A model generated the notes under the pieces. That model had not been told where the DNA came from and ran no database searches. It was given only the letters and a program-made list of their open reading frames with translations. Shown here in pieces: positions 1-64,000 of a stretch of DNA of 64,000 nucleotides. The translations under genes were made by a program, and so were the position numbers. How positions within the stretch are numbered: the first letter of the stretch is position 1; every line of letters starts with the position of its first letter. The stretch is from Candidatus Nanoarchaeia archaeon (GTDB lineage Archaea > Nanobdellota > Nanobdellia > Woesearchaeales > SKIA01). The stretch lies in contig JANQNG010000059.1 of NCBI GenBank assembly GCA_028279685.1, positions 62,001-126,000 on the forward strand, in the 5' to 3' direction.

Positions 1-2
1 TG

Positions 3-149
3 TTTCTGGCGAAAGCATCAGAAATTGCTATAGAGCAATCTCAGGATGAATGTTTTCCCAATAAGGTGAAATACGTCATTAAATTTTTGCTTCATAAAGG
101 CTCTTATGCCACTATTTTCATGAAATACCTGCTTCTAAGACCGAATTAG
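3..149 (+). CDS. truD: tRNA pseudouridine(13) synthase TruD, C-terminal end (partial)
   Basis: The open frame enters from the left edge and gives 48 residues before a TAG stop. The tail reads KVKYVIKFLLHKGSYATIF, which matches the conserved end of TruD (aromatic residues, then KGSYAT, then a hydrophobic strand). TruD makes pseudouridine 13 in tRNA. Only the last part of the catalytic domain is in view, so active-site residues cannot be checked. The archaellin gene follows after an AT-rich gap on the same strand. Confidence 0.7.
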   Translation, partial: FLAKASEIAIEQSQDECFPNKVKYVIKFLLHKGSYATIFMKYLLLRPN

Positions 150-164
150 TTTTTTGCTATTCCG

Positions 165-248
165 AAACATTTATATATCACAAAGCAGAAAGTTATATCT
201 GTTGTATACTAGTATACTAGTTGGTCTGACTAGTCTGAGGTGGTCTGT
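165..248 (+). promoter_or_regulatory. Archaellin promoter and palindromic leader
   Basis: A TATA box (TTTATATAT, about 170-178) lies roughly 70 bases before the archaellin start, so the mRNA should have a leader of about 45 bases. The leader holds the perfect 14-base palindrome GTATACTAGTATAC (204-217), followed by CTAGT...ACTAG (217-233). Next comes the ribosome-binding site GAGGTG (237-242). The palindrome sits just after the expected transcription start. It could be a repressor site or an RNA hairpin. Confidence 0.5.
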
Positions 249-839
249 TTGCAGAAAAAGAAGGCGGAAATGGGTGTAGGTACCCTGATTATTTTTATTG
301 CCATGCTTCTTGTTGCCGCTATTGCTGCAGGAGTTCTTATTCAGACCGCAGGAGCTTTACAGGAAAAAGCGTTGACCACAGGTAGTCAGGCAAAACAGCA
401 GATCAGCACGAATGTTCGTGTTATTGAGGTGAGTGCAAGCAGTGGATTGGATTCTGATGTGGAGAATTTCTCACTAAATTTAAAGCTAGCACCAGGTTCA
501 GATCCAATTAAATTAGAAGAAACAACGATTACTTTTAATACAAAAAACACGACGACGACGTTAACATATAATGGTACGGATACAACAGATGGATTCAGTA
601 CTGACTCTGCAAATGAGAATGGTACTTATTCTGTTGAGTATCTGCAGAAGAGTGCCAATTATGTTGTCAATAAAGTACAGCGTGGAGATATTATTAAAGT
701 TAGGTTCAGTGCTCCACGATCAGTAAGCGAAGATGAGACTATAAGGATAAACATTATCCCGAAATCAGGAAGTCCTACATTAGTGCAGTTTCCAACGCCT
801 GATGTTATTGCTGTCGAAAGAGTATATCTTTACCCATAA
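249..839 (+). CDS. Archaellin/type IV pilin-like filament protein with class III signal peptide
   Basis: The N-terminus is a short basic leader (KKKAE) followed by MGVGTLIIFIAMLLVAAIAAG. This is the processing site and hydrophobic assembly helix of archaellins, cut by the FlaK/PibD peptidase between the A and E of KKKAE. The remaining roughly 150 residues are Thr/Ser/Asn-rich and beta-rich, as in archaellin outer domains. I prefer the TTG at 249 because GAGGTG lies six bases before it; the GTG at 240 overlaps that site. It is a single archaellin gene with no other archaellum gene beside it. The ATPase/platform genes at 28-31.5 kb are candidates for its assembly, which is inference. Confidence 0.8.
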   Translation: MQKKKAEMGVGTLIIFIAMLLVAAIAAGVLIQTAGALQEKALTTGSQAKQQISTNVRVIEVSASSGLDSDVENFSLNLKLAPGSDPIKLEETTITFNTKNTTTTLTYNGTDTTDGFSTDSANENGTYSVEYLQKSANYVVNKVQRGDIIKVRFSAPRSVSEDETIRINIIPKSGSPTLVQFPTPDVIAVERVYLYP

Positions 840-881
840 AGTTTATAACTTCTTACTCTTTGATGTTATTGAGGTGATCCT

Positions 882-1553
882 ATGAAACTTCTCATATTTG
901 GTCCACAGGCATCAGGCAAAGGAACACAGGCAAAAAAGATTGCTGTGAAGTACAACATGATTCATATTTCTACAGGTGATATTTTTCGTGAGAATATTAA
1001 ACGAGAAACTACATTGGGAAAGAAGGCGAAAGCAATTATTGATGCAGGTAATTTAATGCCTGATGAAATAACCGTCGATTTAGTTAGACAAAGATTAGCA
1101 GAAGAAGATTGTGTTTCGAAGGGTTATATTCTTGATGGATTTCCAAGAAATATCGAACAGGCAAAAGCTTTATCTACATTTGCAGATATTGATTGTGCAT
1201 TGTTAGTTGATGTTTCTGATGAAGATGTGATGAAGAGAATTACAGGAAGATACATGTCGAAGACTTCAGATATTATTTACAATGTGTATACTGAGCCGAA
1301 ACCAAAGAAAGTTGAATATGATGCTCACGGTAAATGTGTTGCTGCGTACGATGATGAAACTAATGAACCTTTGTTTCAAAGAGATGATGATAAAGATGAG
1401 AAAGCAGTCAAGCAACGATTAGCAACATATCATAAACTGACGAAACCTGTTTTGGATTATTATGAAGAGAAAAAATTGCTGAAGAAGATTGATGGCAGAG
1501 GAGGCATTTATGATGTCTTTGAAGAGATAGTTAAAATATTGAATGAGCTATAG
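882..1553 (+). CDS. adk: Adenylate kinase
   Basis: The enzyme catalyses ATP + AMP = 2 ADP in the cytoplasm. The P-loop GPQASGKGTQ (7-16), the AMP-site STGD and DGFPRN motifs and the LID region are all present. The length of 223 residues fits the long-LID (bacterial/eukaryotic) type rather than the archaeal AdkA type. The LID carries only one Cys and no CxxC pair, so it should lack the structural zinc. GAGGTGATCC precedes the ATG and TTTATAA lies about 40 bases upstream. The stop overlaps the convergent Lrp-like gene by 6 bp. Confidence 0.93.
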   Translation: MKLLIFGPQASGKGTQAKKIAVKYNMIHISTGDIFRENIKRETTLGKKAKAIIDAGNLMPDEITVDLVRQRLAEEDCVSKGYILDGFPRNIEQAKALSTFADIDCALLVDVSDEDVMKRITGRYMSKTSDIIYNVYTEPKPKKVEYDAHGKCVAAYDDETNEPLFQRDDDKDEKAVKQRLATYHKLTKPVLDYYEEKKLLKKIDGRGGIYDVFEEIVKILNEL

Positions 1554-2501
1554 AAAGAAATTAAACTTCTGCATTTCTTTTATTCTTAATATTTCATAAT
1601 CTCTTATTATATCACTGAATTTATTTGTTATTTCCATTGTGAATTCATTTAACTGGTCAACATTCTCTACCTCGAGATCTATTTCATAATCCCATTCGCC
1701 AGCAACTTTAACGATTGCAATAAGCCTATTGTTTTTCTTTACTAATTCAAATAAACTTTGTACTTTTTCCTTAGAAATATTGTCTAAGTACAGCATTATT
1801 TTATATTGGTATTGATTTATTTTTTCATTATCGATAAGAAGCATGTGGCCTGTGATAAGATTTTCTTTTTTTAATTGTTTTATTCGCTGAATTACTGTAT
1901 CGTGTGAAACTCCAATTTTTTCTCCAATTTCTACAGAAGATAATCTACTGTTTATTGCTAGGAGTTTCAATATTTTTATGTCAGTTTCATCTATTGTTTT
2001 TAGTTTGTCTACAGATATTATTTGTTCATTATTATTGGGTATTTGTTCATTTACTAAGTAATATCTGGGGAAAAATTCTGCCATTAAGTTTACAGAAATA
2101 GTTTTTCTCATAATATTATTTCTAAATTTATCATTGAATTCGTCAATTGCTTTTTGAAATTCGAGCTGATTTCTTGTTTGGAGGATAAATGTCACATCAT
2201 AATTTCCTTCTGTTTTTGCACACCAAGAGACTTTAAGGTTATTTTTTAGAAAATCTATTATTGTTTGTTTTGTTTTTTCATTCACATTTCTTAGTTTTAT
2301 GAAGTATTGATAATGTGATCTTCCTAATAAAGATGAATTTATTACTGTTGGAGTGAATTTTATTATTTTATTTTCTATTAAACGGTTCACCCTATATCTT
2401 GCTGTCTCTTGTTTTATTCTTGCTTTTTTAGCTAATTGAGTGTATGAGATTCTGCTGTCCTTTGATAATTCGAATAATATTCTTTTATTGATTGAATCCA
2501 T
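1548..2501 (-). CDS. Duplicated Lrp/AsnC-type transcription regulator
   Basis: The protein holds two Lrp-like modules in tandem. Residues about 1-150 have a winged HTH (MDSINKRILFELSKDSRISY...) and an AsnC-like effector domain. Residues about 170-317 repeat this (TIDETDIKILKLLAINSRLSS..., then ...WDYEIDLEVENVDQL). Archaeal Lrp proteins usually have one module and dimerise, so this is an internal-dimer form. A TATA-like ATTTAAATA lies about 27 bases before the second Met codon (2501), so I start there rather than at 2513. The target genes and effector are not evident. Confidence 0.8.
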   Translation of the reverse strand: MDSINKRILFELSKDSRISYTQLAKKARIKQETARYRVNRLIENKIIKFTPTVINSSLLGRSHYQYFIKLRNVNEKTKQTIIDFLKNNLKVSWCAKTEGNYDVTFILQTRNQLEFQKAIDEFNDKFRNNIMRKTISVNLMAEFFPRYYLVNEQIPNNNEQIISVDKLKTIDETDIKILKLLAINSRLSSVEIGEKIGVSHDTVIQRIKQLKKENLITGHMLLIDNEKINQYQYKIMLYLDNISKEKVQSLFELVKKNNRLIAIVKVAGEWDYEIDLEVENVDQLNEFTMEITNKFSDIIRDYEILRIKEMQKFNFFL

Positions 2502-2593
2502 ATTTACTAACATTAAGAATATTATTTAAATATTTCGTATATTGGTAAAATTTTAATGATAAATTTAATATATTTTGATATAGTTATTACTGT

Positions 2594-2995
2594 ATGGTGA
2601 TTGATGAAATAATGCTCAAAGAGAATTTTAATATGTTCGGATATGTTGAAAACAAATCTAAGAAAAAATCTTATCTGGAAAGAAGATATGGTATTAGAGG
2701 AAAACAGTCTAAGCAAGATATCATTACAGGTTCTATTCTTGGAAATGTGGGTTTGTATGGCTTTTATTATCTTTTTGCTCAATCATTCAAAGGAGCTTTA
2801 CTTGCTTACGGTATTCACAGGCTAGTTTCTATTGCGTTTCCACCATATTTCATATTGCCAGAAGTTATTGGATTTGGAATTGCTCATATTGGAAGAGAAA
2901 TTAAATCGGATATTGAAGAAAATGCTAAGGAAAAAACTCATGAAATGTGTAAATCTTATGAAAAAACAAATATTCCAAATCCTGCTAAAGTGTGA
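2594..2995 (+). CDS. Small hypothetical membrane protein
   Basis: The product is 133 residues and not recognised. Residues about 25-45 are basic. Two hydrophobic stretches follow: one around ITGSILGNVGLYGFYYLF, one around HRLVSIAFPPYFILPEVIG. The tail is charged. It probably sits in the membrane. The start could also be Met7 or Met14. Its stop abuts the convergent gene at 2996, and two overlapping frames in the same stretch have less convincing composition. Confidence 0.5.
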   Translation: MVIDEIMLKENFNMFGYVENKSKKKSYLERRYGIRGKQSKQDIITGSILGNVGLYGFYYLFAQSFKGALLAYGIHRLVSIAFPPYFILPEVIGFGIAHIGREIKSDIEENAKEKTHEMCKSYEKTNIPNPAKV

Positions 2996-3457
2996 TTATC
3001 CTAAGTACTTTACTTTTCCGTTTTTTTCTTCTTCTATTTTCCAGGATTGTTCCATTAAGAGAAAGAATTTTCTTAAGTCTTCTTTGGTTTCATCCCACGT
3101 TCTGCTTATTTCAGTGATAAGGTGTGCTTCCCCTTCATTATTACCTTCCATTTCATAGAAACCTGATTTTCGAATCAAAACCATTAATCGTTTGTAGACG
3201 GCAAATATTTCTTTTCGTATACTATCACTAAGATGCATATTATCGTAGATGCTTGCTAAGTCTTGTTCTGGATGAAGTACTAATGCTAGACGATCGCACG
3301 TGGAAACAAGTTTTTCGATCATTTTTCTTCTTATGCATCGCAGCGGAAAGAAGTCGTTGTATTCTGTGGTTGAGATTTCGAAGTACCAGTCTAAATGCTC
3401 CCAGTTTGGTAATCCATATTGGCTTCTTACATCCTCGAAATCTTTGCGTAATCCCAT
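2996..3457 (-). CDS. Hypothetical soluble alpha-helical protein
   Basis: The product is 153 residues, not recognised. It is helical and charged, with many Trp and aromatic residues (PNWEHLDWYFEIST; WDETKEDLRKFFLLMEQSW) and no signal peptide or TM segment. A GAGG box precedes the ATG and an AT-rich TTTATAAA lies about 40 bases upstream on the minus strand. The stop directly abuts that of the convergent gene at 2995. I would not assign a function. Confidence 0.6.
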   Translation of the reverse strand: MGLRKDFEDVRSQYGLPNWEHLDWYFEISTTEYNDFFPLRCIRRKMIEKLVSTCDRLALVLHPEQDLASIYDNMHLSDSIRKEIFAVYKRLMVLIRKSGFYEMEGNNEGEAHLITEISRTWDETKEDLRKFFLLMEQSWKIEEEKNGKVKYLG

Positions 3458-3583
3458 TGAAAACCTCTTCTAAACTAAATTCGCTGAATTTAATTTATAA
3501 ACTTTTCGAGATTTCCGAAAGAAAAAATTCTTTTTTAGGAAACAAAATAATTAAATATAACTTATTATATATACTTATATAAG

Positions 3584-3832
3584 ATGTTACATAGTCCTAC
3601 TTTGGAATCGATAAAAATGGTTGAAAGAGCTATTAAGAAATATAGCCAGGAATGTGGTCCTTATCAACTTTGGAAAAAACTTCCTAAAAAAATGATGTAT
3701 CAAACATTTCAGGAAATATTACGGTACCTTGAAGAATCAGGTAAAATTCTTACGGATGAAGGCGTAATAATTTGGGTTTACAACCCACAACGCATAAAAA
3801 AACTTATTGAACAAGACCTTACTATACGATGA
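3584..3832 (+). CDS. Putative antitoxin/DNA-binding partner of RelE-type toxin
   Basis: The product is 82 residues with a small winged-helix look: helices around KMVERAIKKYSQE and MMYQTFQEILRYLEESGKI, then the wing TDEGVIIWVYNP. Archaeal genes of this shape are often found directly before RelE/ParE-like toxins. The next gene starts inside its stop codon (ATGA, 3829-3832), so the pair should be co-translated. The role as antitoxin and autoregulator is inferred from this layout. Confidence 0.65.
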   Translation: MLHSPTLESIKMVERAIKKYSQECGPYQLWKKLPKKMMYQTFQEILRYLEESGKILTDEGVIIWVYNPQRIKKLIEQDLTIR

Positions 3833-4161
3833 GAGAGGTCAATGTCCAGTTTATTTCTCAGAAACTGAAAGATGATTTTCTTCGTCTTGAGAAAGGGAAA
3901 AATGAAGATAAAAGACTTTATGAACAAATAAATAGAGTTTTTGATAATCTGAAAAACAATCCTTTCTGTGGGATAAAGATTCCAAAGAAGTTATGGCCTA
4001 AAGAATATATTAAGATGTATAAACTTACTAATCTTTGGAAATATGACTTACCTGATGCTTGGAGACTCATATATACAGTAGAAGCGGACGAAGTGAGGAT
4101 AGTGAGCATTGTTCTTGATTGGCTTGATCACAAACATTACGAGAGGAAATTCAAGTATTAA
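3829..4161 (+). CDS. RelE/ParE-superfamily toxin
   Basis: The product is 110 residues. It shows the archaeal RelE-like core: an N-terminal strand (VQFISQKLKDDFLRL), two helices, the basic strand IPKKLWPKEY, then LWKYDLPDAWRLIYTV and VSIVLDWLDHKHYERKF. Family members act as ribosome-dependent mRNA nucleases or gyrase poisons; here the WRLIYT and DHKHYER elements point to the RelE side. It overlaps the preceding gene by 4 bp. About 420 bp of repeat-rich, apparently decayed DNA follows. Confidence 0.75.
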   Translation: MREVNVQFISQKLKDDFLRLEKGKNEDKRLYEQINRVFDNLKNNPFCGIKIPKKLWPKEYIKMYKLTNLWKYDLPDAWRLIYTVEADEVRIVSIVLDWLDHKHYERKFKY

Positions 4162-4164
4162 GAG

Positions 4165-4480
4165 TATTCTGCAATTTTATGACTCCATTCTTCATTAGTA
4201 GAAAGCATCTTCAGCAGTTATCGGGAAAAATGCTTCGCGTTTTTCAGATTACAAAAAACGCGTACTCAGCAGTTACTCCATTCTTCAATGGTCTTGCGAC
4301 CTCGGATGGTGTTCACTTCATCATAGTACGCGTAATATGGTAAGAAGTCATCATTTATAGCGTTTTTTGTAACTCCACTCGTCAACGACTTCGCAGTCTC
4401 GGATGGTGTTCATAACAAAAATGCTTTGCATTTTTGAACTGGCAAACAAGTTTGTCAGCTTCATCACAGGATGCATATAG
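4165..4480. repeat. Repeat-rich intergenic region with hairpins and decayed gene ends
   Basis: The 4162-4580 gap has no convincing gene. It holds the direct repeat TCAGCAGTTA (4211-4220, 4266-4275), CTCGGATGGTGTTCA (4301-4315, 4398-4412) and three copies related to CTCCATTCTTC. Hairpins with three-base loops are AAAAATGC-TTC-GCGTTTTT (4226-4244) and CAAAAATGC-TTT-GCATTTTTG (4416-4436). Read on the minus strand the repeats look like successive copies of one protein C-terminus, so this appears to be a pile-up of 3'-end duplications. Confidence 0.6.
4266..4350 (-). pseudogene. C-terminal gene remnant ending in EEWSNC
   Basis: On the minus strand this frame reads NDDFLPYYAYYDEVNTIRG then RKTIEEWSNC and a TGA stop, a protein-like C-terminus with no gene body upstream. 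Related tails follow on either side: MNTIRDCEVVDEWSYKKRYK (stop at about 4351) and STNEEWSHKIAEYS (stop at about 4160). The parent gene is not in this window. The last ten bases (TAACTGCTGA) are repeated after a 45-base hairpin insert. Confidence 0.4.
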
Positions 4481-4580
4481 TGGAGGGTTTCTGTCTTATA
4501 TAAAGTTGTTTCCGAATTTTTCGGCTGTTCCGAAAAAACGAAATATTTAAATATGGGTGAGATCAAAATAGTCTATAATA

Positions 4581-5009
4581 ATGAAGAGACTAAGAGATAT
4601 AGTTAAAGTAACGCCGATCAAAGTAGGGTTATTGCTTTTTTCTTCATGGTTTTTTCTTTCAGGTTGTATTGGAGAAAATGTTCGCGAAGGAAAAGGGGAT
4701 TTCAATAATGATGGACAGCAAGAATATTATAGAGTTTATGATAATTCAACAGGAAATGATTATTTTGTGGTAAGATTTGGAAATAGACAAGAAAAATATG
4801 ATATAGGGAATCATCGTATTTTCTTTGATTTTGTTTCTGACAAGAATAGAGATGGGTGTGATGATATTACTTTTACTGCAGGCCAACCTTTTGAAAGTAT
4901 GAGTACAAGTAACACTCCAAGAATTACATTTTACGGCTCTCCAGAAAACATTATGAGCAGAAAAAAACCTAGTTCTGAGATGGCGTATGCTTCTGCAAGT
5001 CTTAATTGA
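4581..5009 (+). CDS. Secreted lipoprotein with EF-hand-like calcium loops
   Basis: The signal peptide ends in the lipobox LSGC (Cys at about residue 29), so the protein should be lipid-anchored outside the cell. Two loops, DFNNDGQQEYYRVYD and DKNRDGCDDITF, have the DxNxDGxx[DE] form of EF-hand/dockerin or FG-GAP calcium-binding turns. The product is 142 residues. A TATA-like AAATATTTAAATA lies about 30 bases upstream. The 3' end overlaps the convergent lipoprotein gene by 8 bp. Function is unknown. Confidence 0.7.
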   Translation: MKRLRDIVKVTPIKVGLLLFSSWFFLSGCIGENVREGKGDFNNDGQQEYYRVYDNSTGNDYFVVRFGNRQEKYDIGNHRIFFDFVSDKNRDGCDDITFTAGQPFESMSTSNTPRITFYGSPENIMSRKKPSSEMAYASASLN

Positions 5010-5328
5010 AATTATTTTTGCAGAAGGCTAAAGGTTCACAATTCTCTATTTGCCCGCAGAACGTACTATCATTGCGATGAATTGCTATTTTCATATAACA
5101 AAGATCTCTTTCGAAACTCTCCATAGCACCATGACATTCTTCTTCTCCTGTTGCTTGCTTTGCAGCGTCAAATGCTTCCTGTTCGTACGTCTCCAGAGAT
5201 CTTTGTTCGCAGCTAAGATTGAATACGGGCTCAACCACATCCTTACGAACGACTTGAGGCATATTCTCGGTGATGATGCAGGAAGAAAAAAAGAGCAACA
5301 GCAGACAGATAATCATATATGGCTTCAT
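5002..5328 (-). CDS. Small Cys-rich lipoprotein
   Basis: The product is 108 residues. An N-terminal hydrophobic helix ends in the lipobox FSSC. The mature part has six further Cys residues (SCEQ, EECHG, LCYM, FCGQ, ENCE, FCKN), which suggests disulfide bonds outside the cell. It is not recognised. It could form an operon with the 282-residue gene upstream at 5352-6200 (24 bp apart). Confidence 0.65.
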   Translation of the reverse strand: MKPYMIICLLLLFFSSCIITENMPQVVRKDVVEPVFNLSCEQRSLETYEQEAFDAAKQATGEEECHGAMESFERDLCYMKIAIHRNDSTFCGQIENCEPLAFCKNNFN

Positions 5329-5351
5329 AATAGCCTTAATATGGTGTGTTT

Positions 5352-6200
5352 TTAATGTTTTTTGGATTTATCCAGACAAGAAGTATAAGCGGATCTTAGG
5401 CTATCATAATTGGCATATCTGTATAGAGAATCTTCTGGGTTAACTCCATAAGATCTTATGTAAATTAATTCTCCATCAGGTTTGAATGCGCCGGTAACAA
5501 TATTTTCATTTTTATCAGCGATCGTAACAAGAGAAGCTGCTTTGGATTCCATAACTTTTACTGTATAATTTCTTAGTTGTGTTTCCGAGTAAGTTGTACT
5601 TTTGAAATTTTCATAGAACTCTTTACTTATACTTATCCCGAATGCTAAAAGCGCAATTGCTGCTGTTGAGACTGCTGTTTTGATTAGTTTGTTTTTTCTT
5701 TTTTTCTTTACTATTTTAGAATATTCTTCAATTTCGCCTGCGAAGGAAAATCTATAATAGTCATCAACAGTACGGATTTTCCAACTTTTTTGATTAGTTA
5801 TTTTTTTAGTGACTTTAGAAACTAATTCGATTAATTTTTCTTCAGCTTTTTTTCTACTTGTGCTGACTGCTACAGGAGATCTGTGTAAAATTCCTTCCTT
5901 TTTTCCAAAGAGCACTTTGTAAATTCCGTCTTCTGTGTCTATTAGGAATCTCCCAAATTCTCTGTAATAATTATAACAATTAAGGTCTGTTTTTTCATCC
6001 TCAACATACCTACAAGGAAAAAGAGTGATTTGATTATCTCTGTCTCTTGCTTCAGTCCAATCAAGAAACAAATTACCTGTTAATCCAATGGGATCTGGTT
6101 CCCATTTTAACTCAAATATTCTTTCTTCTAATAACGAGTTCATATGTTTTTTGGCTTTTCTTGTTCCAAAATGATATTTTAGTAATTTGCTTAGGTTCAT
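5352..6200 (-). CDS. Hypothetical protein with one central transmembrane helix
   Basis: The product is 282 residues. The first 165 are soluble with mixed strands and helices. A KKKRKNK stretch is followed by a TM helix (about 170-190, TAVSTAAIALLAFGISI), and about 90 residues follow the helix. The positive-inside rule puts the large N-terminal part in the cytoplasm. No family is recognised. It lies 24 bp upstream of the small lipoprotein gene on the same strand. Confidence 0.6.
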   Translation of the reverse strand: MNLSKLLKYHFGTRKAKKHMNSLLEERIFELKWEPDPIGLTGNLFLDWTEARDRDNQITLFPCRYVEDEKTDLNCYNYYREFGRFLIDTEDGIYKVLFGKKEGILHRSPVAVSTSRKKAEEKLIELVSKVTKKITNQKSWKIRTVDDYYRFSFAGEIEEYSKIVKKKRKNKLIKTAVSTAAIALLAFGISISKEFYENFKSTTYSETQLRNYTVKVMESKAASLVTIADKNENIVTGAFKPDGELIYIRSYGVNPEDSLYRYANYDSLRSAYTSCLDKSKKH

Positions 6201-6317
6201 TTTTTACCTCTTTTGATTTTGTTATCACTGAAAAGTGTGCAGAACTACTTAAATATTTATCCTCCTAAAAGAGACTATAATAGAAAATATTAAATAGGGG
6301 TGTTGTATTATCAATAT

Positions 6318-7046
6318 ATGGATATATCAATACTTGAAGATTTGGGGCTTACACAAGCCGAGATCAAGACATATGTTGCTTTACTGGAAATAGGAAGTAC
6401 AACAGCAGGATCTGTTTTGGAGAAATCTGGATTGCAGAACTCGGTTGTTCATAGGGCATTGAATTCACTGATAGAGAAAGGTTTGATAAATTTTATTATG
6501 GAAGGCAAGAGAAAAATCTATCAAGCTACAGATCCAGAAAACTTTTACACATATATTGATGATAAGAAAAAGCGATTTGAACAGATTCTTCCTGAATTAA
6601 AACAAAAACAAGAACTTGCACATAAGCATGAAGATGCGAGAGTCTATAAGGGGGTAAGGGGAGTCACAGAAGTGTACAACATTATGGTTAACACAAAAGG
6701 AAAAGAATACAATACATTTGGTGGTGGAGAACAATGCGCTTCAAGAATGGGGATGCATTGGTGGATGAATGTTCATAGAAAGAGAACAGAAAACAATTTA
6801 CCATCGAGACAAGTGTTCGATGAAACAGTAAGGCCCGAAGCAGGTCCAATAGAAGCATTGCCAAATTCGAAAATAAAATATTTAGAAAAAGAATTCGCAC
6901 AATTCCAGGAGACTGTTATAGTTGGCAATAAAGTAGCAATTTCGGTATTCACAGAGAATCCATACAGTTTCTTAATCGAAGATGCAAAAGTAGCAGAAGG
7001 ATACTGTAAGTATTTCGAAGTATTGTGGAAGATTGCTAAGAAGTGA
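6318..7046 (+). CDS. TrmB-family transcription regulator
   Basis: The N-terminal winged HTH reads LEDLGLTQAEIKTYVALLEIG...SVVHRALNSLIEKGLINF, the TrmB DNA-binding domain. A coiled-coil linker (FEQILPELKQKQELAHKH) leads to a C-terminal domain with the VYKGVRGVTEVY motif typical of the family. TrmB proteins usually sense sugars; the ligand here is unknown. The ATG at 6318 fits a TATA box (AAATATTTAT, 6250-6259) better than the upstream GTG. Its end overlaps the convergent gene by 11 bp. A paralogue is at 7554. Confidence 0.85.
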   Translation: MDISILEDLGLTQAEIKTYVALLEIGSTTAGSVLEKSGLQNSVVHRALNSLIEKGLINFIMEGKRKIYQATDPENFYTYIDDKKKRFEQILPELKQKQELAHKHEDARVYKGVRGVTEVYNIMVNTKGKEYNTFGGGEQCASRMGMHWWMNVHRKRTENNLPSRQVFDETVRPEAGPIEALPNSKIKYLEKEFAQFQETVIVGNKVAISVFTENPYSFLIEDAKVAEGYCKYFEVLWKIAKK

Positions 7047-7497
7047 CTTGATTGTTCCAAGCACTATACATTTCTTCCAATTCAGATCTGATTTCAGTTA
7101 TTGTGGTTTCAGTTTCTTTAATTTCGTTAATTAAATTATATGGTATTTTATTGTCTCTCCAAATAATTGTGCCAGCATATACTAATGTCATGGCTCCAAG
7201 AATTGCAGAAGAGTAATCTTTTACAATCATTCCCCCTATTGTCATTGTGGTTCCTATAGTTCCCAGAGCAATTGAGGTACCATATTTTATTGGCTTATCA
7301 AGATAGTTCATAAATCTCAATTTATTGATTAACTTTCTTCCATGCTTTTCAGCAATTGGCAAAGCTTCGATTGCGCTGTCTAGTAACTCAGTATATTCTT
7401 CTGGCCTTTCACTATTTGCTAAACAAGTTTCAATGCTTTCTTTTTCTTCTTTGAGAGATTCAAAACACTGAATGGCTTTTTTTGTTTTCAAATTCAT
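7036..7497 (-). CDS. Hypothetical two-helix membrane protein
   Basis: The product is 153 residues. A helical N-terminus is followed by two hydrophobic segments (GTSIALGTIGTTMTIGGMI and AILGAMTLVYAGTII), then a coiled-coil tail (IKETETTITEIRSELEEM). Both ends would be cytoplasmic. It lies between two TrmB genes, with its start 57 bp from that of the next one, so the two promoters are divergent. No function is recognised. Confidence 0.6.
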   Translation of the reverse strand: MNLKTKKAIQCFESLKEEKESIETCLANSERPEEYTELLDSAIEALPIAEKHGRKLINKLRFMNYLDKPIKYGTSIALGTIGTTMTIGGMIVKDYSSAILGAMTLVYAGTIIWRDNKIPYNLINEIKETETTITEIRSELEEMYSAWNNQVTS

Positions 7498-7553
7498 AAC
7501 TATTAAGAAGTAATAACATATATTTATATTTGTGCTGTCGTTTTTATGACAAC

Positions 7554-8282
7554 ATGCTAGAAGAACTTCAGAAATTAGGTTTAAGCAAAGGCTTGGCTAC
7601 TGTTTACTTAGATCTTATACGCCATGGACAAAGCCAGGTTCATCAAATTACACAAAGAACAAAGTTTCACAGAACAAGTATTTATGACTATCTTGAAAAA
7701 TTGATGCAAAAAGGACTAGTAAATTTTCACATTGAAAAGAACATTAAAATGTTTAAAGCAACTTCACCAGAGAATTTAACTCATTATTTTGAAGATCTGC
7801 AAAATCAAGCTAAAAAAATCATTCCTTCTTTGCTTAAACAACAAATTGTTGAAAAAGATGATGTAATAGTTGAAGTTTACAAAGGAATTGAAGGATTGAA
7901 GTTTGTTTTGAATGATAGAATTTCTCTAAAAGCAGATATGTTTGCTTTGAATATTGACGAGGAGATATACACTGAAATATTAGGTGAACCATATATTCTT
8001 AATTATTTAGAAAAAATTAAAGAAAATAATGTTAAGGAAAAATTAATTACTTCACATAAAGCAACAAAGCTATATGAAACATCATTTGTAGATTATAGAG
8101 CAGTTTCTGAAGATTTTTTTGATCCTACCTCAACATTGATCTATGCGGATAGGGTAGCACATGTTATCTGGGAGCCTTTGACTGTAATTCTTATGAAGAA
8201 TAAAAATCTTGCTGAAGCACATAAGAAACATTTCGACCATATTTGGAAGAAAGCAAAGCGCATATCTTCAGGAACAATCTAG
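7554..8282 (+). CDS. TrmB-family transcription regulator (second copy)
   Basis: The layout matches the gene at 6318: HTH (LQKLGLSKGLATVYLDLIRHG...RTSIYDYLEKLMQKGLVNF), a coiled-coil linker, then EVYKGIEGLKFVLNDR and a C-terminal domain. A TATA box (TATTTATATT, 7521-7530) about 27 bases before the ATG at 7554 indicates a leaderless mRNA and decides this start over the TTG at 7530. The two TrmB proteins differ clearly in sequence, so the duplication is old. The end overlaps the convergent ORF6N gene by 15 bp. Confidence 0.85.
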   Translation: MLEELQKLGLSKGLATVYLDLIRHGQSQVHQITQRTKFHRTSIYDYLEKLMQKGLVNFHIEKNIKMFKATSPENLTHYFEDLQNQAKKIIPSLLKQQIVEKDDVIVEVYKGIEGLKFVLNDRISLKADMFALNIDEEIYTEILGEPYILNYLEKIKENNVKEKLITSHKATKLYETSFVDYRAVSEDFFDPTSTLIYADRVAHVIWEPLTVILMKNKNLAEAHKKHFDHIWKKAKRISSGTI

Positions 8283-9158
8283 TTTTTCTATGATATTAAA
8301 TGATTCCTTATCAAATCTTGAAAACCCGAACCATTTTTTACCTAGATCTTTTAATGATGCTCCGAAGTGATATATTATCTTATCGTCGATAATAAGAAAT
8401 CTATCGTGGGACTTATCAAATTTCTTAATGTCTATATTGTTGTATTGTGAGTTATATTTCTCCAGATCTAATTTTAATTGTTTGTAAATATGTTTTGTGA
8501 ATATTGTAACATTAACATTTTTTCTTCTTTTTGTGAAAAGAGTTAACACAGAATCATCTATATAATTGTCAATCAGAATTATTGATTTTTTGGCGCTTCG
8601 TATAATGTCTGAAACGAATTTGTATGCGTCAAATACTTGTCCATCGAAGAAAATTCCTTTGTCAGGCTTTATTTCTTTGCTTTCGATTGCTTCAAAGACT
8701 TTATTGAACTTTTCATCGCATTCTATTTTATGTTCGATTTGCTTTCTTTCCACAGAATCCAATCTTTGAAATATCTGAGCATTTGATGCTATGAATCTTC
8801 GCATTGCTACAAAAGCATTTATTACTTGGATGCTAATTTGTACGGCAGTTTTGCTCTTTAAGACTGCTGAAAGCATAGACACTCCTTGCTCTGTAAACGC
8901 ATAAGGTAGATATTTTCTATGGGTTCCTCTGCCTCTGTTTAAGATCGCATTTTGCGATCTTAGAAACTTGAATTCTGTTTCATTGGTTTGAAATCTAAAT
9001 TCTGGCGGAAATCTTCCAATATTTCTTTTGACTTGTTCATTAAGCCTTCGTATCTCTACACCATATAACTCAGCTAAATCCCTATCTAGCATAACCTGCA
9101 ATCCTCTTATTGTATGGATTTTGTGCTTGATATCTTTGATTATTGATTTATCACTCAT
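8268..9158 (-). CDS. ORF6N-domain protein with C-terminal PLD-like domain
   Basis: Residues about 10-95 form an ORF6N domain (IHTIRGLQVMLDRDLAELYG...LPYAFTEQGVSMLSAVLKS), a DNA-binding module common in phages and mobile elements. A coiled coil follows. The C-terminal part (about 155-296) ends in SHDRFLIIDDKIIYHFGASL, an HxR(x)4D form of the phospholipase-D motif where the usual Lys is Arg. The ATG at 9158 is about 27 bases after a TATA-like TTTAAATA. The family is widely transferred between bacteria and archaea. The native role is not established. Confidence 0.8.
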   Translation of the reverse strand: MSDKSIIKDIKHKIHTIRGLQVMLDRDLAELYGVEIRRLNEQVKRNIGRFPPEFRFQTNETEFKFLRSQNAILNRGRGTHRKYLPYAFTEQGVSMLSAVLKSKTAVQISIQVINAFVAMRRFIASNAQIFQRLDSVERKQIEHKIECDEKFNKVFEAIESKEIKPDKGIFFDGQVFDAYKFVSDIIRSAKKSIILIDNYIDDSVLTLFTKRRKNVNVTIFTKHIYKQLKLDLEKYNSQYNNIDIKKFDKSHDRFLIIDDKIIYHFGASLKDLGKKWFGFSRFDKESFNIIEKLDCS

Positions 9159-9356
9159 ATTCTTCAGAATTGTGCTTTGTTTAAATATCTCACACAAAAA
9201 TGTCCAGTGGGTCTTGAAAATTATTCCGATCTCGTCGGAGAATTTGCAGTATCAGACTAAAATCTTATCATTTTTTTTACAAAAACAGCAATAATTTGGA
9301 GGATTTATAAGGCCGTTAATAAAAAACATTATAAACTATTGAGTTGCAAATATGAT

Positions 9357-10031
9357 ATGAAAGCATTTTTTGTATGGATGATGATGTTAATCTTGCTAGG
9401 AGCATTAGCTTTTGCTATACCTCCTCCACCTCCTGTTCCAGACATTGTTTTTGGGATACCTGCCTCTCCTCCAGATCCTGGAGAAAATAATAATCCTGGC
9501 GGAGGAGACGGAGATGATGGACGGTTTTATCAGCCAGGAGGTTATGGCGGACCTGATGATCCTGGTCTAAATAATCAAGATAACCCTGATCCAGGAGATC
9601 CAGGTAACAACAATCCTTCTCCAGGCTCGGCAGGGGGAGAATCAAACGATTTGGATGAATTCGAGGATGAAACAATAGAAAACGAAGATTTATCACTAAC
9701 AGAACACAATGAGACTTACGATATGAATGCAACAGAGGAAGATCCTGATGAGCAGACTCCCCTAAATTTATTTTTCAATAAAGAATCATATCTAACACCT
9801 TTGTTAATTATTGTTGGTCTTTTTGCAGGAATTGCTATGGTTGGATATGGCATTTATATGAAATACAAACCAAAACTAACAGCAGATGACCGTGCAAGGG
9901 AGATAAAATACGTAAAAGAATATTTTAGTAAAAATAAAGAATCATTTTCAAAAGATGCTCTTGTAAAAGAATTATCTAAAAATGGTTATAGCAAAGGAAT
10001 AATAAATCAAGCTTTAAAGGAGGTGGACTAA
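9357..10031 (+). CDS. Secreted low-complexity one-TM protein with cytoplasmic HTH-like tail
   Basis: After a signal peptide (MKAFFVWMMMLILLGALAFA) comes a Pro/Gly/Asp/Asn-rich outer region (about 22-140). A TM helix follows (about 146-168, TPLLIIVGLFAGIAMVGYGIY). The last 60 residues inside the cell look like a small winged helix (REIKYVKEYF...SKDALVKELSKNGYSKGIINQALKEV). It opens a three-gene operon and overlaps the next gene by one base (TAATG). Sensing and signalling across the membrane is possible but is inference. Confidence 0.65.
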   Translation: MKAFFVWMMMLILLGALAFAIPPPPPVPDIVFGIPASPPDPGENNNPGGGDGDDGRFYQPGGYGGPDDPGLNNQDNPDPGDPGNNNPSPGSAGGESNDLDEFEDETIENEDLSLTEHNETYDMNATEEDPDEQTPLNLFFNKESYLTPLLIIVGLFAGIAMVGYGIYMKYKPKLTADDRAREIKYVKEYFSKNKESFSKDALVKELSKNGYSKGIINQALKEVD

Positions 10032-10756
10032 TGAAACTTGTAGATTTAGGAGTTTTGATTATTTTAGTGTTAGCGTTTTCGTCACTTATTATTTTTACAG
10101 AGAGACCATCAGGAAATATTGTCGGCCATGCATCTATCCCCGTTCCTAATGGAATAGTATTAAGTGCAACAACGATTGAAGCAGGAACTGCTTCAATAGA
10201 TATAACTATGACAAATTTAGAAGATACTCCTTATGCATTATATAGATATATTTATGTGAATGATATCGAGCAAGCTGACAGAGTAAACAATGAGTTTACA
10301 GAGAGTACGGAGATGTATACGTTATTAGTTGATCCTCAATACCCTTCTGCTACAGGAACATTATCGACGGCAGACCTTCTACCTGGTGTTTATGAAGTTG
10401 GATTAACTGCGTATCATTATGATTTTGATCTTGGAGATTGGTTTATTGATGACTATTATTATTATTTTGCAGAACTTACGGTCTCAGCTTCTTGTGTTGA
10501 CGGAGAAACAAGATGTGTGGATGGAAACACAAAAGAAGAATGTATAGGAGAAGTCTGGACTTTTTCAGAAGCATGCGAGTTTGCTTGCATAGACAACGAC
10601 TGTACTGTTTGTGATCCAGATACTGAGTCTTGTGTTGATGAACAAACATATGGTTATTGTTCATCTGAAGGACAATTGACAACATCGGCTTGTTGGTTCT
10701 GCTATGAAAGAAACGCAGATGAAATATACTGTATCGGAGAACCGCCTACGCCATGA
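10031..10756 (+). CDS. Secreted protein with beta-sandwich and Cys-rich module
   Basis: An N-terminal TM/signal segment (LGVLIILVLAFSSLIIF) is followed by a domain of about 120 residues (GIVLSATTIEAGTASIDITM...YDFDLGDWFIDDYYYYFAELTV). This domain is clearly homologous to residues about 1040-1155 of the next gene product. A Cys-rich tail (CVDGETRCVDGNTKEEC...) matches that protein's Cys repeats. It may share partners with, or be derived from, the giant protein. Its stop overlaps the next start (ATGA). Confidence 0.7.
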   Translation: MKLVDLGVLIILVLAFSSLIIFTERPSGNIVGHASIPVPNGIVLSATTIEAGTASIDITMTNLEDTPYALYRYIYVNDIEQADRVNNEFTESTEMYTLLVDPQYPSATGTLSTADLLPGVYEVGLTAYHYDFDLGDWFIDDYYYYFAELTVSASCVDGETRCVDGNTKEECIGEVWTFSEACEFACIDNDCTVCDPDTESCVDEQTYGYCSSEGQLTTSACWFCYERNADEIYCIGEPPTP

Positions 10757-13700
10757 AAAAGGAAGTGATGATGAAAATTTGGCATTATGGTGTTATAATC
10801 GCTGGCGCTCTTGCTATATTGCTTTTTTTATTTTCTTCACCATATGTCAAAGAAGAGGACGTGAACATATTTGGGAAAGCAATAACATACGATCAAGTAG
10901 CTTATTGCGGTGATCATTCCTGTATCACACCTGAAGATATGCTTAATTGTCCATTAGATTGTTCAATGCCAACACATACATATTTTGTTTCTACTGACGG
11001 GAATGACTTTGGGCAAGGAACGATTGGTGATCCGTTTGAAACTGTAGAGGCAGCTAGAAGTGCAATAAGAGTTCTAAAAGATAACAATCAATTTACAGGG
11101 GCTATAGATGTTTTTCTTAGAGAAGGAGTATATGAAATTAGCGAACCAATAACCTTGGATCAACGAGATTCTGGAGAACCTGGAAAACCAATAATATACA
11201 GATCATATCCTGGAGAAAAAGCTACGATTATTGGTTCTGAAGATTTATCAGTGAGTTGGCAGCAATACAGCGGCAATATTTATATGGCAGATGTTTCCGG
11301 GTGGATTGCTTTGCATGGAGATTTTAATACGCTTTTTATCGATGGTGAGCGAGCAATCAGAGCAAGAACTCCTAACATTGGAGAGTATTTTCAAATTGAC
11401 AGAGGTTCAAGTTGTGTAAGTCCTGCTGATGTTAATCCAAATTTTGCTTTCTATTTTTTTGAAGGAGATCTTAATCCTTCTTGGTCGAATTTACAAGATA
11501 TTGAATTAATTGCGTATAAAGCGTGGCAGGCTTCCAGACATAAAATAGAGAGCATTGATGGTGTGAATAATATTGTATACCATGTTGGTAAAACGAAAAG
11601 GGGATATTGTGAATGGGCAGGAGGCCGTTATTACGTCGAGAATTTGCTTGAGGGACTTGACAGTGAAGGAGAATGGTACTTGGATAAGAATACTCAAATA
11701 GTTTATTATTGGCCGAAAGCAGGAGAAGATATCCATTCTTTAAGATTTCAAATTCCTAAACCTATATCTCTTTTGGAAGTTGAAGCTCAGCAGGAAGTGC
11801 TGGATCTTGGTAGACAATTTACCATATCTCATTGGGTAAAAACAACTGATGATTCTAATTTAATATATACTGTGGGAAACGCTTTTTCAGCGAAAGGAAT
11901 TAGATTCGGGATTAGTGAAGGGCAAGTTGCATTCCAGATTGGAGATGGTTATTCTGATTTGCAAGGAAATAGTTATACGTCCAGGAGTACTTGTTCAGGA
12001 GGAGCAGGTCCTCTAAATGATGGCAATTGGCATTTAATTTCTGCTGTATTTGATTTGGATGCACAAACAGCGAAATGTTTTGTTGATGATTATTTTCAAA
12101 GCGCGACATTTGAATTACCAAGACAATATGATGATATTGGAGATACTTTTCTTGAAATAGGAAATCCTCCTCACGGTTATGAAGGTGGTGTTGATGGTAT
12201 ATTTGCTAATCAATTTGTTGGAGAAATAGATGATTTGAGAATATACAGTACCACATTAAACGCTTTACAAATCAGCAACATTTACAACAAAAATCCTTCG
12301 TCAGATAATCTTTTGTTTCATCTGGATTTTGAAAACTTGAATAACGTAGTTGATAATTCAGTTAACGGCTATGAGATGGTGGCATATGGTGATAGAATAC
12401 AGTCTCAAGGACCGACTTCTCTCGGAAATGCGTTCGTGGTGAACTCCGAAAATGATAATATAGTTATAGAACCAGAATGGATACATAATGTTCATGTGGC
12501 TGGAATCTCGTTTGGACAAACAGAGTGGACTATGCCAGAAGGAGGATATCGAGGTTCGCAGGCAGGGAGTCGAGTTCATGATCCTCCTGCCGTAAAGTAT
12601 TCATTTACAAAAGATTCATCATTTATTAACAACGATATATCACTGACTGGGGCGTGGGCTTTCAAAGGAGATCATAACCATGATCTTCTTATCTCAAGAA
12701 ATTATTTTAATCATATTGGAGGGGGAGGAATAAGACTTGGAGGAGAAGCAACAATTGATGAGGAAATGTCTCATGATTGCAGCATGATACATAATAGAAT
12801 TACCAATCTTGGAGAAGTATACAAAGACATTGCGGTGATCTGGACTGGTCTAAACTATAACATGGATGCGTCTCATAACTACGCAGCGTATTGTTCTAAC
12901 GCAGGAATTTCAATGGGATGGAAATGGGATCCTTATCCTTCAGCTTGCAGAGACAATACCATGAGCTATAATCACATACATCATATTAAAATGGAACTGC
13001 AAGATGGGGGGCCATTATATACTCTTGGAGCACAGCCTGGAACAGTCATCGAAAATAATCTTGTGCATGATTGTACGTTCACCAGCCATCATACTGAGTT
13101 TGTTGGTCTTAAGGGAATTTATCTTGATCAAGGTTCAAAAGATATTCTTGTGCAGAACAATGTTGTATATAATATAGGAGGGGGTGCTCTTAATGTTAAT
13201 GGTGCTTATGATAATATTATAACGAATAATATTTTTGTTGATGGCGGACTTGTTAATGCAGATTTTGGTGTCAATGCAGAGATGTATTTTCCAGGGCATG
13301 GTGATGGAGGATATCCTGGTGGAAATGAGTTAACAAGGAACATATTTTACTTTGGGCCTGATAATGATTATTACACATTAGGTAAACCTCAACAATATTA
13401 TCCTAGTCAGAGTGGATTTATGTATTATGTCTACAATAACGATGATCTCAAAGATATTATGGGGCCTGGTAATTATCTCACAAGCATCAGCAATTCAGAT
13501 TATAATTTATTTTATTCTGTTCATAATGCATATAGATTTAGAGTGGTTGAACCTATACTTGATTTCGGAGTATGGCAATCACAGTCATCATTTGATCTTA
13601 ATTCTCTTACTGATCAAGATCCTCTTTTTGTAGATTATGAAGGTAGAGATTTTACACTGCAGCCGTCAAGCCCTGCATTTGATTTAGGATTCCAGCAGAT

Positions 13701-16170
13701 TGATATATCGGAAGTTGGTCCTTTAGGTGTTGAATGTTGGGATGACGATGATTGCGTAGCAAGATGTGTCCAAAGAATTTGTTCAAACGTAGAAGAGTGT
13801 GGAAATAATATTTGTGAAGGAAACGAAGTGCAAACATGCCCTGAAGATTGTCCTCTAGAGCCTATTGTTGTTCCAGGACAACTTTCATTGAGTTCTTCAA
13901 TAATAGAGGAAGGAACACCATCTGTTAATGTAAACATGCCTGCTCAGGCAGGAGAATTCATAGGATTATACAGGAATATCTATCTCGATGATGTTGTTGT
14001 TGCAGGAGCAATGACTAATGATTTTATCGGCATGTCAGATACCTACACAGTTCTCGTCGAGGGAGCATATGGTGATGCAGTAGGAATATTAGATACATTA
14101 AATCTCGCCCCTGGAAGCTATGAAGTTGGAGTGTTAGCATATAGATATGATTTTGATATTGGAGATTGGGACAGAACACAATATTTTTACTATCCTACAA
14201 CGCTTGAAGTAACAGAAGATTTGGTTTGCACACCAAATACATTGAGATGTAATGGTCTTGATGTTGAACAATGTACGCCAGAAGGAGATGCATGGGCTTT
14301 TGTTGAAACGTGTGATACTGCTTGTAGTGGTGGTGTTTGTGAGGATTCTGTTTGTGAGGAGAATGAGCTTCGTTGTAATGGTCTTGATGTTGAGCGATGT
14401 CAGAACGATAATTGGGTATTTATAGAGACATGCGTCACTGCTTGTAGTGGTGGTGTTTGTGAGGATTCTGTTTGTGAGGAGAATGAGCTTCGTTGTAATG
14501 GTCTTGATGTTGAACAATGTCAAAATAATGATTGGGCTTTTGTTGAAACGTGTGATACTGGTTGTGATCAAGGGATATGTATAACTTGTGCAACTCCAAC
14601 TCAATGCGGCACTGGTGAATTTGCAGATATGCTTTACAAATGCGAAGGAGATACTTATGTTGAGTATGATTGGTGTTTGAGTGGATGTGTAGATGGTGCT
14701 TGCAATCCAAATTGTGTTGAAGGAGAATTCTTATGCCATTATCAAGAGGATTATAATGAAGGAGGAACACTAAGACTCAGATGCGATGAGATTGAAGCAT
14801 GGAATTACTATGATCAATGTGCTAGTGGGTGCAACACAGCAAACAATCAATGTAATAGCCCTTGTTCAGAAGGAAGCTATAGATGCAGTCCTAGTGATGA
14901 AAATTTTAGACAAGTATGTAACGGAGATGGTGGCTATGTTGATCTTGATTATTGTCCTAATGGTTGTGTTTCAGGATCATGTGTAGGATCGTGTATTCAA
15001 GGAGAAAGAAGTTGCGTAGGCTCAAATGTTTTGGAATGCAATGCAATGAACGCGTATGATTTAGTAGAAGAATGTGAATATGCTTGTGTTGATGGAGCTT
15101 GCACTGGAATATGTGTTCCTGGACGACAAACATGCAATGGAGATGTTCTTATGACTTGTGATAGTAGTGGACAGTATGTTGAAGAACAAGATTGTGCAAA
15201 TACAGGTCAGATTTGCAAAAATCTTCAATGTGTAGATCAATATTATGATCCTCAAATAGATACTTCAAGAGATGGAGAAACACAAGTGCTGACAATGGAA
15301 GTGGATGATTCTGTTTATGGATTGATTGACAGACATTATAGAATACATCTTCCTTCAGGGTATACTTCTGCACAAAATTATCCATTGTATTTTGCATTCC
15401 ATGGTAGAAGCGGAACTGCGACAAACACAGAAGAATATACTGGAATGTCTGATGAAGCTGATGAAAAAGGATTTATTGTGGTGTATCCTCAAGCATTAGG
15501 GGATAGTGGTGGTGGAGAAACATATATACTTCCAGGAATGGAAGGATTGCGTCAGGGAGGAAGTATACTCAGCACAGGATGGAATATGGAAATAAGTAGT
15601 CTAGTTACATATTATGGAGGATATTTCAAAATTGATGATAAGCAATTTATGATAGAACTATTCGAGAAATTAGTTGATGAATTATCTATTGATACGAGTA
15701 ATGTAGTGATGTCAGGCGTCTCAAATGGAGGAGGATTTGTACAATATTTGTCAGCCGTAGATAAAACAGGAGAATTTTCACATGTGTTCCATCAAGGATT
15801 TAGGGGGGCAGGATTATGTTCAACAGGAATATGGGGTATTAGACAACCAGAAATTCTTCAACAGCTTCCAATTATGATTTTTAGAGGTAGTTGGGATCCA
15901 ATAACACCGTACCTTGGGGAATTGAATCAAAACGGAAAATACAGGCTTCCTGCAGAATTAATGATAGAAACATTAGCAGGAGTAAATGATTGTGATCCCG
16001 AGCCTGTGAGGGTATATAGATATATTCCTACTGATGATTTGCATGTGTTCCGATGGGAATATCAGAATTGTGTGGAGCCAATTGAGTTCTATAAAATAAT
16101 ACATGGAAGGCATAAATGGTATGATTATTGGCAGACTGATTTGTTCTTGGATTTTGTAGGGATTACTTAA
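10753..16170 (+). CDS. Giant modular secreted protein: parallel beta-helix, LamG, Cys-rich repeats, CE1-like esterase
   Basis: Product of 1805 residues with an N-terminal signal anchor. Order: CGDHSC...CPLDC motif (about 52-70). A right-handed beta-helix follows, like polysaccharide-active GH141-type proteins (YFVSTDGNDFGQGTIGDPF...), about 75-985, with a LamG-like domain inserted at about 340-515. Then CGNNIC...CPEDC (about 1016), a beta-sandwich (1040-1155) and Cys-rich repeats (1159-1500). Last is an alpha/beta-hydrolase like CE1 or PHB depolymerases (1503-1805). Its likely triad is Ser1657 (GVSNGG), Asp1715 (GSWDP) and His1784 or His1787. It probably binds and trims polysaccharide outside the cell. 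A later start at Met7 has a better ribosome-binding site. Confidence 0.85.
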   Translation: MKKEVMMKIWHYGVIIAGALAILLFLFSSPYVKEEDVNIFGKAITYDQVAYCGDHSCITPEDMLNCPLDCSMPTHTYFVSTDGNDFGQGTIGDPFETVEAARSAIRVLKDNNQFTGAIDVFLREGVYEISEPITLDQRDSGEPGKPIIYRSYPGEKATIIGSEDLSVSWQQYSGNIYMADVSGWIALHGDFNTLFIDGERAIRARTPNIGEYFQIDRGSSCVSPADVNPNFAFYFFEGDLNPSWSNLQDIELIAYKAWQASRHKIESIDGVNNIVYHVGKTKRGYCEWAGGRYYVENLLEGLDSEGEWYLDKNTQIVYYWPKAGEDIHSLRFQIPKPISLLEVEAQQEVLDLGRQFTISHWVKTTDDSNLIYTVGNAFSAKGIRFGISEGQVAFQIGDGYSDLQGNSYTSRSTCSGGAGPLNDGNWHLISAVFDLDAQTAKCFVDDYFQSATFELPRQYDDIGDTFLEIGNPPHGYEGGVDGIFANQFVGEIDDLRIYSTTLNALQISNIYNKNPSSDNLLFHLDFENLNNVVDNSVNGYEMVAYGDRIQSQGPTSLGNAFVVNSENDNIVIEPEWIHNVHVAGISFGQTEWTMPEGGYRGSQAGSRVHDPPAVKYSFTKDSSFINNDISLTGAWAFKGDHNHDLLISRNYFNHIGGGGIRLGGEATIDEEMSHDCSMIHNRITNLGEVYKDIAVIWTGLNYNMDASHNYAAYCSNAGISMGWKWDPYPSACRDNTMSYNHIHHIKMELQDGGPLYTLGAQPGTVIENNLVHDCTFTSHHTEFVGLKGIYLDQGSKDILVQNNVVYNIGGGALNVNGAYDNIITNNIFVDGGLVNADFGVNAEMYFPGHGDGGYPGGNELTRNIFYFGPDNDYYTLGKPQQYYPSQSGFMYYVYNNDDLKDIMGPGNYLTSISNSDYNLFYSVHNAYRFRVVEPILDFGVWQSQSSFDLNSLTDQDPLFVDYEGRDFTLQPSSPAFDLGFQQIDISEVGPLGVECWDDDDCVARCVQRICSNVEECGNNICEGNEVQTCPEDCPLEPIVVPGQLSLSSSIIEEGTPSVNVNMPAQAGEFIGLYRNIYLDDVVVAGAMTNDFIGMSDTYTVLVEGAYGDAVGILDTLNLAPGSYEVGVLAYRYDFDIGDWDRTQYFYYPTTLEVTEDLVCTPNTLRCNGLDVEQCTPEGDAWAFVETCDTACSGGVCEDSVCEENELRCNGLDVERCQNDNWVFIETCVTACSGGVCEDSVCEENELRCNGLDVEQCQNNDWAFVETCDTGCDQGICITCATPTQCGTGEFADMLYKCEGDTYVEYDWCLSGCVDGACNPNCVEGEFLCHYQEDYNEGGTLRLRCDEIEAWNYYDQCASGCNTANNQCNSPCSEGSYRCSPSDENFRQVCNGDGGYVDLDYCPNGCVSGSCVGSCIQGERSCVGSNVLECNAMNAYDLVEECEYACVDGACTGICVPGRQTCNGDVLMTCDSSGQYVEEQDCANTGQICKNLQCVDQYYDPQIDTSRDGETQVLTMEVDDSVYGLIDRHYRIHLPSGYTSAQNYPLYFAFHGRSGTATNTEEYTGMSDEADEKGFIVVYPQALGDSGGGETYILPGMEGLRQGGSILSTGWNMEISSLVTYYGGYFKIDDKQFMIELFEKLVDELSIDTSNVVMSGVSNGGGFVQYLSAVDKTGEFSHVFHQGFRGAGLCSTGIWGIRQPEILQQLPIMIFRGSWDPITPYLGELNQNGKYRLPAELMIETLAGVNDCDPEPVRVYRYIPTDDLHVFRWEYQNCVEPIEFYKIIHGRHKWYDYWQTDLFLDFVGIT
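14317..14560 (+). repeat. 120-bp tandem coding repeats in the Cys-rich region
   Basis: Two successive units of 120 bp (40 codons) share an identical stretch of about 75 bp (14317-14392 and 14437-14512). The codon for each CNGLDVE[QR]C module is the same base for base. A third partial copy (GGGCTTTTGTTGAAACGTG) lies 240 bp apart at 14294 and 14534. The other Cys modules in the protein are much more diverged, so this pair looks like recent expansion or gene conversion. Confidence 0.8.
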
Positions 16171-17372
16171 CTAATAGAATTAGGTTCTTTCATCCTCCAA
16201 TAAATAAATGCAGAAGGGATAGCGATAATACCTGCTAAGAAAATAGTGTATTTTGCACCAATGACATCAATAAGGATACCTGCTATAATAGGGCTAAAGA
16301 TTGCGGGAATTGAATATGCCATTGCTTCAATAGAGCCAATAGTTGCTCTTAATTTATTGGGAATAAATCTGTGGAAATAGACTTTTCCTGCAGGAATCAT
16401 CATTAGAGGGAATAATACAATGAAGAATAAAATAATGAATGCGACAGGGATGGTAAATGCAAAAACAATAGCTAAGGTCGCAATTACATATAAAATAACT
16501 GAATTCACTATGAATTTTCGCTCTTTACCTTCTTTTGCAAATTTCTTTGCAATCCAAGGAGCAATAGCACCAACCACATGCATACCAGACCACATAAAAC
16601 CAAATGCATAATCTGGGAAATGTAAGCTTTGCATAAAAGGAATCCACGTTATTCCTTGATTAAGATAAGTAGATATAGCAAAAATAAATCCTGCGATAAG
16701 ATAGGGGAGTATAACTTTGTGCTTTCTTGAGTAGATCAATGATTTTCTTGTTTGATCAATTAATGTTTTGTAGGATTCTTTTATCTTCACTTCTTTTTTT
16801 GTAAAACGTTCTTTCACGAAAAGTAAAAAACAAATAGAAGCAAGATACGATAAGGCACCCATGATCCAGATGACTGATAACCCAAATTGCTTTACCATAA
16901 GAGCACCTAAAACACCAGATATAATGAGTGCAATACTGTCAAAGCTTTGCGTTTTAACAAAAATATCTTGCATGAGGTGTTTATGTTTATGCTTAATGAG
17001 ATCTACAAACCATGCTTCTGCTGCGCCTGAAGTAAAAGTAGTGCCAATTCCCCAAAGAGCAAAAATGAATAACATAGCATAATAATCTGTAATAAACCAA
17101 AGGAGCAAAAAGCACATACCTTCTATGATAAATCCTAAAATAGTTGAAAATTTTCTTCCATAAATATCTGCAATAGCTCCTGTAGGGATTTCAAAAAGTA
17201 AAGCAGTAAGAGGAATAAGTGCCATGAGTATGCCGATTTGGGTAAGACTTAACCCAAGATCAATAAAATATACGACAAAGAATATAGGTGCAAAGAACAA
17301 TATAGGAGAAATCAGTGCATCAATATACACAGCCCATAGTAGCTTTAATTCATTCTTCTGGAAGAGTGGCAT
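16167..17372 (-). CDS. Major facilitator superfamily transporter
   Basis: About 12 TM helices. The MFS motif A-like loop between helices 2 and 3 reads FEIPTGAIADIYGRKFSTILG, and an equivalent sits in the second half. The substrate cannot be told; relatives include drug and sugar exporters. I place the start at the second Met (17372), because a TATA-like AT run lies about 27 bases before it. The stop overlaps that of the giant secreted protein by 4 bp. Confidence 0.88.
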   Translation of the reverse strand: MPLFQKNELKLLWAVYIDALISPILFFAPIFFVVYFIDLGLSLTQIGILMALIPLTALLFEIPTGAIADIYGRKFSTILGFIIEGMCFLLLWFITDYYAMLFIFALWGIGTTFTSGAAEAWFVDLIKHKHKHLMQDIFVKTQSFDSIALIISGVLGALMVKQFGLSVIWIMGALSYLASICFLLFVKERFTKKEVKIKESYKTLIDQTRKSLIYSRKHKVILPYLIAGFIFAISTYLNQGITWIPFMQSLHFPDYAFGFMWSGMHVVGAIAPWIAKKFAKEGKERKFIVNSVILYVIATLAIVFAFTIPVAFIILFFIVLFPLMMIPAGKVYFHRFIPNKLRATIGSIEAMAYSIPAIFSPIIAGILIDVIGAKYTIFLAGIIAIPSAFIYWRMKEPNSIS

Positions 17373-17475
17373 GAGAAGCTGTTGCATTGAGAGTTAATAA
17401 ATATTCTCTTTCAAAAAGCCCTAAAATCAACATAATAATACCAATATTTAAATATATCAGAAAATTCCTAAAATC

Positions 17476-17892
17476 ATGTTTGTTTACAGTCCTGGAATTC
17501 AAGCTTCTGAAATGAAGAGAGTAAATGAGATTACAAAGGCCAGAAACATTATGTCTGCCATGAGTTATTTTGATCTTTTTTCGAATATTGAGCAATATAA
17601 AAAGTGGAGAGCTAAACCATTTTTGAAAAGGTGGATGGATGTTTACTTATGTGAATCTCCATCTGAAATTAATTATACTGCGGCTAAGCTTGAATTGACA
17701 AAGAGACCTTTGTCTCATTTATCAAAAAAAGAATTAGTTGATTTTAAGGAAATTCTTGAAGAAAAATGTGATCATAAATTATTTTCAAAAAAAGATTTTC
17801 ATATTGATTATCTTGTAAGCAGAGTTCGTGAAATAGAAGAGCATGGTAATGATAGAATTCCAGTGCCTTTTCCTATGTTAGAATTTGCTTAA
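17476..17892 (+). CDS. Hypothetical helical protein
   Basis: The product is 138 residues, mostly helical and basic, with no signal or TM. It reads as two or three helical hairpins (MKRVNEITKARNIMSAMSYF; LSKKELVDFKEILEEKC). A TATA box (ATATTTAAATATAT, 17446-17459) lies about 27 bases before the ATG, so the start is well supported and the mRNA leaderless. The 3' end overlaps trm5 by 4 bp. Not recognised. Confidence 0.6.
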   Translation: MFVYSPGIQASEMKRVNEITKARNIMSAMSYFDLFSNIEQYKKWRAKPFLKRWMDVYLCESPSEINYTAAKLELTKRPLSHLSKKELVDFKEILEEKCDHKLFSKKDFHIDYLVSRVREIEEHGNDRIPVPFPMLEFA

Positions 17893-18929
17893 TTAACCCT
17901 AAAATCCGCGCACACTCTCCATGTTCTAGGTGCGTGTTGTCCGCACTTGTGGAGTTTGTAGTGTTTGTAGTGCACTTCTGCTCGTTCGCAGGCTTTCTTG
18001 ACGTGTTCTTCTGCTAAGCCAAAATCTTTCTCATGTAAGAACATATACAAATGTATCCAGGTTCCTTTATCAGCAACAGATATAGCATCGTCTAAGAAAT
18101 CAGGTGCATTCTTCGGAGCAGGCATCACAATACGATCATATTTCTTATGCAGTGTAGGTATCACTTTGTGCACATCGCCACAAACTAAGAAAGCGTTTTT
18201 TATTTTATTTAATGCAATATTTTTTAATCCATATTCATGGCCAATAGGATTTACTTCTATTCCTGAAACATGAGCTGCTTCAGTATTTTTTGCGATCACA
18301 CAAACAAACGGTGCTGCACCAGAAAACATAACAAGTACTTCCTCTCCTTTTTTGACTAATTGAGAAATTCTTTTTCTTTCTGTAGATAAGCGAATAGAAT
18401 AATATACTTGCTCAACATCAACCAGCATACGAATGCCGTTCTCGATCACTTGTGTTTCCTTTGTCTTCTCTCCTGCAAGCCATTTCATCTTCTGAGTTCT
18501 GAATTGGCCTTCATGAGCATCATCTTTTCTTAGCACAGTATCAACATGCTTGGTCATATTCAATAATGTTTCTGCAATCACTTTCTCATATTTCCTTTGT
18601 TCAGGATCAATTTCAACAATGGCGATACTTCCTACGGTATCAAAAGCTGTTTTAATATTAGGGAGAACATCGTCAGGGATCTTGCCTTGTAAAGCTTCAC
18701 CAAGATTTTTAGGACTTTTTCCCCTAACTTCGTTTGCTTTACGTTCCTCAAAGCTCACTTTGATTTTATTTTTTTTAGCTAACTCCTTCACTTTGTCTTC
18801 ATCTAACACAGCAACTAGGAAGCCATCATCTTCTTTTGTCCAACGGACATCAGTATTAACGAGTTCAGCCTCTATAAGCTTCTTCCTCAGTGATTCAGCA
18901 TGCTTTAAAGGTATTTTGACGAATTGCAT
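17889..18929 (-). CDS. trm5: tRNA (guanine37-N1)-methyltransferase Trm5
   Basis: The enzyme adds the N1-methyl group to G37 of tRNAs and prevents frameshifting. Seen: an N-terminal D1-like domain (first about 80 residues), then the Rossmann SAM-binding core with LVMFSGAAPFVCVIAK, the acidic turn GIEVNP, and the catalytic-loop equivalent IVMPAPKNAPDF. The length of 346 residues suits archaeal Trm5. An AT-rich TATA region lies about 25 bases upstream of the ATG. Confidence 0.88.
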   Translation of the reverse strand: MQFVKIPLKHAESLRKKLIEAELVNTDVRWTKEDDGFLVAVLDEDKVKELAKKNKIKVSFEERKANEVRGKSPKNLGEALQGKIPDDVLPNIKTAFDTVGSIAIVEIDPEQRKYEKVIAETLLNMTKHVDTVLRKDDAHEGQFRTQKMKWLAGEKTKETQVIENGIRMLVDVEQVYYSIRLSTERKRISQLVKKGEEVLVMFSGAAPFVCVIAKNTEAAHVSGIEVNPIGHEYGLKNIALNKIKNAFLVCGDVHKVIPTLHKKYDRIVMPAPKNAPDFLDDAISVADKGTWIHLYMFLHEKDFGLAEEHVKKACERAEVHYKHYKLHKCGQHAPRTWRVCADFRVN

Positions 18930-18970
18930 AAGAATGGAAAGAAAGAAGGGTTAATAAATATAGTTACTTT

Positions 18971-19459
18971 TCATAACTGTTTTTTTACCCAATCTATAAG
19001 ATCTTTTGTGACGAATAAGGAAGAATCAAGATATAACTTATTAAGGATTTTTTTGGTTTCTTTTATTGTTATGAGCTTCATCGCATAAGCTCTTGTTATT
19101 ATACCTATGGTGCCGTGCACTTTAAATCCTAAATGTTTTCCAATGCTTCTTGCTTCTAAGTCATCTGTAAGAAACAATTTGATTTTTTCTTGTTTTCCAA
19201 GCGCTATTGCTGCTGATTCTCCAGCACCCAAGCCATATTTATGTTGGATTGATTTGGCAATATCTTTTGATCTTCCATTTAATTTTACAACAGAAAGTTG
19301 AGGCATATCTCTTTTGTTAAAGTTATGTTTCTTTATTTCTTTATGTACTTCAGGTGGAATAATGACGCTTTTGACTGTTCTCAAAAGATGTAGGGCACAA
19401 ACTTCTTTAAGATGAATAAGGGGCCCTGCATCAAGAACAACTAAGCTAATCTTTTTCAT
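18971..19459 (-). CDS. PIN-domain (DUF3368-type) VapC-like toxin
   Basis: The product is 162 residues. PIN-domain acidic residues are visible in VVLDAGPLIHL (first Asp), GAGESAAIALG (Glu) and LFLTDDLEAR (Asp pair). PIN nucleases cut RNA with Mg2+. It starts inside the 3' end of the CopG-like gene (14 bp overlap), so the pair is a toxin-antitoxin operon. Confidence 0.8.
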   Translation of the reverse strand: MKKISLVVLDAGPLIHLKEVCALHLLRTVKSVIIPPEVHKEIKKHNFNKRDMPQLSVVKLNGRSKDIAKSIQHKYGLGAGESAAIALGKQEKIKLFLTDDLEARSIGKHLGFKVHGTIGIITRAYAMKLITIKETKKILNKLYLDSSLFVTKDLIDWVKKQL

Positions 19460-19640
19460 GAAGTCCCCACATCACATCTTCTTTTATTGCAGTTTCAAGT
19501 TTTTCTGATTTTGTTCGACGAACAAGTTCTCGTACAGCATCTCGTATTAATTCGCTCTTGTTAGCATACCATCCTTCTCGTATTAACTCTTCCGATTCGA
19601 GCACAAGTTTTTCTGTCATTTTCGCTGGTACTGTAATCAT
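19446..19640 (-). CDS. Ribbon-helix-helix antitoxin (VapB-like)
   Basis: The product is 64 residues. A short N-terminal strand (MITVPAKMTEKLV) is followed by two helices (LESEELIREGWYANKSELIRDAV), the ribbon-helix-helix DNA-binding fold. The tail should wrap the PIN toxin. It is the first gene of the pair and should repress the operon through the palindrome just upstream (19653-19672). Confidence 0.78.
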   Translation of the reverse strand: MITVPAKMTEKLVLESEELIREGWYANKSELIRDAVRELVRRTKSEKLETAIKEDVMWGLHEKD

Positions 19641-19652
19641 AGTATCACCAAA

Positions 19653-19680
19653 AGTATTACTATGGTAATACTATTTAAAG
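19653..19680 (-). promoter_or_regulatory. Operator and TATA box of the VapBC-like operon
   Basis: A perfect palindrome, AGTATTAC-TATG-GTAATACT (19653-19672), lies between the antitoxin start (19640) and the minus-strand TATA-like CTTTAAATAG (19671-19680). Its position over the transcription start fits repression by the ribbon-helix-helix protein. A related half (AGTATCACC, 19641-19649) may be an extra site. Confidence 0.65.
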
Positions 19681-19878
19681 TTTTGGGTTATTATCTATTT
19701 TTGGTCTTTAAGCATTTTTTTTGCTCGTATTACTGTTATTTTAGGATCTTTTAATTATTCTTCCCAATGAAATTCGGATATTTTGCGATCTAATCCGTGA
19801 TGTTTTTATAATTAATATTTATAGCTTATAAAGGCTAAAAATAGAAATATTTAAATAGATGTTTAAATTTGCAGTATT

Positions 19879-20187
19879 ATGACAAAAACAGCTTTTCTTG
19901 AGGCATTTGGAGATACTCCAACACTCAGAGTATTGGATTTTCTTGTGGTAAATGAAGATTTTGATTACAGTATGACTGATATAGCTAATCTTTCTAAGGT
20001 GGGTTATGCAACATTGAAGTTGTTTTGGAAGAAATTAGAAAGGAATAAAATAGTGGAGCAAACAAGGACAGTGGGTAGGGCAAAAATGTATTCATTAAAC
20101 AACACCAATCCTGTTGTCAAAAAATTCAGAGATTTCTATTGGACAGCAACAAAGGTGAAGATACGTGAAAAAGAAATTCTTGCTTAA
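19879..20187 (+). CDS. Small winged-helix transcription regulator
   Basis: The product is 102 residues with a compact winged HTH: TLRVLDFLVVNEDFDYSMTDIANLSKVGYATLKLFWKKLERNKIV, then a wing (QTRTVGRAKMYSLN). Short archaeal regulators of this kind usually act as dimers. A TATA box (AAATATTTAAATAG, 19847-19860) gives a leaderless start. Its stop codon lies at the edge of the 78-bp duplicate of the EamA gene end, so an insertion has separated two formerly convergent neighbours. Confidence 0.75.
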   Translation: MTKTAFLEAFGDTPTLRVLDFLVVNEDFDYSMTDIANLSKVGYATLKLFWKKLERNKIVEQTRTVGRAKMYSLNNTNPVVKKFRDFYWTATKVKIREKEILA

Positions 20188-20263
20188 AGCAACAATAACG
20201 CAATACCTGCAATCATAATGACTGCGAAGATGGCTTTTTCCAATACTTTATGATCATGGAACA
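20186..20263. repeat. Duplicated 3' end of the EamA gene (distal copy)
   Basis: These 78 bp match 21842-21919 at 77 of 78 positions (A for G at one site). In the other copy they are the last 26 codons of the EamA gene, minus strand. Here they are cut off from that gene by 1578 bp holding two genes. The near identity suggests a recent event. Confidence 0.9.
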
Positions 20264-20274
20264 ATACAATAGTA

Positions 20275-20619
20275 TTATTGATAAACGAGATTAGCGTAAG
20301 ATAACTCTGGAAGTGTCGTATAATAGAATTTGTTTTTTTGAGTTTGTACGTAATTGACTATGTCTCTATCATTTGTTTTTTTAGAAAGAGATTTGTGTAG
20401 TCTTTCCATAAAATTATCAAATAACGGGATTGTAGGTATTTCGGTAACTCCTGTTTGATATTTTTTATCATTTTCTAATTCTTGAAGTATCTGAGGTGAA
20501 TTCTGCTCAATAAAATGTGCAATTCTTTTATTGTATTCTTCTGTTATTTGATTTGTTAGCTCCATTGTAATATGAGGTTCTTTGGAAATTATAAATTTTG
20601 TGAATTTATAGCAAGCCAT
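20275..20619 (-). CDS. Small partner of the phosphoribosyltransferase-like protein
   Basis: The product is 114 residues, helical and charged, and not recognised. Segments include LTNQITEEYNKRIAHFIEQNS and FDNFMERLHKSLSKKTNDRD. It overlaps the upstream 391-residue gene by 14 bp, so the two are co-translated. Both lie inside the insertion between the 78-bp repeats. A toxin, antitoxin or binding-partner role is possible but has no direct support. Confidence 0.6.
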   Translation of the reverse strand: MACYKFTKFIISKEPHITMELTNQITEEYNKRIAHFIEQNSPQILQELENDKKYQTGVTEIPTIPLFDNFMERLHKSLSKKTNDRDIVNYVQTQKNKFYYTTLPELSYANLVYQ

Positions 20620-21781
20620 TTAAATTGTTTCTTACCACGTTTTTTAGCACCCTCTCTATATACCTTAGTTTAGATACTGGTTTTATTGCTAATTCATCAT
20701 AGTTTATTTTTCGTTCTACTTCCATATCTGTTATTCTTTCAATGGCTGCGACTTCTATATTCCCTGAATATTCTTTCAACATCTCTTTAATATCAAAAAG
20801 AGTGTTGCCTGAGAAAACATTATCATCAACAACCATAATTCTTTTTCCTATAAGTTCATTAGTTTCACCGATTATTTGTTGCGGGATATATTTTTTTATG
20901 GTAGATGGAGAATCATCTTCCCCATATCTTGAATATTTTATAAGAAAAATATTGTTAATTTTTTCTATATTTTTTATTGAATAAATTGATTTCAACGCAT
21001 ATCCTATTTCAAGAGCACCATATAAAGGATTAACGACAAAATCAATCATGTCAGTTTTGTCTTGTCTTAATAATTGACCTGCAAATAATAATATCTGCAT
21101 GGGATGATCCATTTCTCTTATTAACATTTTTCTTGCTGCAGGTTCTCCCTCTGGTTTAAATTCAGTTGGATCTTTTGCTTTTGGGAAAATTATTCTTTTT
21201 TGGAATATATCAATAATTTCCTCGGAAAAACTACTTTGTTCACCTAATTCTTGAGTTAATAAGAATTGGTAATAATTTGATATGTCTTTAACACAGTTAT
21301 TCTTCGCTTCTTCATATAATGACAAATCTAATTCTTTATCTAGCATGTGGAAAAAGAATGAATTAAATATTGCCATGTCATAATGTTTTTTATGGTCTAA
21401 AATACTGCTCAAAAGAAGTTTTGATTCTAAAGTATCAGCGTAATCTGAATTTATATCCATAATTACTTCACTAACTTCGTTAAGATATTTTGTCATAAGA
21501 GGAAGAACTTTGTCAAGATTATCTTTTTCAATGATGTTCAAATAATATTTTTTTGATCTGAGATATGTTGTTCCATTATTTTTGTTACTTATGCTTTCCA
21601 AATATTTTTTTATTCTATTAGGGAATTTATCTAATTGTTTGTTAAATGAATTCTCTGATATTTTGATTCCGCCAGCATAGTCATAATATTTTAACATTTT
21701 TAGAATCTCTTTTGTTTCTTTCGGTGTAAATAAATTATTGAGAAAGGTAGAAGGAGTTTCTAGATAAGCTATTTCTGGCAT
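20606..21781 (-). CDS. Protein with C-terminal phosphoribosyltransferase-like domain
   Basis: The product is 391 residues. The C-terminal third (about 255-380) has the type I PRTase fold signature: KRIMVVDDNVFSGNTLFDIKEML is the PRPP loop (two acidic residues, then SGNT). It is preceded by DFVVNPLYGALEIGYAL, a usual first strand and helix. The first 230 residues are helical and unrecognised. PRTase domains of this stand-alone type occur in nucleotide salvage and in some conflict systems. The mobile context favours an accessory role, which is inference. Confidence 0.7.
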   Translation of the reverse strand: MPEIAYLETPSTFLNNLFTPKETKEILKMLKYYDYAGGIKISENSFNKQLDKFPNRIKKYLESISNKNNGTTYLRSKKYYLNIIEKDNLDKVLPLMTKYLNEVSEVIMDINSDYADTLESKLLLSSILDHKKHYDMAIFNSFFFHMLDKELDLSLYEEAKNNCVKDISNYYQFLLTQELGEQSSFSEEIIDIFQKRIIFPKAKDPTEFKPEGEPAARKMLIREMDHPMQILLFAGQLLRQDKTDMIDFVVNPLYGALEIGYALKSIYSIKNIEKINNIFLIKYSRYGEDDSPSTIKKYIPQQIIGETNELIGKRIMVVDDNVFSGNTLFDIKEMLKEYSGNIEVAAIERITDMEVERKINYDELAIKPVSKLRYIERVLKNVVRNNLNGLL

Positions 21782-21839
21782 ATTGTTGTTATTGTATGTT
21801 TATTTATAAAAGTTTCTTTTTTTAACTACTTATAAGTGC

Positions 21840-22721
21840 TCAAAGCAACAATAACGCAATACCTGCAATCATAATGGCTGCGAAGATGGCTTTTTCCAAT
21901 ACTTTATGATCATGGAACATTTCATGACCGAAAAAGACATCAAATAATGAAGAAACTCTCAGGATTAATCCTGCAATGGCAATTTCTATTACTTTTATGC
22001 CTTCGAAATAAAGAAACAAACCTGCATTAAGGCAAACAGCAGCAAATAATGAATCTTTCCAATCTTTGAATCCTGCTTTAATATCTTGCCAACCATTGAA
22101 TTTCCATAAAACTAGAATTATCATATTTATCAACATAGCAACCCTTGTGAAAAATAGAATATCAAAGGAATTCATTGGAGGGATAGATAATCCTAATGAT
22201 GAAGGAAAAAGGAGTGCTTTGTCAAAACCATAAAGAATAGCAAAGATTGCTGCAGCAATTAAAAAATGTTTTATGTTGGGATTTTTGAGTATCTGATTTA
22301 GCTTGAATTGATGATGTATGAATGATTCCATGAAGTAGAAGGATCCAAGAATCAAGATTGCTCCAAATGTTTGTTTCACATCAAGGTGTTCACTAAATAT
22401 CAATACCCCGACAAGAAGAACAAATAATGGTTGAATAGATGTTATTGGTCCAAATTCGGATAATTCTGTCTCTTGAATTGTCTTCATAAAAAAATAGTAT
22501 CCTGTTGTTGCGAGAATTCCATAAATTACAAGTATTATCCAGATTTGGAGAGGATAGTTAAAACTTAGATTTTTAATAAATGGGAGAAGTGTTATCACGA
22601 CGAAAAACTGTGCGGAAATAATGAACTGAATAGTTTTTTCCCGATTTGTTCCTCGCTTGACGAATACATCATATAACGCGAATACTAATGCTGCGAGAAT
22701 TAATAGTATGTACCCGTTCAT
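21840..22721 (-). CDS. EamA/DMT-family transporter
   Basis: The product is 293 residues with about ten TM helices in two EamA repeats (residues 1-135 and 150-293), the drug/metabolite transporter layout. It starts MNGYILLILAALVFALYDVF. The substrate is unknown; a permease of metabolites or nucleotide sugars is possible. Its 3' end is duplicated at 20186-20263. It shares a strand with the glycosyltransferase upstream (22 bp apart), so an envelope-sugar link is conceivable. Confidence 0.85.
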   Translation of the reverse strand: MNGYILLILAALVFALYDVFVKRGTNREKTIQFIISAQFFVVITLLPFIKNLSFNYPLQIWIILVIYGILATTGYYFFMKTIQETELSEFGPITSIQPLFVLLVGVLIFSEHLDVKQTFGAILILGSFYFMESFIHHQFKLNQILKNPNIKHFLIAAAIFAILYGFDKALLFPSSLGLSIPPMNSFDILFFTRVAMLINMIILVLWKFNGWQDIKAGFKDWKDSLFAAVCLNAGLFLYFEGIKVIEIAIAGLILRVSSLFDVFFGHEMFHDHKVLEKAIFAAIMIAGIALLLL

Positions 22722-22742
22722 ATGCCACCTCTTTTATAGAGT

Positions 22743-23891
22743 TTATTTAACAGCTTCCTTATAAATTTTTTTCAAATCTGCTTTTCGTTTTTTCTCAGAG
22801 AACTTTGTTTCAATCAATTTCTTAGAAGCAGCCTGCATCTTCTTCAGTAACTTCTTATCTTTGATCAATTTTTCCATAGGTTTCTTTAGTCTTTTAATCA
22901 TAGAAGGATCTTCGACAGAAGAGTAGAATGATTCCTTATTCTGCTTTGGATCAACGGTGAAATATTCATCTTTCAGACTATAATCCTTATTGTACATATA
23001 CAAAGGAGCTTTCACTAAATAGCCATTATCATTAATAAATTCAGGGATGGCATAAACATCAGTGGAAATGATGGCCATATTATTTGCCAGGGCTTCAAGA
23101 TAGACTAATCCGAAGCTATCTTGTAATGTTGGCTGGACAAAAACATCCACCTTTGAGAAAAACTTTCTATATAATTCTTCTTTCGAAAATTTTGCTGGAA
23201 AGAATTTAATTCTTTTATTATTTTTATAAGTTGCAAGATACAGGGAAGGAGTATTCGATACTATCCAAAGTTCTATGTTCTTGTATCTCTTAGATAATTG
23301 ATCGAACGCTTCAATAACCCATTTTGTACCTTTCATATAGAATTTTGTGTTACAGCAGAGAAAGATGGTTTTCTTAGGATCTTTCTTCATTTTTTTGTTC
23401 GGTTTTACATAAGGATAAATAACTGCAAGCTTCTTTTTAATAACAGCATCTTTGAATGTGCTGATCATCGATTTTTTCGCAGCTTCTGAAATGCAGATAA
23501 TCTTCTTACAGTATTTTGATTTCAATAATGATTTTATCAATGTTCCTCCAATTGCACTTTTTAATATTTTAAGGCTATAGAATGATAGGCAAGCAGGATT
23601 ATCAATTTCAACTACATAAGGAATTTTATTGAGCAGTAATTGACCAGGAGTATGGACAAGATCAATGTTTTTCACATCTTTCAGAAAGCGAATATTTGGA
23701 ATACGAAGAAAATCTATCATCTTAAGCAAAGGGAGAGTGGAGTCTTTTTTCTTTCGTATGGATATCTTATGGTCTGGCTTCATGGCATTAACAGGAACAA
23801 GGGTTTCATATTTGATTCCCTTAGGAGGATGCAGAATGGTTTCTCTTCTTCTTTGCCTCAGACTTTTTCCAGCATAGAGTACTTTGATCAT
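22743..23891 (-). CDS. Glycosyltransferase family 4 (GT-B fold)
   Basis: The product is 382 residues. The C-terminal half has the GT4 donor site VQPTLQDSFGLVYLEALANNMAIISTD, with the EX7E-like acidic pair that binds the sugar nucleotide. It likely transfers a sugar to a lipid or surface glycan. The N-terminal acceptor domain is Lys-rich. The start lies about 25 bases after an AT-rich ATTATTTAAAT on the minus strand. Confidence 0.85.
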   Translation of the reverse strand: MIKVLYAGKSLRQRRRETILHPPKGIKYETLVPVNAMKPDHKISIRKKKDSTLPLLKMIDFLRIPNIRFLKDVKNIDLVHTPGQLLLNKIPYVVEIDNPACLSFYSLKILKSAIGGTLIKSLLKSKYCKKIICISEAAKKSMISTFKDAVIKKKLAVIYPYVKPNKKMKKDPKKTIFLCCNTKFYMKGTKWVIEAFDQLSKRYKNIELWIVSNTPSLYLATYKNNKRIKFFPAKFSKEELYRKFFSKVDVFVQPTLQDSFGLVYLEALANNMAIISTDVYAIPEFINDNGYLVKAPLYMYNKDYSLKDEYFTVDPKQNKESFYSSVEDPSMIKRLKKPMEKLIKDKKLLKKMQAASKKLIETKFSEKKRKADLKKIYKEAVK

Positions 23892-23939
23892 GGGGATGTG
23901 AAGAGATGAGATTATTTAAATGTGATGGGCGGTTAAGAT

Positions 23940-24090
23940 ATTCAGATATGCTATATTATTCATGATACGCACCACTGCGCTTCGTGTTATATGCGCAATT
24001 TAATAGATCCTTCGCGGTTATAACAATTCTATATATGTTTAGAGTACTTCTCTAGGTAGTAGTGCTCTGAGTTGAAAATAATAATCCTTA
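23940..24090. repeat. Intergenic structured sequence related to the 49.9-kb MITE-like element
   Basis: The 23892-24115 gap has no gene. It contains GCACCACTGCGCTTCGTGT (23969-23987), 18 of 19 identical to the reverse complement of 49982-50000 inside the MITE-like element. Nearby are GTTATA...TATAAC (about 23986-24025) and AGAGTACT...AGTGCTCT (about 24040-24067) pairings. It may be a decayed relative. TATA-like CTATATATG (about 24030) could serve the pilin operon. Confidence 0.5.
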
Positions 24091-24115
24091 TTAAGGGAAG
24101 TTTCTTAAGAATACT

Positions 24116-24643
24116 ATGAACAAAAGAGGATATTTCTTTGTGATTGACGCACTCTTAGCTTCAGTCATTATTATTTCCTCTATTCTACTCATGACTAGTT
24201 TTCGTACTACACAGCATAATACGATGCAGGTAGATGCTATTGTCAATGATTATCTCCAGCTTCTTTTCACAATGGAGTGCAAAGATCTTGATAACACATT
24301 TTATGATCAAATGGTCTATGAAGGGCTTATTACCTATGAAAACAATACGATTATTGAGCAGGTAGGAGAACTTGTTTACTATTATCACAAAGAAGGAGAT
24401 AAATTGTACTTAGATAATGCATCAGGGTTCATTGCAAATATTACAGGGCCTTTACTTCTTGATACCTACAATATCAATGTTACCATAGATGATGGTACAA
24501 ATCTCGAATTACTCTACAATTTGACTTCGATTCCTATCGAGGATGCACGCTTGGTCTACGGTCAGAAAAAGGTTGCAATCTCAAGAATTCCTGAAGGAGG
24601 GATGTATGGTCCATTCACAGTAGAGGTGAAACTATGGTCTTGA
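24116..24643 (+). CDS. Pilin-like protein, first gene of the assembly operon
   Basis: The product is 175 residues. The N-terminus MNKRGYFFVIDALLASVIIISSILL has the short basic leader, Gly, and hydrophobic helix of archaeal type IV pilin-like proteins; cleavage would follow KRG. The rest is an extracellular beta-rich domain. The next gene overlaps it by 10 bp. With the ATPase and platform genes downstream it probably forms or primes the filament. Confidence 0.7.
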   Translation: MNKRGYFFVIDALLASVIIISSILLMTSFRTTQHNTMQVDAIVNDYLQLLFTMECKDLDNTFYDQMVYEGLITYENNTIIEQVGELVYYYHKEGDKLYLDNASGFIANITGPLLLDTYNINVTIDDGTNLELLYNLTSIPIEDARLVYGQKKVAISRIPEGGMYGPFTVEVKLWS

Positions 24644-26139
24644 ATAAGAATGCTATGTTTTTTTCAGTTCTGAGTATTCTTATTGTTGTGGGTTTTTCAT
24701 TCTTTTATTTTCAACACATTCCTGCTACATCAACCTATGATGCTGAAGAGATGGTTCAAAAGGCCCAATTTCTTAATAATCAAGTCAGCGACCTTAATGA
24801 ATTGTACATTCCGAGATTACTTGAAGCAAGCGCGCAATCAGGACTTGATACAGCGGCGTATTGGATCAAGAATAATGCTGACAATCTCTTTCTGGAAGAT
24901 CAGTGTGACCTCGAAGCAGCTGTTATTCAAGGAGGTTTTGATGTCAGTACTATTGGGGCACCTAGTAGCTTTGTCATTTGTGATTATGGAAGTCCTTTTG
25001 TGGCTTGCAATGATAACACAGACATATCCATAGAAGGCAATAACAGATTTTTTTTCAAACCTGATATTTCATCAGCATTAAGATTAGATCCTGGACTGGT
25101 TCTGATTCAACAGTTCACGCCCGCTGCGGATGATGAATATCGTAACTTTACTTTTCTTACAAATGATGGAGATGGCACGAGAAATTTTAACGTAGGATTA
25201 CGTACGTATCACTGCAATGATGCAGGATCGTACAGCATTCTTTCCCATGTTGATACAGCAAAAATTAAAGCAGGTACATTAACTATCGATTTCGGAGAAA
25301 ATATTTCGCTCAAGGAAGGAAGATCTTATCTCTTGATTCTTCAAGTAATAGATGCTCCTATCTCTCTTATTCTTGCGGATAGCTCTGAGCAGGGGGCTGC
25401 TTTCTATAACATGAATTTTACTTCCATGCTAGAACCTCTTGCAGGTAATTCCTCAAGCCACAATGCTTCTGTTTACGGCCTTCTTGATAAGGTTTTTGCG
25501 ATGATGGAAGAAGAAATGAACTTTAATGTAGACTTCAATATTTCTGAAATAAATATTTTTCATATTTCTCCTTACGATATTAATATCTCACTTAATTTTT
25601 CGTACAGTATAGAGCATGTTTTTTCTGATTGGCATGTCGATGAAACAATTCTGGAAGAAACGGTTAGCATTATTGGATTGAGTGATCCTTTTTATGAAAG
25701 AAATATAACCCAACCAACATTAAGATGGTGTGATCCATTCATCTCTGGTGTAAATGTCAGAAGAATTCAACAGTTTTCTGATGTTCAATTTGATATTGAC
25801 AATTTCACTGCACTAGTCCAATCAGGAAATTATACACATTCTACAAATGCCCCAAGTTTTCTTCAACGTTTTTTTGCAAATGTAACTCCAAGCGCATATG
25901 GTATTTATTCTATAATCAATGATAGCTGCAAGATCCCTGGAAATGATAACATGTCTTTTGTGGATTATAAGTTCCTTGCGAAAGAAGATGCTTCAGGACT
26001 CTGCCTGTATGATGCTTCTACATTAGATAATATTGATAATGTGATCTTAACAGGAGCAGAAGTAACACACTATGGTATTGGTCCTCTGGACCTCTATGCG
26101 GATCATACAGGAGGAACCTGTGCAGATCCGGGGCCATAG
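24634..26139 (+). CDS. Large membrane-anchored pilus-associated protein
   Basis: The product is 501 residues. An N-terminal TM helix (about 8-27, FFSVLSILIVVGFSFFYF) lacks a clear peptidase site. It is followed by a long outer domain with many NxS/T sequons, two regions each about 200 residues, and scattered Cys residues. It could be a large minor pilin or adhesin held at the base of the filament. Not recognised by family. Confidence 0.6.
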   Translation: MVLNKNAMFFSVLSILIVVGFSFFYFQHIPATSTYDAEEMVQKAQFLNNQVSDLNELYIPRLLEASAQSGLDTAAYWIKNNADNLFLEDQCDLEAAVIQGGFDVSTIGAPSSFVICDYGSPFVACNDNTDISIEGNNRFFFKPDISSALRLDPGLVLIQQFTPAADDEYRNFTFLTNDGDGTRNFNVGLRTYHCNDAGSYSILSHVDTAKIKAGTLTIDFGENISLKEGRSYLLILQVIDAPISLILADSSEQGAAFYNMNFTSMLEPLAGNSSSHNASVYGLLDKVFAMMEEEMNFNVDFNISEINIFHISPYDINISLNFSYSIEHVFSDWHVDETILEETVSIIGLSDPFYERNITQPTLRWCDPFISGVNVRRIQQFSDVQFDIDNFTALVQSGNYTHSTNAPSFLQRFFANVTPSAYGIYSIINDSCKIPGNDNMSFVDYKFLAKEDASGLCLYDASTLDNIDNVILTGAEVTHYGIGPLDLYADHTGGTCADPGP

Positions 26140-26236
26140 AACCACTTATTAATTATGATAAAGATTTATAAACATTCTTTGGTATTTTTTACTCGTTAAT
26201 AGCTATTGCTCTCTTAATGGAGAGAAGGGGTGAACG

Positions 26237-26683
26237 ATGACTGACGATGATTTGATCAAAACAGGAGTTGATGGGCTGCTCGAACTGGTAAAGAGTGTCG
26301 AAAAGATATCCATTCCTGATGCGGCGAAACAACTCAATATTCCCCAGGATACGGTACAAGCATGGGTAGATTTCCTTGTTGAAGAGAAAATTCTTGGCAT
26401 AGAATACAAGTTCACTGTTCCTTTTATCTTCTTCAATGAAGAGGTTGACATTGAGAAATCAGAAGAAGAAAGTATTGATATAGGGTTTTTCAAGAGAGCA
26501 TTTTTTGAAAGAGCCAAACTTAAGAAAATCCCTGATGAGAAAGTTGAATTCCTTTGGAAAAAACATCTTCTCGGGATACTGAATAGAAAGCGCATGTTTT
26601 TTCTTAATGAATGCAGAAAGAAAAATATCAAAGATGCAGCAAAACTCTTCAATGAATTCAAAACGAGTGTGATGATAGAGTGA
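26237..26683 (+). CDS. Winged-HTH-like accessory protein of the assembly operon
   Basis: The product is 148 residues. Residues about 10-60 look like a winged helix (LVKSVEKISIPDAAKQLNIPQDTVQAWVDFLVEEKIL). The rest is helical (FFERAKLKKIPDEKVEFLWKK). A strong GAGAAGGGGTGA box precedes the ATG, and TTTATAAA (about 26163) is a likely promoter. Its stop overlaps the next gene (GTGA). It could be a regulator or a structural adaptor to the ATPase. Confidence 0.65.
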   Translation: MTDDDLIKTGVDGLLELVKSVEKISIPDAAKQLNIPQDTVQAWVDFLVEEKILGIEYKFTVPFIFFNEEVDIEKSEEESIDIGFFKRAFFERAKLKKIPDEKVEFLWKKHLLGILNRKRMFFLNECRKKNIKDAAKLFNEFKTSVMIE

Positions 26684-28251
26684 ATGTCGAACAATTCATA
26701 GAGAAACGAATGATGAAGTATATTGATGAGTATCTGGCAGGGACGTTCGTGACAAAAGATGAGATACCGAGAGAGGAGGAGTATGCAATCTTTACCTCTA
26801 GAGAAAATTTCAGCAAAGACGTCAAGATGTTTCTGGAAAATAATAATCTTGAAGAGGCTAAACGAACATTTGAAGAAATGAAGGAGAATTACAAAAATAC
26901 AGAATTCAAAGATGAGAAGCAGCGCCGCCAATATCTTAAAGCAATCAATGATTCACTTAAAAAAATAAAGACTTATATCAAAGAACAAAAAGACATTGAG
27001 ACGCTGCTTGAAGATGAATCACATTTTACAAACAATGTCTTTAATCTGAAAGGGAATTCGGAAACGGATATTGAAACGGAGGAAGTCAATATCAATGCGA
27101 AATCAGTCAACATGCCAAGGGAACAAGGTCCTCAATCAGGCTATATGCCTGAGAGCGATATTAGCTCGAGGAATATGATGATGCCTGCTGCACAGGTTGT
27201 TGTTGTACAACAAAGAGCTCCAGGAGTGCAGCCGCCTGCTGATGAAGGAGAAGAATATTCTCAAGAATATTCTCAAGAACAATCTCAAAAGGCATCTCAG
27301 AAAGAATCACCCATAACAACTCCTTTAGCAACATCTCTTCCTCAGCAACCAATATCTACAGGATCACCTACATTCATACTTCAAGATTCAGATATTGCTC
27401 CTCAAGATCAGAAAGCATTTTCAACATTTTTGCGAAAACTTTCAACAGAAGTTCTTCATCATAGAGGGGGAAATGTGAGATATCGTGAAACAATGAGAAA
27501 ATTGAAAAAGAAACAGGATGAGATTGATAAAAAACTTGAAAAGCTATTGAAAAAAGAACCTCGCGCTAAATATCTTGAACTTGCAAAGAAAATAGAAAGT
27601 CGCCAAGAAGAACAAGATAACAAGATTCGGAAACTTACTGATAAATTAGCAACTATTACTGAATTACTTGATTCCCTTCAGAAGAACACAAGCGAAAATA
27701 CGAGAGTGTCGAAACTTCTTATCGAGATGAATGAAAGTACAAATAAAGTATTTCAACAAATCGATAGAAAGATTGATTCATTCAGTACTCGAGAAAAATC
27801 AAACACTCAAGAAAAACGAACAGAAAATAGTGCTGTTGAATATCAGATTTATCAGAAAAAGATAAATGAATTGATTGATCGTTGCAGAAAGAGTGTTCAA
27901 CACAATAGAATTGTTGAGGCGAGATTCAGTTTCATGAAGGCATCTAATCTTATTTATGTTCTCCCTGATGATTCTGCAATGAAACGAGAGGCGCTTGCAG
28001 AACTTGCTGAGTTGAAAAAGAAGCTCGTTCAACTAGACAATATAGGATCGACGACGAAGCTCTACAAAAGAGGACTATATCATCTGACAAGAGGAAATCT
28101 CAATAAAGCTGTGGAGTACTTTCAAAGGGTCCTTGCTCTACAACCAAGCAATGTTGCAGCAAAGATCAGACTCTCAGAAGCTATGCAAGGACTCTATCCT
28201 GGAGAGAAAACAGATATGTTACCTGAACAAGCGGAGGTAGACCATGGCTGA
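26680..28251 (+). CDS. Coiled-coil protein with C-terminal TPR-like repeat
   Basis: The product is 523 residues with a GTG start overlapping the previous stop. Helical N-terminus, then a Gln/Ser-rich linker (about 140-230, with EYSQEYSQEQSQ). A long coiled coil follows (about 265-385, KKKQDEIDKKLEKLLKKE), then TPR-like helices near the end (LYHLTRGNLNKAVEYFQRVLALQPSNVAAKIRLSE). It has no TM and is probably a cytosolic scaffold for the ATPase. Its position between an HTH protein and the ATPase resembles ArlC/D/E in archaellum operons, but homology is not evident. Confidence 0.65.
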   Translation: MNVEQFIEKRMMKYIDEYLAGTFVTKDEIPREEEYAIFTSRENFSKDVKMFLENNNLEEAKRTFEEMKENYKNTEFKDEKQRRQYLKAINDSLKKIKTYIKEQKDIETLLEDESHFTNNVFNLKGNSETDIETEEVNINAKSVNMPREQGPQSGYMPESDISSRNMMMPAAQVVVVQQRAPGVQPPADEGEEYSQEYSQEQSQKASQKESPITTPLATSLPQQPISTGSPTFILQDSDIAPQDQKAFSTFLRKLSTEVLHHRGGNVRYRETMRKLKKKQDEIDKKLEKLLKKEPRAKYLELAKKIESRQEEQDNKIRKLTDKLATITELLDSLQKNTSENTRVSKLLIEMNESTNKVFQQIDRKIDSFSTREKSNTQEKRTENSAVEYQIYQKKINELIDRCRKSVQHNRIVEARFSFMKASNLIYVLPDDSAMKREALAELAELKKKLVQLDNIGSTTKLYKRGLYHLTRGNLNKAVEYFQRVLALQPSNVAAKIRLSEAMQGLYPGEKTDMLPEQAEVDHG

Positions 28252-29692
28252 TGTTATTGATGAATATCAAATTAATGTGAATGATATTCTTGTTGATGTT
28301 GTCATTGAAATAGATGCTGAAGAACCAGTTCCTAAGTATATGCTTTCTATTATTAACATCAGCGATACAACAAAAGTTATTCTCGAGAAAATCAGAGAAG
28401 AATTTATCTCAAAAGCAGCATTTAAAGATATCGAACGAGAGGATGAAGAAACTATTCATGATATCAAGAAGAACTTTGAAATAGAAATCACTAAACTTCT
28501 CAGGAAGTATTTTCCGCAGATCGATAGGAAAACGCAATCGATGTTGATCAACTACATTCTCGAAGAGAATATAGGATTAGGCAAGATTGAGATTATGTTG
28601 AAAGATCCTTCTCTTGAAGAGATTGTTGTGAACAATCATCAAGAGCCCGTATGGGTTTATCACAAAAGACATGGATGGCTCAAAACCAATGTCATCATGG
28701 TTTCAGAGAACAGAATAAGACATCTTGCTACAATTATAGGAAGAGAGAAAGGCAAAGAAATCACTTTGCTTAATCCTTTAATGGATGCTAGTCTCATAAC
28801 AGGAGATCGTGTCAATGCAACATTGATGCCAATTTCAACAGCAGGTAATACGATCACCATAAGGAAGTTCGCTTCAGATCCTTGGACTATTACGAAATTC
28901 ATCAAAACAGGCACCATCTCTTTTGCTGCTGCCGCACTTCTCTGGCTAGCCATTCAGAACGAATTTTCTGTTCTCATTGCAGGAGGAACAGGTTCTGGTA
29001 AAACTTCTATGCTCAATGTGGTAAGCAACTTCTTTCCTGCCAATCAAAGAATTATTTCAATTGAAGATACTCGCGAATTGACTCTTCCAAAAGTACTTCA
29101 TTGGGTTCCTCTACAAACAAGAATGGCTAACCCTGAAGGAAAAGGAGAGATTACAATGCTTGATCTCCTTGTCAATACTTTAAGAATGAGACCTGACAGA
29201 ATTCTTGTTGGAGAGATACGACGACAAAAAGAAGCTCAGGTGCTACTCGAGGCAATTCACACAGGACATTCTGTCTATGCTACTATTCATGCAAATAATG
29301 CCGATGAGGTGGTCACAAGACTTACGTCACCACCTATTAGCATTCCGAAGCCGATGGTTTCTGCATTAGCAATGGTTATAGTCCAGAACAGAAATCGCCG
29401 TACAGGTAAGAGGAGGACACTGCAGATTGCTGAAGTACTTCCAACGGGAGACGCAAATGTTCTTTTGCAACTTAATGTACAGACGGACACCATGGAAAAA
29501 ATAAGAGATTCCAGCGCCTTGATGACGAGGATAAATCTGTATACAGGATTGTCAAGGGAACAGATCAAAGAAGACCTTGATGGAAAAGTAAAAGTGCTCA
29601 AATGGCTTGTGAAAAATAATATTGAAGATGTGCACAAAATAGGATTGATCCTTGCAAAGTACTACAATAATACACTTAAGATAATAGGGTAG
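28244..29692 (+). CDS. Type IV filament assembly ATPase (ArlI/TadA/GspE superfamily)
   Basis: The product is 482 residues. Walker A GGTGSGKT (about 247-254), Asp box IISIEDTRELTLP, Walker B MRPDRILVGEIRR (about 315-327) and His box HTGHSVYATIHANNADEV are all intact. The hexamer powers filament growth from the cytoplasm. It overlaps the upstream gene by 8 bp and is followed by two membrane platform genes. It is nearer to archaeal ArlI/TadA-type than to bacterial PilB by its motif wording. Confidence 0.92.
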   Translation: MADVIDEYQINVNDILVDVVIEIDAEEPVPKYMLSIINISDTTKVILEKIREEFISKAAFKDIEREDEETIHDIKKNFEIEITKLLRKYFPQIDRKTQSMLINYILEENIGLGKIEIMLKDPSLEEIVVNNHQEPVWVYHKRHGWLKTNVIMVSENRIRHLATIIGREKGKEITLLNPLMDASLITGDRVNATLMPISTAGNTITIRKFASDPWTITKFIKTGTISFAAAALLWLAIQNEFSVLIAGGTGSGKTSMLNVVSNFFPANQRIISIEDTRELTLPKVLHWVPLQTRMANPEGKGEITMLDLLVNTLRMRPDRILVGEIRRQKEAQVLLEAIHTGHSVYATIHANNADEVVTRLTSPPISIPKPMVSALAMVIVQNRNRRTGKRRTLQIAEVLPTGDANVLLQLNVQTDTMEKIRDSSALMTRINLYTGLSREQIKEDLDGKVKVLKWLVKNNIEDVHKIGLILAKYYNNTLKIIG

Positions 29693-29695
29693 GAG

Positions 29696-30517
29696 GTGTT
29701 CGCCATAAGTTTCATTAATACGATGGTCTCGATGTTTCCGAGGTTGAAACATCAGCTCCTCTCAGCACATATCAATCTTTCTCCTCGTCAATTTATTAAA
29801 AAATCGTTGAAGAATGCAGTGTTTGCTTCGTCGATGCTTTCTGCACTTGCTTTCATGATTATTGATAAAAACAACGGCCCTGTATTGGTCGTGCCGGTTA
29901 TTTTTCTTGGCATTTTTTTTGTTGGATTCTGGATAGGGATGCAGATGCCTAAAGTTAAAATGATGAGGAGAGGCAATACTATAGATCAAGATGTCTTGTT
30001 TGCGGGGAGATTTCTGTTAGTAAAACTCAATTCAGGGCAGCCGTTGCTGAATGCTATTGTTGATGCCTCAAGAAGCTATGGGGTGGGGGGGAAATTCTTC
30101 AAAGAAATTGTGAGCGATATTGAACTTGGAACACCACTTGAAGAGGCACTTACAAAATCAATGAATTACACGCCTTCGTATAAATTCAGAAAAATCCTTT
30201 TTCAGATAACAACAGCACTAAAAATTGGTATAGATGTTTCAGGTTCATTAGAGTCTGTGCTTGAGGAGATATCTAATCAGCAATTATTAGAAATCAAGAA
30301 ATATGGTAAACGATTGAACGGTATTACAATGTTTTATTTGCTTATGGCTGTTGTTTTTCCAAGTTTAGGAATGACTCTATTCATTGTTGTAGTTAGTCTT
30401 TTGACAACATCCAAACAAGGGTTTGGTATGTTCATTGCTGTTTTATTCTTTTTAGCGGTGCTCCAGTTCATGTTTATGACTATGTTTAGAAGTATACGAC
30501 CGAAGGTGAATATTTAG
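29696..30517 (+). CDS. Filament platform protein, first half (T2SSF/TadB-like)
   Basis: The product is 273 residues with two TM helices near residues 40-80, a cytoplasmic T2SSF-like helical domain (LNSGQPLLNAIVDASRSYG...GTPLEEALTKSM), and two C-terminal TM helices. The archaellum has one longer ArlJ; here the platform comes as two genes, as in Tad systems. The in-frame GTG at 29696 overlaps the ribosome-binding site AGGAGGTG. The real start may therefore lie downstream (ATG at 29723 or a non-standard codon at 29705). Confidence 0.82.
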   Translation: MFAISFINTMVSMFPRLKHQLLSAHINLSPRQFIKKSLKNAVFASSMLSALAFMIIDKNNGPVLVVPVIFLGIFFVGFWIGMQMPKVKMMRRGNTIDQDVLFAGRFLLVKLNSGQPLLNAIVDASRSYGVGGKFFKEIVSDIELGTPLEEALTKSMNYTPSYKFRKILFQITTALKIGIDVSGSLESVLEEISNQQLLEIKKYGKRLNGITMFYLLMAVVFPSLGMTLFIVVVSLLTTSKQGFGMFIAVLFFLAVLQFMFMTMFRSIRPKVNI

Positions 30518-30518
30518 A

Positions 30519-31550
30519 ATGGAAGGAAATGTACTTGAGAGATTTGGCAGAGCATTCATTCCACGGAAAATTAGGCCTGGTCTTAGAGCATATATACTCA
30601 AGACGGGGATGAATAAGGTACCTTATGCTTTTTTTGGGGCGCTCTTCCTCGTCTCTGCAGTTTTTGCTGTTATTATGTTTGTGCTCTATGTTAATCCTTT
30701 ATTTATTCAAGGGAAACATCCTCTTCTTGGTTTGTTGTTTTCTTTTATTGGGTGGATTATTCTTCAAGGAGGATTTATTGCGGGAATTATTTTATTCATT
30801 GTTTCAGCATTAAGTGTCAAGGTCTATCGTAGAACAAAAGAGATGGAAAATGCACTTCCTGATTATCTCAGTCTTGTAATTACTAATCTTAGGGGAGGTA
30901 TGAGTTTCGAAAAATCGCTTTGGGGAGCTATCAAACCTGAATTTGGAGTACTTTCCGAAGAAATTACGATTGTCAGCAAGAAAGTAATGACTGGTAATGA
31001 CGCTACAGATGCGCTTGTTGAATTTTCCATGAAATATGAAAGTCCAATATTAAGGAGAGCAATGGATCTAATTATTGGCGAACTCAGAACAGGAGGTCGT
31101 GTTGCTGAGGTGATTGAGAAAATTGTCGATGATATGGTGAAAAGCAGAGAGTTGCATGCAGAGATGTCTGCATCAGTGATTACCTACATGATTTTTATTG
31201 GAGTCATTGTTATGGCTATAGCACCAGTCTTATTTGCTCTGGCATTCCATCTCTTAAACATTGTGCTTGATTTTGCTTCTTCTCTTGGGAGTCAGCTCAA
31301 CAATACCGCTATGGGTATTTCAATCAATATATCAAGAGATGCGGTTAATACAAACTATTTCAAATGGTTTTCGATGCTTGCGCTTGGCGTGATTGCTGTG
31401 TTTTCGTCGATGATTGTTTCTATCATCGAGAAGGGCAATATCAAAGAAGGATTGAAATATATCCCTATGTTCTTAATTTCCTCTGAACTTGTTTATATTA
31501 TAGTGATGTTTGCGCTAGGGTCTATCCTTAGCGGGGTTATCAAAGTCTAG
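30519..31550 (+). CDS. Filament platform protein, second half (T2SSF/TadC-like)
   Basis: The product is 343 residues. Two TM helices (about 35-60, 70-95) are followed by a T2SSF domain (LPDYLSLVITNLRGGMSFEKSLW...LRTGGRVAEVIEKIVDDMVKSRELHAEMSA), then three or four TM helices. It is a paralogue of the preceding gene and begins one base after that stop. Together they should form the membrane platform driven by the ATPase. Its stop overlaps the convergent Bud32 gene by 4 bp. Confidence 0.85.
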   Translation: MEGNVLERFGRAFIPRKIRPGLRAYILKTGMNKVPYAFFGALFLVSAVFAVIMFVLYVNPLFIQGKHPLLGLLFSFIGWIILQGGFIAGIILFIVSALSVKVYRRTKEMENALPDYLSLVITNLRGGMSFEKSLWGAIKPEFGVLSEEITIVSKKVMTGNDATDALVEFSMKYESPILRRAMDLIIGELRTGGRVAEVIEKIVDDMVKSRELHAEMSASVITYMIFIGVIVMAIAPVLFALAFHLLNIVLDFASSLGSQLNNTAMGISINISRDAVNTNYFKWFSMLALGVIAVFSSMIVSIIEKGNIKEGLKYIPMFLISSELVYIIVMFALGSILSGVIKV

Positions 31551-32149
31551 TGTTTTCTTTTGTATCTGCCGCGTGCTTCGACTTCGTCAAGACGTTGTAA
31601 AATAGCGTCGTAGTTATTGGTCTTTTTGTATCCTTTAAGAAATGCTTTCATTGATTGTTCATATAATTCATGATGAGCGCTTTCTAATGCTTGTTTGAAT
31701 ATATGGATATCAACAGCTTTGTCTTCAACTTTACCATTGAAAAAACTCAATCCGAAGTCAATAAAGTGAATATCTTTTGGATCGTCAGAAGTGATAATCA
31801 TATTTGATGTCGTCAAGTCACTGTGGATGATTCCTTCGTTGTGCATCTTTGCTGTCATGGAGCCAATATGTTTGCACATCGCTTCACAGTTCTTCGCGTT
31901 CAGAATATCCTTTACTTTCTTACCATCGATGAATTCCATCTCGATAATCATATCTTTATCATTTATGTTGATGAGTTTTGGATGTTTTACAGGAATTTTT
32001 TGCAATACTTTGGCTTCTCTTCTAGTTCTTGATTTGCGAAGTTCTGTATCTAGTTCCAAAACACGATATGATTTAGAGAATCTATTCTTGACTATATTCT
32101 TACCGTCTTTGTATATTCTGGCTTCCGCCCCTTGCGCTATAATTTTCAT
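31547..32149 (-). CDS. bud32: KEOPS complex kinase Bud32
   Basis: This small protein kinase/ATPase works with Kae1 in making t6A37 of tRNAs. Seen: the N-terminal KIIAQGAEARIY (glycine-poor nucleotide loop), catalytic HSDLTTSNM and IDFGL in place of the kinase HRD and DFG motifs, and a basic tail (RGRYKRKH). At 200 residues it is a stand-alone Bud32, not fused to Kae1. eS1 lies 35 bp upstream on the same strand. Confidence 0.92.
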   Translation of the reverse strand: MKIIAQGAEARIYKDGKNIVKNRFSKSYRVLELDTELRKSRTRREAKVLQKIPVKHPKLININDKDMIIEMEFIDGKKVKDILNAKNCEAMCKHIGSMTAKMHNEGIIHSDLTTSNMIITSDDPKDIHFIDFGLSFFNGKVEDKAVDIHIFKQALESAHHELYEQSMKAFLKGYKKTNNYDAILQRLDEVEARGRYKRKH

Positions 32150-32184
32150 AGAAAAAGGGAAAGAAAATAGATTAATAAAGATGA

Positions 32185-33090
32185 TTATTCTTTCTTCTTT
32201 GCAGCTTTTTTCTTCGTTTTAGCTGTTTTTTTGGTCTTTGTTGCTGTCTTCGTTTTCTTCTTTTCTTTTGTTGCTGTCTTTTTCTCTTTCTCAGCTTTCT
32301 CCTCAGTTTCTTCTGCTTGTTCCTCTGTTGCCTCTTCAACTGCTTCCTCTGTTTGCGTTTCTTCTGTAGAAGGTTCTTTAGTTTCTTTTTCTTCTACAGT
32401 TACTTCTTTTGTTTCTTCTTCCTTGTTGTCTGTTATTTTTTCTTTGACCTCTTCAGCAGTCTCTTTGTTTACTGTTGCGGGCTCTTCTTGAGCACTTCGA
32501 TCTTTCACCTTTACTTTGGCATCTTCGAGTTTCACATAACGGATTTCAAGTGTTCTCACAGGAGTTATCTTCGAGAGCACTCTTGAGAAACTTCTCTGCA
32601 GATCATAACCTATGACATCTTTCAAAATATATACATAATCTTTTTTTGCTGCATAGTTTCTAATCTGTTCTCGAAGCTCAAGGCGTAGTCTCGTTTTGAC
32701 TGAGTTATGTGTATTATTTCTTGTGACAATTACTGGTTTTATCCTAAAGATTTTACCGTCTTTGCTTCTTGTAAGAAATGAGTCAGCTATCTTTTCTCTG
32801 TTTCTTCTGACAATGCGCTTCATTGCAGCAGGCATCAGTTTCATACCGATAATCTCTGCGTAACCAGTACTGTCTTTGACCTCAGTCACTTTGAATTCTG
32901 CGTATGCTGCTTGTTTTTTCATATCGCCAAGGAGGTTCATAAGGTTGAATGAAAGATGCTTTCCCTCTAAATCAGCTGCTTCATAAACATAGCTTTCTCC
33001 TAATGATTTTCCTTCAAAAAGACCTTTTGTTATCAAAGGAAACCATTTCTTTTTTTTTGTTGGTTTTTTCTGAATCTGTTTTTTTGCCAT
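32185..33090 (-). CDS. rps3ae: Ribosomal protein eS1 (S3Ae) with long charged tail
   Basis: The first 200 residues match eS1: KKWFPLITKGLFEGKSLGESYV, then LSFNLMNLLGD and a core ending in TLEIRYVKLEDAKVK. eS1 sits on the small subunit platform. Residues about 205-301 are an unusual Glu/Lys/Thr tail (EETKEVTVEEKETKEPSTEE..., then KKTKTATKTKKTAKTKKKAAKKK). The Lys/Ala-rich end resembles archaeal and bacterial histone-like tails and may bind rRNA. The bud32 gene follows. Confidence 0.9.
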   Translation of the reverse strand: MAKKQIQKKPTKKKKWFPLITKGLFEGKSLGESYVYEAADLEGKHLSFNLMNLLGDMKKQAAYAEFKVTEVKDSTGYAEIIGMKLMPAAMKRIVRRNREKIADSFLTRSKDGKIFRIKPVIVTRNNTHNSVKTRLRLELREQIRNYAAKKDYVYILKDVIGYDLQRSFSRVLSKITPVRTLEIRYVKLEDAKVKVKDRSAQEEPATVNKETAEEVKEKITDNKEEETKEVTVEEKETKEPSTEETQTEEAVEEATEEQAEETEEKAEKEKKTATKEKKKTKTATKTKKTAKTKKKAAKKKE

Positions 33091-33184
33091 AGTATCACTT
33101 TCGAATATAGTTCATTGTAAGTATGATCAGAATAATTTATGGGCTGGTAAACTGAAGAATACAGGATGTCTTTATAAAGGTTTT

Positions 33185-33449
33185 TCTTTCAGCAGCTTTG
33201 CACATAAATTCAATAAGTAATGAAAAAGTTTAATAATCCTACTCCATTTAGCATAACCATATACTTCGTATAGTGAACATGCTAAATTCCGTCTGGCCAT
33301 GCCATCATTACCTCTGGTAATGAGTGGCATTGATGGCGCTGCTCAGAATTTGAAAAATTCTGGCAGACTCAAAAATCTTTGATTTTTGTTTCAGACGAAT
33401 TATTAAACTTTTTCTCCAAGAATAATTTATGTGCAAAGCATCTTTCAGC
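33185..33449. mobile_element. MITE-like element with 9-bp target duplication and four hairpins
   Basis: TCTTTCAGC occurs at 33185-33193 and 33441-33449, flanking a 247-bp element. Its ends are inverted repeats: AGCTTTGCACATAAATT (33194-33210) and its complement (33424-33440), 16 of 17 matching. Inside is a second perfect pair, GAAAAAGTTTAATAAT (33222-33237 with 33399-33414). Between these sit four arms: ATTTAGCAT...ATGCTAAAT, CATTACC-TCT-GGTAATG, CAGAATTT-GAA-AAATTCTG and CAAAAATC-TTT-GATTTTTG. No ORF is present. It fills most of the 33091-33493 gap. Confidence 0.8.
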
Positions 33450-33493
33450 GGGTTTTTGCATCTTGATATGTGCTATTTCGCGAGATGCTCTTC

Positions 33494-33630
33494 TCAGCCA
33501 TGATGCTGTTCTTTCTTCAATTCGTGTTCAAGTTTGAGATAGGCGTCATGCAATGCGTGCAGCTGTTCATCAAGATGTCTCTCTTTCTCTTCGAGGCGTT
33601 GTATCTTTTCCTTGAGTTTCTTCAGCAGCA

Positions 33631-33634
<4 letters not shown>
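33494..33634 (-). CDS. 46-residue coiled-coil protein, coupled to the surface protein gene
   Basis: The ATG overlaps the stop of the upstream gene (ATGA, 33631-33634) and is preceded by GGAGGAAAC, so translation is well supported despite the short length. The product reads MMLLKKLKEKIQRLEEKERH and continues in heptads to KKEQHHG. It is a single amphipathic coiled coil with no signal. It may pair with the cytoplasmic coiled tail of the upstream protein (RIKELNRNIKKKEKKLHHI). Confidence 0.6.
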
Positions 33635-36852
<3,218 letters not shown>

Positions 36853-36964
36853 AGATTTTTATTGTTTTTCTGTAATCCCGATTAAGTCGCAAAAGTCTTA
36901 TATATGATGATTAGGAATGGCGTTATCTAATATACTTTTTCGTATTCCAATATAGTAAAAAAAG

Positions 36965-37035
36965 CAAAAACTTTATAAAGGACAATTTCTGAAAGAATAC
37001 CGTTAGTCACTTAAAAAGAGAAGAGAAGTATCATC
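36965..37035 (+). promoter_or_regulatory. Promoter of the envelope operon
   Basis: A strong TATA box (CTTTATAAAG, 36971-36980) precedes the 37036 ATG by about 60 bases, giving a leader of about 30 bases. The leader has a purine-rich AAGAGAAGAGAAG stretch rather than a GGAGG box. No other promoter is evident before 44129, so the four following genes are probably one transcript. Confidence 0.5.
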
Positions 37036-39375
37036 ATGAAATTCAGAAATGTAAGTATTCTGTTGTTTACATTGTTTATTTTAACGCTTTCTACAGTTCA
37101 GGCTGAAACATTGCTTAACATCACTTTCAACGAAAGTATTCATAGAAATGTAAGTTTTGCACGAGAATTTGAACTGATAGAGGTTACTGACTTTATCCTT
37201 ATTGATGGTGATTTAACCGTAATCAATCCGAGTTCTACTGAAACGGTCTATGATATTTATGTCCAATTGATGAATACATCGACAACACAAAATGGTGTGT
37301 TTGTTTGGCAGAATTTATCTGGTTGGTCGCGATATGGTGTGCAGACGATTTATCCGAAAGAAAGCCCTCTTACCTTTCAGGACAGCACCGTTCCGGAAAA
37401 TAATCTCTCGAATGTTAGCTGGTCTTCGTTAGGCGTTGATGTTGATGAGGATGGTGTCAATGACTCAATTATGGTGAACAATACTGATTTTGTCTTCAAT
37501 ATCACAAGTGAATATAACCTTATAGGAGAGCCGATAAGAGACAGCTCAGGAGCTGCCACATCAATTACTACTGCAGGCAGTGGGGCTGCAGTGTATTTCA
37601 ATGTCTCTTTCAATCTCACTTCAACATCGACACACATCAAGTTCAATGAAAATCGAGTCTATGCAAGAATTAATATTACTGGATCGACGAATGTTGACGG
37701 AAACATCAATGATACAACAGTAGCGAACGGTAATTTCACCATTAATATTACAGATCATGCGAGAACGTATGCTGTTGTTCACATCCCAGAACTTAACCCA
37801 GGAAACTATACTGTTTTCAATTACAATGTCACTTCAGACATACAACCTCCTCTTGACATTAATACAACCTATTTCAATAGATATTATAATAAGAAAGTGT
37901 TGGCGAGTGAGCAGTTTAATATCACTGATAACGCAACTAATGTAGGATTAGGACTTATCTATGATGTAAATGTCAGTATTGTAGCAATGCAGGTTAACTT
38001 CACAAATTACACCGATGGAGAGATCCAGACGAATTTCACCTTTGAACAGGTCTTCAATGCTTCTGAAGTTAGCGAGATTCATAATTATAATTTTTATCAA
38101 TCCGACTGGGCAAATGTTAACTGGAGTGTCAATGGTTCAGGTTATTGGACGGTAGGAACTCCGGCTTCGTTATGGAACTATACGTCAGAGGGATGGGGTA
38201 CTGACACTGATGGCAATATTGTCTATCCTGATCCAAAACAACTTGTTTGGACAATCAATGGCGGAACAATGCAGCCAGGTTCAACATATCAAATTCACTA
38301 TGCGGTACGAGCTCCCGATTCAGTACCTGACTCAGCATCTTATCTTGCTGTGATGCAGACACTTAACTATAAATCACAGTCTGCGGCATCACAATTATAT
38401 CTTGGAGAGGTAAGAGCAAAAGCTCATATTGCCATTAACGAAACTAAAAGAATTAGATATCCTGCAGACAATGAAAGTAATAATAATGTGACTTGGGAAA
38501 CTATTCCGAAAGTGTACACAGACAAAGATATTAACTATACACTTGAAACAGTCACGATGTGGGTTACCACAACATTGAATCCAAATGAAAAATGGCTTAA
38601 CTGGAGTCTTAATTATACCTATGAGCCGAATACAAGAATCCATTCCGCGACATCGTGGGAAGGATCACGCTGGTTATTCAATTTTACCGACGGAACAAAT
38701 GGTTCAGCACAAGTGCCTATTATCTGGATTAAACCAGAATGGGTAATTGAAAATAATAATTCTCAAATCATTAATGAATCTATGATACAAAGTGGTAGTG
38801 ATCTCTACTTCAAGTATATTTATGTGGTCCATGGCTATTGGCTTGAAATTACGAAGAACATCACTGCTCAAGGAAATAATACCTATCTTATTAATAATAC
38901 AGTATTCAACAGAGGCAACGGTTATACGCCGCAGAACATGACGGTTACTATCTATGACTTTGTACCATCTGAATTTGTTGCAGATACATTCAGTCCTAGC
39001 TATGATAGTTCGAGTACTGTTGAAGGAGAATTTGCTGGTACTGCGTACTTATGGGATGTTGGCATGAGAACTGCTATCAACACAAGTTTCTCACCTGCAG
39101 GAAGCACAGATGGTTATGATGAATACAGTTTAACATATATCGTGCGTGGAGATGGTCTTTTCAGAGCTACACAATTGTACGTTGTTGGTTTAGACCCTCG
39201 TGCGGTGGATGGTGCTAGTGCTTCGCCTTTGGTGAGTATTGTGTCTGGTATTGCGTCGACTTCCACAGAGTTCATCTATATGGCTGTAGTCATTATTTTG
39301 ATTGCTATCAATGTGGGTAATTTCGTCCTCACTTCAAGAATCAATAAAAAAATAGACAGGAGAAGATTCCAATGA
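37036..39375 (+). CDS. S-layer-like surface protein A
   Basis: Product of 779 residues: a signal peptide (first about 23 residues), a very large beta-rich outer part with many NxS/T glycosylation sequons, and a C-terminal TM helix (IYMAVVIILIAINVGNFVL) with a short basic tail. Its layout (one anchor, heavy sequons) is that of an archaeal S-layer or envelope protein. A paralogue starts 4 bp before its stop. The last 50 residues of the two are identical. Confidence 0.75.
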   Translation: MKFRNVSILLFTLFILTLSTVQAETLLNITFNESIHRNVSFAREFELIEVTDFILIDGDLTVINPSSTETVYDIYVQLMNTSTTQNGVFVWQNLSGWSRYGVQTIYPKESPLTFQDSTVPENNLSNVSWSSLGVDVDEDGVNDSIMVNNTDFVFNITSEYNLIGEPIRDSSGAATSITTAGSGAAVYFNVSFNLTSTSTHIKFNENRVYARINITGSTNVDGNINDTTVANGNFTINITDHARTYAVVHIPELNPGNYTVFNYNVTSDIQPPLDINTTYFNRYYNKKVLASEQFNITDNATNVGLGLIYDVNVSIVAMQVNFTNYTDGEIQTNFTFEQVFNASEVSEIHNYNFYQSDWANVNWSVNGSGYWTVGTPASLWNYTSEGWGTDTDGNIVYPDPKQLVWTINGGTMQPGSTYQIHYAVRAPDSVPDSASYLAVMQTLNYKSQSAASQLYLGEVRAKAHIAINETKRIRYPADNESNNNVTWETIPKVYTDKDINYTLETVTMWVTTTLNPNEKWLNWSLNYTYEPNTRIHSATSWEGSRWLFNFTDGTNGSAQVPIIWIKPEWVIENNNSQIINESMIQSGSDLYFKYIYVVHGYWLEITKNITAQGNNTYLINNTVFNRGNGYTPQNMTVTIYDFVPSEFVADTFSPSYDSSSTVEGEFAGTAYLWDVGMRTAINTSFSPAGSTDGYDEYSLTYIVRGDGLFRATQLYVVGLDPRAVDGASASPLVSIVSGIASTSTEFIYMAVVIILIAINVGNFVLTSRINKKIDRRRFQ
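39190..39354 (+). repeat. Near-identical C-terminal coding segment shared by the two surface proteins
   Basis: The stretch from GACCCTCGTGCGGTGGATGG (39193) to the AATCAATAAAAAA run matches 41472-41634 at about 95% (roughly eight differences, all silent), while the genes are far more diverged upstream. The segment also uses G-rich codons (GCG, GTG, TCG) unlike its surroundings. This suggests gene conversion or selection on the anchor region. Confidence 0.7.
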
Positions 39376-41660
39376 ACAAGACAATAGGTATTCCCCTTGT
39401 ATTGGTTATATTGCTTTCAGCATTTGCATTAGCAGGAGCGCCATTCCTTAATATCACTATGCATGAAATTGTCTATAATAATGTGACTTTTGCAAAGAAC
39501 TTCTACCTTGAGGAGAATGTAGAAGTTGCAAGAGTGGAAGGTCTTATCAACATATCACATCCCCTTGTCGCAGACAATGTCAACGAAACTATTAATGACA
39601 TTTATGTCAAATTAGTAAATGTCGACCTTATCAACCAATCGGCTAATGTTACGTGGCAATCACAGAGTGGATTGAGCAGATATGGTCAACAAATCACGTA
39701 TTCAAAACTCAATAATGAGACGACATCTTACGGCTATACTGCGTCGACGAGACTTAATATCACGGATGAGTGGGTTGCTTTCACAAAAGATATTGATGAA
39801 GATGGATCTGTAGATATGTATAAGGTAAATTGGACGCATCTCTTTGTCAATGTTTCAAGTGAATATGAAACACAATATTATGAACTCAAAGGAGGAGATA
39901 CTTCAACATCTGTCTCTATAGAAAATGCTGGAACTACTCCAGTAGTGATTAATTTAAGTATTAATATTTCAGGATCCTATAACACACATAATATGATGAA
40001 TGTTGGTGTGAAGTTTGCGACGATGGAAATTTCGGGAACAGCAAATGAAGATGGACATCTGAATACGACAACAGACGATCTCTATATTAATTATACTGAT
40101 GTGGAAAGAGAGTATATTATACTCTATGTGCCTGAGCTCAGTGCAGGAAACTTCTCTTTGTTCTCCTACAACACAACAAGCTCAGTGGTACCTCCATTGG
40201 ATCTCAATACATCATACTTCCATGACATTTACGATACGAAAGTATTAGCTGGAGAGGAGTTTAACATTACTGACACCGTTTACAATGTGGGTATTGTGAA
40301 TATTGAAAATATCAATATCACTATGAGAACCATGGCGGTCAATATCACAAATAGTTCGGGCGTATCAGGCCCTGGAGAACAGGAAGATAATTTTACATTC
40401 TCCCAATTATTCTATTTCCCAGGAGATAATTACTACGACTATAGTAATGTTACTACTGATACTGCTACGTATGGATATGCCTCAGGATATAATGGTGGAG
40501 TAAACCCAAGAGAATGGTATTGGATTGTTAACGGAAGCACTATGTCTGTAGGGTCATCGTTCAATATCAGTTATGCGGTACGAGCTCCTGATACGGTACC
40601 GACGAGTGCAACATACTTGGCGATCTATCAGACGCTACAATATACTTCAAATTCAACAGCATCAAATGTTACTCTGGGTGAAGTTCGTGCATCAGCAGAT
40701 ATCCAATTCAATGAAACAAAAAGAATTGTCTGGCCTATGAGAAATGAAAGCGACAATAATGTCACCTGGGAGACAATCCCTACGGTCTTTACCACCATTC
40801 CTGTGAATTATACGCTCGAGAATGTAACGATGTGGGTCACAAGTACTATTGATCCAAATGCTCAGGAAACAGGACTTAATACAACGTATGAAGTAAACTC
40901 ACAAATTAACAATCAGAACGCATGGTCTGCAACGACGCCTTGGAGATTTAACTTCACTGATGCAAGCAATGGTTCGAATGCAGCTCCTCCAATTATTTGG
41001 ATCAAACCACAATGGATTATAGAAAATGCTGATGGCCAGATCCTGAATATGTCTATTACAAGAAGTACAAATGAGACAAATTTCTACTTCAAGTACATCT
41101 ATGTGATCCATGGTTACTGGCTTGAAGTCTACAAGAATATCACTGCAAACGGCGCAGGAAATTATTCCATATTCGTCCAAGTATATAATAGAGGCACAGG
41201 TCATACGCCACAGAACATGACGGTCACGATTTATGACTTCGTTCCTGCAGGATTTACAGCATATGGTATGAATCCTTCCCCTTCATCAAACACTGATGTA
41301 ACAGGAGAATTCTCTGGTACATCATATTACTGGGACGTCGGACTACGAACGAATATCAGTACGTCCTTTGGGCCAAAAGGATATGAAAGCGGACTTGATC
41401 AATACAATTTCACGTATGATGTTTTAGGTGTCGGAGACTTCGATGTAGGACAGCTCTATATCGTGGGGTTGGACCCTCGTGCGGTGGATGGTGCGAGTGC
41501 TTCGCCTTTGGTGAGTATTGTGTCTGGTATTGCGTCGACGTCTACGGAGTTCATCTATATGGCTGTGGTGATTATTTTGATTGCTATCAACGTGGGCAAT
41601 TTTGTCCTCACTTCAAGAATCAATAAAAAACTAGATAATAAAGGCAGACGTTTCGTCTAA
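39372..41660 (+). CDS. S-layer-like surface protein B (paralogue)
   Basis: The product is 762 residues with the same order as protein A: signal peptide, beta-rich domain with many sequons, shared landmarks (LNTSYFHDIYDTKVLAGEEFNIT; NYTLENVTMWVT; NMTVTIYDFVPAGF) and a C-terminal TM helix. The overall match to protein A is moderate, but the final 55 codons are nearly the same at DNA level. It overlaps protein A by 4 bp (ATGA). Confidence 0.75.
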   Translation: MNKTIGIPLVLVILLSAFALAGAPFLNITMHEIVYNNVTFAKNFYLEENVEVARVEGLINISHPLVADNVNETINDIYVKLVNVDLINQSANVTWQSQSGLSRYGQQITYSKLNNETTSYGYTASTRLNITDEWVAFTKDIDEDGSVDMYKVNWTHLFVNVSSEYETQYYELKGGDTSTSVSIENAGTTPVVINLSINISGSYNTHNMMNVGVKFATMEISGTANEDGHLNTTTDDLYINYTDVEREYIILYVPELSAGNFSLFSYNTTSSVVPPLDLNTSYFHDIYDTKVLAGEEFNITDTVYNVGIVNIENINITMRTMAVNITNSSGVSGPGEQEDNFTFSQLFYFPGDNYYDYSNVTTDTATYGYASGYNGGVNPREWYWIVNGSTMSVGSSFNISYAVRAPDTVPTSATYLAIYQTLQYTSNSTASNVTLGEVRASADIQFNETKRIVWPMRNESDNNVTWETIPTVFTTIPVNYTLENVTMWVTSTIDPNAQETGLNTTYEVNSQINNQNAWSATTPWRFNFTDASNGSNAAPPIIWIKPQWIIENADGQILNMSITRSTNETNFYFKYIYVIHGYWLEVYKNITANGAGNYSIFVQVYNRGTGHTPQNMTVTIYDFVPAGFTAYGMNPSPSSNTDVTGEFSGTSYYWDVGLRTNISTSFGPKGYESGLDQYNFTYDVLGVGDFDVGQLYIVGLDPRAVDGASASPLVSIVSGIASTSTEFIYMAVVIILIAINVGNFVLTSRINKKLDNKGRRFV

Positions 41661-41684
41661 GCATGGGGAAAAGAGGGTGTTAGT

Positions 41685-42455
41685 ATGAGCAAGACAATAA
41701 TACTAAGTATTCTGATTTTATTATTGTTATCACTCTCGGTTTCTGCAGTTGATGTGATTGTATTCGAGAAATATCAGACCATGACCAAGCTTGAAGGAGA
41801 TTATCTTGAGGTAAAAAGAGTTATGCGCCTCAAGAATGTCGGTAATGCGCCTATTATTCCTGGAGAGCTTCACTTCAAATTATTCCAGATGTTTGGAGAT
41901 AAAAAAGTGGCAGCTCCTGTGGAAGGATTTACAGCCAAGAACAAACAAGGAGCTACATTGACGACAAAAGTATTAACTCGTTCCGAATTTACTGATCTTG
42001 TGGTGCACATATGGAATCCTGTGTTGCCAGGGTTCTTTTATGATATTGAAACAAGCTACAGGATTAAATTCAGCCCGAGTGGAGCTTTGTTTTTTGAGAT
42101 GAAAGTTCCTGAGGAAGAGACAACAATTCCTATCCAATCAAGTAGTGCAGATTTTTATTTGCCTAAAAATTATCACATTACCTATGCGCCAAATGCAGAT
42201 GTTACTGCAGAAGATGAGTATAATGTTCTTTCTTGGACTGATGATGTGAGTGACTATCGGTTTGAGTACTCTAGAATTCCTTTGCCGCAAATGGGTATGC
42301 GTGGTGTCAATGTCTTTTGGATGACGATCATTGTTATTTTGCTCATCCTCTTTGTGGTGAAGCTTTTGGTGACGCTTCCCAAACTCAAAGGAAAGCCTCC
42401 TACTCATCATCAGCAACATCACCAGTACCAACAGACACAAGGTGGTCAATGGTGA
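41685..42455 (+). CDS. Membrane-anchored envelope protein, third gene of operon
   Basis: The product is 256 residues: signal peptide (SKTIILSILILLLLSLSVSA), a beta-sandwich of about 190 residues, then a TM helix (FWMTIIVILLILFVVKLLV) and a His/Gln-rich cytoplasmic tail (HHQQHHQYQQTQGG). It resembles the outer domains of its neighbours in topology but is shorter. It probably interacts with the S-layer-like proteins. Not recognised. Confidence 0.65.
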   Translation: MSKTIILSILILLLLSLSVSAVDVIVFEKYQTMTKLEGDYLEVKRVMRLKNVGNAPIIPGELHFKLFQMFGDKKVAAPVEGFTAKNKQGATLTTKVLTRSEFTDLVVHIWNPVLPGFFYDIETSYRIKFSPSGALFFEMKVPEEETTIPIQSSSADFYLPKNYHITYAPNADVTAEDEYNVLSWTDDVSDYRFEYSRIPLPQMGMRGVNVFWMTIIVILLILFVVKLLVTLPKLKGKPPTHHQQHHQYQQTQGGQW

Positions 42456-42458
42456 TCG

Positions 42459-44129
42459 ATGATGAGTCTTCTGTCTAGATGCATCATTGTACTGATTTTT
42501 CTTCTCAGTGTTGGCTTTGTGGGAGCATATGAGAATGTCACCATATCCATCTATGAGAATGGATCTATGCTGAATTATTTTGACGAATATTATGTTTCTG
42601 TCGTCGACGGAAAATTCAATATCACTAATCCTTCTGATGATACAACACTCTATGGGATCACTATTCCTCTTGATCTTGGAGGTGTCGATATAATAGATTT
42701 GAGTGGTGATGGCTATGTTAATCCGACGTACTGGTGGCATAAGCAAGCTATTGAGATAAGGGAACTTCTTCCAGGGGCAACGCTTGAATTTGAATATATG
42801 ATAAGAGGAATTACGCCTACAGTGCCGACACTAGATGGCAAAACATTTGTAGAATCTGGCATGATACGCGAAACGCCAAAGATTTATGCTGATATGCTCG
42901 GTGATTTGAAAAAAGCAGGCATAGGTGTTGATCCTGATGGAAATTTACAGAGAGCTATTTATGTTCACGTCGAGAATCCAACTGATTTCAGATATAAAAT
43001 GGATACAGTCAAAGTAATGAAGAGTTCTGATCTTGATCCGAACAATGAGCTTAATGAATGGGGAGTGTTCAATGACTCGCTTACAGGATATCTTAACCCT
43101 GGGGAGGAGCTTGTGGAGCCTATTCTCGATTCTGATCCTGCAGAGGGAGAAGTATATTGGCTTCAAAGTATCATGTACATTGATGATCTTATTATCAATG
43201 GCACAGACAATGTTAATGTTATCAACTACAGTGATGTGGTGAGTCTTGATGTCTTCACATTCTACGACCAGAACGCTTCTTTATTGAATGATACGACAGT
43301 AAGATCGAACGAAACGTTTCAAGGAAGAGGAATGTATGTGAGAAAGGCAATTGATAAGAGTATTTTAACCCCTGGAGACATTGTTGAAGTGGAGATACTG
43401 ATCAGCAATTTTGATAATATCAATAAATCAGTCAATGTTTATGACACTGTTCCGCAAGGATTTTTGCTTATGGAAGATACGTTTACAGGAACGCAAGAAG
43501 GCCAAGAGTTGAGCTGGGAAGATATTTGGATTAGCCCATTAAATACGAAATATATCAGGTATGAGCTGAAGTATATCGATGAGGAAAATGTTGGCATAGG
43601 ATATATGCCCGAAGCATTGATTACTTACGAAGGACAGGAACTCTATTCTTTTCAAGTACCTTTTGTGAGACAGTATGTTCCTGAGAAAAGAATCTATGTG
43701 CAGAAGATGATTGATTATAGAGATAATGATTTAGCTGAAGTGACGGTTACTGTGCAGAATCTTGGTCAAGGTCCTTTGCAGGATTTAATCTTGAAAGAGT
43801 TTCTCCATACCGACGATGTTTTTTCTGAATTATCTGTTGCACCAAAAAATAAAGGGATCTGGGATCTCACAGAGATTAAAGCAGGAGAAGCATTTGTAGT
43901 TTCTTATGTGACTGATAGAAATCCTTCATTACAACGAATGCCTGAGATCTACGGTGTTGAAGCGGATGAAATTTTCAAGAGTTTAGTAACAGCAAATTAC
44001 GTCGAATCAGGATGGATTTTTTTCAAAACGAAAAAAGTAGAAATTATAGGAATCATTGTGATTATTACATTGCCTTTCTTGTATCACGGCATTGTGAGAT
44101 ACTATAAGAAAAAATACGGTGTGGAATAA
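42459..44129 (+). CDS. Membrane-anchored envelope protein with DUF11-like domain, fourth gene
   Basis: The product is 556 residues: signal peptide, two or three beta domains, then a DUF11-like repeat (SILTPGDIVEVEILISNFDNINKSVNVYDTVPQGF) and a second (ITVTVQNLGQG-like). A C-terminal TM helix follows (IIGIIVIITLPFLYHGIV). The domain type is common in cell-wall proteins that form stalks. It starts 3 bp after the previous stop and ends the operon. Confidence 0.7.
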   Translation: MMSLLSRCIIVLIFLLSVGFVGAYENVTISIYENGSMLNYFDEYYVSVVDGKFNITNPSDDTTLYGITIPLDLGGVDIIDLSGDGYVNPTYWWHKQAIEIRELLPGATLEFEYMIRGITPTVPTLDGKTFVESGMIRETPKIYADMLGDLKKAGIGVDPDGNLQRAIYVHVENPTDFRYKMDTVKVMKSSDLDPNNELNEWGVFNDSLTGYLNPGEELVEPILDSDPAEGEVYWLQSIMYIDDLIINGTDNVNVINYSDVVSLDVFTFYDQNASLLNDTTVRSNETFQGRGMYVRKAIDKSILTPGDIVEVEILISNFDNINKSVNVYDTVPQGFLLMEDTFTGTQEGQELSWEDIWISPLNTKYIRYELKYIDEENVGIGYMPEALITYEGQELYSFQVPFVRQYVPEKRIYVQKMIDYRDNDLAEVTVTVQNLGQGPLQDLILKEFLHTDDVFSELSVAPKNKGIWDLTEIKAGEAFVVSYVTDRNPSLQRMPEIYGVEADEIFKSLVTANYVESGWIFFKTKKVEIIGIIVIITLPFLYHGIVRYYKKKYGVE

Positions 44130-44143
44130 GTTAATAGTCAGCT

Positions 44144-44623
44144 TTATTTGAATATACCGAGGAATCCATAAAACGTTGCTCTTGGTTCTTGGAAGAACTG
44201 ATACTTAAAAGTATTATTACATTCTCCGTGTTTCATTATGTTAAGATCTTCTGTACTATTGTATCCTCCTGACACAGCTGCTTCATCAAAATCTTTTTGA
44301 ATATGACAAAGTTCATGACTTAGAATATATTTTGAAAGTCGATTTTTTTGTACGCCTATGATATAATCTCCTTCTGGACCAATCAAACAATATCCTCCTA
44401 AACCTTCTCTTTCAAGAGCGTTATCTTCAACAATTCTCAGCGTTATATCTTCATCAATATCATTTTTTTCCCTTTCCTTTTGAATAAACGCGTTTGCTTC
44501 TGAGATGCTCATGGTCGGTGTTGTTCTAAGAAGTATGCCATTTGAAAGAGAACTAATAGTAGGAGAGAGAATGAATAAAAAAGATAAACCAATAAAATAA
44601 TTAAATATTGGTTTTATGTTCAT
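44144..44623 (-). CDS. Secreted minimal metalloprotease-like protein (HExxH)
   Basis: Signal peptide (NIKPIFNYFIGLSFLFILSP), then about 130 residues with the zinc motif in LSKYILSHELCHIQKDFDEA (HELCH). A third zinc ligand may be the downstream His/Glu in MKHGECN or the EEP-like acidic residues. At 159 residues it is very small for a gluzincin. The start at 44623 gives the signal peptide; the longer frame does not. It begins one base from the stop of the 97-residue gene upstream, so both form an operon. Confidence 0.65.
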   Translation of the reverse strand: MNIKPIFNYFIGLSFLFILSPTISSLSNGILLRTTPTMSISEANAFIQKEREKNDIDEDITLRIVEDNALEREGLGGYCLIGPEGDYIIGVQKNRLSKYILSHELCHIQKDFDEAAVSGGYNSTEDLNIMKHGECNNTFKYQFFQEPRATFYGFLGIFK

Positions 44624-44624
44624 T

Positions 44625-44918
44625 TTACTGCCTTTCTTTGACTCTGTCAAGTAGTTCCTGCATATCATCAATGATTTGGCTGTTGAGTTCTTTGAACTCA
44701 TCGGTCTCTTCATCGAAGTTGGTCTCGTATAACTCGGGACTGCATTGCTTGAGATCAATACCTTCTAATGCACAAGGCATGGCGTCAGCCATCTGTTGTG
44801 TATAATCAATAGTTTTGGTGGATACTTTATCTGAGAGATCAACAAGATCATTCGAAATGCCTATCAGCATAGCTGCAAAGATTGGCAATAGTGTTGCGAG
44901 TAAGAGTATTTTGTTCAT
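44625..44918 (-). CDS. Small secreted helical protein
   Basis: The product is 97 residues. A hydrophobic N-terminus (MNKILLLATLLPIFAAMLIGI) is followed by a helical, acidic part with two Cys (MPCALEGIDLKQCSPEL), possibly a disulfide. It could be an exported substrate or propeptide for the metalloprotease-like protein encoded next. An AT-rich TATA region (ATATATAA, about 44955) lies upstream. Not recognised. Confidence 0.6.
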   Translation of the reverse strand: MNKILLLATLLPIFAAMLIGISNDLVDLSDKVSTKTIDYTQQMADAMPCALEGIDLKQCSPELYETNFDEETDEFKELNSQIIDDMQELLDRVKERQ

Positions 44919-45096
44919 TTTGAAACCCCTCTAATAACTATTTTCTAGTAGTTATGATATATAAATCTTTCGTTTTTTAGTACTAAAAAGTGAATACAAA
45001 TAATAAACATCTATATAGAAAAAAATTAAAGACGTGCATCTTACATGGGTTAATTATATAAATGATTAAAAACGCTATATCGTCGAGGTGATGATT

Positions 45097-46509
45097 ATGA
45101 AGCTATATATGGCAATTTTAATGATGCTGCTTCTTGTAGGATCTGTATTTGGAGCCACAATGACTGTTGGCACGAGCAGTACGGATCAGCCGCAGTTATA
45201 TGATGGAACTGCCAGCGATGGAACAGTGACTGATGGAGCAAATACAGATGGAGCAAATGGAGTTCATCCTGCGAGAGCTGCTGCATTACGAAAAGCAGTC
45301 AAACACACAATTAAGGCAAAACCCGCGGAATTGAAGAGCAATATCGATGCTTGTATGGCAGAATGTGCTTCGGATGATGTTGATTGTGCTAAGCGATGTA
45401 GACATCAGCAGACATCAGCATTCTCTATCCAAGCGGTGAAGTCGCATAAAGAAACGCATGAAGAAAGGTGCACTGCTCAATGTGAGGAAGATGAAGACTG
45501 CAACACTAGATGTCTTGCGCATGTAAGAAAGATGTTCACTGAAGATGCATCAGGCAAGATCAAAGTGAATAAAGAACATTTTCTAAAGCAAAGAGAGGTC
45601 ACAAGAGAGATGTATCAGAAAGCTAAAGAAGCTTACACTAATGCTAAAGAGAGAAGGAAGGAATTCAAGGAAAAAGCTCAAGAGGCTCGTGGAGAACTCA
45701 AAGCCGCAAAAGAGAAATTGCGGGAATGCTATGATGCAAACGGTGATGATTCAACAGAATGTGCTGCTGTTGCTGATGAAATATTCCAGCATGCAAAAGA
45801 GTACGTAGTAGGCACTGCAAAAGAAGGTATTGAACATCTTGAATCATTGAAGGCAAAAGCAGAAGAATCAGAAGATCTGGATGGTGAAACTGCTAGTGAA
45901 ATCACAACACGTCTTGATGATTTGATTGCTGAATTGACTGCGTTAGCTGAGAAAGCGGATGCTGCAACAACAAAAGAAGAGCTTCATGAAGCTGCTTCGG
46001 AGATCAAAGATATGCTGGTCAAGATGAGACGGCATGCAAACGTTCATGCAAAGCGCATTGTGAAAGCAGCTGCATATGGGTTAAAGAAAAGAACAGAATA
46101 TGTTGGTATCAAACTCGAAGAATTGATTAATCGATTAGCTGTAGCAAGTATTGATACAACAGAACTCGAATCTTTGCTCGATGAGTATAATGAGTATTTG
46201 GGCAATGCTGAAGAGGCGTTCGCTGCTGCAGATGAATTGTTCAAGGAAGCAAGAGAGCTTGCTGAGAATGGAGAAGAAAATTCAGAGACGTTGAAAAAAG
46301 CACATGAATATATTAAAGAAGCAGATCAGCACGTCAAAAATGCGAGAAATATCGCTGATAAGATTTTCGCTGCTGTAAGAAGCCATGGTGCCAATCTGAA
46401 AGATACCGATGATGTCGAGGAAATGGTTGTTGATGTTGTTGATGCTGATGCAACAACGGTAGCAGGCGTTGACGGAACAGCTACTGACGGGGTGATGAAC
46501 AATGAATAA
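45097..46509 (+). CDS. Secreted coiled-coil protein with paired Cys motifs
   Basis: Product of about 470 residues: signal peptide (MKLYMAILMMLLLVGSVFG), Thr/Gly/Asp-rich spacer, two Cys-rich turns (CMAECASDDVDCAKRC and CTAQCEEDEDCNTRC), then a long helical region rich in Ala/Glu/Lys up to residue 440. GAGGTGAT precedes the ATG at 45097, which I prefer over the GTG at 45088. The final TDG-rich tail mirrors the N-terminal one. It is co-translated with the following lipoprotein (8 bp overlap). Confidence 0.65.
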   Translation: MKLYMAILMMLLLVGSVFGATMTVGTSSTDQPQLYDGTASDGTVTDGANTDGANGVHPARAAALRKAVKHTIKAKPAELKSNIDACMAECASDDVDCAKRCRHQQTSAFSIQAVKSHKETHEERCTAQCEEDEDCNTRCLAHVRKMFTEDASGKIKVNKEHFLKQREVTREMYQKAKEAYTNAKERRKEFKEKAQEARGELKAAKEKLRECYDANGDDSTECAAVADEIFQHAKEYVVGTAKEGIEHLESLKAKAEESEDLDGETASEITTRLDDLIAELTALAEKADAATTKEELHEAASEIKDMLVKMRRHANVHAKRIVKAAAYGLKKRTEYVGIKLEELINRLAVASIDTTELESLLDEYNEYLGNAEEAFAAADELFKEARELAENGEENSETLKKAHEYIKEADQHVKNARNIADKIFAAVRSHGANLKDTDDVEEMVVDVVDADATTVAGVDGTATDGVMNNE

Positions 46510-46762
46510 GCTAATAATTTTGCTTCTTGTTATTGTTTTGCTTGTTTTTGCAGGCTGTGCACAGACAGTTGAAATGGACACTGAGCCAACAGATACGACT
46601 CCTGCGGAAACAACACCAGCAGACACAACTCCAGAAGTAACTCCTCCAGCAGAACCTGCGGAAGAGACATTGGATCAAATCATTGAAGGTGATGTTGACA
46701 CAGAGGCTGATGAACTTTCTGATGATGAAATTGATCTAGACGTCGATGAGTTAGACTGGTAA
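46502..46762 (+). CDS. Acidic Thr/Pro-rich lipoprotein
   Basis: The product is 86 residues. Signal peptide with lipobox FAGC (Cys19), then a Thr/Pro/Glu spacer (TDTTPAETTPADTTPEVTPP) and an acidic end (TEADELSDDEIDLDVDELD). The spacer would be heavily O-glycosylated if exported. It overlaps the coiled-coil gene by 8 bp, so the two probably act together at the cell surface. A hairpin terminator follows. Confidence 0.65.
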   Translation: MNKLIILLLVIVLLVFAGCAQTVEMDTEPTDTTPAETTPADTTPEVTPPAEPAEETLDQIIEGDVDTEADELSDDEIDLDVDELDW

Positions 46763-46773
46763 CTTTTTTTATT

Positions 46774-46821
46774 ATTAATATTTTTTTGAAAATATTAATT
46801 CAAAGTTTTGCAAAAACTTTG
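46774..46821. terminator. Bidirectional hairpin terminator between convergent genes
   Basis: Two stem-loops sit between the stops of the lipoprotein and glk genes: ATTAATATTTT (46774-46784) with its complement at 46789-46799, and CAAAGTTTT (46801-46809) with AAAACTTTG (46813-46821). Runs of T flank them on both strands. Confidence 0.5.
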
Positions 46822-47862
46822 TTATTTTATTTTTTCTTTAAATTTTTCTAATGCTGCTCTTGCGCAACCATAGAAAGAGATATCATAATCATCAACAAGA
46901 TAGACAGGGGTTTTTTCAAGAATGTCTTTAATATCTTCTCTGAAATGAGTATTGAATATTTTCATGAAAGTGCCGTCCATAAGCAATGCTTTATTCTTAG
47001 GAAGAATTCCTCCGACGAGAAATAAGCCTCCTGTGGTAAGACCACATAAAGCTACGTTTGCTGCAGTATCAGCAACAGTGCGAATGAAGATGTTCATAGT
47101 CACTGCTGCTTTCCTATCTTTATCAGCATGTGCGGCAATTTCTGCAGGATCAAGAGAGCAAAAGTCAGTATTTTCTTTTGTGGATACGTCTATTTTTTCC
47201 ATAAATTCAGGATGTTTAATTACATATTCCATGATGTTTGCAATGCCTTGTCCTGATGCCAATGATTCAATATCAACACGATCACAATTTGTTTTTTCAC
47301 GAATAAAATCAAACAAAGGCGCGAAAGAATGTTGATAAGGAATAGTTGCATTGCCTCCTTCTGTTGCTGTAATCACATAACCATTTTCTTGCTTCCAAAG
47401 AAAAGTGAGGCCGAAGCCAGTACCACAACCAGTAATAGCACGGTTTCCATCACTAGGTGTTCTATGATCAGATATCTCAATGATTGATTTTTTTTGGAGT
47501 GCAGTAGGAATATCAATAGCAGAAACAGCGTGTGCTATTGCTTCAAAATCATTAATCACTAATACATGTTTGAGAGGGGTTTTTTCTATAATCTCATCAC
47601 CATAGACGGGCATGTCGATGTTAGTAAGTTGCGGACAAGCATTTCCCTCAATAGGTCCTGCCACGCCTGCACAACACACCTCTGTGCTGATCCCTTGTTC
47701 TGCACATGTTTCAAGAAAGCGATTGATAGAAGGGATGACTGATTTATCTTCTTTCTTGACGTCATCTTTAGCAAGAATCTTGAACTGTGCATCTCTCAGA
47801 ACTTCTATCATAGCCATCCTTGGATTTGTTCCTCCTATATCCAAACAGAGTACATAAGCCAT
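46822..47862 (-). CDS. glk: Glucokinase (Glk family)
   Basis: The enzyme phosphorylates glucose at C6 with ATP. Seen: LCLDIGGTNPRMAMI (phosphate 1), CCAGVAGPI, VINDFEAIAHA (sugar-binding Asp), AITGCGTGFGLTF (phosphate 2) and TEGGNATI. It is related to bacterial Glk rather than to ADP-dependent archaeal kinases. The 346-residue length fits. It is divergent from the GH13 gene (66 bp apart), so sugar released by that enzyme could feed it. Confidence 0.9.
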   Translation of the reverse strand: MAYVLCLDIGGTNPRMAMIEVLRDAQFKILAKDDVKKEDKSVIPSINRFLETCAEQGISTEVCCAGVAGPIEGNACPQLTNIDMPVYGDEIIEKTPLKHVLVINDFEAIAHAVSAIDIPTALQKKSIIEISDHRTPSDGNRAITGCGTGFGLTFLWKQENGYVITATEGGNATIPYQHSFAPLFDFIREKTNCDRVDIESLASGQGIANIMEYVIKHPEFMEKIDVSTKENTDFCSLDPAEIAAHADKDRKAAVTMNIFIRTVADTAANVALCGLTTGGLFLVGGILPKNKALLMDGTFMKIFNTHFREDIKDILEKTPVYLVDDYDISFYGCARAALEKFKEKIK

Positions 47863-47928
47863 GTCGTATTTCCGTCCACAATCTTTATAAATATTGTTCT
47901 CTCAGATTCCAATAGAAGAGGTGTGTTT

Positions 47929-49845
47929 ATGTTTGATTTTGTGGAAATTTGGCCTACTTTTGCGTCATGTACAAAGAGGCTAGTAGGAGAACAGCTTATT
48001 ATTACTGCGAAACTGAAGATTCATGAATACAATAAGGAAACCCCTCCCCAATCACTTTTTGTCGAGGTCTGGACGGATCTGCTGGATGATACGCATCATG
48101 CAATACATATGCCATTTCTCAAGAAGGAAGAAGGTTTATTCTTATACCAATTAAAAATAGTTGCTAAACGGACAGGATTCTTTGGATTCAATGTACGAGC
48201 GCGTCTCGATGAACATGGTTTCTGGAGCTGGGCCTCAGGAAATGCACATAAACCTATAGGAGAAATTCTTGTAGATCCTGCTTGGGTAGATAACCTCATT
48301 GTATACAATGCTTTTGTACGATTCTATGGTGCGCGGTCAATAGATAAGTCAGGAATAGTCAACCCAGGGGAAGGAGGTACTTTTGATCATTTGAAGGATC
48401 ATCTTGATAGATTGAAAGCAATGAATATCAACGTTCTTTACCTGAATCCTATTCATATGATTGGAGAACTTTATAGGAATTATAACCCTCACGATTTGCT
48501 TCCTGCTTATCTACAGCCAGGATGTCCGTACTCTATTAAAGACTACAAGTCAATTGATCCTGAATTAGCTTATGATGAGGATCATGGACGAAGAAAACTT
48601 TCCGATGCTATGACAGAATTCAAGGAATTAGTGAAAGCAGCTCATGATAGAGGAATTAGAGTATTTATGGATATAGTATTCAATCATACAGCGCATGATG
48701 CTGTCATTCAACGATTGCATCCTGAATGGTATTTGTATAAAGAACATGTTATGAATCTTGATGAACCTTACATCTATCCTGAAGAGATCAAACAAGGCAA
48801 ACCTTGGGGAGATCCTAAGCATACGTTTAGTCCTTTCGATCATGGTTATTGGTGGGGGGATACTGCACAAGTCAATTGGGAATTAGATATTCCTCAAGGT
48901 GCGAATGATCCTCCAAAAAATCCTACTCTAGGAGATATGTGGGAATACTTCAAATCTATCACAAAATTCTGGGTCAAGCACGTTGGGGTTGATGGATTCC
49001 GATGTGATGTAGCCTATCGAGTTCCTGCTGCATTTTGGCGTCAATGTATTAGTGAAACAAGACAAATTGCGAAATCAACATATCCTGCCAATGGCACTAT
49101 TGACGGAGACGTAATTTTCATAGCAGAAACGTACGTTGATCGTGTCCAAGAACTTTTGCGTGCAGGATTTACTGCCTGTTATGGAGATTATGGAAACAAG
49201 CTCTACAATGTTCAATCATTGAAGGGATATCTTGATTATATGTACAATGTTGGAGGAACTTTTTTTCCTGATGGGTCAAGATTCTTTATTTTTCCTGAAT
49301 GTCATGACTTTCATAGAACACCTTCAAAGATTGCTGCGAATAAGCAACATGAGATGGCAGACTTTAACGCTAACAAATCTCGATGGACATTGACGGCTAC
49401 ATTACCAGGCATTCCAATGATTTTCAATGGATTTGAGAAGATAGAATGGCATCCTGTGAATCTCTTTAGCTATAGTGCTATTGATTGGGAGGCTGACAAA
49501 GATCTTACTGAACATATAGCGAAGATAAACAAGATCAGACATGATTTGATTGCTTTGCAAAAAGGAAACTATCAACATATTAGGACAAATCACGGAGAAG
49601 ATGATCAGGCAAAGTTATTTAGTTTTTTGAGAACTCACAAAAATCAAAAAGTACTTGTGGTTATTAATATGGATGTAGAACACGCGACAGAAGGTCTTGT
49701 ATATCTCGATGAAGCTTTAGATACTGGAAAAGAATATGTGTTGCGCGATACGATCACCAATAAGTCGTTTGCTCGTAAGGAAAATGGACTGTATGTTTCT
49801 CTTGGCGCAGGAGATGCTCATATTTTCGAGGTTATTGAAGAATAG
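47929..49845 (+). CDS. GH13 alpha-amylase-family glycoside hydrolase
   Basis: The N-terminal beta domain (about 1-115) recalls those of amylolytic and GlgE-type proteins. The TIM barrel has the four GH13 regions: VFMDIVFNHTA, VDGFRCDVAYR (nucleophile Asp), VIFIAETY (acid Glu) and FPECHDFHR (Asp; the usual ENHD is ECHD). A C-terminal beta domain follows. It lacks a signal peptide, so it should act on internal glucans. GAGGTG precedes the ATG at 47929. Its divergent neighbour is glucokinase. Confidence 0.9.
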   Translation: MFDFVEIWPTFASCTKRLVGEQLIITAKLKIHEYNKETPPQSLFVEVWTDLLDDTHHAIHMPFLKKEEGLFLYQLKIVAKRTGFFGFNVRARLDEHGFWSWASGNAHKPIGEILVDPAWVDNLIVYNAFVRFYGARSIDKSGIVNPGEGGTFDHLKDHLDRLKAMNINVLYLNPIHMIGELYRNYNPHDLLPAYLQPGCPYSIKDYKSIDPELAYDEDHGRRKLSDAMTEFKELVKAAHDRGIRVFMDIVFNHTAHDAVIQRLHPEWYLYKEHVMNLDEPYIYPEEIKQGKPWGDPKHTFSPFDHGYWWGDTAQVNWELDIPQGANDPPKNPTLGDMWEYFKSITKFWVKHVGVDGFRCDVAYRVPAAFWRQCISETRQIAKSTYPANGTIDGDVIFIAETYVDRVQELLRAGFTACYGDYGNKLYNVQSLKGYLDYMYNVGGTFFPDGSRFFIFPECHDFHRTPSKIAANKQHEMADFNANKSRWTLTATLPGIPMIFNGFEKIEWHPVNLFSYSAIDWEADKDLTEHIAKINKIRHDLIALQKGNYQHIRTNHGEDDQAKLFSFLRTHKNQKVLVVINMDVEHATEGLVYLDEALDTGKEYVLRDTITNKSFARKENGLYVSLGAGDAHIFEVIEE

Positions 49846-49854
49846 CGTCTATTT

Positions 49855-50156
49855 TAGCCAGAAGGCTCTGTAGAAATGCTTTAAAGACATACAATTATTT
49901 GTTATGCACTACTGCCTAGCGAAGTACTCTAGTGATGTATTTATTTGCTATAATTGATTTGCTTCTTTAATTGCACATGGTACACGAAGCGCAGTAGTGC
50001 ATAACATACATGCTGACAATACTGCGCTTCACTTTTTAATGCAGACCATTGCGTAATTCGATTATATTCCTCAGATAAGCAATATGATAGTTACGCTAGG
50101 CAGTATTGTCAGCAATGTTCTTATTTAAATAGCATTTCTACAGAGTCTAGCCAGAA
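49855..50156. mobile_element. MITE-like element with 9-bp target duplication and two large stem arms
   Basis: TAGCCAGAA occurs at 49855-49863 and 50148-50156. The 284-bp element between starts GGCTCTGTAGAAATGCT (49864-49880) and ends with its complement (50131-50147; one mismatch in 17). Inside are two perfect 15-bp inverted pairs: GTTATGCACTACTGC (49901-49915 with 49991-50005) and TGCTGACAATACTGC (50011-50025 with 50100-50114). No ORF is present. It fills the 49846-50191 gap. The GGCTCTG end recalls some IS6 or IS1595 ends, but I cannot assign a family. Confidence 0.8.
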
Positions 50157-50191
50157 ATAAAGTTTATATATTAGTATTTCTATAAGAAAAT

Positions 50192-50638
50192 ATGGCTCCT
50201 AAGAAGAAAATTAAAAAGAAGAAAGTAAAGAAGAAGGCTAAGAAAAAGAAGAGTGTAAAGAAGAAAAAGAAGGCTAAAAAGAAACCCAAGAAAAAGGTAA
50301 AGAAAAAGAAAAAAACTAAGAAAAGAGCCCAAACAGCAAAGAAGAAAAAACGTAAAAAGAAAGATGATGATGTTCCTTCAATAAAAGATATGCCTGTTCT
50401 GGATGAGAGCTTGCTTACTGCTGAGGAACCTCAGAGTGAAGAACAACCAATAGAAGAAGAATCTACCGAAGAAGAAACTTCTCTGGAAGAAGAGAAGCCT
50501 GTTGATGTTGATGATATTCTTATGCAAGAAGAAAAACCTAAAGAGAAGAAAAAGCCTAAGAAAGAAAAAGGACGTATTCATTGGAAAGATGAACCTGATG
50601 AAGATGCTATAAAAATAGATATCAAATTCACTGATTAA
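50192..50638 (+). CDS. Lys-rich low-complexity protein
   Basis: The product is 148 residues. The first 55 are almost all Lys (MAPKKKIKKKKVKKKAKKKK...). An acidic middle follows (about 75-115), then a mixed end (KGRIHWKDEPDEDAIKIDIKF). It resembles tails of DNA- or ribosome-binding proteins such as the eS1 tail in this genome. The TATA box TTTATATATT (about 50163) gives a leaderless ATG. It may be a nucleoid or RNA-binding protein, which is inference. The next gene is prs. Confidence 0.6.
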   Translation: MAPKKKIKKKKVKKKAKKKKSVKKKKKAKKKPKKKVKKKKKTKKRAQTAKKKKRKKKDDDVPSIKDMPVLDESLLTAEEPQSEEQPIEEESTEEETSLEEEKPVDVDDILMQEEKPKEKKKPKKEKGRIHWKDEPDEDAIKIDIKFTD

Positions 50639-50680
50639 ATTTATAAAGAGAAAAGTGTTGGTTTATTTAGGGGGATGTAA

Positions 50681-51715
50681 TTGCCAAGACTAAGTTTAAT
50701 TGCATGTGATTCGGGAAGAGAATTCGCAGAGAAGATTCTTGAGTATTTAAAGAGAGACGATGAGAATGGATTTAGAATAGTCAGAACTAAAGAGTATAAA
50801 TTTGATGATGGAGAAATAAAGACGAGAATCGAAGAGAATGTTCGTGGAGATGACGTCTTTATTGTCCAGTGTTTTGATGATCCGAGGAGGAGAAATCTTT
50901 CTGAAGGAAAGGAAAGTAGAAATATCAATGATAATCTGATGGCTTTAATCACAGCTATAGGTGCGGCAAAGGCTTCAGATGTGCACTCTATAACAATAAT
51001 CATACCGTATTATCACAGTTCTCGTCAAGATAAAAGAACGGGCAGAGAGGCAATCACGGCGAAAATTCTTGCAGATCTTTATGAAAAAGAAAAAGTCAAA
51101 AGAATTATTACATTAGATATTCACAACACGGCAATTGAAGGTTTTTTTAGCAGAACTGTACTGGTTAATTTACACGCTTCAAATTTACTTATTGATCATT
51201 TCCTAGAAAAAGACTTTAAAGGAAATGTGAAAGATCTGGTTGTATTTTCTCCAGATGCAGGTTCGTTGAAGAGGTCAGAGCATTATGCATTCAAAATTGG
51301 CTGTCCTGTTGTGAGCGCAAGTAAAGATAAAGATTATTCCCATAAAGACACATTCAAAAGAAGAATAGTATTCAATAAGAATGAGGTAAAGGAAAAATCT
51401 GTGCTCATTGCAGATGATATGGTTGCTACAGGAGGAACGTTGATCTCTACTGCGAAAGAGGTGAAAGATGCAGGAGCGAAAGAAGTGTATCTTCTGACAA
51501 GTTTACCTAAACTCAATGGTTCTGCTATTGATAAATTTAATAAAGCGTACAAAAAAGGGTTGTTTAACATATTCATCGGCACGGATGCTATTCCGTTTGA
51601 TAGCCAGTTCAAGAAAAATAACAAATGGTATCATGAAGTGTCAGTAGCATCCTTATTTGCTGAGGTGATCAAACGCATCAATAAGGGCGACAGCGTAAGT
51701 GCTCTCCTCGGGTAA
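50681..51715 (+). CDS. prs: Ribose-phosphate pyrophosphokinase (PRPP synthetase)
   Basis: It makes PRPP from ribose-5-phosphate and ATP. Seen: IIIPYYHSSRQDKRTGREAIT (ATP-binding flexible loop region), TLDIHNTAIEGFF (Mg-binding His), VVFSPDAGSLKR and the PRPP loop VLIADDMVATGGTLIS. The length of 344 is slightly above usual. The start is TTG at 50681, with GGGGGATG upstream and TTTATAAAG about 35 bases before. The 3' end overlaps the convergent transglycosylase gene by 63 bp. Confidence 0.9.
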   Translation: MPRLSLIACDSGREFAEKILEYLKRDDENGFRIVRTKEYKFDDGEIKTRIEENVRGDDVFIVQCFDDPRRRNLSEGKESRNINDNLMALITAIGAAKASDVHSITIIIPYYHSSRQDKRTGREAITAKILADLYEKEKVKRIITLDIHNTAIEGFFSRTVLVNLHASNLLIDHFLEKDFKGNVKDLVVFSPDAGSLKRSEHYAFKIGCPVVSASKDKDYSHKDTFKRRIVFNKNEVKEKSVLIADDMVATGGTLISTAKEVKDAGAKEVYLLTSLPKLNGSAIDKFNKAYKKGLFNIFIGTDAIPFDSQFKKNNKWYHEVSVASLFAEVIKRINKGDSVSALLG

Positions 51716-53203
51716 GAAATCTATTGATTGATAATACGCTACTTTTGTTGATGCTCCTTTCTTCAACTGTTCATTGAAATGCTGCACGAAAATCTCACCA
51801 AGTCCTGTTGGCAATCGTAACGTATATCCTGAACTCAGTCCGTGAAGATCGTGCTGTTCCTTGAAAGCATCTGCATGAATTGCAGGATTCAATCCTCGAA
51901 ATATCCATTCATTGATGCGTATTTTTTCCATGATTTCATGAGGTCGTATACCGTTATTATTACCTTCATCTGTTTCGCGATATTCCAGAATCACTTCATC
52001 AAATGAGTGAGGAAACGAATGCGCATTTGTTATCTTGTGTTCTGTGTTTTCCAGTGCGAGCAGTTTGACAATGTAATTCTTTGATTGTGACTTGAAGTTG
52101 TTCGAGGGAAAAGGACCTCCATTTAATCCCCAAAGATATTGTTCAAGAGGATCTTCTATGTGCTCTGCAACAGCAAATCTTAGCATTGTTCGTATGTTGC
52201 CTATTCCTGAGTGATATGCATTGATAGCAAGCATATTCAAAAGATCGTCTCGCTTCCCATTTGAAAATTGCTTAAAACAGGTTCTATAGATCTCCACTTG
52301 TGTCAATAAATCTTCTCGTACTTCTTCAGGAGTTATATCTATGAAAAGGTTTTTTTCTATGTTAGTTTCTTTAGCATATTTTTTAGCTTTCTCTAGTTTC
52401 TTATTAGCCTCTATAGCGTAAAAGATCATAATTTCTTGCTTGAGATCATTAATGTATTGGCACGCAATTTCTGTTGACCGCAGGGGATCATAGCGTTCGT
52501 CAATAATATTATGCTCATCATTGATTAATCCATAGGTCCTTTTCCCTATGAAATCTGTGATCTGCCAGGGCCCATGAGCGTTAGCATATGATTCTGCGTA
52601 AGGATGATTTCTATCGGTGGTGAAGAAATTCTCTGAGAGTGTGAGATTGAGGACATATTCGGGAAGGTTGTGTTTTTCAACTATGGAAAGCAGATATGGT
52701 TTCCATCTGTTCATTCTTTCAATACCTCCTTTCAGCAGCGTTTTGTTATCTCGCACGGCGTATGATAATTTTGTATCGAGAGAATCTTCGAGAAACTTTA
52801 ATCGCTTGTACAACGCTCTCCTTCTCTTGCTTTTTTTCATCTCTTGATATTGTGCAGATGGCTCATACATTATGAGTTTGCCTGTTTTAAGATCAACCCA
52901 AAGCATGGTATCTTTCTTTGTTTCGAAAAAAATATTTTCCCATGCTTTGATATGTGGTGCTTTTCTCATTCTGAATTCGAGGAGATCATTGTGCTCTGAG
53001 GGGAGTGTTTGTGGTGATGTAGATGTGAAAAGAGGGATTTCATCAATATATACTTGCTCAGGAGGTTGTTCTGTTTTTTCTGGCTTTGGTAATAATACTC
53101 CTATTCCTAATGCAATACATGTGGTAAGAACTACTCCTTTCCAACCAATTTTTCTCTCTTTGAGAGGAATTTTTTTCCGTATTTTTGGCAAAGGTCGTAT
53201 CAT
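51653..53203 (-). CDS. Membrane-anchored SLT-type lytic transglycosylase-like protein
   Basis: N-terminal TM (about 22-40, GWKGVVLTTCIALGIGVLL) anchors a periplasm-facing protein of 516 residues. The middle has the MltD/SLT fold: KHNLPEYVLNLTLSENFF with the catalytic Glu (about residue 191), NAHGPWQITDFIGKRTYGL, then DERYDPLRSTEIACQYI. The C-terminal third has LysM-like or other binding features (SGYTLRLPTG). Archaea lack murein, so the substrate is unclear. A minus-strand TATA (TTTATAAA, about 53226) fixes the start at 53203. Confidence 0.8.
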   Translation of the reverse strand: MIRPLPKIRKKIPLKERKIGWKGVVLTTCIALGIGVLLPKPEKTEQPPEQVYIDEIPLFTSTSPQTLPSEHNDLLEFRMRKAPHIKAWENIFFETKKDTMLWVDLKTGKLIMYEPSAQYQEMKKSKRRRALYKRLKFLEDSLDTKLSYAVRDNKTLLKGGIERMNRWKPYLLSIVEKHNLPEYVLNLTLSENFFTTDRNHPYAESYANAHGPWQITDFIGKRTYGLINDEHNIIDERYDPLRSTEIACQYINDLKQEIMIFYAIEANKKLEKAKKYAKETNIEKNLFIDITPEEVREDLLTQVEIYRTCFKQFSNGKRDDLLNMLAINAYHSGIGNIRTMLRFAVAEHIEDPLEQYLWGLNGGPFPSNNFKSQSKNYIVKLLALENTEHKITNAHSFPHSFDEVILEYRETDEGNNNGIRPHEIMEKIRINEWIFRGLNPAIHADAFKEQHDLHGLSSGYTLRLPTGLGEIFVQHFNEQLKKGASTKVAYYQSIDFLPEESTYAVALIDAFDHLSK

Positions 53204-53303
53204 AAGGGTGTGATTTACAGATTGTTTATAAAACTTTCTCGAAATCACCACTTAAAAGTAAAAATTATGGAAAAATATATAAAAGTAATAATTCGCTATT
53301 CTT

Positions 53304-53495
53304 ATGGAATACTATCTTAATAGAGATCAGGAATGTTTTATTGCTTCATTGGCAAGTCTTCTTCTTGTTAAATATAAGGACAGGCAAACTGCGGATATGG
53401 TCTACAACAATTCAAGAACACATCCTTCTGTACTGTCATGGAGGAGCATTAGTACATGCGATTCAGTCTATTGTGGGAGAGTTAACCTATGGTAA
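53304..53495 (+). CDS. Small hypothetical protein, first of three overlapping ORFs
   Basis: The product is 63 residues starting MEYYLNRDQECFIASLASLL. A TATA box (ATATATAAAAG, about 53275) lies about 27 bases upstream, a good leaderless promoter. It has a short helical start and several Cys/Trp residues. It overlaps the next ORF by 7 bp. It is not recognised; a frameshift in a longer gene cannot be excluded, since a second frame (53341-53577) is open too. Confidence 0.45.
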   Translation: MEYYLNRDQECFIASLASLLLVKYKDRQTADMVYNNSRTHPSVLSWRSISTCDSVYCGRVNLW

Positions 53496-53740
53496 ATACA
53501 GAGGTTGCTATTGTCTCAGGAAAACTTTCTATTCTGGAAAAAGAAATACATGTCTCCTATCCAGAAGGAGAAATTGAAAAGCAAATAAAAAGATTCAGAG
53601 ATGATGTTAAGAAGAAGAACATAATTTTTGATAAACCGACGCATCTCAAATGTCCTCTTATAGAAATTCTGCATATAGAACCTCCAGATCCTAATGTTGT
53701 CCATACTGTCCTAACATTGGACTCAAAAAGGAGTAGATAA
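53489..53740 (+). CDS. Small hypothetical beta-rich protein
   Basis: The product is 83 residues. The pattern (EVAIVSGKLSILEKEIHVSYP; LIEILHIEPPDPNVVHTVLTL) suggests a small beta/alpha sheet, possibly nucleic-acid or partner binding. It overlaps its neighbours at both ends (ATGGTAA at its start, TAATG at its stop), a compact arrangement seen in phage-like or regulatory operons. Not recognised. Confidence 0.45.
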   Translation: MVNTEVAIVSGKLSILEKEIHVSYPEGEIEKQIKRFRDDVKKKNIIFDKPTHLKCPLIEILHIEPPDPNVVHTVLTLDSKRSR

Positions 53741-53744
53741 TGGG

Positions 53745-53879
53745 ATGCTCGTTAAGAGAGATGCAAAGCGTCGTATCTTCGGATTTGTTGAAGTATATGA
53801 GGAGTTGAATACCCGAAGAGAATTCTCTAATATGATAGAGCAGTATGGAAATCTGTTCAGGAATTCATTAAATGATTAA
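53745..53879 (+). CDS. Possible 44-residue protein
   Basis: The frame opens MLVKRDAKRRIFGFVEVYEE and ends FRNSLND. GGAG lies 11 bases before the ATG. A competing 22-codon frame starts at 53740, closer to that ribosome-binding site. The protein is helical with balanced charge. HerA starts 57 bp later from its own TATA box. Confidence 0.3.
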   Translation: MLVKRDAKRRIFGFVEVYEELNTRREFSNMIEQYGNLFRNSLND

Positions 53880-53935
53880 AAGATTCTTAAATATATAGCA
53901 ATAATCTTTATAATACAACCTCTATTCTTGCTTTT

Positions 53936-55435
53936 ATGACCAAAGGGCTTGTCATTGGGGGAAATTTTGGTGAGATCATTGTAAGACAGAAATCTGATGA
54001 GTTGATTGAACTTGGTGAACTTCTTGTTGCTGAGAATGCTGATACGAAGATGTTACTGCAAGTGTTCGATCTAAATTACGGATCACAGATTAGTTCCCAG
54101 AATATTGAATTAGCTTCTGGTTTGAAACTAGAGGAGAAAAATGATGTTCAATTTATGGATTCTAATATCAGGCACTATACGTTGGCAGTATTGAAGAATC
54201 TGATCACCATCGGTAAGAAAACGAAAACTTCAAAGTCATTGCCTGATTTTTTCTCAACAGTACGAGAGGTGAAAGAGGATGATCTTAAATTCATCACAAA
54301 ACCAAAAAATCCTCTATTCTTTGGAAGTTTAAGATCAGGATCAAAAACAATTGATGTTCCAATTTACCTGAATGGCAAAGAGGTGTTGAGCCATCATGTA
54401 TTGATTGCAGCTGCAACAGGAAAAGGAAAATCTAATTTAGTAAAAACAATGCTTTACGATAGAATAGATAAAGATTACGCAGGGATTCTTTTGCTTGATC
54501 CTCATGATGAATACTATGCTGCTTTGAAAAATGTATCGTATTACTCAATGCGCGCACCTCAAGGTGCGAGAACATTAAAAATCAATCTAAAGCTATTAAG
54601 GCCTCAGCATTTCGACGGCGTATCAGAATGGACACAACCACAAAAAGATTGCTTAAATGCTTACTTTAAACGATATGGAAAATCCTGGATAGAGTCAATT
54701 ATGATGGATAAACCAATAGAAGGGAATTTTGCAGAGGGAACAATAGGTGTTGTAAAAAGAAGGATATCTTCATTATTGAATCTATCTTTTACTGAACAAC
54801 AATTATTCTGCAATGGAGTATTTGATTTGAAAGCAGGAGAATCAACAGTTAAACAAGTTGCTGATGAACTGGAAGAAGGAAAAACTGTTGTCATAGACAC
54901 AAGTAGCTTTTCTGGCCAGGTGGAAATATTAGTAGGATCGTTAATTACTCGAGAAATTTATGCAAGATACAAAAGATATAAAGTAAAAAACCAATTAGAT
55001 GACAAACCTGTTGTTGCTGTTGTATTAGAAGAAGCCCCTAGAGTTTTGGGAAAAGAAGTATTGGAGAAAGGCCCTAATATATTTTCAACAATTGCGAGAG
55101 AGGGAAGAAAGTTTAAAGTAGGATTAGTTGCGATTACTCAATTACCTTCATTGATTCCAAGACAGATATTAGCTAACATAAATACAAAAATAATTTTAGG
55201 AATAGAGATGGCTCCTGAAAGGCAAGCAATAATTGAAAGCGCTGCGCAGGATTTATCAAAAGATTCAAGAAATATTGCAGCTCTCGATAAAGGAGAAGCA
55301 ATTATCACTTCAAATTTTGCAAGGTTTGCAACACCTGTAAAAGTACCTCTGTTTGATGATTTTATAAAAGAATATGGCAAAGCTAATAAATCAGAGGAGA
55401 AATACAAGAAGAGTTATGTGGGTATAGGGGGTTAA
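53936..55435 (+). CDS. herA: HerA-type ATPase/DNA translocase
   Basis: The product is 499 residues. A small N-terminal beta-barrel (HAS domain, about 1-90) is followed by the FtsK-like motor: Walker [12 protein letters not shown] (about 160-170), [12 protein letters not shown], Walker [15 protein letters not shown] and the end ATQLPS-like [15 protein letters not shown]. HerA normally works with the NurA nuclease and Mre11-Rad50 in end resection, but none of these is in the window. TTTATAATAC (about 53912) is the TATA box. Confidence 0.82.
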
Positions 55436-55439
55436 GATT

Positions 55440-56195
55440 ATGGCGAAAAAAAAGAATAGCAATGCACCTATGGTGTTGTTGTTGATTGCTATATTAATTG
55501 CAATACTTGTTCTGATAGGATCTGTTTGGTGGCTTGCTGTTGTCACAGGCAGTCTTTGTCCTGGAACAGGAGAGATAGTTTCGGAGGAGAGAAAGGTTGG
55601 TGAGTTTCATAGCGTTCGATTAGAAGGATCTGGCAATCTGTATGTGACACAGGATAAAATGAGTAGTGTTGTGATTGAAGCAGAAGATACAATATTGCCG
55701 CGTTTGAAGACTTCTGTTGAGAATGGTGTCTTGGTGATAAAGGATCAAGGATTTTTTTGTTTTGGAAGGCCAATAGATGTATATCTTTCTATGGACGAGA
55801 TTAAAAGCCTGGCAGTGAGTGGTTCTGGAAAAATCATAGGTCAAACATTACTTGAATCTGAAGCACTTGAAATGAAAATCACTGGTTCTGGAAAAATAGA
55901 TGCCAATGTAAAAGCTACTCTTTTAGAAACGATCATTTCAGGATCTGGGGAGTCTAGAATTAGAGGTGCTGCAGGAGTGCATACGATCAGAATTAGTGGT
56001 TCCGGAAGGATAGAATCGTATGATTTATTGACAACGAGATCAGATATTATAGTGAGTGGCTCTGGCAAAGCAGAGATCCATGCTATTGATAATCTTGATG
56101 TAACGATCTCTGGCTCTGGCAAAGTGATCTACAAAGGAGAACCTGTTATTGATCAAACTATTTCAGGATCAGGAAAGATTCAGGCATATGCCTGA
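55440..56195 (+). CDS. Membrane-anchored DUF2807 (GSG-repeat) protein
   Basis: The product is 251 residues. A TM helix (about 10-35, VLLLIAILIAILVLIGSVWWLAVV) is followed by the DUF2807 head: repeats of the xSGSGK/S/R[IV] motif (AVSGSGKIIG; ITGSGKIDA; ISGSGESRI; ISGSGRIE; VSGSGKAEI; ISGSGKVIY; ISGSGKIQA). These form a beta-solenoid exposed outside. The family is common in Bacteroidetes and of unknown function. It starts 4 bp after herA's stop. Confidence 0.85.
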   Translation: MAKKKNSNAPMVLLLIAILIAILVLIGSVWWLAVVTGSLCPGTGEIVSEERKVGEFHSVRLEGSGNLYVTQDKMSSVVIEAEDTILPRLKTSVENGVLVIKDQGFFCFGRPIDVYLSMDEIKSLAVSGSGKIIGQTLLESEALEMKITGSGKIDANVKATLLETIISGSGESRIRGAAGVHTIRISGSGRIESYDLLTTRSDIIVSGSGKAEIHAIDNLDVTISGSGKVIYKGEPVIDQTISGSGKIQAYA

Positions 56196-56212
56196 TTTTC
56201 TTTCTATTTGTA

Positions 56213-56947
56213 TTATTGCAACCTCTGTACAAACACTAAAAAACCTGAATGGCTTAAGGGAAATCCATCGGGTCTTGAGATTTTTCCCTGCATCTTCCAA
56301 TTTCTGACAATGATCTCAGAGATTTCTGTTATTAAATATTCTTCAGGAATGGCGTTCACGAATTCTTGTACTTGTGATGTGCTTGGAGAGTATGCAACAA
56401 TCCATCCTCCAATTTTTACTTTCTTAAATTGATGAATAGCATTCCAAGGTTCAGTTACATCAAGAAACCAAAGATCTGCAGTATTATCTTTCAAGGGAAG
56501 TTTCTCGTAGACATCCGCTAGCTCAGTAGTGATATTATTCAGTCCGAGAAGGTAGATGTTCTTCTTCACTTTCTCAATATTTTCATTGTTGTTATCATAG
56601 GAATAGACTTGCTTAGCAACATGTGCAAAGAAACAGGCTGATCCACCAGAACCAGAGCCTGCATCAATAATGATTGAGTTTTTCCCTATGCCGCATCGTG
56701 CAATTACATGGCCTATGTCTTTCAGAGGAACCATTTGAGCGCCACGACCCATTTTCTTGTACTTGTCAATAAAGTCGGCAGTATAGACAGTATATTTTTC
56801 TGCATGATCTGATGCTAAGAGGTCACCGTCCTTAGCTTTTTCTACAATTTTAGCGTCAATCTTTCCGAAGCGAGTGTTCACTACTTTTTCATTCTCTCGA
56901 TAATATCGCTTATCTCCTTTTTTTCCAACAAGGATTTTTTTGATCAT
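56213..56947 (-). CDS. trmI: tRNA (adenine-N1)-methyltransferase TrmI
   Basis: It makes m1A at position 57/58 of tRNA. Seen: an N-terminal beta-barrel (first about 75 residues), MGRGAQMVPLKDIGHVI, SAM motif IIDAGSGSGGSACFFA, VYSYDNNNENIEKVKKN, catalytic-region LWFLDVTEPWNAI, and the C-terminal RPDGFPLSHSGFLVF. Family members form a tetramer. The last residues converge on the DUF2807 gene 18 bp away. Confidence 0.9.
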   Translation of the reverse strand: MIKKILVGKKGDKRYYRENEKVVNTRFGKIDAKIVEKAKDGDLLASDHAEKYTVYTADFIDKYKKMGRGAQMVPLKDIGHVIARCGIGKNSIIIDAGSGSGGSACFFAHVAKQVYSYDNNNENIEKVKKNIYLLGLNNITTELADVYEKLPLKDNTADLWFLDVTEPWNAIHQFKKVKIGGWIVAYSPSTSQVQEFVNAIPEEYLITEISEIIVRNWKMQGKISRPDGFPLSHSGFLVFVQRLQ

Positions 56948-56978
56948 AAGATCTGAGAATGAGTGACACTTTTAAAAT

Positions 56979-59783
56979 CTATTGTTGTGGAGGATTTTGT
57001 TGTTGCATTTGTTGCTGTTGTTCTGGTGTGTATTGTTGTTGCTGATTCTGAGGATATTGTTGCGGATTTTGTTGTTGCATTTGTTGCTGTTGTTCTGATT
57101 GCTGTTCATATTTAGGAGGTTCTTTTATTTTTTGTGTCTTTAATATTATATTGATGATGAAACCTTCAATATCATTGTAAAACTCCTTTAGATATTTGAA
57201 ATAATTAGCAAGTACACCTATAACTGATTTTATATAAGGTTCAATTTTCTTCCAAAAAGGCATCAATGGCTTCAAAGCTTTTACTATATGTGGCTTGTAT
57301 TTGATTTTTTGTTGCAAAAACCAGATCCGCATCTCAAGCAAAAATACAACATCGTTTTTGTTCTTCTGATAGAAGACATTGCCTGTGTACACTAATGCAG
57401 CAAGCAAGATAGGAATAACAAACCAATAGATTAGATAGACCCACCATGCTTTTCTGGATGTAGGCTCTTCAAATAAGTTCAAAGGAGCATCTTCTTCAGG
57501 TTCTTGTGTTACAGGAGAAGGAGATTCTTCAGGAGGAGGGGTTTCTACATCGACATCATGCACTTGATCTCCTGTGTCTATGGTAAACTCATCACAATCG
57601 CGTACGTGAAGGAATCTTCTGTCTAAAGGATAGCCGTCTTTTGTTGAAACAAGTTTATATTGTCCTTCCTCTTCGAAAACGTAGGTTCCTCCTCCTGTTG
57701 TATTAGTGTTAAAAGTAGCGAGCTCCTGATAAATATTACTGACAATTCTCTGCACAGATATGGAAACACCATCAAGTGCTTCGCATAGCGAAGAATATTC
57801 TTGATCTACAAGACCTATATCTATGTAGCAACCTTCTCTTGTTTCTGAAGTGTTGTAGGCGACAATAGTTGTGTTCTGATTAAGACAGATTCTTGGAGGA
57901 ATGACAAGATAGATGCCGACAGGATCGTCCATAGTAAAACTACAATCAGTAGGACAAGAATCGTAATCCTCATAACTAGATTCACACCAATTATCACCAC
58001 AATAAGTGACATTCAATGTGAAATTTGCTGACGTTGTATCAATACTGTCGTTCAGAGTAACAGTAATATTGCGATAACCAACGTGCTGCTGCAATGGAGT
58101 AAAATTCACAGTCACATTATAAGTAAAGGTGGTATTTTGAGAGAGTAAGAGGGTTAATAGATTTCCACTCACATTAGCATAGAGCGTATCTGTTTCTGCG
58201 TCATATGCTGTCATGTAGAAGATAGCAGGGACACCGAAATACGAGGTCACATTAGTGATATGTGTAATCTGTGGTGCTGTGTTATTACCAATAACTTCGA
58301 CGTTAAAAGATATGCTGCCGTTAACAGATCCTATAACTTCAACGGCATTGAGCATCATAGTATTGTTGCCAATATATCCTGAACTTGGTCTCCAGATGAT
58401 TCTTGCTTGTGTAGCATTTTCTTTAGTAATAGTTGCTTCTCCGATATCCGTATACAACGCTACATCACGGCCGTTGTATTCAGCGAAATCTGCTGTGATA
58501 TTTAGTAATTCTCCTACAAGAATTGTCTGATTAGAGACATTGAACCAGTAAGGAGGAGTATCGCTTTCATCAACATATTCGGTAAAAATACTTGTATTTG
58601 TTTTACTATTGCTATTGGTGAGATTGATCTGAATGCTCAGATTAGTATTGGCTTTCGCGGCCCAACCATGGCCGCTTGGTTCTGGTATTTGATAATAGTA
58701 AGTTGTACTATTGTATGAAGTAAGATTGCTAACAGGAGACCAACCGTCGCTTCCAAAACGATAACTTCCTATAGCTTCACTAATAGTTACACCACTTATT
58801 TCTTCGAAGTCAACAAAGAAATTATAGGTGTCGTTATGTGCAGAGGTGAGGTTTTCTGTTGCTCCGCTCTTGTTAACATAAGGACCATTCTGTGTATAGG
58901 TGAAGCTCAAATCAAGTAATGATGGTGTTTGTGATGTATCGCTTGTTGAGAGCAAAGCCATATATTGAACATAACGATAACCTTTAGGGAATGCCACTAC
59001 ACCACTGGTCAAATTAGAACTCCAGTCATCATAAGTGCTATTATCTCTTGAGATTCTTGTTCTAATATCGAGATACGTGGTTGGTGCTGAAGAAAGTTCA
59101 TTCCAACTAATTGAGACATTTGGGAAACTCCCTAAATCGAATGCACGTGAAATAAAAGTTCCATAATTAGAATAACCTGTCTCGGTGAAAGTACTATTAG
59201 TATCGCCTGATTCAAGCATCACATTATCTAGATAAACAATGGCTGTTGCGCTACTCAAGATGCAGATTATTGAACCAGAAGTGTCTGAGCCTGTTGTAAA
59301 GGTGAAGTTAGCCACATTCCATGAAACATCGCTTGTTGCAGCAGTTGCTGTCGTAACTCCTGTCGCATCAGTGAACTCGTCGACATAACAATAGAAGCCA
59401 GTGCCTGTTGTATAAGTCATGTTGTAATAATAGCTGACAGTATATTCTTTATTCGCTATTAATGTCAAGGGTTGTGTGATTGACGTTGTTGTTTGTGATG
59501 TGTGATTAAAGAAAGCACTTCTACTTCCATCTATGGAAATTGTTGTTGAATCATTCACACCTTCTGTCGGGCTTGATGTCCATCCTGATAATGACGCTGT
59601 TTCAAAACTCGGATTATTGATATGATTTTTGAGTCCGAGATACACTTGATTGGAGACATTTACGGTGTTGTTATGATTGCCTTGTTCGAATTCTGAATTG
59701 ATAGTGTCTACGTAAGTATCAGCAAGGACGAAAGCACTGGCTAGCAGAATGATGATAATGCTTAGGTATATTGTGTTTCTCAT
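56979..59783 (-). CDS. 934-residue surface protein with TM and Gln-rich cytoplasmic tail
   Basis: Signal peptide, then a galactose-binding-like or LamG-like domain (about 45-200), cadherin-like beta domains (about 300-590) and a CGDNWCESSYEDYDSCPTDC module (about 600-619). A TM helix follows (about 775-797, WWVYLIYWFVIPILLAALVY), then a helical part, and the last 45 residues are QQQ/QNPQQ repeats. The CGNxxC-type module also occurs in the giant protein at 10753. It overlaps the AbrB gene by 4 bp, so it is the second gene of that operon. Confidence 0.7.
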   Translation of the reverse strand: MRNTIYLSIIIILLASAFVLADTYVDTINSEFEQGNHNNTVNVSNQVYLGLKNHINNPSFETASLSGWTSSPTEGVNDSTTISIDGSRSAFFNHTSQTTTSITQPLTLIANKEYTVSYYYNMTYTTGTGFYCYVDEFTDATGVTTATAATSDVSWNVANFTFTTGSDTSGSIICILSSATAIVYLDNVMLESGDTNSTFTETGYSNYGTFISRAFDLGSFPNVSISWNELSSAPTTYLDIRTRISRDNSTYDDWSSNLTSGVVAFPKGYRYVQYMALLSTSDTSQTPSLLDLSFTYTQNGPYVNKSGATENLTSAHNDTYNFFVDFEEISGVTISEAIGSYRFGSDGWSPVSNLTSYNSTTYYYQIPEPSGHGWAAKANTNLSIQINLTNSNSKTNTSIFTEYVDESDTPPYWFNVSNQTILVGELLNITADFAEYNGRDVALYTDIGEATITKENATQARIIWRPSSGYIGNNTMMLNAVEVIGSVNGSISFNVEVIGNNTAPQITHITNVTSYFGVPAIFYMTAYDAETDTLYANVSGNLLTLLLSQNTTFTYNVTVNFTPLQQHVGYRNITVTLNDSIDTTSANFTLNVTYCGDNWCESSYEDYDSCPTDCSFTMDDPVGIYLVIPPRICLNQNTTIVAYNTSETREGCYIDIGLVDQEYSSLCEALDGVSISVQRIVSNIYQELATFNTNTTGGGTYVFEEEGQYKLVSTKDGYPLDRRFLHVRDCDEFTIDTGDQVHDVDVETPPPEESPSPVTQEPEEDAPLNLFEEPTSRKAWWVYLIYWFVIPILLAALVYTGNVFYQKNKNDVVFLLEMRIWFLQQKIKYKPHIVKALKPLMPFWKKIEPYIKSVIGVLANYFKYLKEFYNDIEGFIINIILKTQKIKEPPKYEQQSEQQQQMQQQNPQQYPQNQQQQYTPEQQQQMQQQNPPQQ

Positions 59784-60073
59784 TCTATAAGCTCCATTTT
59801 GTTTTCAGTGGTTTTTTTGTATGATTTGATTGCTTTATCCACATTTGATTTGCTAACATTGATCTTATCTGCTTTATCATTTATTTCGTTGAGCATTTTT
59901 TTATGTTTTTCCAGTTCTGGAGTATCTATTTTTTTTAGTAGGATACCCTCTTCAGTGATGATATACATCAAAAATCCAGATCCTTCTTCAATTTTAAGCT
60001 CAGAACGAATATCTTTAGGAATAACAATTTGCCCCCTTGCATCACATTGTACAATCTTTGCATATTTCTTCAT
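59780..60073 (-). CDS. AbrB/SpoVT-type transcription regulator
   Basis: The product is 97 residues. The swapped-hairpin AbrB DNA-binding domain is clear (KKYAKIVQCDARGQIVIPKDIRSELKIEEGSGF, then EGILLKKI), followed by a coiled tail. The AGGAGG ribosome-binding site (about 60080) fixes the ATG at 60073; the longer frame is not real. It is the first gene of a pair with the 934-residue surface protein. It is preceded by three palindromes (60166-60220), a possible autoregulatory operator. Confidence 0.8.
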   Translation of the reverse strand: MKKYAKIVQCDARGQIVIPKDIRSELKIEEGSGFLMYIITEEGILLKKIDTPELEKHKKMLNEINDKADKINVSKSNVDKAIKSYKKTTENKMELIE

Positions 60074-60165
60074 TGCTGTCCTCCTATAAGATGGGGGTGT
60101 GCAGCCAATCAATCGGGGGGATGAAATGGCTGCACAAAAAATAGACACTATACTACGCGCATAGT

Positions 60166-60244
60166 TTCTGATATTCAGACAAACTTCTGGGAAATCAGAG
60201 ATTTGTTCTGAATATCAGAATTATGGGTTATTTTATTTATAAAT
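60166..60244 (-). promoter_or_regulatory. Triple palindrome operator and TATA box upstream of the AbrB gene
   Basis: Three copies of a TTCTGAATATCAGAA-like palindrome lie at 60166-60180 (TTCTGATATTCAGAC), 60185-60200 (TTCTGGGAAATCAGAG) and 60206-60220 (TTCTGAATATCAGAA). Their spacing is about 20 bp, two turns of the helix. The outer two are also exact 14-bp inverted repeats of each other. A TATA-like ATTTATAAAT (about 60236) lies just upstream on the minus strand, so bound protein would cover the transcription start. Confidence 0.6.
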
Positions 60245-60307
60245 ATTATTATGCTGTAGAATATGGAAAAGAAAGAGAAAATGTGGAGAACTCTTCAGTC
60301 ATGCGAA

Positions 60308-60320
60308 ATATATATAAAAG
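60308..60320 (+). promoter_or_regulatory. TATA box of the tRNA region
   Basis: ATATATATAAAAG lies about 30 bases upstream of the tRNA-like segment at 60349. It is the only strong TATA signal before tRNA-Asn, so tRNA-Asn and tRNA-Ile are probably read from here as one precursor. Confidence 0.5.
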
Positions 60321-60348
60321 CGATTCAGGTTCTTAGCTAGAATACTAT

Positions 60349-60430
60349 GCTTCCATGGCTAAACCCTAACGGTTTAGAATCCGTTGGACTATTCGACATG
60401 CGTCGAATAGGCCGGTTTTGTGTGGATGCA
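60349..60430 (+). other. tRNA-sized structured segment with partial tRNA-Asn 5' end
   Basis: It begins GCTTCCATGGCT, close to the 5' end of tRNA-Asn 88 bp downstream (GCTTCCGTGGCT). Its end GGATGC (60424-60429), within TGGATGC, pairs with the start at six of seven positions. Inside are CTAAACC-CTAAC-GGTTTAG and CTATTCGAC-ATGC-GTCGAATAG. There is no recognisable T-loop, so it is probably not a working tRNA. It could be a decayed duplicate or a small structured RNA. Confidence 0.4.
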
Positions 60431-60436
60431 AAATTT

Positions 60437-60528
60437 GCTTCCGTGGCTTAGTCTGGCTAGAGCGGGTGGCTGTTATCTCTTATGAGAAAGAGACCACCAG
60501 GTCCCCGGTTCGAATCCGGGCGGAAGCG
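60437..60528 (+). tRNA. tRNA-Asn(GTT) with 17-base anticodon-loop intron
   Basis: Acceptor GCTTCCG/CGGAAGC pairs fully; D-stem GCTT/GAGC; anticodon stem GGTGG/CCACC; T-arm CCCGG-TTCGAAT-CCGGG; discriminator G73, as expected for Asn. The anticodon loop is CTGTTA plus A once a 17-base intron (TCTCTTATGAGAAAGAG) after position 37 is removed, giving anticodon GTT. This is the usual archaeal 37/38 intron site. No CCA is encoded. Confidence 0.88.
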
Positions 60529-60641
60529 TTGCTTTTGATCGGAACAGGAGAAATCCGTGCGCTTGAGTCCGAAGGACGAAACGCACATTTGGATGATAAC
60601 CTTTTCTAAAGGTTATGTTCTTGTATCCGGGCGGAAGCGTT
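60514..60641 (+). repeat. Duplicated tRNA-Asn 3' end bracketing a 94-bp hairpin cassette
   Basis: ATCCGGGCGGAAGCGTT occurs exactly at 60514-60530 (the end of tRNA-Asn, from the T-loop on, plus two bases) and again at 60625-60641. The 94 bp between contain a 30-base double-stem hairpin (60557-60586), shared in form with the tRNA-Val cassette, and ATAACCTT-TTCT-AAGGTTAT. No ORF fits inside. Confidence 0.85.
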
Positions 60642-60670
60642 TATCATAAGCGTGGCTTATGGTATGGAAT

Positions 60671-60845
60671 GACCTCGTAGCTTAGCCTGGGAAATGGTTA
60701 CGCTCATTTCATACGCAAAGGGCGGCATGCGCTCCTTCGGAGCTTAGCCGACCGCGTTGAAGCGTATTTGGGCATTAGAGTGCTCGACTGATATGCTTAC
60801 GCAATAGACATCGAGTGGTCCCGAGTTCAAATCTCGGCGAGGTCA
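60671..60845 (+). tRNA. tRNA-Ile(GAT) with anticodon-loop intron and large D-loop insertion
   Basis: Acceptor GACCTCG/CGAGGTC pairs fully; anticodon stem CTCGA/TCGAG; T-arm CCGAG-TTCAAAT-CTCGG; discriminator A73. Removing 16 bases (TGCTTACGCAATAGAC) at 37/38 gives loop CTGATAA, anticodon GAT (Ile). The D-loop (AGCCTGG...TTA) is split by about 80 bases (about 60691-60772) that fold into GAAATG/CATTTC and ATACGC/GCGTAT stems, the latter enclosing GCTCC-TTC-GGAGC. This must be spliced out unless the gene is dead. Confidence 0.8.
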
Positions 60846-60961
60846 TCTTTTCTTTTCTTAATTGTGTTTTAGAAGGATTTGAACTCTCCGAGTTCACCCT
60901 CAAAGCCTTCGGCTTTAGGGCCATTCGAGCTTCGCTCTCATCGGAATCTCGGCGAGGTCAT
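60830..60961 (+). repeat. Duplicated tRNA-Ile 3' end bracketing a hairpin cassette
   Basis: AATCTCGGCGAGGTCAT occurs exactly at 60830-60846 (end of tRNA-Ile) and 60945-60961. The second copy has its T-stem start too (CCGAGTTCA, 60888-60896), but split from the rest by 48 bases holding AAAGCC-TTC-GGCTTT and GAGC-TTC-GCTC. So the downstream copy is a tRNA 3' fragment with hairpins inserted in its T-loop. Confidence 0.8.
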
Positions 60962-61014
60962 TTTATTTTTTCTTAGTCAGTTACGCTTTTATATTATTGA
61001 TTATTCTCGTCTTT

Positions 61015-62178
61015 ATGGGAATAGTGAAGCAGATACAGAGTATTGTGGAAGGAACTTTTAAGAGACAAAGTCCAAAATTAGTTCTTCCAGATGGAACCTA
61101 TACTAATGAGTTAACTCCTACGTTGGTGCGCAATGATCATAAGGAAAATAGAAATGCAGATAGATTAATGGAAAGACATGCAAAAAAAGCAATGAGTTTT
61201 CTTGAGAATTACAGGTTAGATTTTGGGCCGGCTCATTATAATAAGTTATTTGAAATGATAGAAAGTATTATACATCCTATCTTCTGGGTTGAAGGCAATA
61301 CTCCTGGATGTGGTGTGGGTCCTATCATTCCAAGCGGTGAAAATTTCTATGCTACAAGAGATAAACCGCTTTTATTCCAGTGGAAATTAATTGATCATTT
61401 AGATAGAAAAGCATATACTGCTTGTAAAAATTTCTCTTCGGAGGCTGCAAAAGTGTATGTAAAAATTCGCTTTAATAATGTTTTTTCCTGTCCTCCTTCT
61501 GTTTGTTACGAACCTGAATTTATTCCTACTGATAATCTACGATTTATTCTTAATAAGGATATCTATCTCACGAGTTCACTCAAAGAAGCTACCTCTTCGT
61601 ATGTGCGAAGTAAATCAGCTGATGAAAGCCATGAAGTTTCCGTTAAATATGTTCTTTCTATGGTTGATGATGGATTTGTTGTTGATTTGAAGTATATTGC
61701 AAAGGCTTTGGAGAAAGACGGTGTGTTTGACAAATACGATGTTGTTGCGAGAGTTACCGATCAAGGTAAACTTTCTAAGATTTTTCATCTTCATACAGAA
61801 GTGCCAAGATCTCTTGAAATTGCTCAAGAACACATTATGGATGGATTTTATGAATCAGAAAATTTAACGTTAGAGGAACATGTTAAGAAAGACTCTCAAG
61901 ACAGAGAACTTATTAGGCTTGCTGATACAGGAGTTAAAGGTGCAGAGATAAAAACAAATACTAAAACGGGAGAAATTTATTTTGAAAAAACTTTTTCTAA
62001 TCGTGATAAAGAAATACGTGAAATAAATGTAAAAGAATTATGGTACGATAATAAAACAGATCTTCTCGATGATCCAATACTTGTTGGAGGACATTATTTT
62101 AATGATGTAGTTCAACATATAGCAGAACATTACAAAGAGCTAGAAGAGATTTACAAATATAAATTCAATATATGCTGA
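61015..62178 (+). CDS. Hypothetical soluble protein
   Basis: The product is 387 residues from the ATG at 61015, which lies about 27 bases after a TATA-like CTTTTATATTATT. It has no signal or TM. It is mixed alpha/beta with a helical N-terminal half (ADRLMERHAKKAMSFLENYRLDFGPAHYNKLFEMIESI) and a beta-rich second half (SHEVSVKYVLSMVDDGFVVDLKYIA). Not recognised. Its 3' end overlaps the JAMM-like gene by 14 bp. Confidence 0.65.
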   Translation: MGIVKQIQSIVEGTFKRQSPKLVLPDGTYTNELTPTLVRNDHKENRNADRLMERHAKKAMSFLENYRLDFGPAHYNKLFEMIESIIHPIFWVEGNTPGCGVGPIIPSGENFYATRDKPLLFQWKLIDHLDRKAYTACKNFSSEAAKVYVKIRFNNVFSCPPSVCYEPEFIPTDNLRFILNKDIYLTSSLKEATSSYVRSKSADESHEVSVKYVLSMVDDGFVVDLKYIAKALEKDGVFDKYDVVARVTDQGKLSKIFHLHTEVPRSLEIAQEHIMDGFYESENLTLEEHVKKDSQDRELIRLADTGVKGAEIKTNTKTGEIYFEKTFSNRDKEIREINVKELWYDNKTDLLDDPILVGGHYFNDVVQHIAEHYKELEEIYKYKFNIC

Positions 62179-62728
62179 ACCGCACATCCTCACACATGAT
62201 AACGAACAACTGGTCAGCATTGTCTTGCTTCAATATGTCTTTGGTTTTGAAATCCTGTTCGGAAGGCAAACATTTCCTGTAAGGCTGAGAATGCAAATCT
62301 ACAATCGTGCCTTCAGGACAGCGTTCAGCAACTACTCTGTGAAAGCTTTGATGTGATGTTTTGGGGATATGCAGCTTATTCACTACATATTTTCCTTTAT
62401 CTTTTATCTCACCTATTAAACACGCCTTAAATTCTTGTTCAAGATTAAAATCATAGTACGCAACTAATTCTTCATATGAACCTTCTGTCATAATAACTTG
62501 ATGAGTTTCATTGATAAAAATAGTATTACCTTCAATAGTTGTACTGGAAAACAAACTCATAATCACATCAGGAATGCCATAGTTCAGAAAAATGAATGAT
62601 AATATAAGTAATCCAATAAGCACACCCATGATTCTTCCATTGAACTTACTTCTTTTTAATTCTTGTTCGAGATCTTCTTCAAGCCCTTCTCGCATCTCTG
62701 CGTGAAGTTCATCAGTAGTTTTCTTCAT
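62165..62728 (-). CDS. Membrane-anchored JAMM/MPN-like protein with altered metal site
   Basis: The product is 187 residues with an N-terminal TM helix (about 35-52, MGVLIGLLILSFIFLNYG) and an outer or inner domain with strands and ACLIGEI. The JAMM motif reads HSQPYRKCLPSEQD: H-S-Q-P-(6)-S-xx-D. The usual second His is Gln, which would weaken zinc binding. JAMM proteins cut isopeptide or sulfur-carrier bonds; this one may be inactive or use another metal. It overlaps the upstream EEP gene (ATGA), so the two are co-translated. Confidence 0.65.
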   Translation of the reverse strand: MKKTTDELHAEMREGLEEDLEQELKRSKFNGRIMGVLIGLLILSFIFLNYGIPDVIMSLFSSTTIEGNTIFINETHQVIMTEGSYEELVAYYDFNLEQEFKACLIGEIKDKGKYVVNKLHIPKTSHQSFHRVVAERCPEGTIVDLHSQPYRKCLPSEQDFKTKDILKQDNADQLFVIMCEDVRFSIY

Positions 62729-63477
62729 ATATCAATCTCCAAAATTACAGGTGCATGATCTGAGAGATGAGGATGTAGTACGCGAAGATTTTTGACTTTA
62801 ATAGTATCTGAACAGATGAAGAGATCGAATGCTTTCTTCGGATTATATGCAGGATATGTTTTATCTGATAGTTTATTTACAATATATAGACCCGTTCTTT
62901 TCACTAGAGGATCAAGCTCTTTAAATCCTTTGAAGATATTGAAGTCCCCACAAATAATCACTTTCTTTTTTTTCTCAATAAGTTTTTTAAGCTCTTCGAA
63001 ATCTTGTCTTCTTGTTTTTTTTCGTAAAGGAAAGTGAGCCATAAATAACGTTATATCTTTGTTTATCTTGATTTCGTAGAAGTGTTTTTTTCTTCCGTGT
63101 TTGAAATAATGTTCTTTGAAAGGATGTTTCTTTTTTGCAAGAAAGCCATTGCCATGTGCTCTGAAATAAGGAAGGTGCTGTAGTATTCCTTTTTTGCTGT
63201 ATTTTTTACTGAAATGATATTCTTTGCGTTTCTCATCCGCAAGTCGGTTAAGTTGATTTCCGTTTTTATGAAATGGAGATTCTTTGTCAATTTCAATAAA
63301 GCAGCAGAGATCAGGATCCTCTTGAGCGATCATCTCATGGACTTTTTGAAGAATAATATCTTCTTTTTTCCTTGGTTTCCTAAGGAATCTAAACCAATGG
63401 ATAATATAATTCCTCCATGATCCTGTATGCCCTCTACCATATTCGAGGTTATAGAGTAGTATTTTGAATGATGTCAT
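62725..63477 (-). CDS. Endonuclease/exonuclease/phosphatase-family protein
   Basis: The product is 250 residues. EEP motifs: LLYNLEYGRG, CCFIEIDKES (catalytic Glu), HGNGFLAKK, VIICGDFNIFKG (Asp/Asn) and HLSDHAPVILE (catalytic His pair). Such Mg2+ enzymes cleave DNA, RNA or phospholipids; the substrate is not clear. There is no signal peptide. It is co-translated with the JAMM-like membrane protein. Confidence 0.85.
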   Translation of the reverse strand: MTSFKILLYNLEYGRGHTGSWRNYIIHWFRFLRKPRKKEDIILQKVHEMIAQEDPDLCCFIEIDKESPFHKNGNQLNRLADEKRKEYHFSKKYSKKGILQHLPYFRAHGNGFLAKKKHPFKEHYFKHGRKKHFYEIKINKDITLFMAHFPLRKKTRRQDFEELKKLIEKKKKVIICGDFNIFKGFKELDPLVKRTGLYIVNKLSDKTYPAYNPKKAFDLFICSDTIKVKNLRVLHPHLSDHAPVILEIDI

Positions 63478-63499
63478 TTTGAAAGTGATATATGAAATG

Positions 63500-63615
63500 G
63501 ATGAGGCTGTTTGGAGTCAAACCAGCGATAAACTGCGCGCAGTTTATAATCATGCATGCGTTTCGCACTTCGTGCTCAAGCGCATGGATGTGATGAGGCT
63601 GGCCGGAGTCGAACC
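63500..63615 (-). repeat. Diverged copy of the tRNA-Val 3' end with hairpin cassette
   Basis: Plus-strand 63500-63523 (GATGAGGCTGTTTGGAGTCA, then AACC) matches the end of tRNA-Val at 63592-63615 with four changes in 24. Between them (minus-strand order) lie the covarying hairpin at 63556-63585 and a perfect 20-base palindrome ATAAACTGCGCGCAGTTTAT (63528-63547). The layout equals that behind tRNA-Asn and tRNA-Ile. Confidence 0.75.
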
Positions 63616-63695
63616 GGCGACCTTCGGTGAGTGAGACCAACGTCATCTATGGATCTAGCCGTTATTGGCTTGATAAGCCACTAGACCACAGCCTC
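63594..63695 (-). tRNA. tRNA-Val(CAC) with 28-base D-loop intron
   Basis: Acceptor GAGGCTG/CAGCCTC; T-arm GCCGG-TTCGACT-CCGGC; discriminator A73. The D-arm reads GTCT-AGTGGCTTA-TGAC once 28 bases (CAAGCCAATAACGG..., to ATAGAT) are removed. The anticodon stem TTGGT/ACCGA holds loop CTCACTC, anticodon CAC (Val). Base 37 is U instead of the usual purine, which lowers confidence in the identity. The mature length would be 74. Confidence 0.65.
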
Positions 63696-63790
63696 TTGTG
63701 TTATCATGATTTAATAAGGTATTTATATATATTATGGCACAGGACATCTTCTCAACATACTTTTATAAATCGCTTCTGATTGGCAATAAC

Positions 63791-64000
63791 ATGGCCAAAA
63801 GCACAAAGATAGCCTCTTTATATAATAATGTTGTTGTGGATATAGCCATGGATACGATGGGTATGAGGAAACAAGCTTTAGTGTTTGTCAACACGAAGAA
63901 ATCCGCTGAGGTTGAAGCAGAGCGTATTGCCAAAAAGAGAAAACTGGAAAAGAATTCCACAGAAGAATACCAATTAAAGATCTTATCAGAAGAGATACTC
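63791..64000 (+). CDS. DEAD/DEAH-type helicase-like protein, N-terminal fragment (runs off the window)
   Basis: A TATA box (TTTTATAAAT, 63761-63770) lies about 26 bases before the ATG at 63791, supporting this leaderless start over the in-frame ATG at 63734. The 70 residues include QALVFVNTKKSAEVEAERIAKK, which matches helicase motif IV of superfamily 2 and normally lies mid-protein. Motifs I-III would have to follow downstream, or the protein is only a C-terminal domain. The rest lies beyond 64000. Confidence 0.5.
   Translation, partial: MAKSTKIASLYNNVVVDIAMDTMGMRKQALVFVNTKKSAEVEAERIAKKRKLEKNSTEEYQLKILSEEIL

What the first reader, a model, noticed from the sequence alone, without database searches (positions are those of the whole stretch)
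20186..21919. Recent insertion that duplicated the last 78 bp of the EamA gene
Seen: 77 of 78 identity between 20186-20263 and 21842-21919, with two foreign-looking genes between. The same logic (gene 3' end copied beyond new DNA) appears at three tRNAs and at 4211-4275. Inference: an integration mechanism aimed at gene 3' ends, protein-coding as well as tRNA.
Basis: partly seen in the sequence, partly recalled or inferred. Interest (0 to 1): 0.8.

Follow-up and report, generated by a model that had tools for sequence, protein, structure and literature searches.

The report
Integrase-less cassette replacing a gene's end
In an uncultured archaeon (Woesearchaeota), a tiny two-gene block with no insertion enzyme of its own sits at the end of a transporter gene and seems to have brought its own copy of that gene's last ~80 letters; similar blocks, some carrying toxin-antitoxin pairs, occur at other gene ends in this genome and in one from another family, suggesting an uncharacterised way for small gene packets to move.

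Summary
Joining the flanks through one copy restores EamA, overlapping the convergent HTH gene at the stop codons.

It is not a one-off. Scanning ~2.2 Mb of Woesearchaeales DNA gave five more protein-gene cases; one, in another family and at a different gene, carries a homologous phosphoribosyltransferase inside an exact 77-bp repeat. Two cassettes sit at tRNA ends. Cargo is 1-2 genes (two MNT-HEPN pairs among them), no integrase. Upstream controls gave none.

The copies are two alleles rather than a target-site duplication: 20 of 31 codon differences are synonymous (20% expected), three are stop-codon swaps, and homology ends within 4 bp of the stop codon. So the cassette carried, and swapped in, a functional gene 3' end. 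One sister target is empty in a congener.

Integration at protein-gene 3' ends is known for integrase-bearing archaeal elements; the integrase-less form with many different targets is the new part. The recombinase is unidentified.

The parts
20181..20263 (-). distal repeat copy (R'): probably the original EamA 3' end, now cut off from the gene; includes the overlap with the HTH stop codon
   Evidence: 81/83 to 21837-21919; joining the flanks here restores EamA ending at 20184
21837..21919 (-). proximal repeat copy (R): present 3' end of EamA, probably imported with the insert (stop TGA instead of TAA, one A/V difference)
20264..21836 (.). inserted segment, 1,573 bp, 27.4% GC
20606..21781 (-). 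391-aa protein: ~220-residue N-terminal part of no known family plus a phosphoribosyltransferase domain (PF00156)
   Evidence: Pfam E = 1e-6 over residues 236-344; homologues in own genome C78 and in G097:C15
20275..20619 (-). 114-aa small protein overlapping the end of the phosphoribosyltransferase gene; possible partner, no family
21840..22721 (-). EamA transporter gene, the integration target
   Evidence: PF00892 E = 2.6e-28
19879..20187 (+). HTH gene, convergent native neighbour of EamA
60436..60640 (+). tRNA-Asn and, about 111 bp after its end, a 16-nt copy of its 3' end (60625-60640)
60670..60962 (+). tRNA-Ile (84-nt intron) and an 18-nt copy of its 3' end at 60945-60962
63502..63695 (-). 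tRNA-Trp (63594-63695) and a weak copy of its 3' end 92 bp downstream
   Evidence: below the cut-off used

Best explanation
A small integrative gene cassette. Its DNA carried a functional copy of the EamA 3' end next to a phosphoribosyltransferase/small-protein pair. Recombination between that copy and the chromosomal EamA end, within the ~80-bp homology, inserted the cassette just after EamA. The gene kept a complete but substituted 3' end (attL-like) and the old end was left distal (attR-like) beside the HTH gene. The cassette encodes no recombinase, so recombination was probably done in trans (host, helper element or co-resident enzyme). The cargo is probably of the toxin-antitoxin/defence kind. 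Shown: the architecture, its recurrence at other genes and in a genome of another family, the two-allele nature of the repeats over the set, an empty site for one sister case. Inferred: which copy is imported in the window, the intermediate, the trans-acting enzyme, the cargo function.
For: Homologous PRTase in another family inside an exact 77-bp copy of a different gene's end. Six protein targets and two tRNA targets with 1-1.7-kb inserts. After removal of paralogs, strong tail copies lie downstream of genes, none upstream. 20/31 codon differences synonymous vs 20% expected, stop-codon swaps in three targets, homology ends within 4 bp of the stop codon in all six. Joined flanks restore EamA overlapping HTH at the stop codons. 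TrmI-pelota junction empty in congener G096 and differently filled in G006.
Against: No recombinase in any cassette; G097, the richest genome, has one PF00589 gene (probably XerA), no PF16795 and no PF00239 match. No shared core motif in the repeats. No circular form or second strain seen. The EamA pair itself has only two differences, so its two-allele status rests mainly on the sister cases.
Confidence: 0.55

Rival explanations
1. One-ended homologous recombination with chromosomal DNA of a relative (homology-facilitated illegitimate recombination): the incoming fragment held the relative's EamA end and its next genes; one end recombined by homology, the other joined illegitimately inside the EamA end and so duplicated it. 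No mobile element is needed.
For: Explains two alleles, the lack of recombinase genes and of a common motif, and the tight or overlapping junctions between cargo and target genes. The process is documented in bacteria (PMC3240628).
Against: Homology stops at the stop codon in all six cases although coding identity is up to 100%; a relative's chromosome should share some downstream sequence. Repeat lengths fall in a narrow range (50-121 bp). Homologous cargo sits at different genes. TrmB is not TctA's neighbour in 29 relatives.
Confidence: 0.25
2. Remnant of a larger integrase-bearing element (provirus, plasmid) that integrated at the EamA 3' end and lost everything except two cargo genes.
For: Gene-end integration by integrase-bearing archaeal elements is known (PMC6563490). 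G000 does hold several integrase genes.
Against: All eight cassettes are 1.0-1.7 kb with packed 1-2-gene cargo and both repeats kept; independent decay to the same compact form is unlikely, and no integrase remnant is seen.
Confidence: 0.12
3. Target-site duplication by a transposase-like or reverse-transcription mechanism.
For: Direct repeats flank the insert; the G097 ftsZ-side pair is 77/77.
Against: A target-site duplication starts identical and the cut-off copy then decays without coding constraint; here differences are mainly synonymous, with stop-codon swaps. Lengths of 50-121 bp ending at the stop codon are unlike known transposases (established knowledge).
Confidence: 0.05
4. Assembly artefact.
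For: The window lies in an 80-contig draft assembly; reads were not available.
Against: Independent assemblies show the same design with homologous cargo, and copies differ in a codon-aware way.
Confidence: 0.02

Closest known systems
[quoted passage not shown] 2019, PMC6563490)
   Same: Direct repeats at a gene 3' end, target gene kept functional, protein genes (an AsnC regulator among them) and tRNAs used as targets in the same genomes
   Different: Those are proviruses, casposons, conjugative and cryptic elements, typically multigene; thaumarchaeal att sites are mostly under 26 bp and crenarchaeal ones 29-69 bp. Here 1-2 genes, no recombinase, repeats of 50-121 bp at protein genes
Phage 21 / e14 integration into icd of E. 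coli (from memory, not tested)
   Same: The element carries a diverged copy of the gene's 3' end and substitutes it, leaving the old end distal
   Different: Those are large elements with their own integrase
CIMEs (cis-mobilizable elements) flanked by attL/attR without integrase (PMC7563491, PMC5704250 found; definition from memory)
   Same: att-flanked, integrase-less, dependent on recombination in trans
   Different: CIMEs derive from ICEs/IMEs and share their att sites with a helper; here every target is different and no helper is seen
ShosTA and other phosphoribosyltransferase-bearing defence/toxin-antitoxin systems
   Same: Phosphoribosyltransferase-domain protein in a small mobile pair; weak hit to ShosT (E = 0.0033 over 46 residues)
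   Different: Extra N-terminal half; the small partner matches no known family

Membership tests
Site-specifically integrated archaeal element (attL/attR at a gene 3' end) | Direct repeats flanking the insert, one completing the target gene's 3' end | tested here: met
Site-specifically integrated archaeal element (attL/attR at a gene 3' end) | Element encodes an integrase | tested here: not met
   Two genes only, neither a recombinase; same for the sister cassettes
Site-specifically integrated archaeal element (attL/attR at a gene 3' end) | Empty site in a close relative | tested here: inconclusive
   No congener for EamA. TrmI sister case: empty in G096, other genes in G006
Site-specifically integrated archaeal element (attL/attR at a gene 3' end) | Excision / circular form | not testable with these tools
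   needs reads
Site-specifically integrated archaeal element (attL/attR at a gene 3' end) | Common core sequence among sites used by one recombinase | tested here: not met
   no 7-mer shared by three or more of six repeats, no dif-like or unusual inverted repeat
CIME | attL/attR-flanked element without integrase and conjugation genes | tested here: met
CIME | att sites shared with a helper ICE/IME | not tested
Transposon with target-site duplication | Repeats identical at insertion, then decaying without coding constraint | tested here: not met
   20/31 codon differences synonymous, stop-codon swaps
ShosTA | ShosT-like phosphoribosyltransferase paired with ShosA (DprA-like) | tested here: not met
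   weak partial ShosT hit, no ShosA match
MNT-HEPN toxin-antitoxin (sister cassettes G097:C14 and C26) | Adjacent MNT and HEPN genes | tested here: met
   nucleotidyltransferase-domain hits above cut-off; HEPN just under the cut-off in C14 and above it in C26

The most novel reading that the evidence does not exclude
Some Woesearchaeales have a general cassette-transfer pathway in which 1-2-gene packets (toxin-antitoxin or defence-like) travel with a functional copy of a host gene's 3' end and are inserted at that gene, protein-coding or tRNA, by a host or helper recombinase that reads homology or DNA structure rather than one fixed sequence. The ~100-bp hairpin inserts at tRNA ends would be its empty or minimal form.
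Probability: 0.2. Interest if true: 0.85.

Novelty: new variant of a known kind. Interest (0 to 1): 0.55.

Why it matters
Small defence and toxin-antitoxin modules move often between prokaryotes, frequently without a visible vehicle. A recurring footprint, a replaced gene 3' end with the old one left behind, gives a way to find such moves, to order them by synonymous divergence and to locate empty sites. In an uncultured lineage it narrows the search for the vehicle to a trans-acting recombinase or to homology-driven uptake.

Tried and rejected
Searches for the PRTase in viral contigs, phage records and solved structures gave nothing useful. The AlphaFold model of the PRTase had mean pLDDT 42 and was not used for a fold search. 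Repeat pairs in G097:C20 are tandem paralogous genes, and C24, C35 and G013 hits are paralogs or local duplications; all were dropped. Raw counts of end matches were not directional before paralogs and arrays were removed. TrmB is not TctA's neighbour in relatives, so relatives gave no empty TctA site either. The ORF remnant before the own PRTase paralog has no second copy in the genome. The 4211-4275 claim was checked and dropped. Rfam finds only tRNAs in the tRNA-end region tested. Literature searches found no report of such elements in Woesearchaeota; absence from that library is weak evidence.

Full report
OBSERVATION. The right-hand copy is the end of EamA (21840-22721, minus). The left-hand copy lies at the stop codon of a convergent 102-aa HTH gene (19879-20187). 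The two genes between are a 391-aa protein with a phosphoribosyltransferase domain (PF00156, E = 1e-6) and a 114-aa protein of no known family. The insert has 27.4% GC, lower than every 1,573-bp window sampled across the 64 kb. Joining the flanks through one repeat copy restores a 293-aa EamA that ends at 20184, overlapping the HTH stop at 20187. Such a junction is expected of native neighbours, so the distal copy is taken as the original end and the copy now on EamA (TGA instead of TAA, one A/V difference) as imported. That polarity is an inference.

RECURRENCE. The PRTase has two homologues in about 700 genomes searched: a shortened one in the same genome (G000:C78) and a full-length one in G097, a genome from another family of the order whose contig matches the GenBank record of Woesearchaeota isolate AB_69_Bin_160. 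In G097 the PRTase and a following 150-aa ORF lie between two exact 77-bp copies of the 3' end of an 89-aa gene next to ftsZ. The architecture is the same, the target gene is different, and the cargo orientation relative to the target is reversed. The two small partner proteins are not detectably related. A scan for direct repeats at ORF ends over about 2.2 Mb (G097 0.89, G000 0.58, G013 0.40, G016 0.20, G006 0.14 Mb) added a TctA-like gene (G000:C78, cargo TrmB-type regulator + 153-aa protein), a TrmI-like methyltransferase gene (G097:C15, cargo 294 aa), a SPASM-like gene (G097:C10, cargo a broken membrane protein that I read as a glycosyltransferase, without a family hit) and an AsnC-like gene (G097:C14, cargo MNT + HEPN). 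The names TctA, TrmI, SPASM and AsnC are my reading of the sequences. Two tRNA genes in G097 have similar cassettes: C23 (37-nt repeat, 248-aa cargo) and C26 (tRNA-Ser, 18-nt repeat, MNT + HEPN).

CONTROL. Raw counts of gene-tail matches were not directional, because paralogs and repeat arrays dominate. After removing these, strong matches of gene tails lie downstream of their gene in the six cases above, and none that is not a paralog lies upstream (paralogous arrays identified). This filtering was partly by inspection. Another 256 kb in short loci from about 50 related genomes gave no further case beyond the GenBank copy of G097. The phenomenon is therefore patchy: common in G097, present in G000, not seen in the stretches of the others.

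TWO ALLELES. Over the six protein targets the copies differ in 31 codons, 20 of them synonymous (65%), where random placement of the same number of substitutions gives 20% (no equal in 5,000 simulations). TctA is 8/8 synonymous, including TGA/TAG; TrmI keeps TLPKRAG..FIT.ARKV in both copies at 77% DNA identity; EamA and SPASM also swap stop codons. The test pools sites and does not model codon bias or transitions, and the signal comes mainly from TctA and TrmI, but the effect is large. Homology stops within 4 bp of the stop codon in all six; in the AsnC case the distal copy reads past the new stop. So the copies were functional gene ends in separate lineages before they met. This excludes a target-site duplication for the diverged cases and fits an incoming segment that carries just the coding remainder of the target gene, as the attP sites of gene-end-targeting phages do (established knowledge; not tested here).

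EMPTY SITE. EamA cannot be tested: no other species of the genus is held. For TrmI, congener G096 has TrmI overlapping pelota with nothing between; G006 has two unrelated genes there, without a recognisable tail copy; G097 has the cassette. That site is variable and empty in one congener.

MECHANISM. No cassette encodes a recombinase. G097, the richest genome, has one PF00589 gene, of about the size (269 aa) of the top match in most relatives and hence probably the housekeeping XerA, and no PF16795 or PF00239 match, at 91% completeness. G000 has five PF00589 matches, four above the cut-off. The six repeats share no 7-mer in three or more, no unusual inverted repeat, and nothing like a Pyrococcus-type dif site recalled from memory. 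So either a trans-acting enzyme reads homology or structure, or several helper integrases were involved, or plain homologous recombination did it. One-ended recombination with a relative's chromosome is the main rival. The sharp stop-codon boundary and the recurrence of related cargo at different targets count against it; the lack of recombinases counts for it.

TRNA ENDS. In G000, G097 and G006, 16 of 39 tRNAs have their last 11-18 nt repeated 53-197 bp downstream, against 0 of 11 in G013 and G016, and 0 of 50 upstream. The window's Asn, Ile and Trp tRNAs show this, Trp only with a weaker match. The inserts carry no gene and fold better than most shuffles (z -4.4 to -1.7 in six tested). In the Ile, Ser, Glu and Cys cases they hold an inverted copy of the same tRNA's T-arm (read). 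Whether these are minimal cassettes, another element or an RNA feature is open.

VERDICT. Known kind: integration at gene 3' ends in archaea (PMC6563490). New variant: integrase-less 1-1.7-kb cassettes that replace gene ends, some with toxin-antitoxin cargo, in Woesearchaeales.

Noticed in passing
window 60436-60640, 60670-60962, 63502-63695; also G000:C18, C24 and C79 and many G097 tRNAs: tRNA 3' ends (11-18 nt) repeated 53-197 bp downstream beyond gene-less, hairpin-rich inserts; 16 of 39 tRNAs in three genomes, 0 of 11 in two others. Several inserts hold an inverted copy of the same tRNA's T-arm.
   Followed up: partly
window 4179-4480: Hairpin-rich, 64-89% similar short repeats (AAAAATGCTTYGCRTTTTT and others) downstream of a 110-aa ORF; looks like small palindromic elements.
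   Followed up: partly
L046 8079-10141 (G000:C78): Second PRTase-family gene in the same genome, 329 aa, lacking the PRPP-loop part of the domain, directly followed by an MNT and a HEPN-like gene.
   Followed up: partly
L130/L154 = G097:C25:56903-58099: Exact 104-bp duplication of a radical-SAM-like gene's end with a ~220-bp hairpin-rich insert: a gene-less look-alike at a protein gene.
   Followed up: no
window 18971-19640: PIN-domain gene with an upstream RHH-type gene next to the HTH gene: likely VapBC-like toxin-antitoxin pair; the HTH protein itself weakly matches PADLOC PDC-M05A.
   Followed up: no
G097:C15, TrmI-pelota interval (L047, L123, L124): Variable site: empty in G096, two unrelated genes in G006, cassette in G097.
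   Followed up: partly

What the first reader, a model, noticed from the sequence alone, without database searches (positions are those of the whole stretch)
49855..50156. Second MITE-like element, different ends but the same plan
Seen: TAGCCAGAA target duplication (again 9 bp), GGCTCTGTAGAAATGCT inverted ends, two perfect 15-bp stems whose inner ends both read ACTGC followed by alternating CTAGCG or GCTTC. The shared 9-bp duplication length points to a related transposase for both elements, although their sequences differ.
Basis: partly seen in the sequence, partly recalled or inferred. Interest (0 to 1): 0.74.

Follow-up and report, generated by a model that had tools for sequence, protein, structure and literature searches.

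The report
Archaeal mini-transposon carrying paired structured repeats
A 284-base non-coding jumping element in a Woesearchaeota archaeon, probably moved by an IS5-type transposase, carries two facing copies of a 110-base folded repeat that also sits alone between dozens of genes in this and other archaeal genomes, and whose job is unknown.

Summary
Window 49864-50147 is a 284-bp element with 17-bp inverted ends (one mismatch) and a perfect 9-bp target duplication. A 93% copy elsewhere in the genome has its own, imperfect duplication. The transposase question is largely answered: Woesearchaeota of the same order carry ~0.9-kb IS5-family insertion sequences with the same GGCTCTGTnnnAAAT ends and 9-bp duplications. 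None was found in this genome, so the element is a MITE moved in trans, or stranded.

The larger find is inside. The two "15-bp stems" close two convergent copies of one ~110-nt structured unit: a stem of 12 or more bp with strong covariation, a 3-nt bulge, GC/GC pairs, a symmetric GNA/GNA loop (sheared G.A signature; GA/GA in some genomes) and a variable ~60-nt loop. This genome holds about 80 units, most without transposon ends, between genes and mostly near stop codons. They occur in 20 of 352 genomes of the order, in elements with several unrelated ends. Rfam has no match.

The MITE is a new member of a known kind. The unit is a REPIN-like structured repeat without the REPIN transposase in most carriers tested; how it moves and what it does are unproven.

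The parts
49855..49863 (.). left 9-bp target duplication TAGCCAGAA
   Evidence: exact repeat at 50148-50156; 9 is the best length among 5-12 tried
49864..49880 (+). left terminal inverted repeat GGCTCTGTAGAAATGCT
   Evidence: shared with IS5-family IS ends
49898..50008 (+). structured unit 1 (forward)
   Evidence: covariance model R1, 100.4 bits, E 9.5e-20; it was among the sequences the model was built from
49900..49915 (+). unit 1 stem, 5' arm
   Evidence: 16 bp, 100% complementary to 49991-50006
49916..49925 (+). unit 1 core 5' side: bulge CTA, pairs GC, loop GAA, pairs GT
49984..49990 (+). unit 1 core 3' side: AC, GAA, GC
49991..50006 (+). unit 1 stem, 3' arm
50008..50117 (-). structured unit 2 (reverse, facing unit 1)
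   Evidence: covariance model R1, 80.4 bits, E 2.3e-15; also in the model's alignment
50090..50099 (-). unit 2 core 5' side: bulge CTA, GC, GTA, AC (compensatory to GT on the other side)
50026..50032 (-). unit 2 core 3' side: GT, GAA, GC
50131..50147 (-). right terminal inverted repeat GACTCTGTAGAAATGCT
50148..50156 (.). right 9-bp target duplication TAGCCAGAA
23961..24073 (-). solo structured unit without transposon ends
   Evidence: covariance model R1, 81.3 bits; also in the model's alignment; no ends or duplication found

Best explanation
The 284-bp element is an IS5-family MITE. Its 17-bp ends are cut and joined in trans by an IS5-type DDE transposase, leaving a 9-bp duplication (ends, duplications and transposase family shown in relatives; the act of transposition inferred). 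Its cargo is a convergent doublet of a ~110-nt structured repeat. On the forward strand of each unit, single-stranded DNA or RNA folds into a long stem, a 3-nt bulge, GC/GC pairs, a GNA/GNA loop of probable sheared G.A pairs, GT/AC pairs and a variable loop (structure supported by covariation; sheared pairing inferred). The unit is a module in its own right: it occurs alone, in convergent doublets, and inside elements with at least three unrelated sets of ends. Most likely the fold is what is maintained, either as a landmark for a mobilising or host factor on displaced single-stranded DNA or as a transcript-end structure, while location near stop codons makes carriage harmless (inferred).
For: Copies and duplications. 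IS5-family IS (908 bp, 283-aa transposase, PF01609 E 7.8e-17, NCBIfam IS5 model E 6.7e-40); related transposases in 116 of 352 genomes of the order; perfect 9-bp duplications at 8 of 30 IS loci. Unit family: 76 matches in this genome, 82 places on fetched stretches; 20 of 352 genomes of the order. Covariation: 62 rows from other genomes 95.4% paired, 233 double changes against 65.5 shuffled, 0 of 500; own 95.6%; G010 97.6%. G and A of the loop 95-100% conserved while its middle bases are about 50%; GA/GA variant in 7 of 62 rows. Convergent doublets: 12 of 16 multi-unit clusters here, 11 of 11 in G010. G010 units: direct repeat of at least 9 of 10 at 13 of 22 clusters against 8.9% in mispaired controls.
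Against: No related transposase in the own genome (0 matches; PF01609 0 of 7 carrier genomes). The reference IS (L234) has no clean duplication (4 of 9 mismatched), and its transposase scores 137.4 bits, just under NCBI's cut-off of 140. The IS and the MITE share only the ends. Most own units show no ends and no duplication (distribution close to control; one perfect 10-bp case, L084). Unit orientation relative to flanking genes is random (13 co, 12 anti), which argues against an mRNA role. No common fold of the ~60-nt loop was found. Nothing here shows transcription, binding or movement.
Confidence: 0.7

Rival explanations
1. All units are simply old MITEs: the IS5-type ends eroded, and the stems stay paired because they were recently copied from a few masters or because replication template switching corrects imperfect palindromes. 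The unit has no function.
For: MITEs with ends carry the same doublets in this genome and in G307; convergent order is what a two-ended element would have; placement avoids genes.
Against: Most units are unique in sequence yet paired at 95.6% of cells with 306 double changes. Unpaired G and A of the GNA loop are kept at 95-100%, which palindrome correction cannot explain. Units sit in elements with unrelated ends.
Confidence: 0.3
2. The unit is a structured RNA: a small RNA gene family or a 3' end element of transcripts, later captured by MITEs.
For: Sheared G.A loops, bulge and covariation are typical of RNA; units lie a median 13 bases from gene 3' ends and 64.5 from 5' ends.
Against: Orientation relative to genes random; no excess of TATA-like sites reading into the 5' side (15 against 22 from the other side, 43 solos); no Rfam match; all 11 multi-unit clusters in G010 are convergent.
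Confidence: 0.2
3. REPIN-like elements mobilised by a Y1 (RAYT-type) transposase acting on the hairpins.
For: Inverted doublets plus singlets, extragenic placement and compensatory changes match the published REPIN description (PMC3116915, passages).
Against: No Y1 transposase (PF01797) in this genome, G010, G307, G256 and three others; present in 3 of 10. Target duplications of 9-10 bp are not expected of Y1 enzymes (recalled).
Confidence: 0.06
4. Integron attC recombination sites, which are also variable in sequence and conserved in fold.
For: attC sites have been reported in archaea including Nanoarchaeota (PMC9668308, passages).
Against: The R-box pair RYYYAAC/GTTRRRY (recalled) is at the ends of 0 of 185 alignment rows; units are dispersed between ordinary genes and doubled convergently, not in direct cassette arrays.
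Confidence: 0.02

Closest known systems
MITEs of IS5-family insertion sequences
   Same: Short, non-coding, inverted ends shared with an IS5-type IS, 9-bp duplication, several copies, intergenic
   Different: Shares only the ends with the IS; interior is a doublet of an independent structured repeat; no cognate IS found in the own genome
REPINs / REP doublets of bacteria
   Same: Inverted doublets and singlets of an extragenic palindromic unit with compensatory changes
   Different: Unit ~110 nt rather than 20-40; archaeal; no Y1 transposase in most carriers tested; some copies carry DDE-type ends and 9-10-bp duplications
Structure-forming MITEs such as Correia or ERIC elements
   Same: MITEs whose transcripts fold and may affect neighbouring mRNAs (PMC10969869, passages)
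   Different: Here one folded module recurs inside elements with unrelated ends and alone
Integron attC sites
   Same: Variable sequence, conserved fold
   Different: No R boxes, no cassette arrays

Membership tests
IS5-family MITE | Terminal inverted repeats shared with an IS of that family | tested here: met
   GGCTCTGTnnnAAAT-like ends on IS5-type IS loci such as L236, L253, L255, L257
IS5-family MITE | Target duplication of the same length as the IS | tested here: met
   9 bp at the window copy and, among 40 listed end pairs that include mispaired ends, 17 perfect and 5 of 8/9; 8 of 30 IS loci perfect 9 bp, 2 of 30 perfect 10 bp
IS5-family MITE | Transposase of the IS belongs to IS5 family | tested here: met
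   L234 protein: PF01609 62.1 bits over cut-off 23; best NCBIfam model is an IS5 one, 137.4 bits, just under its cut-off 140
IS5-family MITE | Cognate autonomous element in the same genome | tested here: not met
   No match in G000, which is 91.9% complete; not required by definition, but mobility there is unproven
REPIN | Inverted doublet as the replicative unit | tested here: inconclusive
   Inverted layout met: 12 of 16 clusters, 11 of 11 in G010; replication as a doublet not shown
REPIN | REP of 20-40 bp | tested here: not met
   units ~110 nt; size definition from abstract of PMC3733652 in listing
REPIN | RAYT (Y1) transposase in the genome | tested here: not met
   PF01797 absent from G000; present in 3 of 10 carriers
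Integron attC | R-box pair RYYYAAC / GTTRRRY (recalled) | tested here: not met
   0 of 185 rows
Known Rfam family | Score at or above gathering threshold | tested here: not met
   only tRNA and 5S hits; nothing under E 2.8 on the element

The most novel reading that the evidence does not exclude
The unit is a new class of archaeal structured mobile module: a tandem-G.A hairpin that transposes or is recognised as single-stranded DNA (or RNA) by an unidentified factor, has been taken up by several unrelated transposon systems, and is kept under selection copy by copy at the ends of genes across Woesearchaeota.
Probability: 0.3. Interest if true: 0.82.

Novelty: new variant of a known kind. Interest (0 to 1): 0.62.

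Why it matters
Mobile elements of Woesearchaeota are almost undescribed in the papers searched. The work links a 9-bp-duplication MITE system to an IS5-type transposase across the order, and supplies a covariance model for a repeat with strong structural conservation that matches no Rfam family. A fold kept while its sequence and its transposon ends change is unusual for a MITE and points to a function that can be tested directly.

Tried and rejected
Integron attC: rejected on missing R boxes and arrangement. RAYT/REPIN: rejected as mechanism for this genome. Own-promoter RNA gene: no TATA excess. PF01609 in seven carrier genomes found nothing, so the transposase was reached through an end-pattern scan of the order. 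Full-length element in L070 between two units 3.4 kb apart: no transposase recognised by eye in the listed frames, not scanned against families. Ends and duplications around own solos: mostly none. Viral contigs: 12 pattern matches, none confirmed by the model at E 0.1. Bacterial pattern matches: 11 of 30 stretches, none confirmed below E 0.07, against 19 of 19 archaeal ones.

Counting notes: one search listed 90 rows; 8 are antisense readings of places already listed and were dropped for (82 rows; L033 3927, which overlaps another unit, was dropped from the cluster counts too), but they are inside the counts. One search's conservation used the first 78 rows of A2. A4 contains 2 antisense rows. 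Searches over many genomes scored only 9 or 10 candidates per genome, so copy numbers are lower bounds. The alignments are fitted to the model's own structure, so pair counts lean towards it; one search is an independent prediction on a sequence-only alignment, and the structure given to the model followed it.

Full report
Observation. The genome (G000, 1.9 Mb in 80 contigs, 91.9% complete) holds one further full-length copy at 93% (C79) and 15 partial matches of about 40-120 bp, each to a piece of the element. The second copy has its own 8-of-9 duplication, and a third element, C18:97287-97547, has the same ends and plan. Further copies with related ends are cut by contig ends at C6, C7, C36 and C57, which suggests that assembly broke on a repeated element.

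Organism. So the window most likely comes from a Woesearchaeota archaeon.

Which transposase. The ends GGCTCTGTMNNAAAT occur in 98 of 352 genomes of the order, with backward-pattern controls near zero; one genome, G307, has 71 forward and 70 reverse ends in 1.1 Mb with one mismatch allowed, control 0. One pair 908 bp apart in G051 (L234) encloses a 283-aa transposase: PF01609 E 7.8e-17, nearest NCBIfam model an IS5 one, 137.4 bits against a cut-off of 140. Relatives of this protein occur in 116 of 352 genomes of the order and not in G000. Of 30 such loci examined, 8 have a perfect 9-bp duplication, one 8 of 9 and two a perfect 10-bp one; others are cut by contig ends or show none, and L234 itself shows none. 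MITE end pairs: of 40 listed, which include mispaired ends, 17 have a perfect 9-bp duplication and 5 more 8 of 9. A 9-bp duplication is what I recall for the IS903 group of IS5; passages of PMC11708052 place an IS5 element in that group and give 1-9 bp for the IS families studied. The other element of this window, 33194-33440, has ends WGCTTTGCACATAAATT and a 9-bp duplication TCTTTCAGC, with partial copies in the genome. A related transposase for both is therefore plausible, not proven.

The unit. Aligning 20 units gave, by independent prediction, a stem of 12 pairs, a 3-nt bulge, two pairs, a 3x3 loop and two pairs; 13 of 16 pairs have changes on both sides. A covariance model from them found 76 matches in the genome. 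Cells paired: 95.6% of 1369 in own rows, 97.6% of 509 in G010, 95.4% of 972 in 62 rows from other genomes; cells with double changes exceed all 500 shuffles in each. The loop reads G-N-A on both sides in 63 of 90 own rows, 30 of 33 G010 rows and 44 of 62 other rows, and G-A on both sides in 7 of those 62. In own rows the G and A positions are 95-100% conserved while the middle bases are near 50%. That is the signature expected of sheared G.A pairs (recalled), and it favours the forward strand as the folding strand. The ~60-nt loop has no shared structure that I could find.

Arrangement and place. Of 63 clusters in this genome, 47 are single, 12 are convergent doublets, 2 are triplets ending in a convergent pair and 2 are direct pairs; the chance of 12 or more of 16 convergent is about 4e-5 if each order had probability 1/4. 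In G010 all 11 multi-unit clusters are convergent. Five of 63 clusters overlap an open frame over 100 aa (crude gene calls). Median distance is 13 bases to gene 3' ends and 64.5 to 5' ends. Orientation relative to tandem genes is 13 with, 12 against.

Different ends around the same unit. Here and in G307 and G310 the ends are GGCTCTGT. In G348, G074 and G127 they resemble, by eye, GGTTAAGTTAC or GGCAAAGTCAAG. In G010 the outer stem ends in TAYRTGCATAGC with a duplication of about 10 bp: 13 of 22 clusters reach at least 9 of 10 against 8.9% of mispaired controls. Most own solos show neither ends nor duplication; one, L084, has a perfect 10-bp repeat TGATGATTAA directly at the stem, a score that none of the mispaired controls reached. 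So the unit is not the property of one transposon system.

Distribution. 20 of 352 genomes of the order match, the own genome included; none of the three same-family genomes does. In a draw of 378 genomes from the class, the 5 that match are all of the same order. In the named collection 19 of 19 archaeal pattern matches are confirmed by the model and none of 11 bacterial ones below E 0.07. The distribution is patchy, as for a mobile element.

Reading. The outer element is an ordinary IS5-type MITE. The inner unit behaves like a REPIN in layout but 7 of 10 carriers tested, this genome among them, lack a Y1 transposase. It has no Rfam match, no attC R boxes and no sign of an own promoter. I favour a module maintained for its fold; whether as DNA or RNA is open. 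The main rival, that solos are remnants, is weakened by the kept G and A of the loop and by near-perfect pairing in copies that hardly resemble each other, but only orthologous strain data can settle it.

Literature. Searches for Woesearchaeota with MITEs, Woesearchaeota with insertion sequences and mobile genetic elements, and DPANN with MITE and insertion sequence returned 0, 0 and 1 (an unrelated listing) papers; Woesearchaeales with transposase returned two listings that were not opened. Passages of a 2024 review of prokaryotic MITEs name archaeal MITEs in Sulfolobus, Halobacterium, Haloquadratum and others, and the word DPANN does not occur in it (PMC10969869). The library is open-access only.

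Noticed in passing
window 33185-33449: The other MITE of the window: ends WGCTTTGCACATAAATT, 9-bp duplication TCTTTCAGC, interior with other palindromes and no match to the unit model; partial copies on C72, C28 and C27.
   Followed up: partly
L083 2021-2317 (G000:C1): Two direct units, one of them a weak match, lie against a 5S rRNA gene on the opposite strand; the second overlaps it slightly.
   Followed up: partly
G307 (JACPCA, e.g. L207, L214, L217): 141 GGCTCTGT-type ends in 1.1 Mb; some of its MITEs carry a different hairpin from the unit, and 400-470-bp versions exist.
   Followed up: partly
L186, L196 (G304): MITEs with GGCTCTGTCCTAAAT ends; L196 encloses another hairpin (GGTTAGCAGC.../...GCTGCTAACC), a second kind of structured cargo.
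   Followed up: no
L016 1499-1517 (G000:C36): A lone right-hand end, reading GGCTCTGTAGAATTGCT on the reverse strand, with no left partner seen.
   Followed up: no
L030 8801-8911 and L067 2163-2273: Two units on different contigs, each with a second unit beside it, look nearly identical by eye at both ends: a possible recent duplication without transposon ends.
   Followed up: no
window 50192-50638: Lysine-rich open frame (148 aa, long KKK runs) directly downstream of the MITE.
   Followed up: no

What the first reader, a model, noticed from the sequence alone, without database searches (positions are those of the whole stretch)
60514..60961. Asn and Ile tRNA genes each followed by a 17-bp copy of their own 3' end, with a hairpin cassette between
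Seen: ATCCGGGCGGAAGCGTT at 60514 and 60625; AATCTCGGCGAGGTCAT at 60830 and 60945. Both repeats are 17 bp, both begin in the T-loop, and the spacings are close (111 and 115 bp). Known: tyrosine integrases often use tRNA 3' ends as attachment sites and restore the tRNA. Inference: these are remnants or active forms of very small integrative units (about 95-100 bp), too short to encode an integrase and so dependent on one elsewhere.
Basis: partly seen in the sequence, partly recalled or inferred. Interest (0 to 1): 0.85.

Follow-up and report, generated by a model that had tools for sequence, protein, structure and literature searches.

The report
Hairpin cassettes between copied tRNA ends
In this archaeon nearly half of the tRNA genes are followed, about 70-110 bases later, by a second copy of their own last 16-25 bases, with one of three families of short non-coding hairpin cassettes in between; similar layouts occur patchily in related genomes, and what moves or maintains them is unknown.

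Summary
The two 17-bp copies are real and are instances of a genome-wide pattern. In the host genome (a draft archaeal MAG, 91% read directly) 15 of 38 tRNA loci tested carry a near-perfect copy of tRNA nucleotides 58-73 within 250 bp downstream, against 0.6% of cross-locus comparisons (P about 1e-21). Phe and Trp carry longer, more diverged copies; four loci look decayed. The spacers belong to three structured, non-coding families with compensatory base changes: A (four-way junction, with an inverted T-arm matched to its own tRNA), B (CUUGA/GAAA hairpin plus second hairpin) and C (GGGCTACTCGAC hairpin plus second hairpin). Every strong model hit in the genome is beside a tRNA gene; no Rfam family matches. 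Relatives show the layout patchily, at 3' ends (copy starting in the T-loop) and 5' ends (copy ending in the D-loop), sometimes in tandem. No cas1 or Y1 transposase was found either. Best reading: lineage-specific mobile palindromic DNA cassettes that insert at tRNA gene ends while duplicating the tRNA end. An RNA-level role is the main rival. No empty site was seen, so mobility is inferred.

The parts
60437..60528 (+). tRNA-Asn(GTT) with a 17-nt anticodon-loop intron
   Evidence: ARAGORN and Rfam tRNA, 53.8 bits
60554..60622 (+). family B cassette of tRNA-Asn: hairpin with CUUGA/GAAA internal loop, then a second hairpin (GATAACC...GGTTAT)
   Evidence: nhmmer and covariance model R1, 73.7 bits; covariation
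60625..60641 (+). distal copy of the tRNA-Asn 3' end (nt 59-73 plus 2)
   Evidence: exact repeat of 60514-60530
60671..60845 (+). tRNA-Ile(GAT) with a D-loop intron and an anticodon-loop intron
   Evidence: ARAGORN with introns allowed; Rfam partial match
60875..60949 (+). family A cassette of tRNA-Ile: four-way junction; its last 5 bases are the start of the distal copy
   Evidence: covariance model R3, 78.8 bits; folds; covariation
60875..60886 (+). inverted copy of the tRNA-Ile T-arm (GGATTTGAACTC), followed by TCC and a direct T-arm 5' half (60890-60895)
   Evidence: sequence; host-specific match, permutation p 0.00025
60945..60961 (+). distal copy of the tRNA-Ile 3' end
   Evidence: exact repeat of 60830-60846
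63594..63695 (-). tRNA-Trp(CCA) with intron
   Evidence: ARAGORN with introns allowed, C24:125594-125695
63522..63588 (-). family B cassette of tRNA-Trp
   Evidence: covariance model R1, 92.7 bits; nhmmer
63500..63523 (-). distal copy of the tRNA-Trp T-arm and 3' end, 20/24 identical
   Evidence: sequence
60386..60413 (.). C-type hairpin (GGACTATTCGAC...GTCGAATAGGCC) on the 5' side of tRNA-Asn, weak similarity to family C
   Evidence: inverted repeat; nhmmer E 0.11

Best explanation
The feature is a set of lineage-specific, non-coding, palindromic DNA cassettes (three main families in this genome, about 70-110 bp with the trailer) at the ends of tRNA genes. Each is bounded on the outside by a duplicate of the tRNA's terminal module: T-loop to tRNA 3' end or, in relatives, 5' end to D-loop. 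The most likely process is insertion in trans with duplication of the target: cuts at the tRNA terminus and in the T-loop (or D-loop), insertion of the folded cassette, and gap filling that leaves the tRNA whole on one side and a displaced end copy on the other. Repeated events give tandem arrays. Shown: the anatomy, the families, their restriction to tRNA ends, covariation, tandem, inverted and nested arrangements, patchy distribution. Inferred: that the cassettes are mobile, the cut geometry, and that a trans-acting enzyme exists. The enzyme is unknown.
For: Copies at 15 of 38 tRNA loci, P about 1e-21. Three families found in a genome-wide search only beside tRNAs: A 9, B 6, C 14 hits with E<=0.001. 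Tandem arrays (Gly, Glu2, Thr upstream), inverted C cassettes and a nested hairpin. Patchy presence: B in G018, G008, G007 but not in the three same-family genomes, and in 4 of 371 genomes of the phylum. B on the 5' side is antisense and also followed outward by the tRNA-end copy. A and B show no strand bias in folding while tRNAs do.
Against: No empty site, excision product or transposase seen; no cas1 or Y1 transposase. Copies stop almost exactly at the mature tRNA end, which a plain target duplication does not explain. In family A the inverted T-arm is tRNA-specific, so part of the cassette must be made or adapted at each site. In G007 the copy keeps a T-loop intron's stems while its loop changes, which hints at selection on the copy. 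Family C has a strong strand bias.
Confidence: 0.5

Rival explanations
1. RNA-level module: the cassette and distal copy are transcribed with the tRNA, and the copy offers an alternative partner for the 5' acceptor strand. In family A the inverted T-arm can pair with either T-arm, so the precursor could switch between two 3' ends for folding, processing or regulation. Selection keeps nucleotides 58-73.
For: Covarying helices; predicted pairing of the 5' acceptor with the distal copy in 8 of 12 extended transcripts; copies end at the mature tRNA end; splice-motif stems kept in the copied T-loop intron of G007; strand bias of family C.
Against: No strand bias in families A and B although tRNAs show one. 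Cassettes occur inverted or on the 5' side in antisense. More than half of the tRNAs lack them. Energy margin is only 2.5-5.5 kcal/mol without tRNA tertiary structure.
Confidence: 0.22
2. Ordinary DNA rearrangement: fold-back replication and tandem duplication at tRNA genes, followed by decay, left partial end copies, inverted copies and hairpins without any mobile cassette.
For: Copy, hairpin and inverted copy look like fold-back products, especially upstream of the Thr tRNAs. Partial copies with unrelated spacers occur in many relatives.
Against: The same cassette families recur at unrelated tRNAs with conserved non-paired motifs such as CUUGA/GAAA, and family B recurs in distant genomes. 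No full-length tandem intermediates seen.
Confidence: 0.15
3. Miniature integrative elements moved by a tyrosine integrase in trans: crossover in the T-loop, distal copy as the displaced attR end.
For: The layout equals the island signature and T-loop crossover sites are known (PMC4383910). XerA-like recombinases are present.
Against: One cassette family sits at many tRNAs, each needing its own matching attachment sequence; moving a circle between tRNAs would give chimeric acceptor stems. No dedicated tRNA-targeting integrase was recognised. Units are far below the 2 kb that Islander considered.
Confidence: 0.13

Closest known systems
Tyrosine-integrase genomic islands in tRNA genes (Islander signature, PMC4383910)
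   Same: Intact tRNA gene plus a displaced fragment of its end with an insert between; T-loop breakpoint; 5' fragments exist too.
   Different: Insert about 100 bp, no genes, one cassette family at many tRNAs, host-matched inverted T-arm, tandem arrays.
Mobile-element model of tRNA disruption in Caldiarchaeum (PMC3293823)
   Same: Archaeal tRNA with introns beside a fragment of its own end, explained by insertion of a mobile element.
   Different: There a 1.8-kb element with a recombinase gene at one tRNA; here gene-free cassettes at nearly half of the tRNAs.
Casposons / Cas1 integrases (PMC6614799)
   Same: Insertion at tRNA 3' ends with target duplication; repeated events would give arrays; the T-loop motif TCAAATC is recognised by the A. 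boonei enzyme.
   Different: Duplication there is 14-15 bp starting about 8 bp downstream of that motif; here it starts in the T-loop. No cas1 found.
Short mobile palindromes (REP/BIME, double-hairpin elements; from general knowledge)
   Same: Gene-free hairpins with conserved internal loops, nested insertion.
   Different: Restricted to tRNA ends and bracketed by tRNA-end copies; no Y1 transposase found.
Archaeal BHB introns at D- and T-loops of tRNAs
   Same: Breakpoints of the copies fall in the D- and T-loops, where this genome also has introns.
   Different: The cassettes lie outside an intact tRNA, and no bulge-helix-bulge was recognised at the copy boundary.

Membership tests
Tyrosine-integrase tRNA island | intact tRNA gene and displaced fragment of the same end, same orientation | tested here: met
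Tyrosine-integrase tRNA island | integrase gene inside the element | tested here: not met
   about 100 bp, no ORF possible; a trans-acting integrase is not excluded
Tyrosine-integrase tRNA island | presence/absence polymorphism or empty site | not testable with these tools
   one genome per species held; closest relatives are another genus
Casposon or Cas1-dependent insertion | cas1 homologue in the genome | tested here: not met
   PF01867 absent from a 92% complete draft
Casposon or Cas1-dependent insertion | 14-15 bp target duplication starting about 8 bp past the TCAAATC motif | tested here: not met
   copies start in the T-loop and measure 16-26 bp, 52 with an intron (geometry from PMC6614799)
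IS200/IS605 or REP-type hairpins | Y1 transposase in the genome | tested here: not met
   PF01797 absent
BHB tRNA intron | bulge-helix-bulge at the boundary of the removed segment | tested here: not met
   by inspection: no complement of T-loop bases 54-57 before the second copy in families A and B; true T-loop introns elsewhere in the genome have it
Known structured RNA | match to an Rfam family | tested here: not met
   only tRNA matches at credible scores
Functional sense RNA | sense strand folds better than antisense, as for tRNAs | tested here: inconclusive
   no bias in A and B, bias in C; tRNA control biased
Tandem tRNA duplication | full-length or near full-length intermediates | tested here: not met
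   only end fragments found beside 38 tRNA loci

The most novel reading that the evidence does not exclude
A new class of genetic element: gene-free palindromic cassettes that are recognised as folded DNA, insert at D-loop or T-loop positions of tRNA genes and copy the tRNA end at each insertion, building arrays at tRNA ends; possibly the same process seeds D-loop and T-loop introns in these archaea.
Probability: 0.25. Interest if true: 0.88.

Novelty: new variant of a known kind. Interest (0 to 1): 0.68.

Why it matters
tRNA genes are the classic landing sites of mobile DNA, and archaeal tRNAs carry puzzling introns at the D- and T-loops. A genome in which nearly half of the tRNAs bear small structured inserts bracketed by their own end copies gives many parallel cases, with tRNA-specific sequence marks, to test how tRNA ends get duplicated, how tRNA introns arise, and whether gene-free elements can spread in trans.

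Tried and rejected
Rfam searches for the cassettes gave nothing credible but tRNA. A hammerhead-like reading of family B (CTTGAGTCCGAAGGACGAAAC) was dropped: the core is shorter than the hammerhead consensus as I know it and the flanks pair with each other. Splicing at the T-loop of the second copy was dropped for lack of a bulge-helix-bulge. Cas1 and Y1 transposase were sought and not found. The virus collection gave two pattern matches that look like chance: no tRNA on either stretch, one apparently in coding DNA, outer stem missing or very short. Naming the organism through GyrB failed because the best matches are bacterial and other distant gyrases. Compensatory change between copy and 5' acceptor was counted by eye (about 9 kept, 4 broken) and judged inconclusive. 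RNase Z was not settled: several beta-lactamase-fold proteins exist.

Full report
The observation. Both 17-bp repeats exist at the stated places and spacings. tRNA-Asn ends at 60528 and tRNA-Ile at 60845; the copies begin in the T-loop (nt 58/59) and run to the tRNA end plus one or two bases. A third case, tRNA-Trp, lies in the same window on the minus strand at 63594-63695, with its cassette at 63522-63588 and copy at 63500-63523.

Genome-wide test. The window is contig C24:62001-126000 of a 1.90 Mb draft genome in 80 contigs, 91.9% complete, 4.5% contaminated. I read 90.7% of it and listed 38 tRNA loci. Searching each tRNA's last 16 bases against its own 250 bp downstream, 15 of 38 have a near-perfect copy, against 0.64% of 1406 comparisons with other loci's flanks; binomial P about 1e-21. 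With a longer query Phe (21/24) and Trp (20/24) also qualify, and Ala-CGC, Ser, the second Gln-like locus and one Leu look decayed. Copies sit mostly 70-110 bp downstream, Ala-GGC at +212. More than half of the tRNAs have none.

The spacers are three families. Family A (Gln, a second Gln-like locus that ARAGORN calls Pro, Cys, Ser, Ile, two Glu, Gly, Arg) folds as a four-way junction whose closing helix pairs an inverted T-arm with the T-arm half of the distal copy. Covariation is strong (91.5% of cells paired, 10 pairs with double changes, no shuffle as high on three of five measures). The inverted T-arm matches its own tRNA better than the other hosts (permutation p 0.00025). Family B (Phe, Trp, Ala-GGC, Asn, His, one Arg) has a hairpin with a nearly invariant CUUGA/GAAA internal loop and a second AT-rich hairpin. 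Family C (Ser, Ala-CGC, Thr, Lys, Leu and others) has a GGGCTACTCGAC hairpin followed by an ATAAGG...CCTTAT hairpin. No Rfam family matches.

Location. Covariance-model searches of the whole host genome gave 9 family A hits, 6 family B hits and 14 family C matches, 13 of the latter at E<=0.001 and one a partial hit on the opposite strand of a known copy, all beside tRNA genes. Perfect hairpins with stems of at least 9 bp are about tenfold enriched within 300 bp of tRNAs (23 of 128 in 1.7% of the sequence). The models were built from tRNA-adjacent seeds but the search was genome-wide. One bare C-type hairpin with a weak score lies away from any tRNA (C28:53099).

Arrangements. Gly and Glu2 carry further cassette material and a third end; upstream of the Thr tRNAs are tandem units made of a 5'-end copy, a hairpin and an inverted copy. 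Family C is inverted at Gly-GCC and Ala-GGC, and a hairpin like family A's third helix is nested in two C cassettes. In the Arg locus L327 the copy includes the tRNA's 26-nt T-loop intron, about 52 identical bases.

Relatives. Among 40 genomes (own included; the others same family or order), family B was found in G018, G008 and G007 and weakly in L041 of G023, family A in G022, G019, G035, G032 and weakly G015, family C only weakly. None of A, B or C was found in the three genomes of the same family. The B core motif occurs in 4 of 371 genomes of the phylum, all in the same order, with no match to the reversed control pattern. In the relatives' loci I held, I found 5'-end copies ending in the D-loop region in seven genomes and 3'-end copies in seven; some other flagged rows are adjacent tRNAs of similar sequence. 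In G018 the B cassette lies on the 5' side of Glu and Ser-like tRNAs in antisense, followed outward by a copy of the tRNA 5' end; in G008 it lies antisense inside an anticodon intron; in G007 tRNA-Met the copy contains a T-loop intron with a changed loop but preserved stems (tRNA reading of these loci is by eye, since ARAGORN missed them at default settings).

DNA or RNA? tRNAs of this genome fold better in sense than antisense (mean 5.2 kcal/mol, 33 of 38). Families A and B show no such bias, as expected of DNA palindromes; family C does, at shared positions and also in its inverted copy. Predicted folds of extended transcripts often pair the 5' acceptor with the distal copy, but the margin is 2.5-5.5 kcal/mol and the model ignores tRNA tertiary structure. 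I therefore favour a DNA-level mobile or duplicating cassette, with an RNA role as a serious rival.

Agents. The tyrosine recombinases found are an archaeal XerA, a XerA-like protein below its cutoff, one beside a parA-like gene and a fragment at a contig end. No cas1 and no Y1 transposase were found; absence in a 92% complete draft is not proof.

Literature. The intact tRNA plus displaced fragment is the signature of integrase islands, which Islander sought above 2 kb; it lists T-loop/junction crossover sites and 159 islands with 5' fragments among 3919 (PMC4383910). A mobile element with a recombinase was proposed to disrupt tRNA-Thr in Caldiarchaeum (PMC3293823). The casposase of A. boonei recognises TCAAATC, which I read as the T-loop, and duplicates 14-15 bp starting about 8 bp further on (PMC6614799), which does not match the geometry here. 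I found no paper describing these cassettes in the library searched; this is not proof of absence.

Limits. One draft MAG, unnamed; archaeal affiliation is inferred from its tRNA introns and gene content, and membership of a DPANN/Woesearchaeales-like order is my guess. No close strains were available, so mobility is inferred, not seen. Some tRNA isotype names are ARAGORN's and may be wrong.

Noticed in passing
window 60691-60774; L327 (own genome C24 near 61000): The D-loop introns of tRNA-Ile and of the Arg-like tRNA in L327 share sequence (GGTTACGCTC...GCGGC...GGAGCTTAGCC), as does the Lys-CTT intron in part, which suggests that tRNA introns also spread between tRNAs here.
   Followed up: partly
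own genome C79 near 30400-30620 (minus strand): A Leu(CAA)-like tRNA whose T-loop region holds hairpins like the third and fourth helices of family A, with an intact acceptor strand only beyond them: the first 3' end looks degenerate. Four Leu(CAA)-like loci exist.
   Followed up: partly
L038, L052, L062 (relative G018): The family B first hairpin stands alone, without a tRNA-end copy recognised, followed by a different repeat (CTCCGAAGCTAC...AAAATGTAG); 29 bases are identical to the tRNA-Asn cassette of the window.
   Followed up: partly
window 34843-36852: GyrB whose best named matches are mostly bacterial, about 60% identical; probably acquired horizontally.
   Followed up: no
window 10753-16170: Very large (1805 aa) predicted secreted protein with repeated cysteine-rich segments.
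   Followed up: no
own genome C28:53099-53129: A bare C-type hairpin (GGACTACTCAAC...GTTGAGTAGACC) between genes, not near a tRNA.
   Followed up: no
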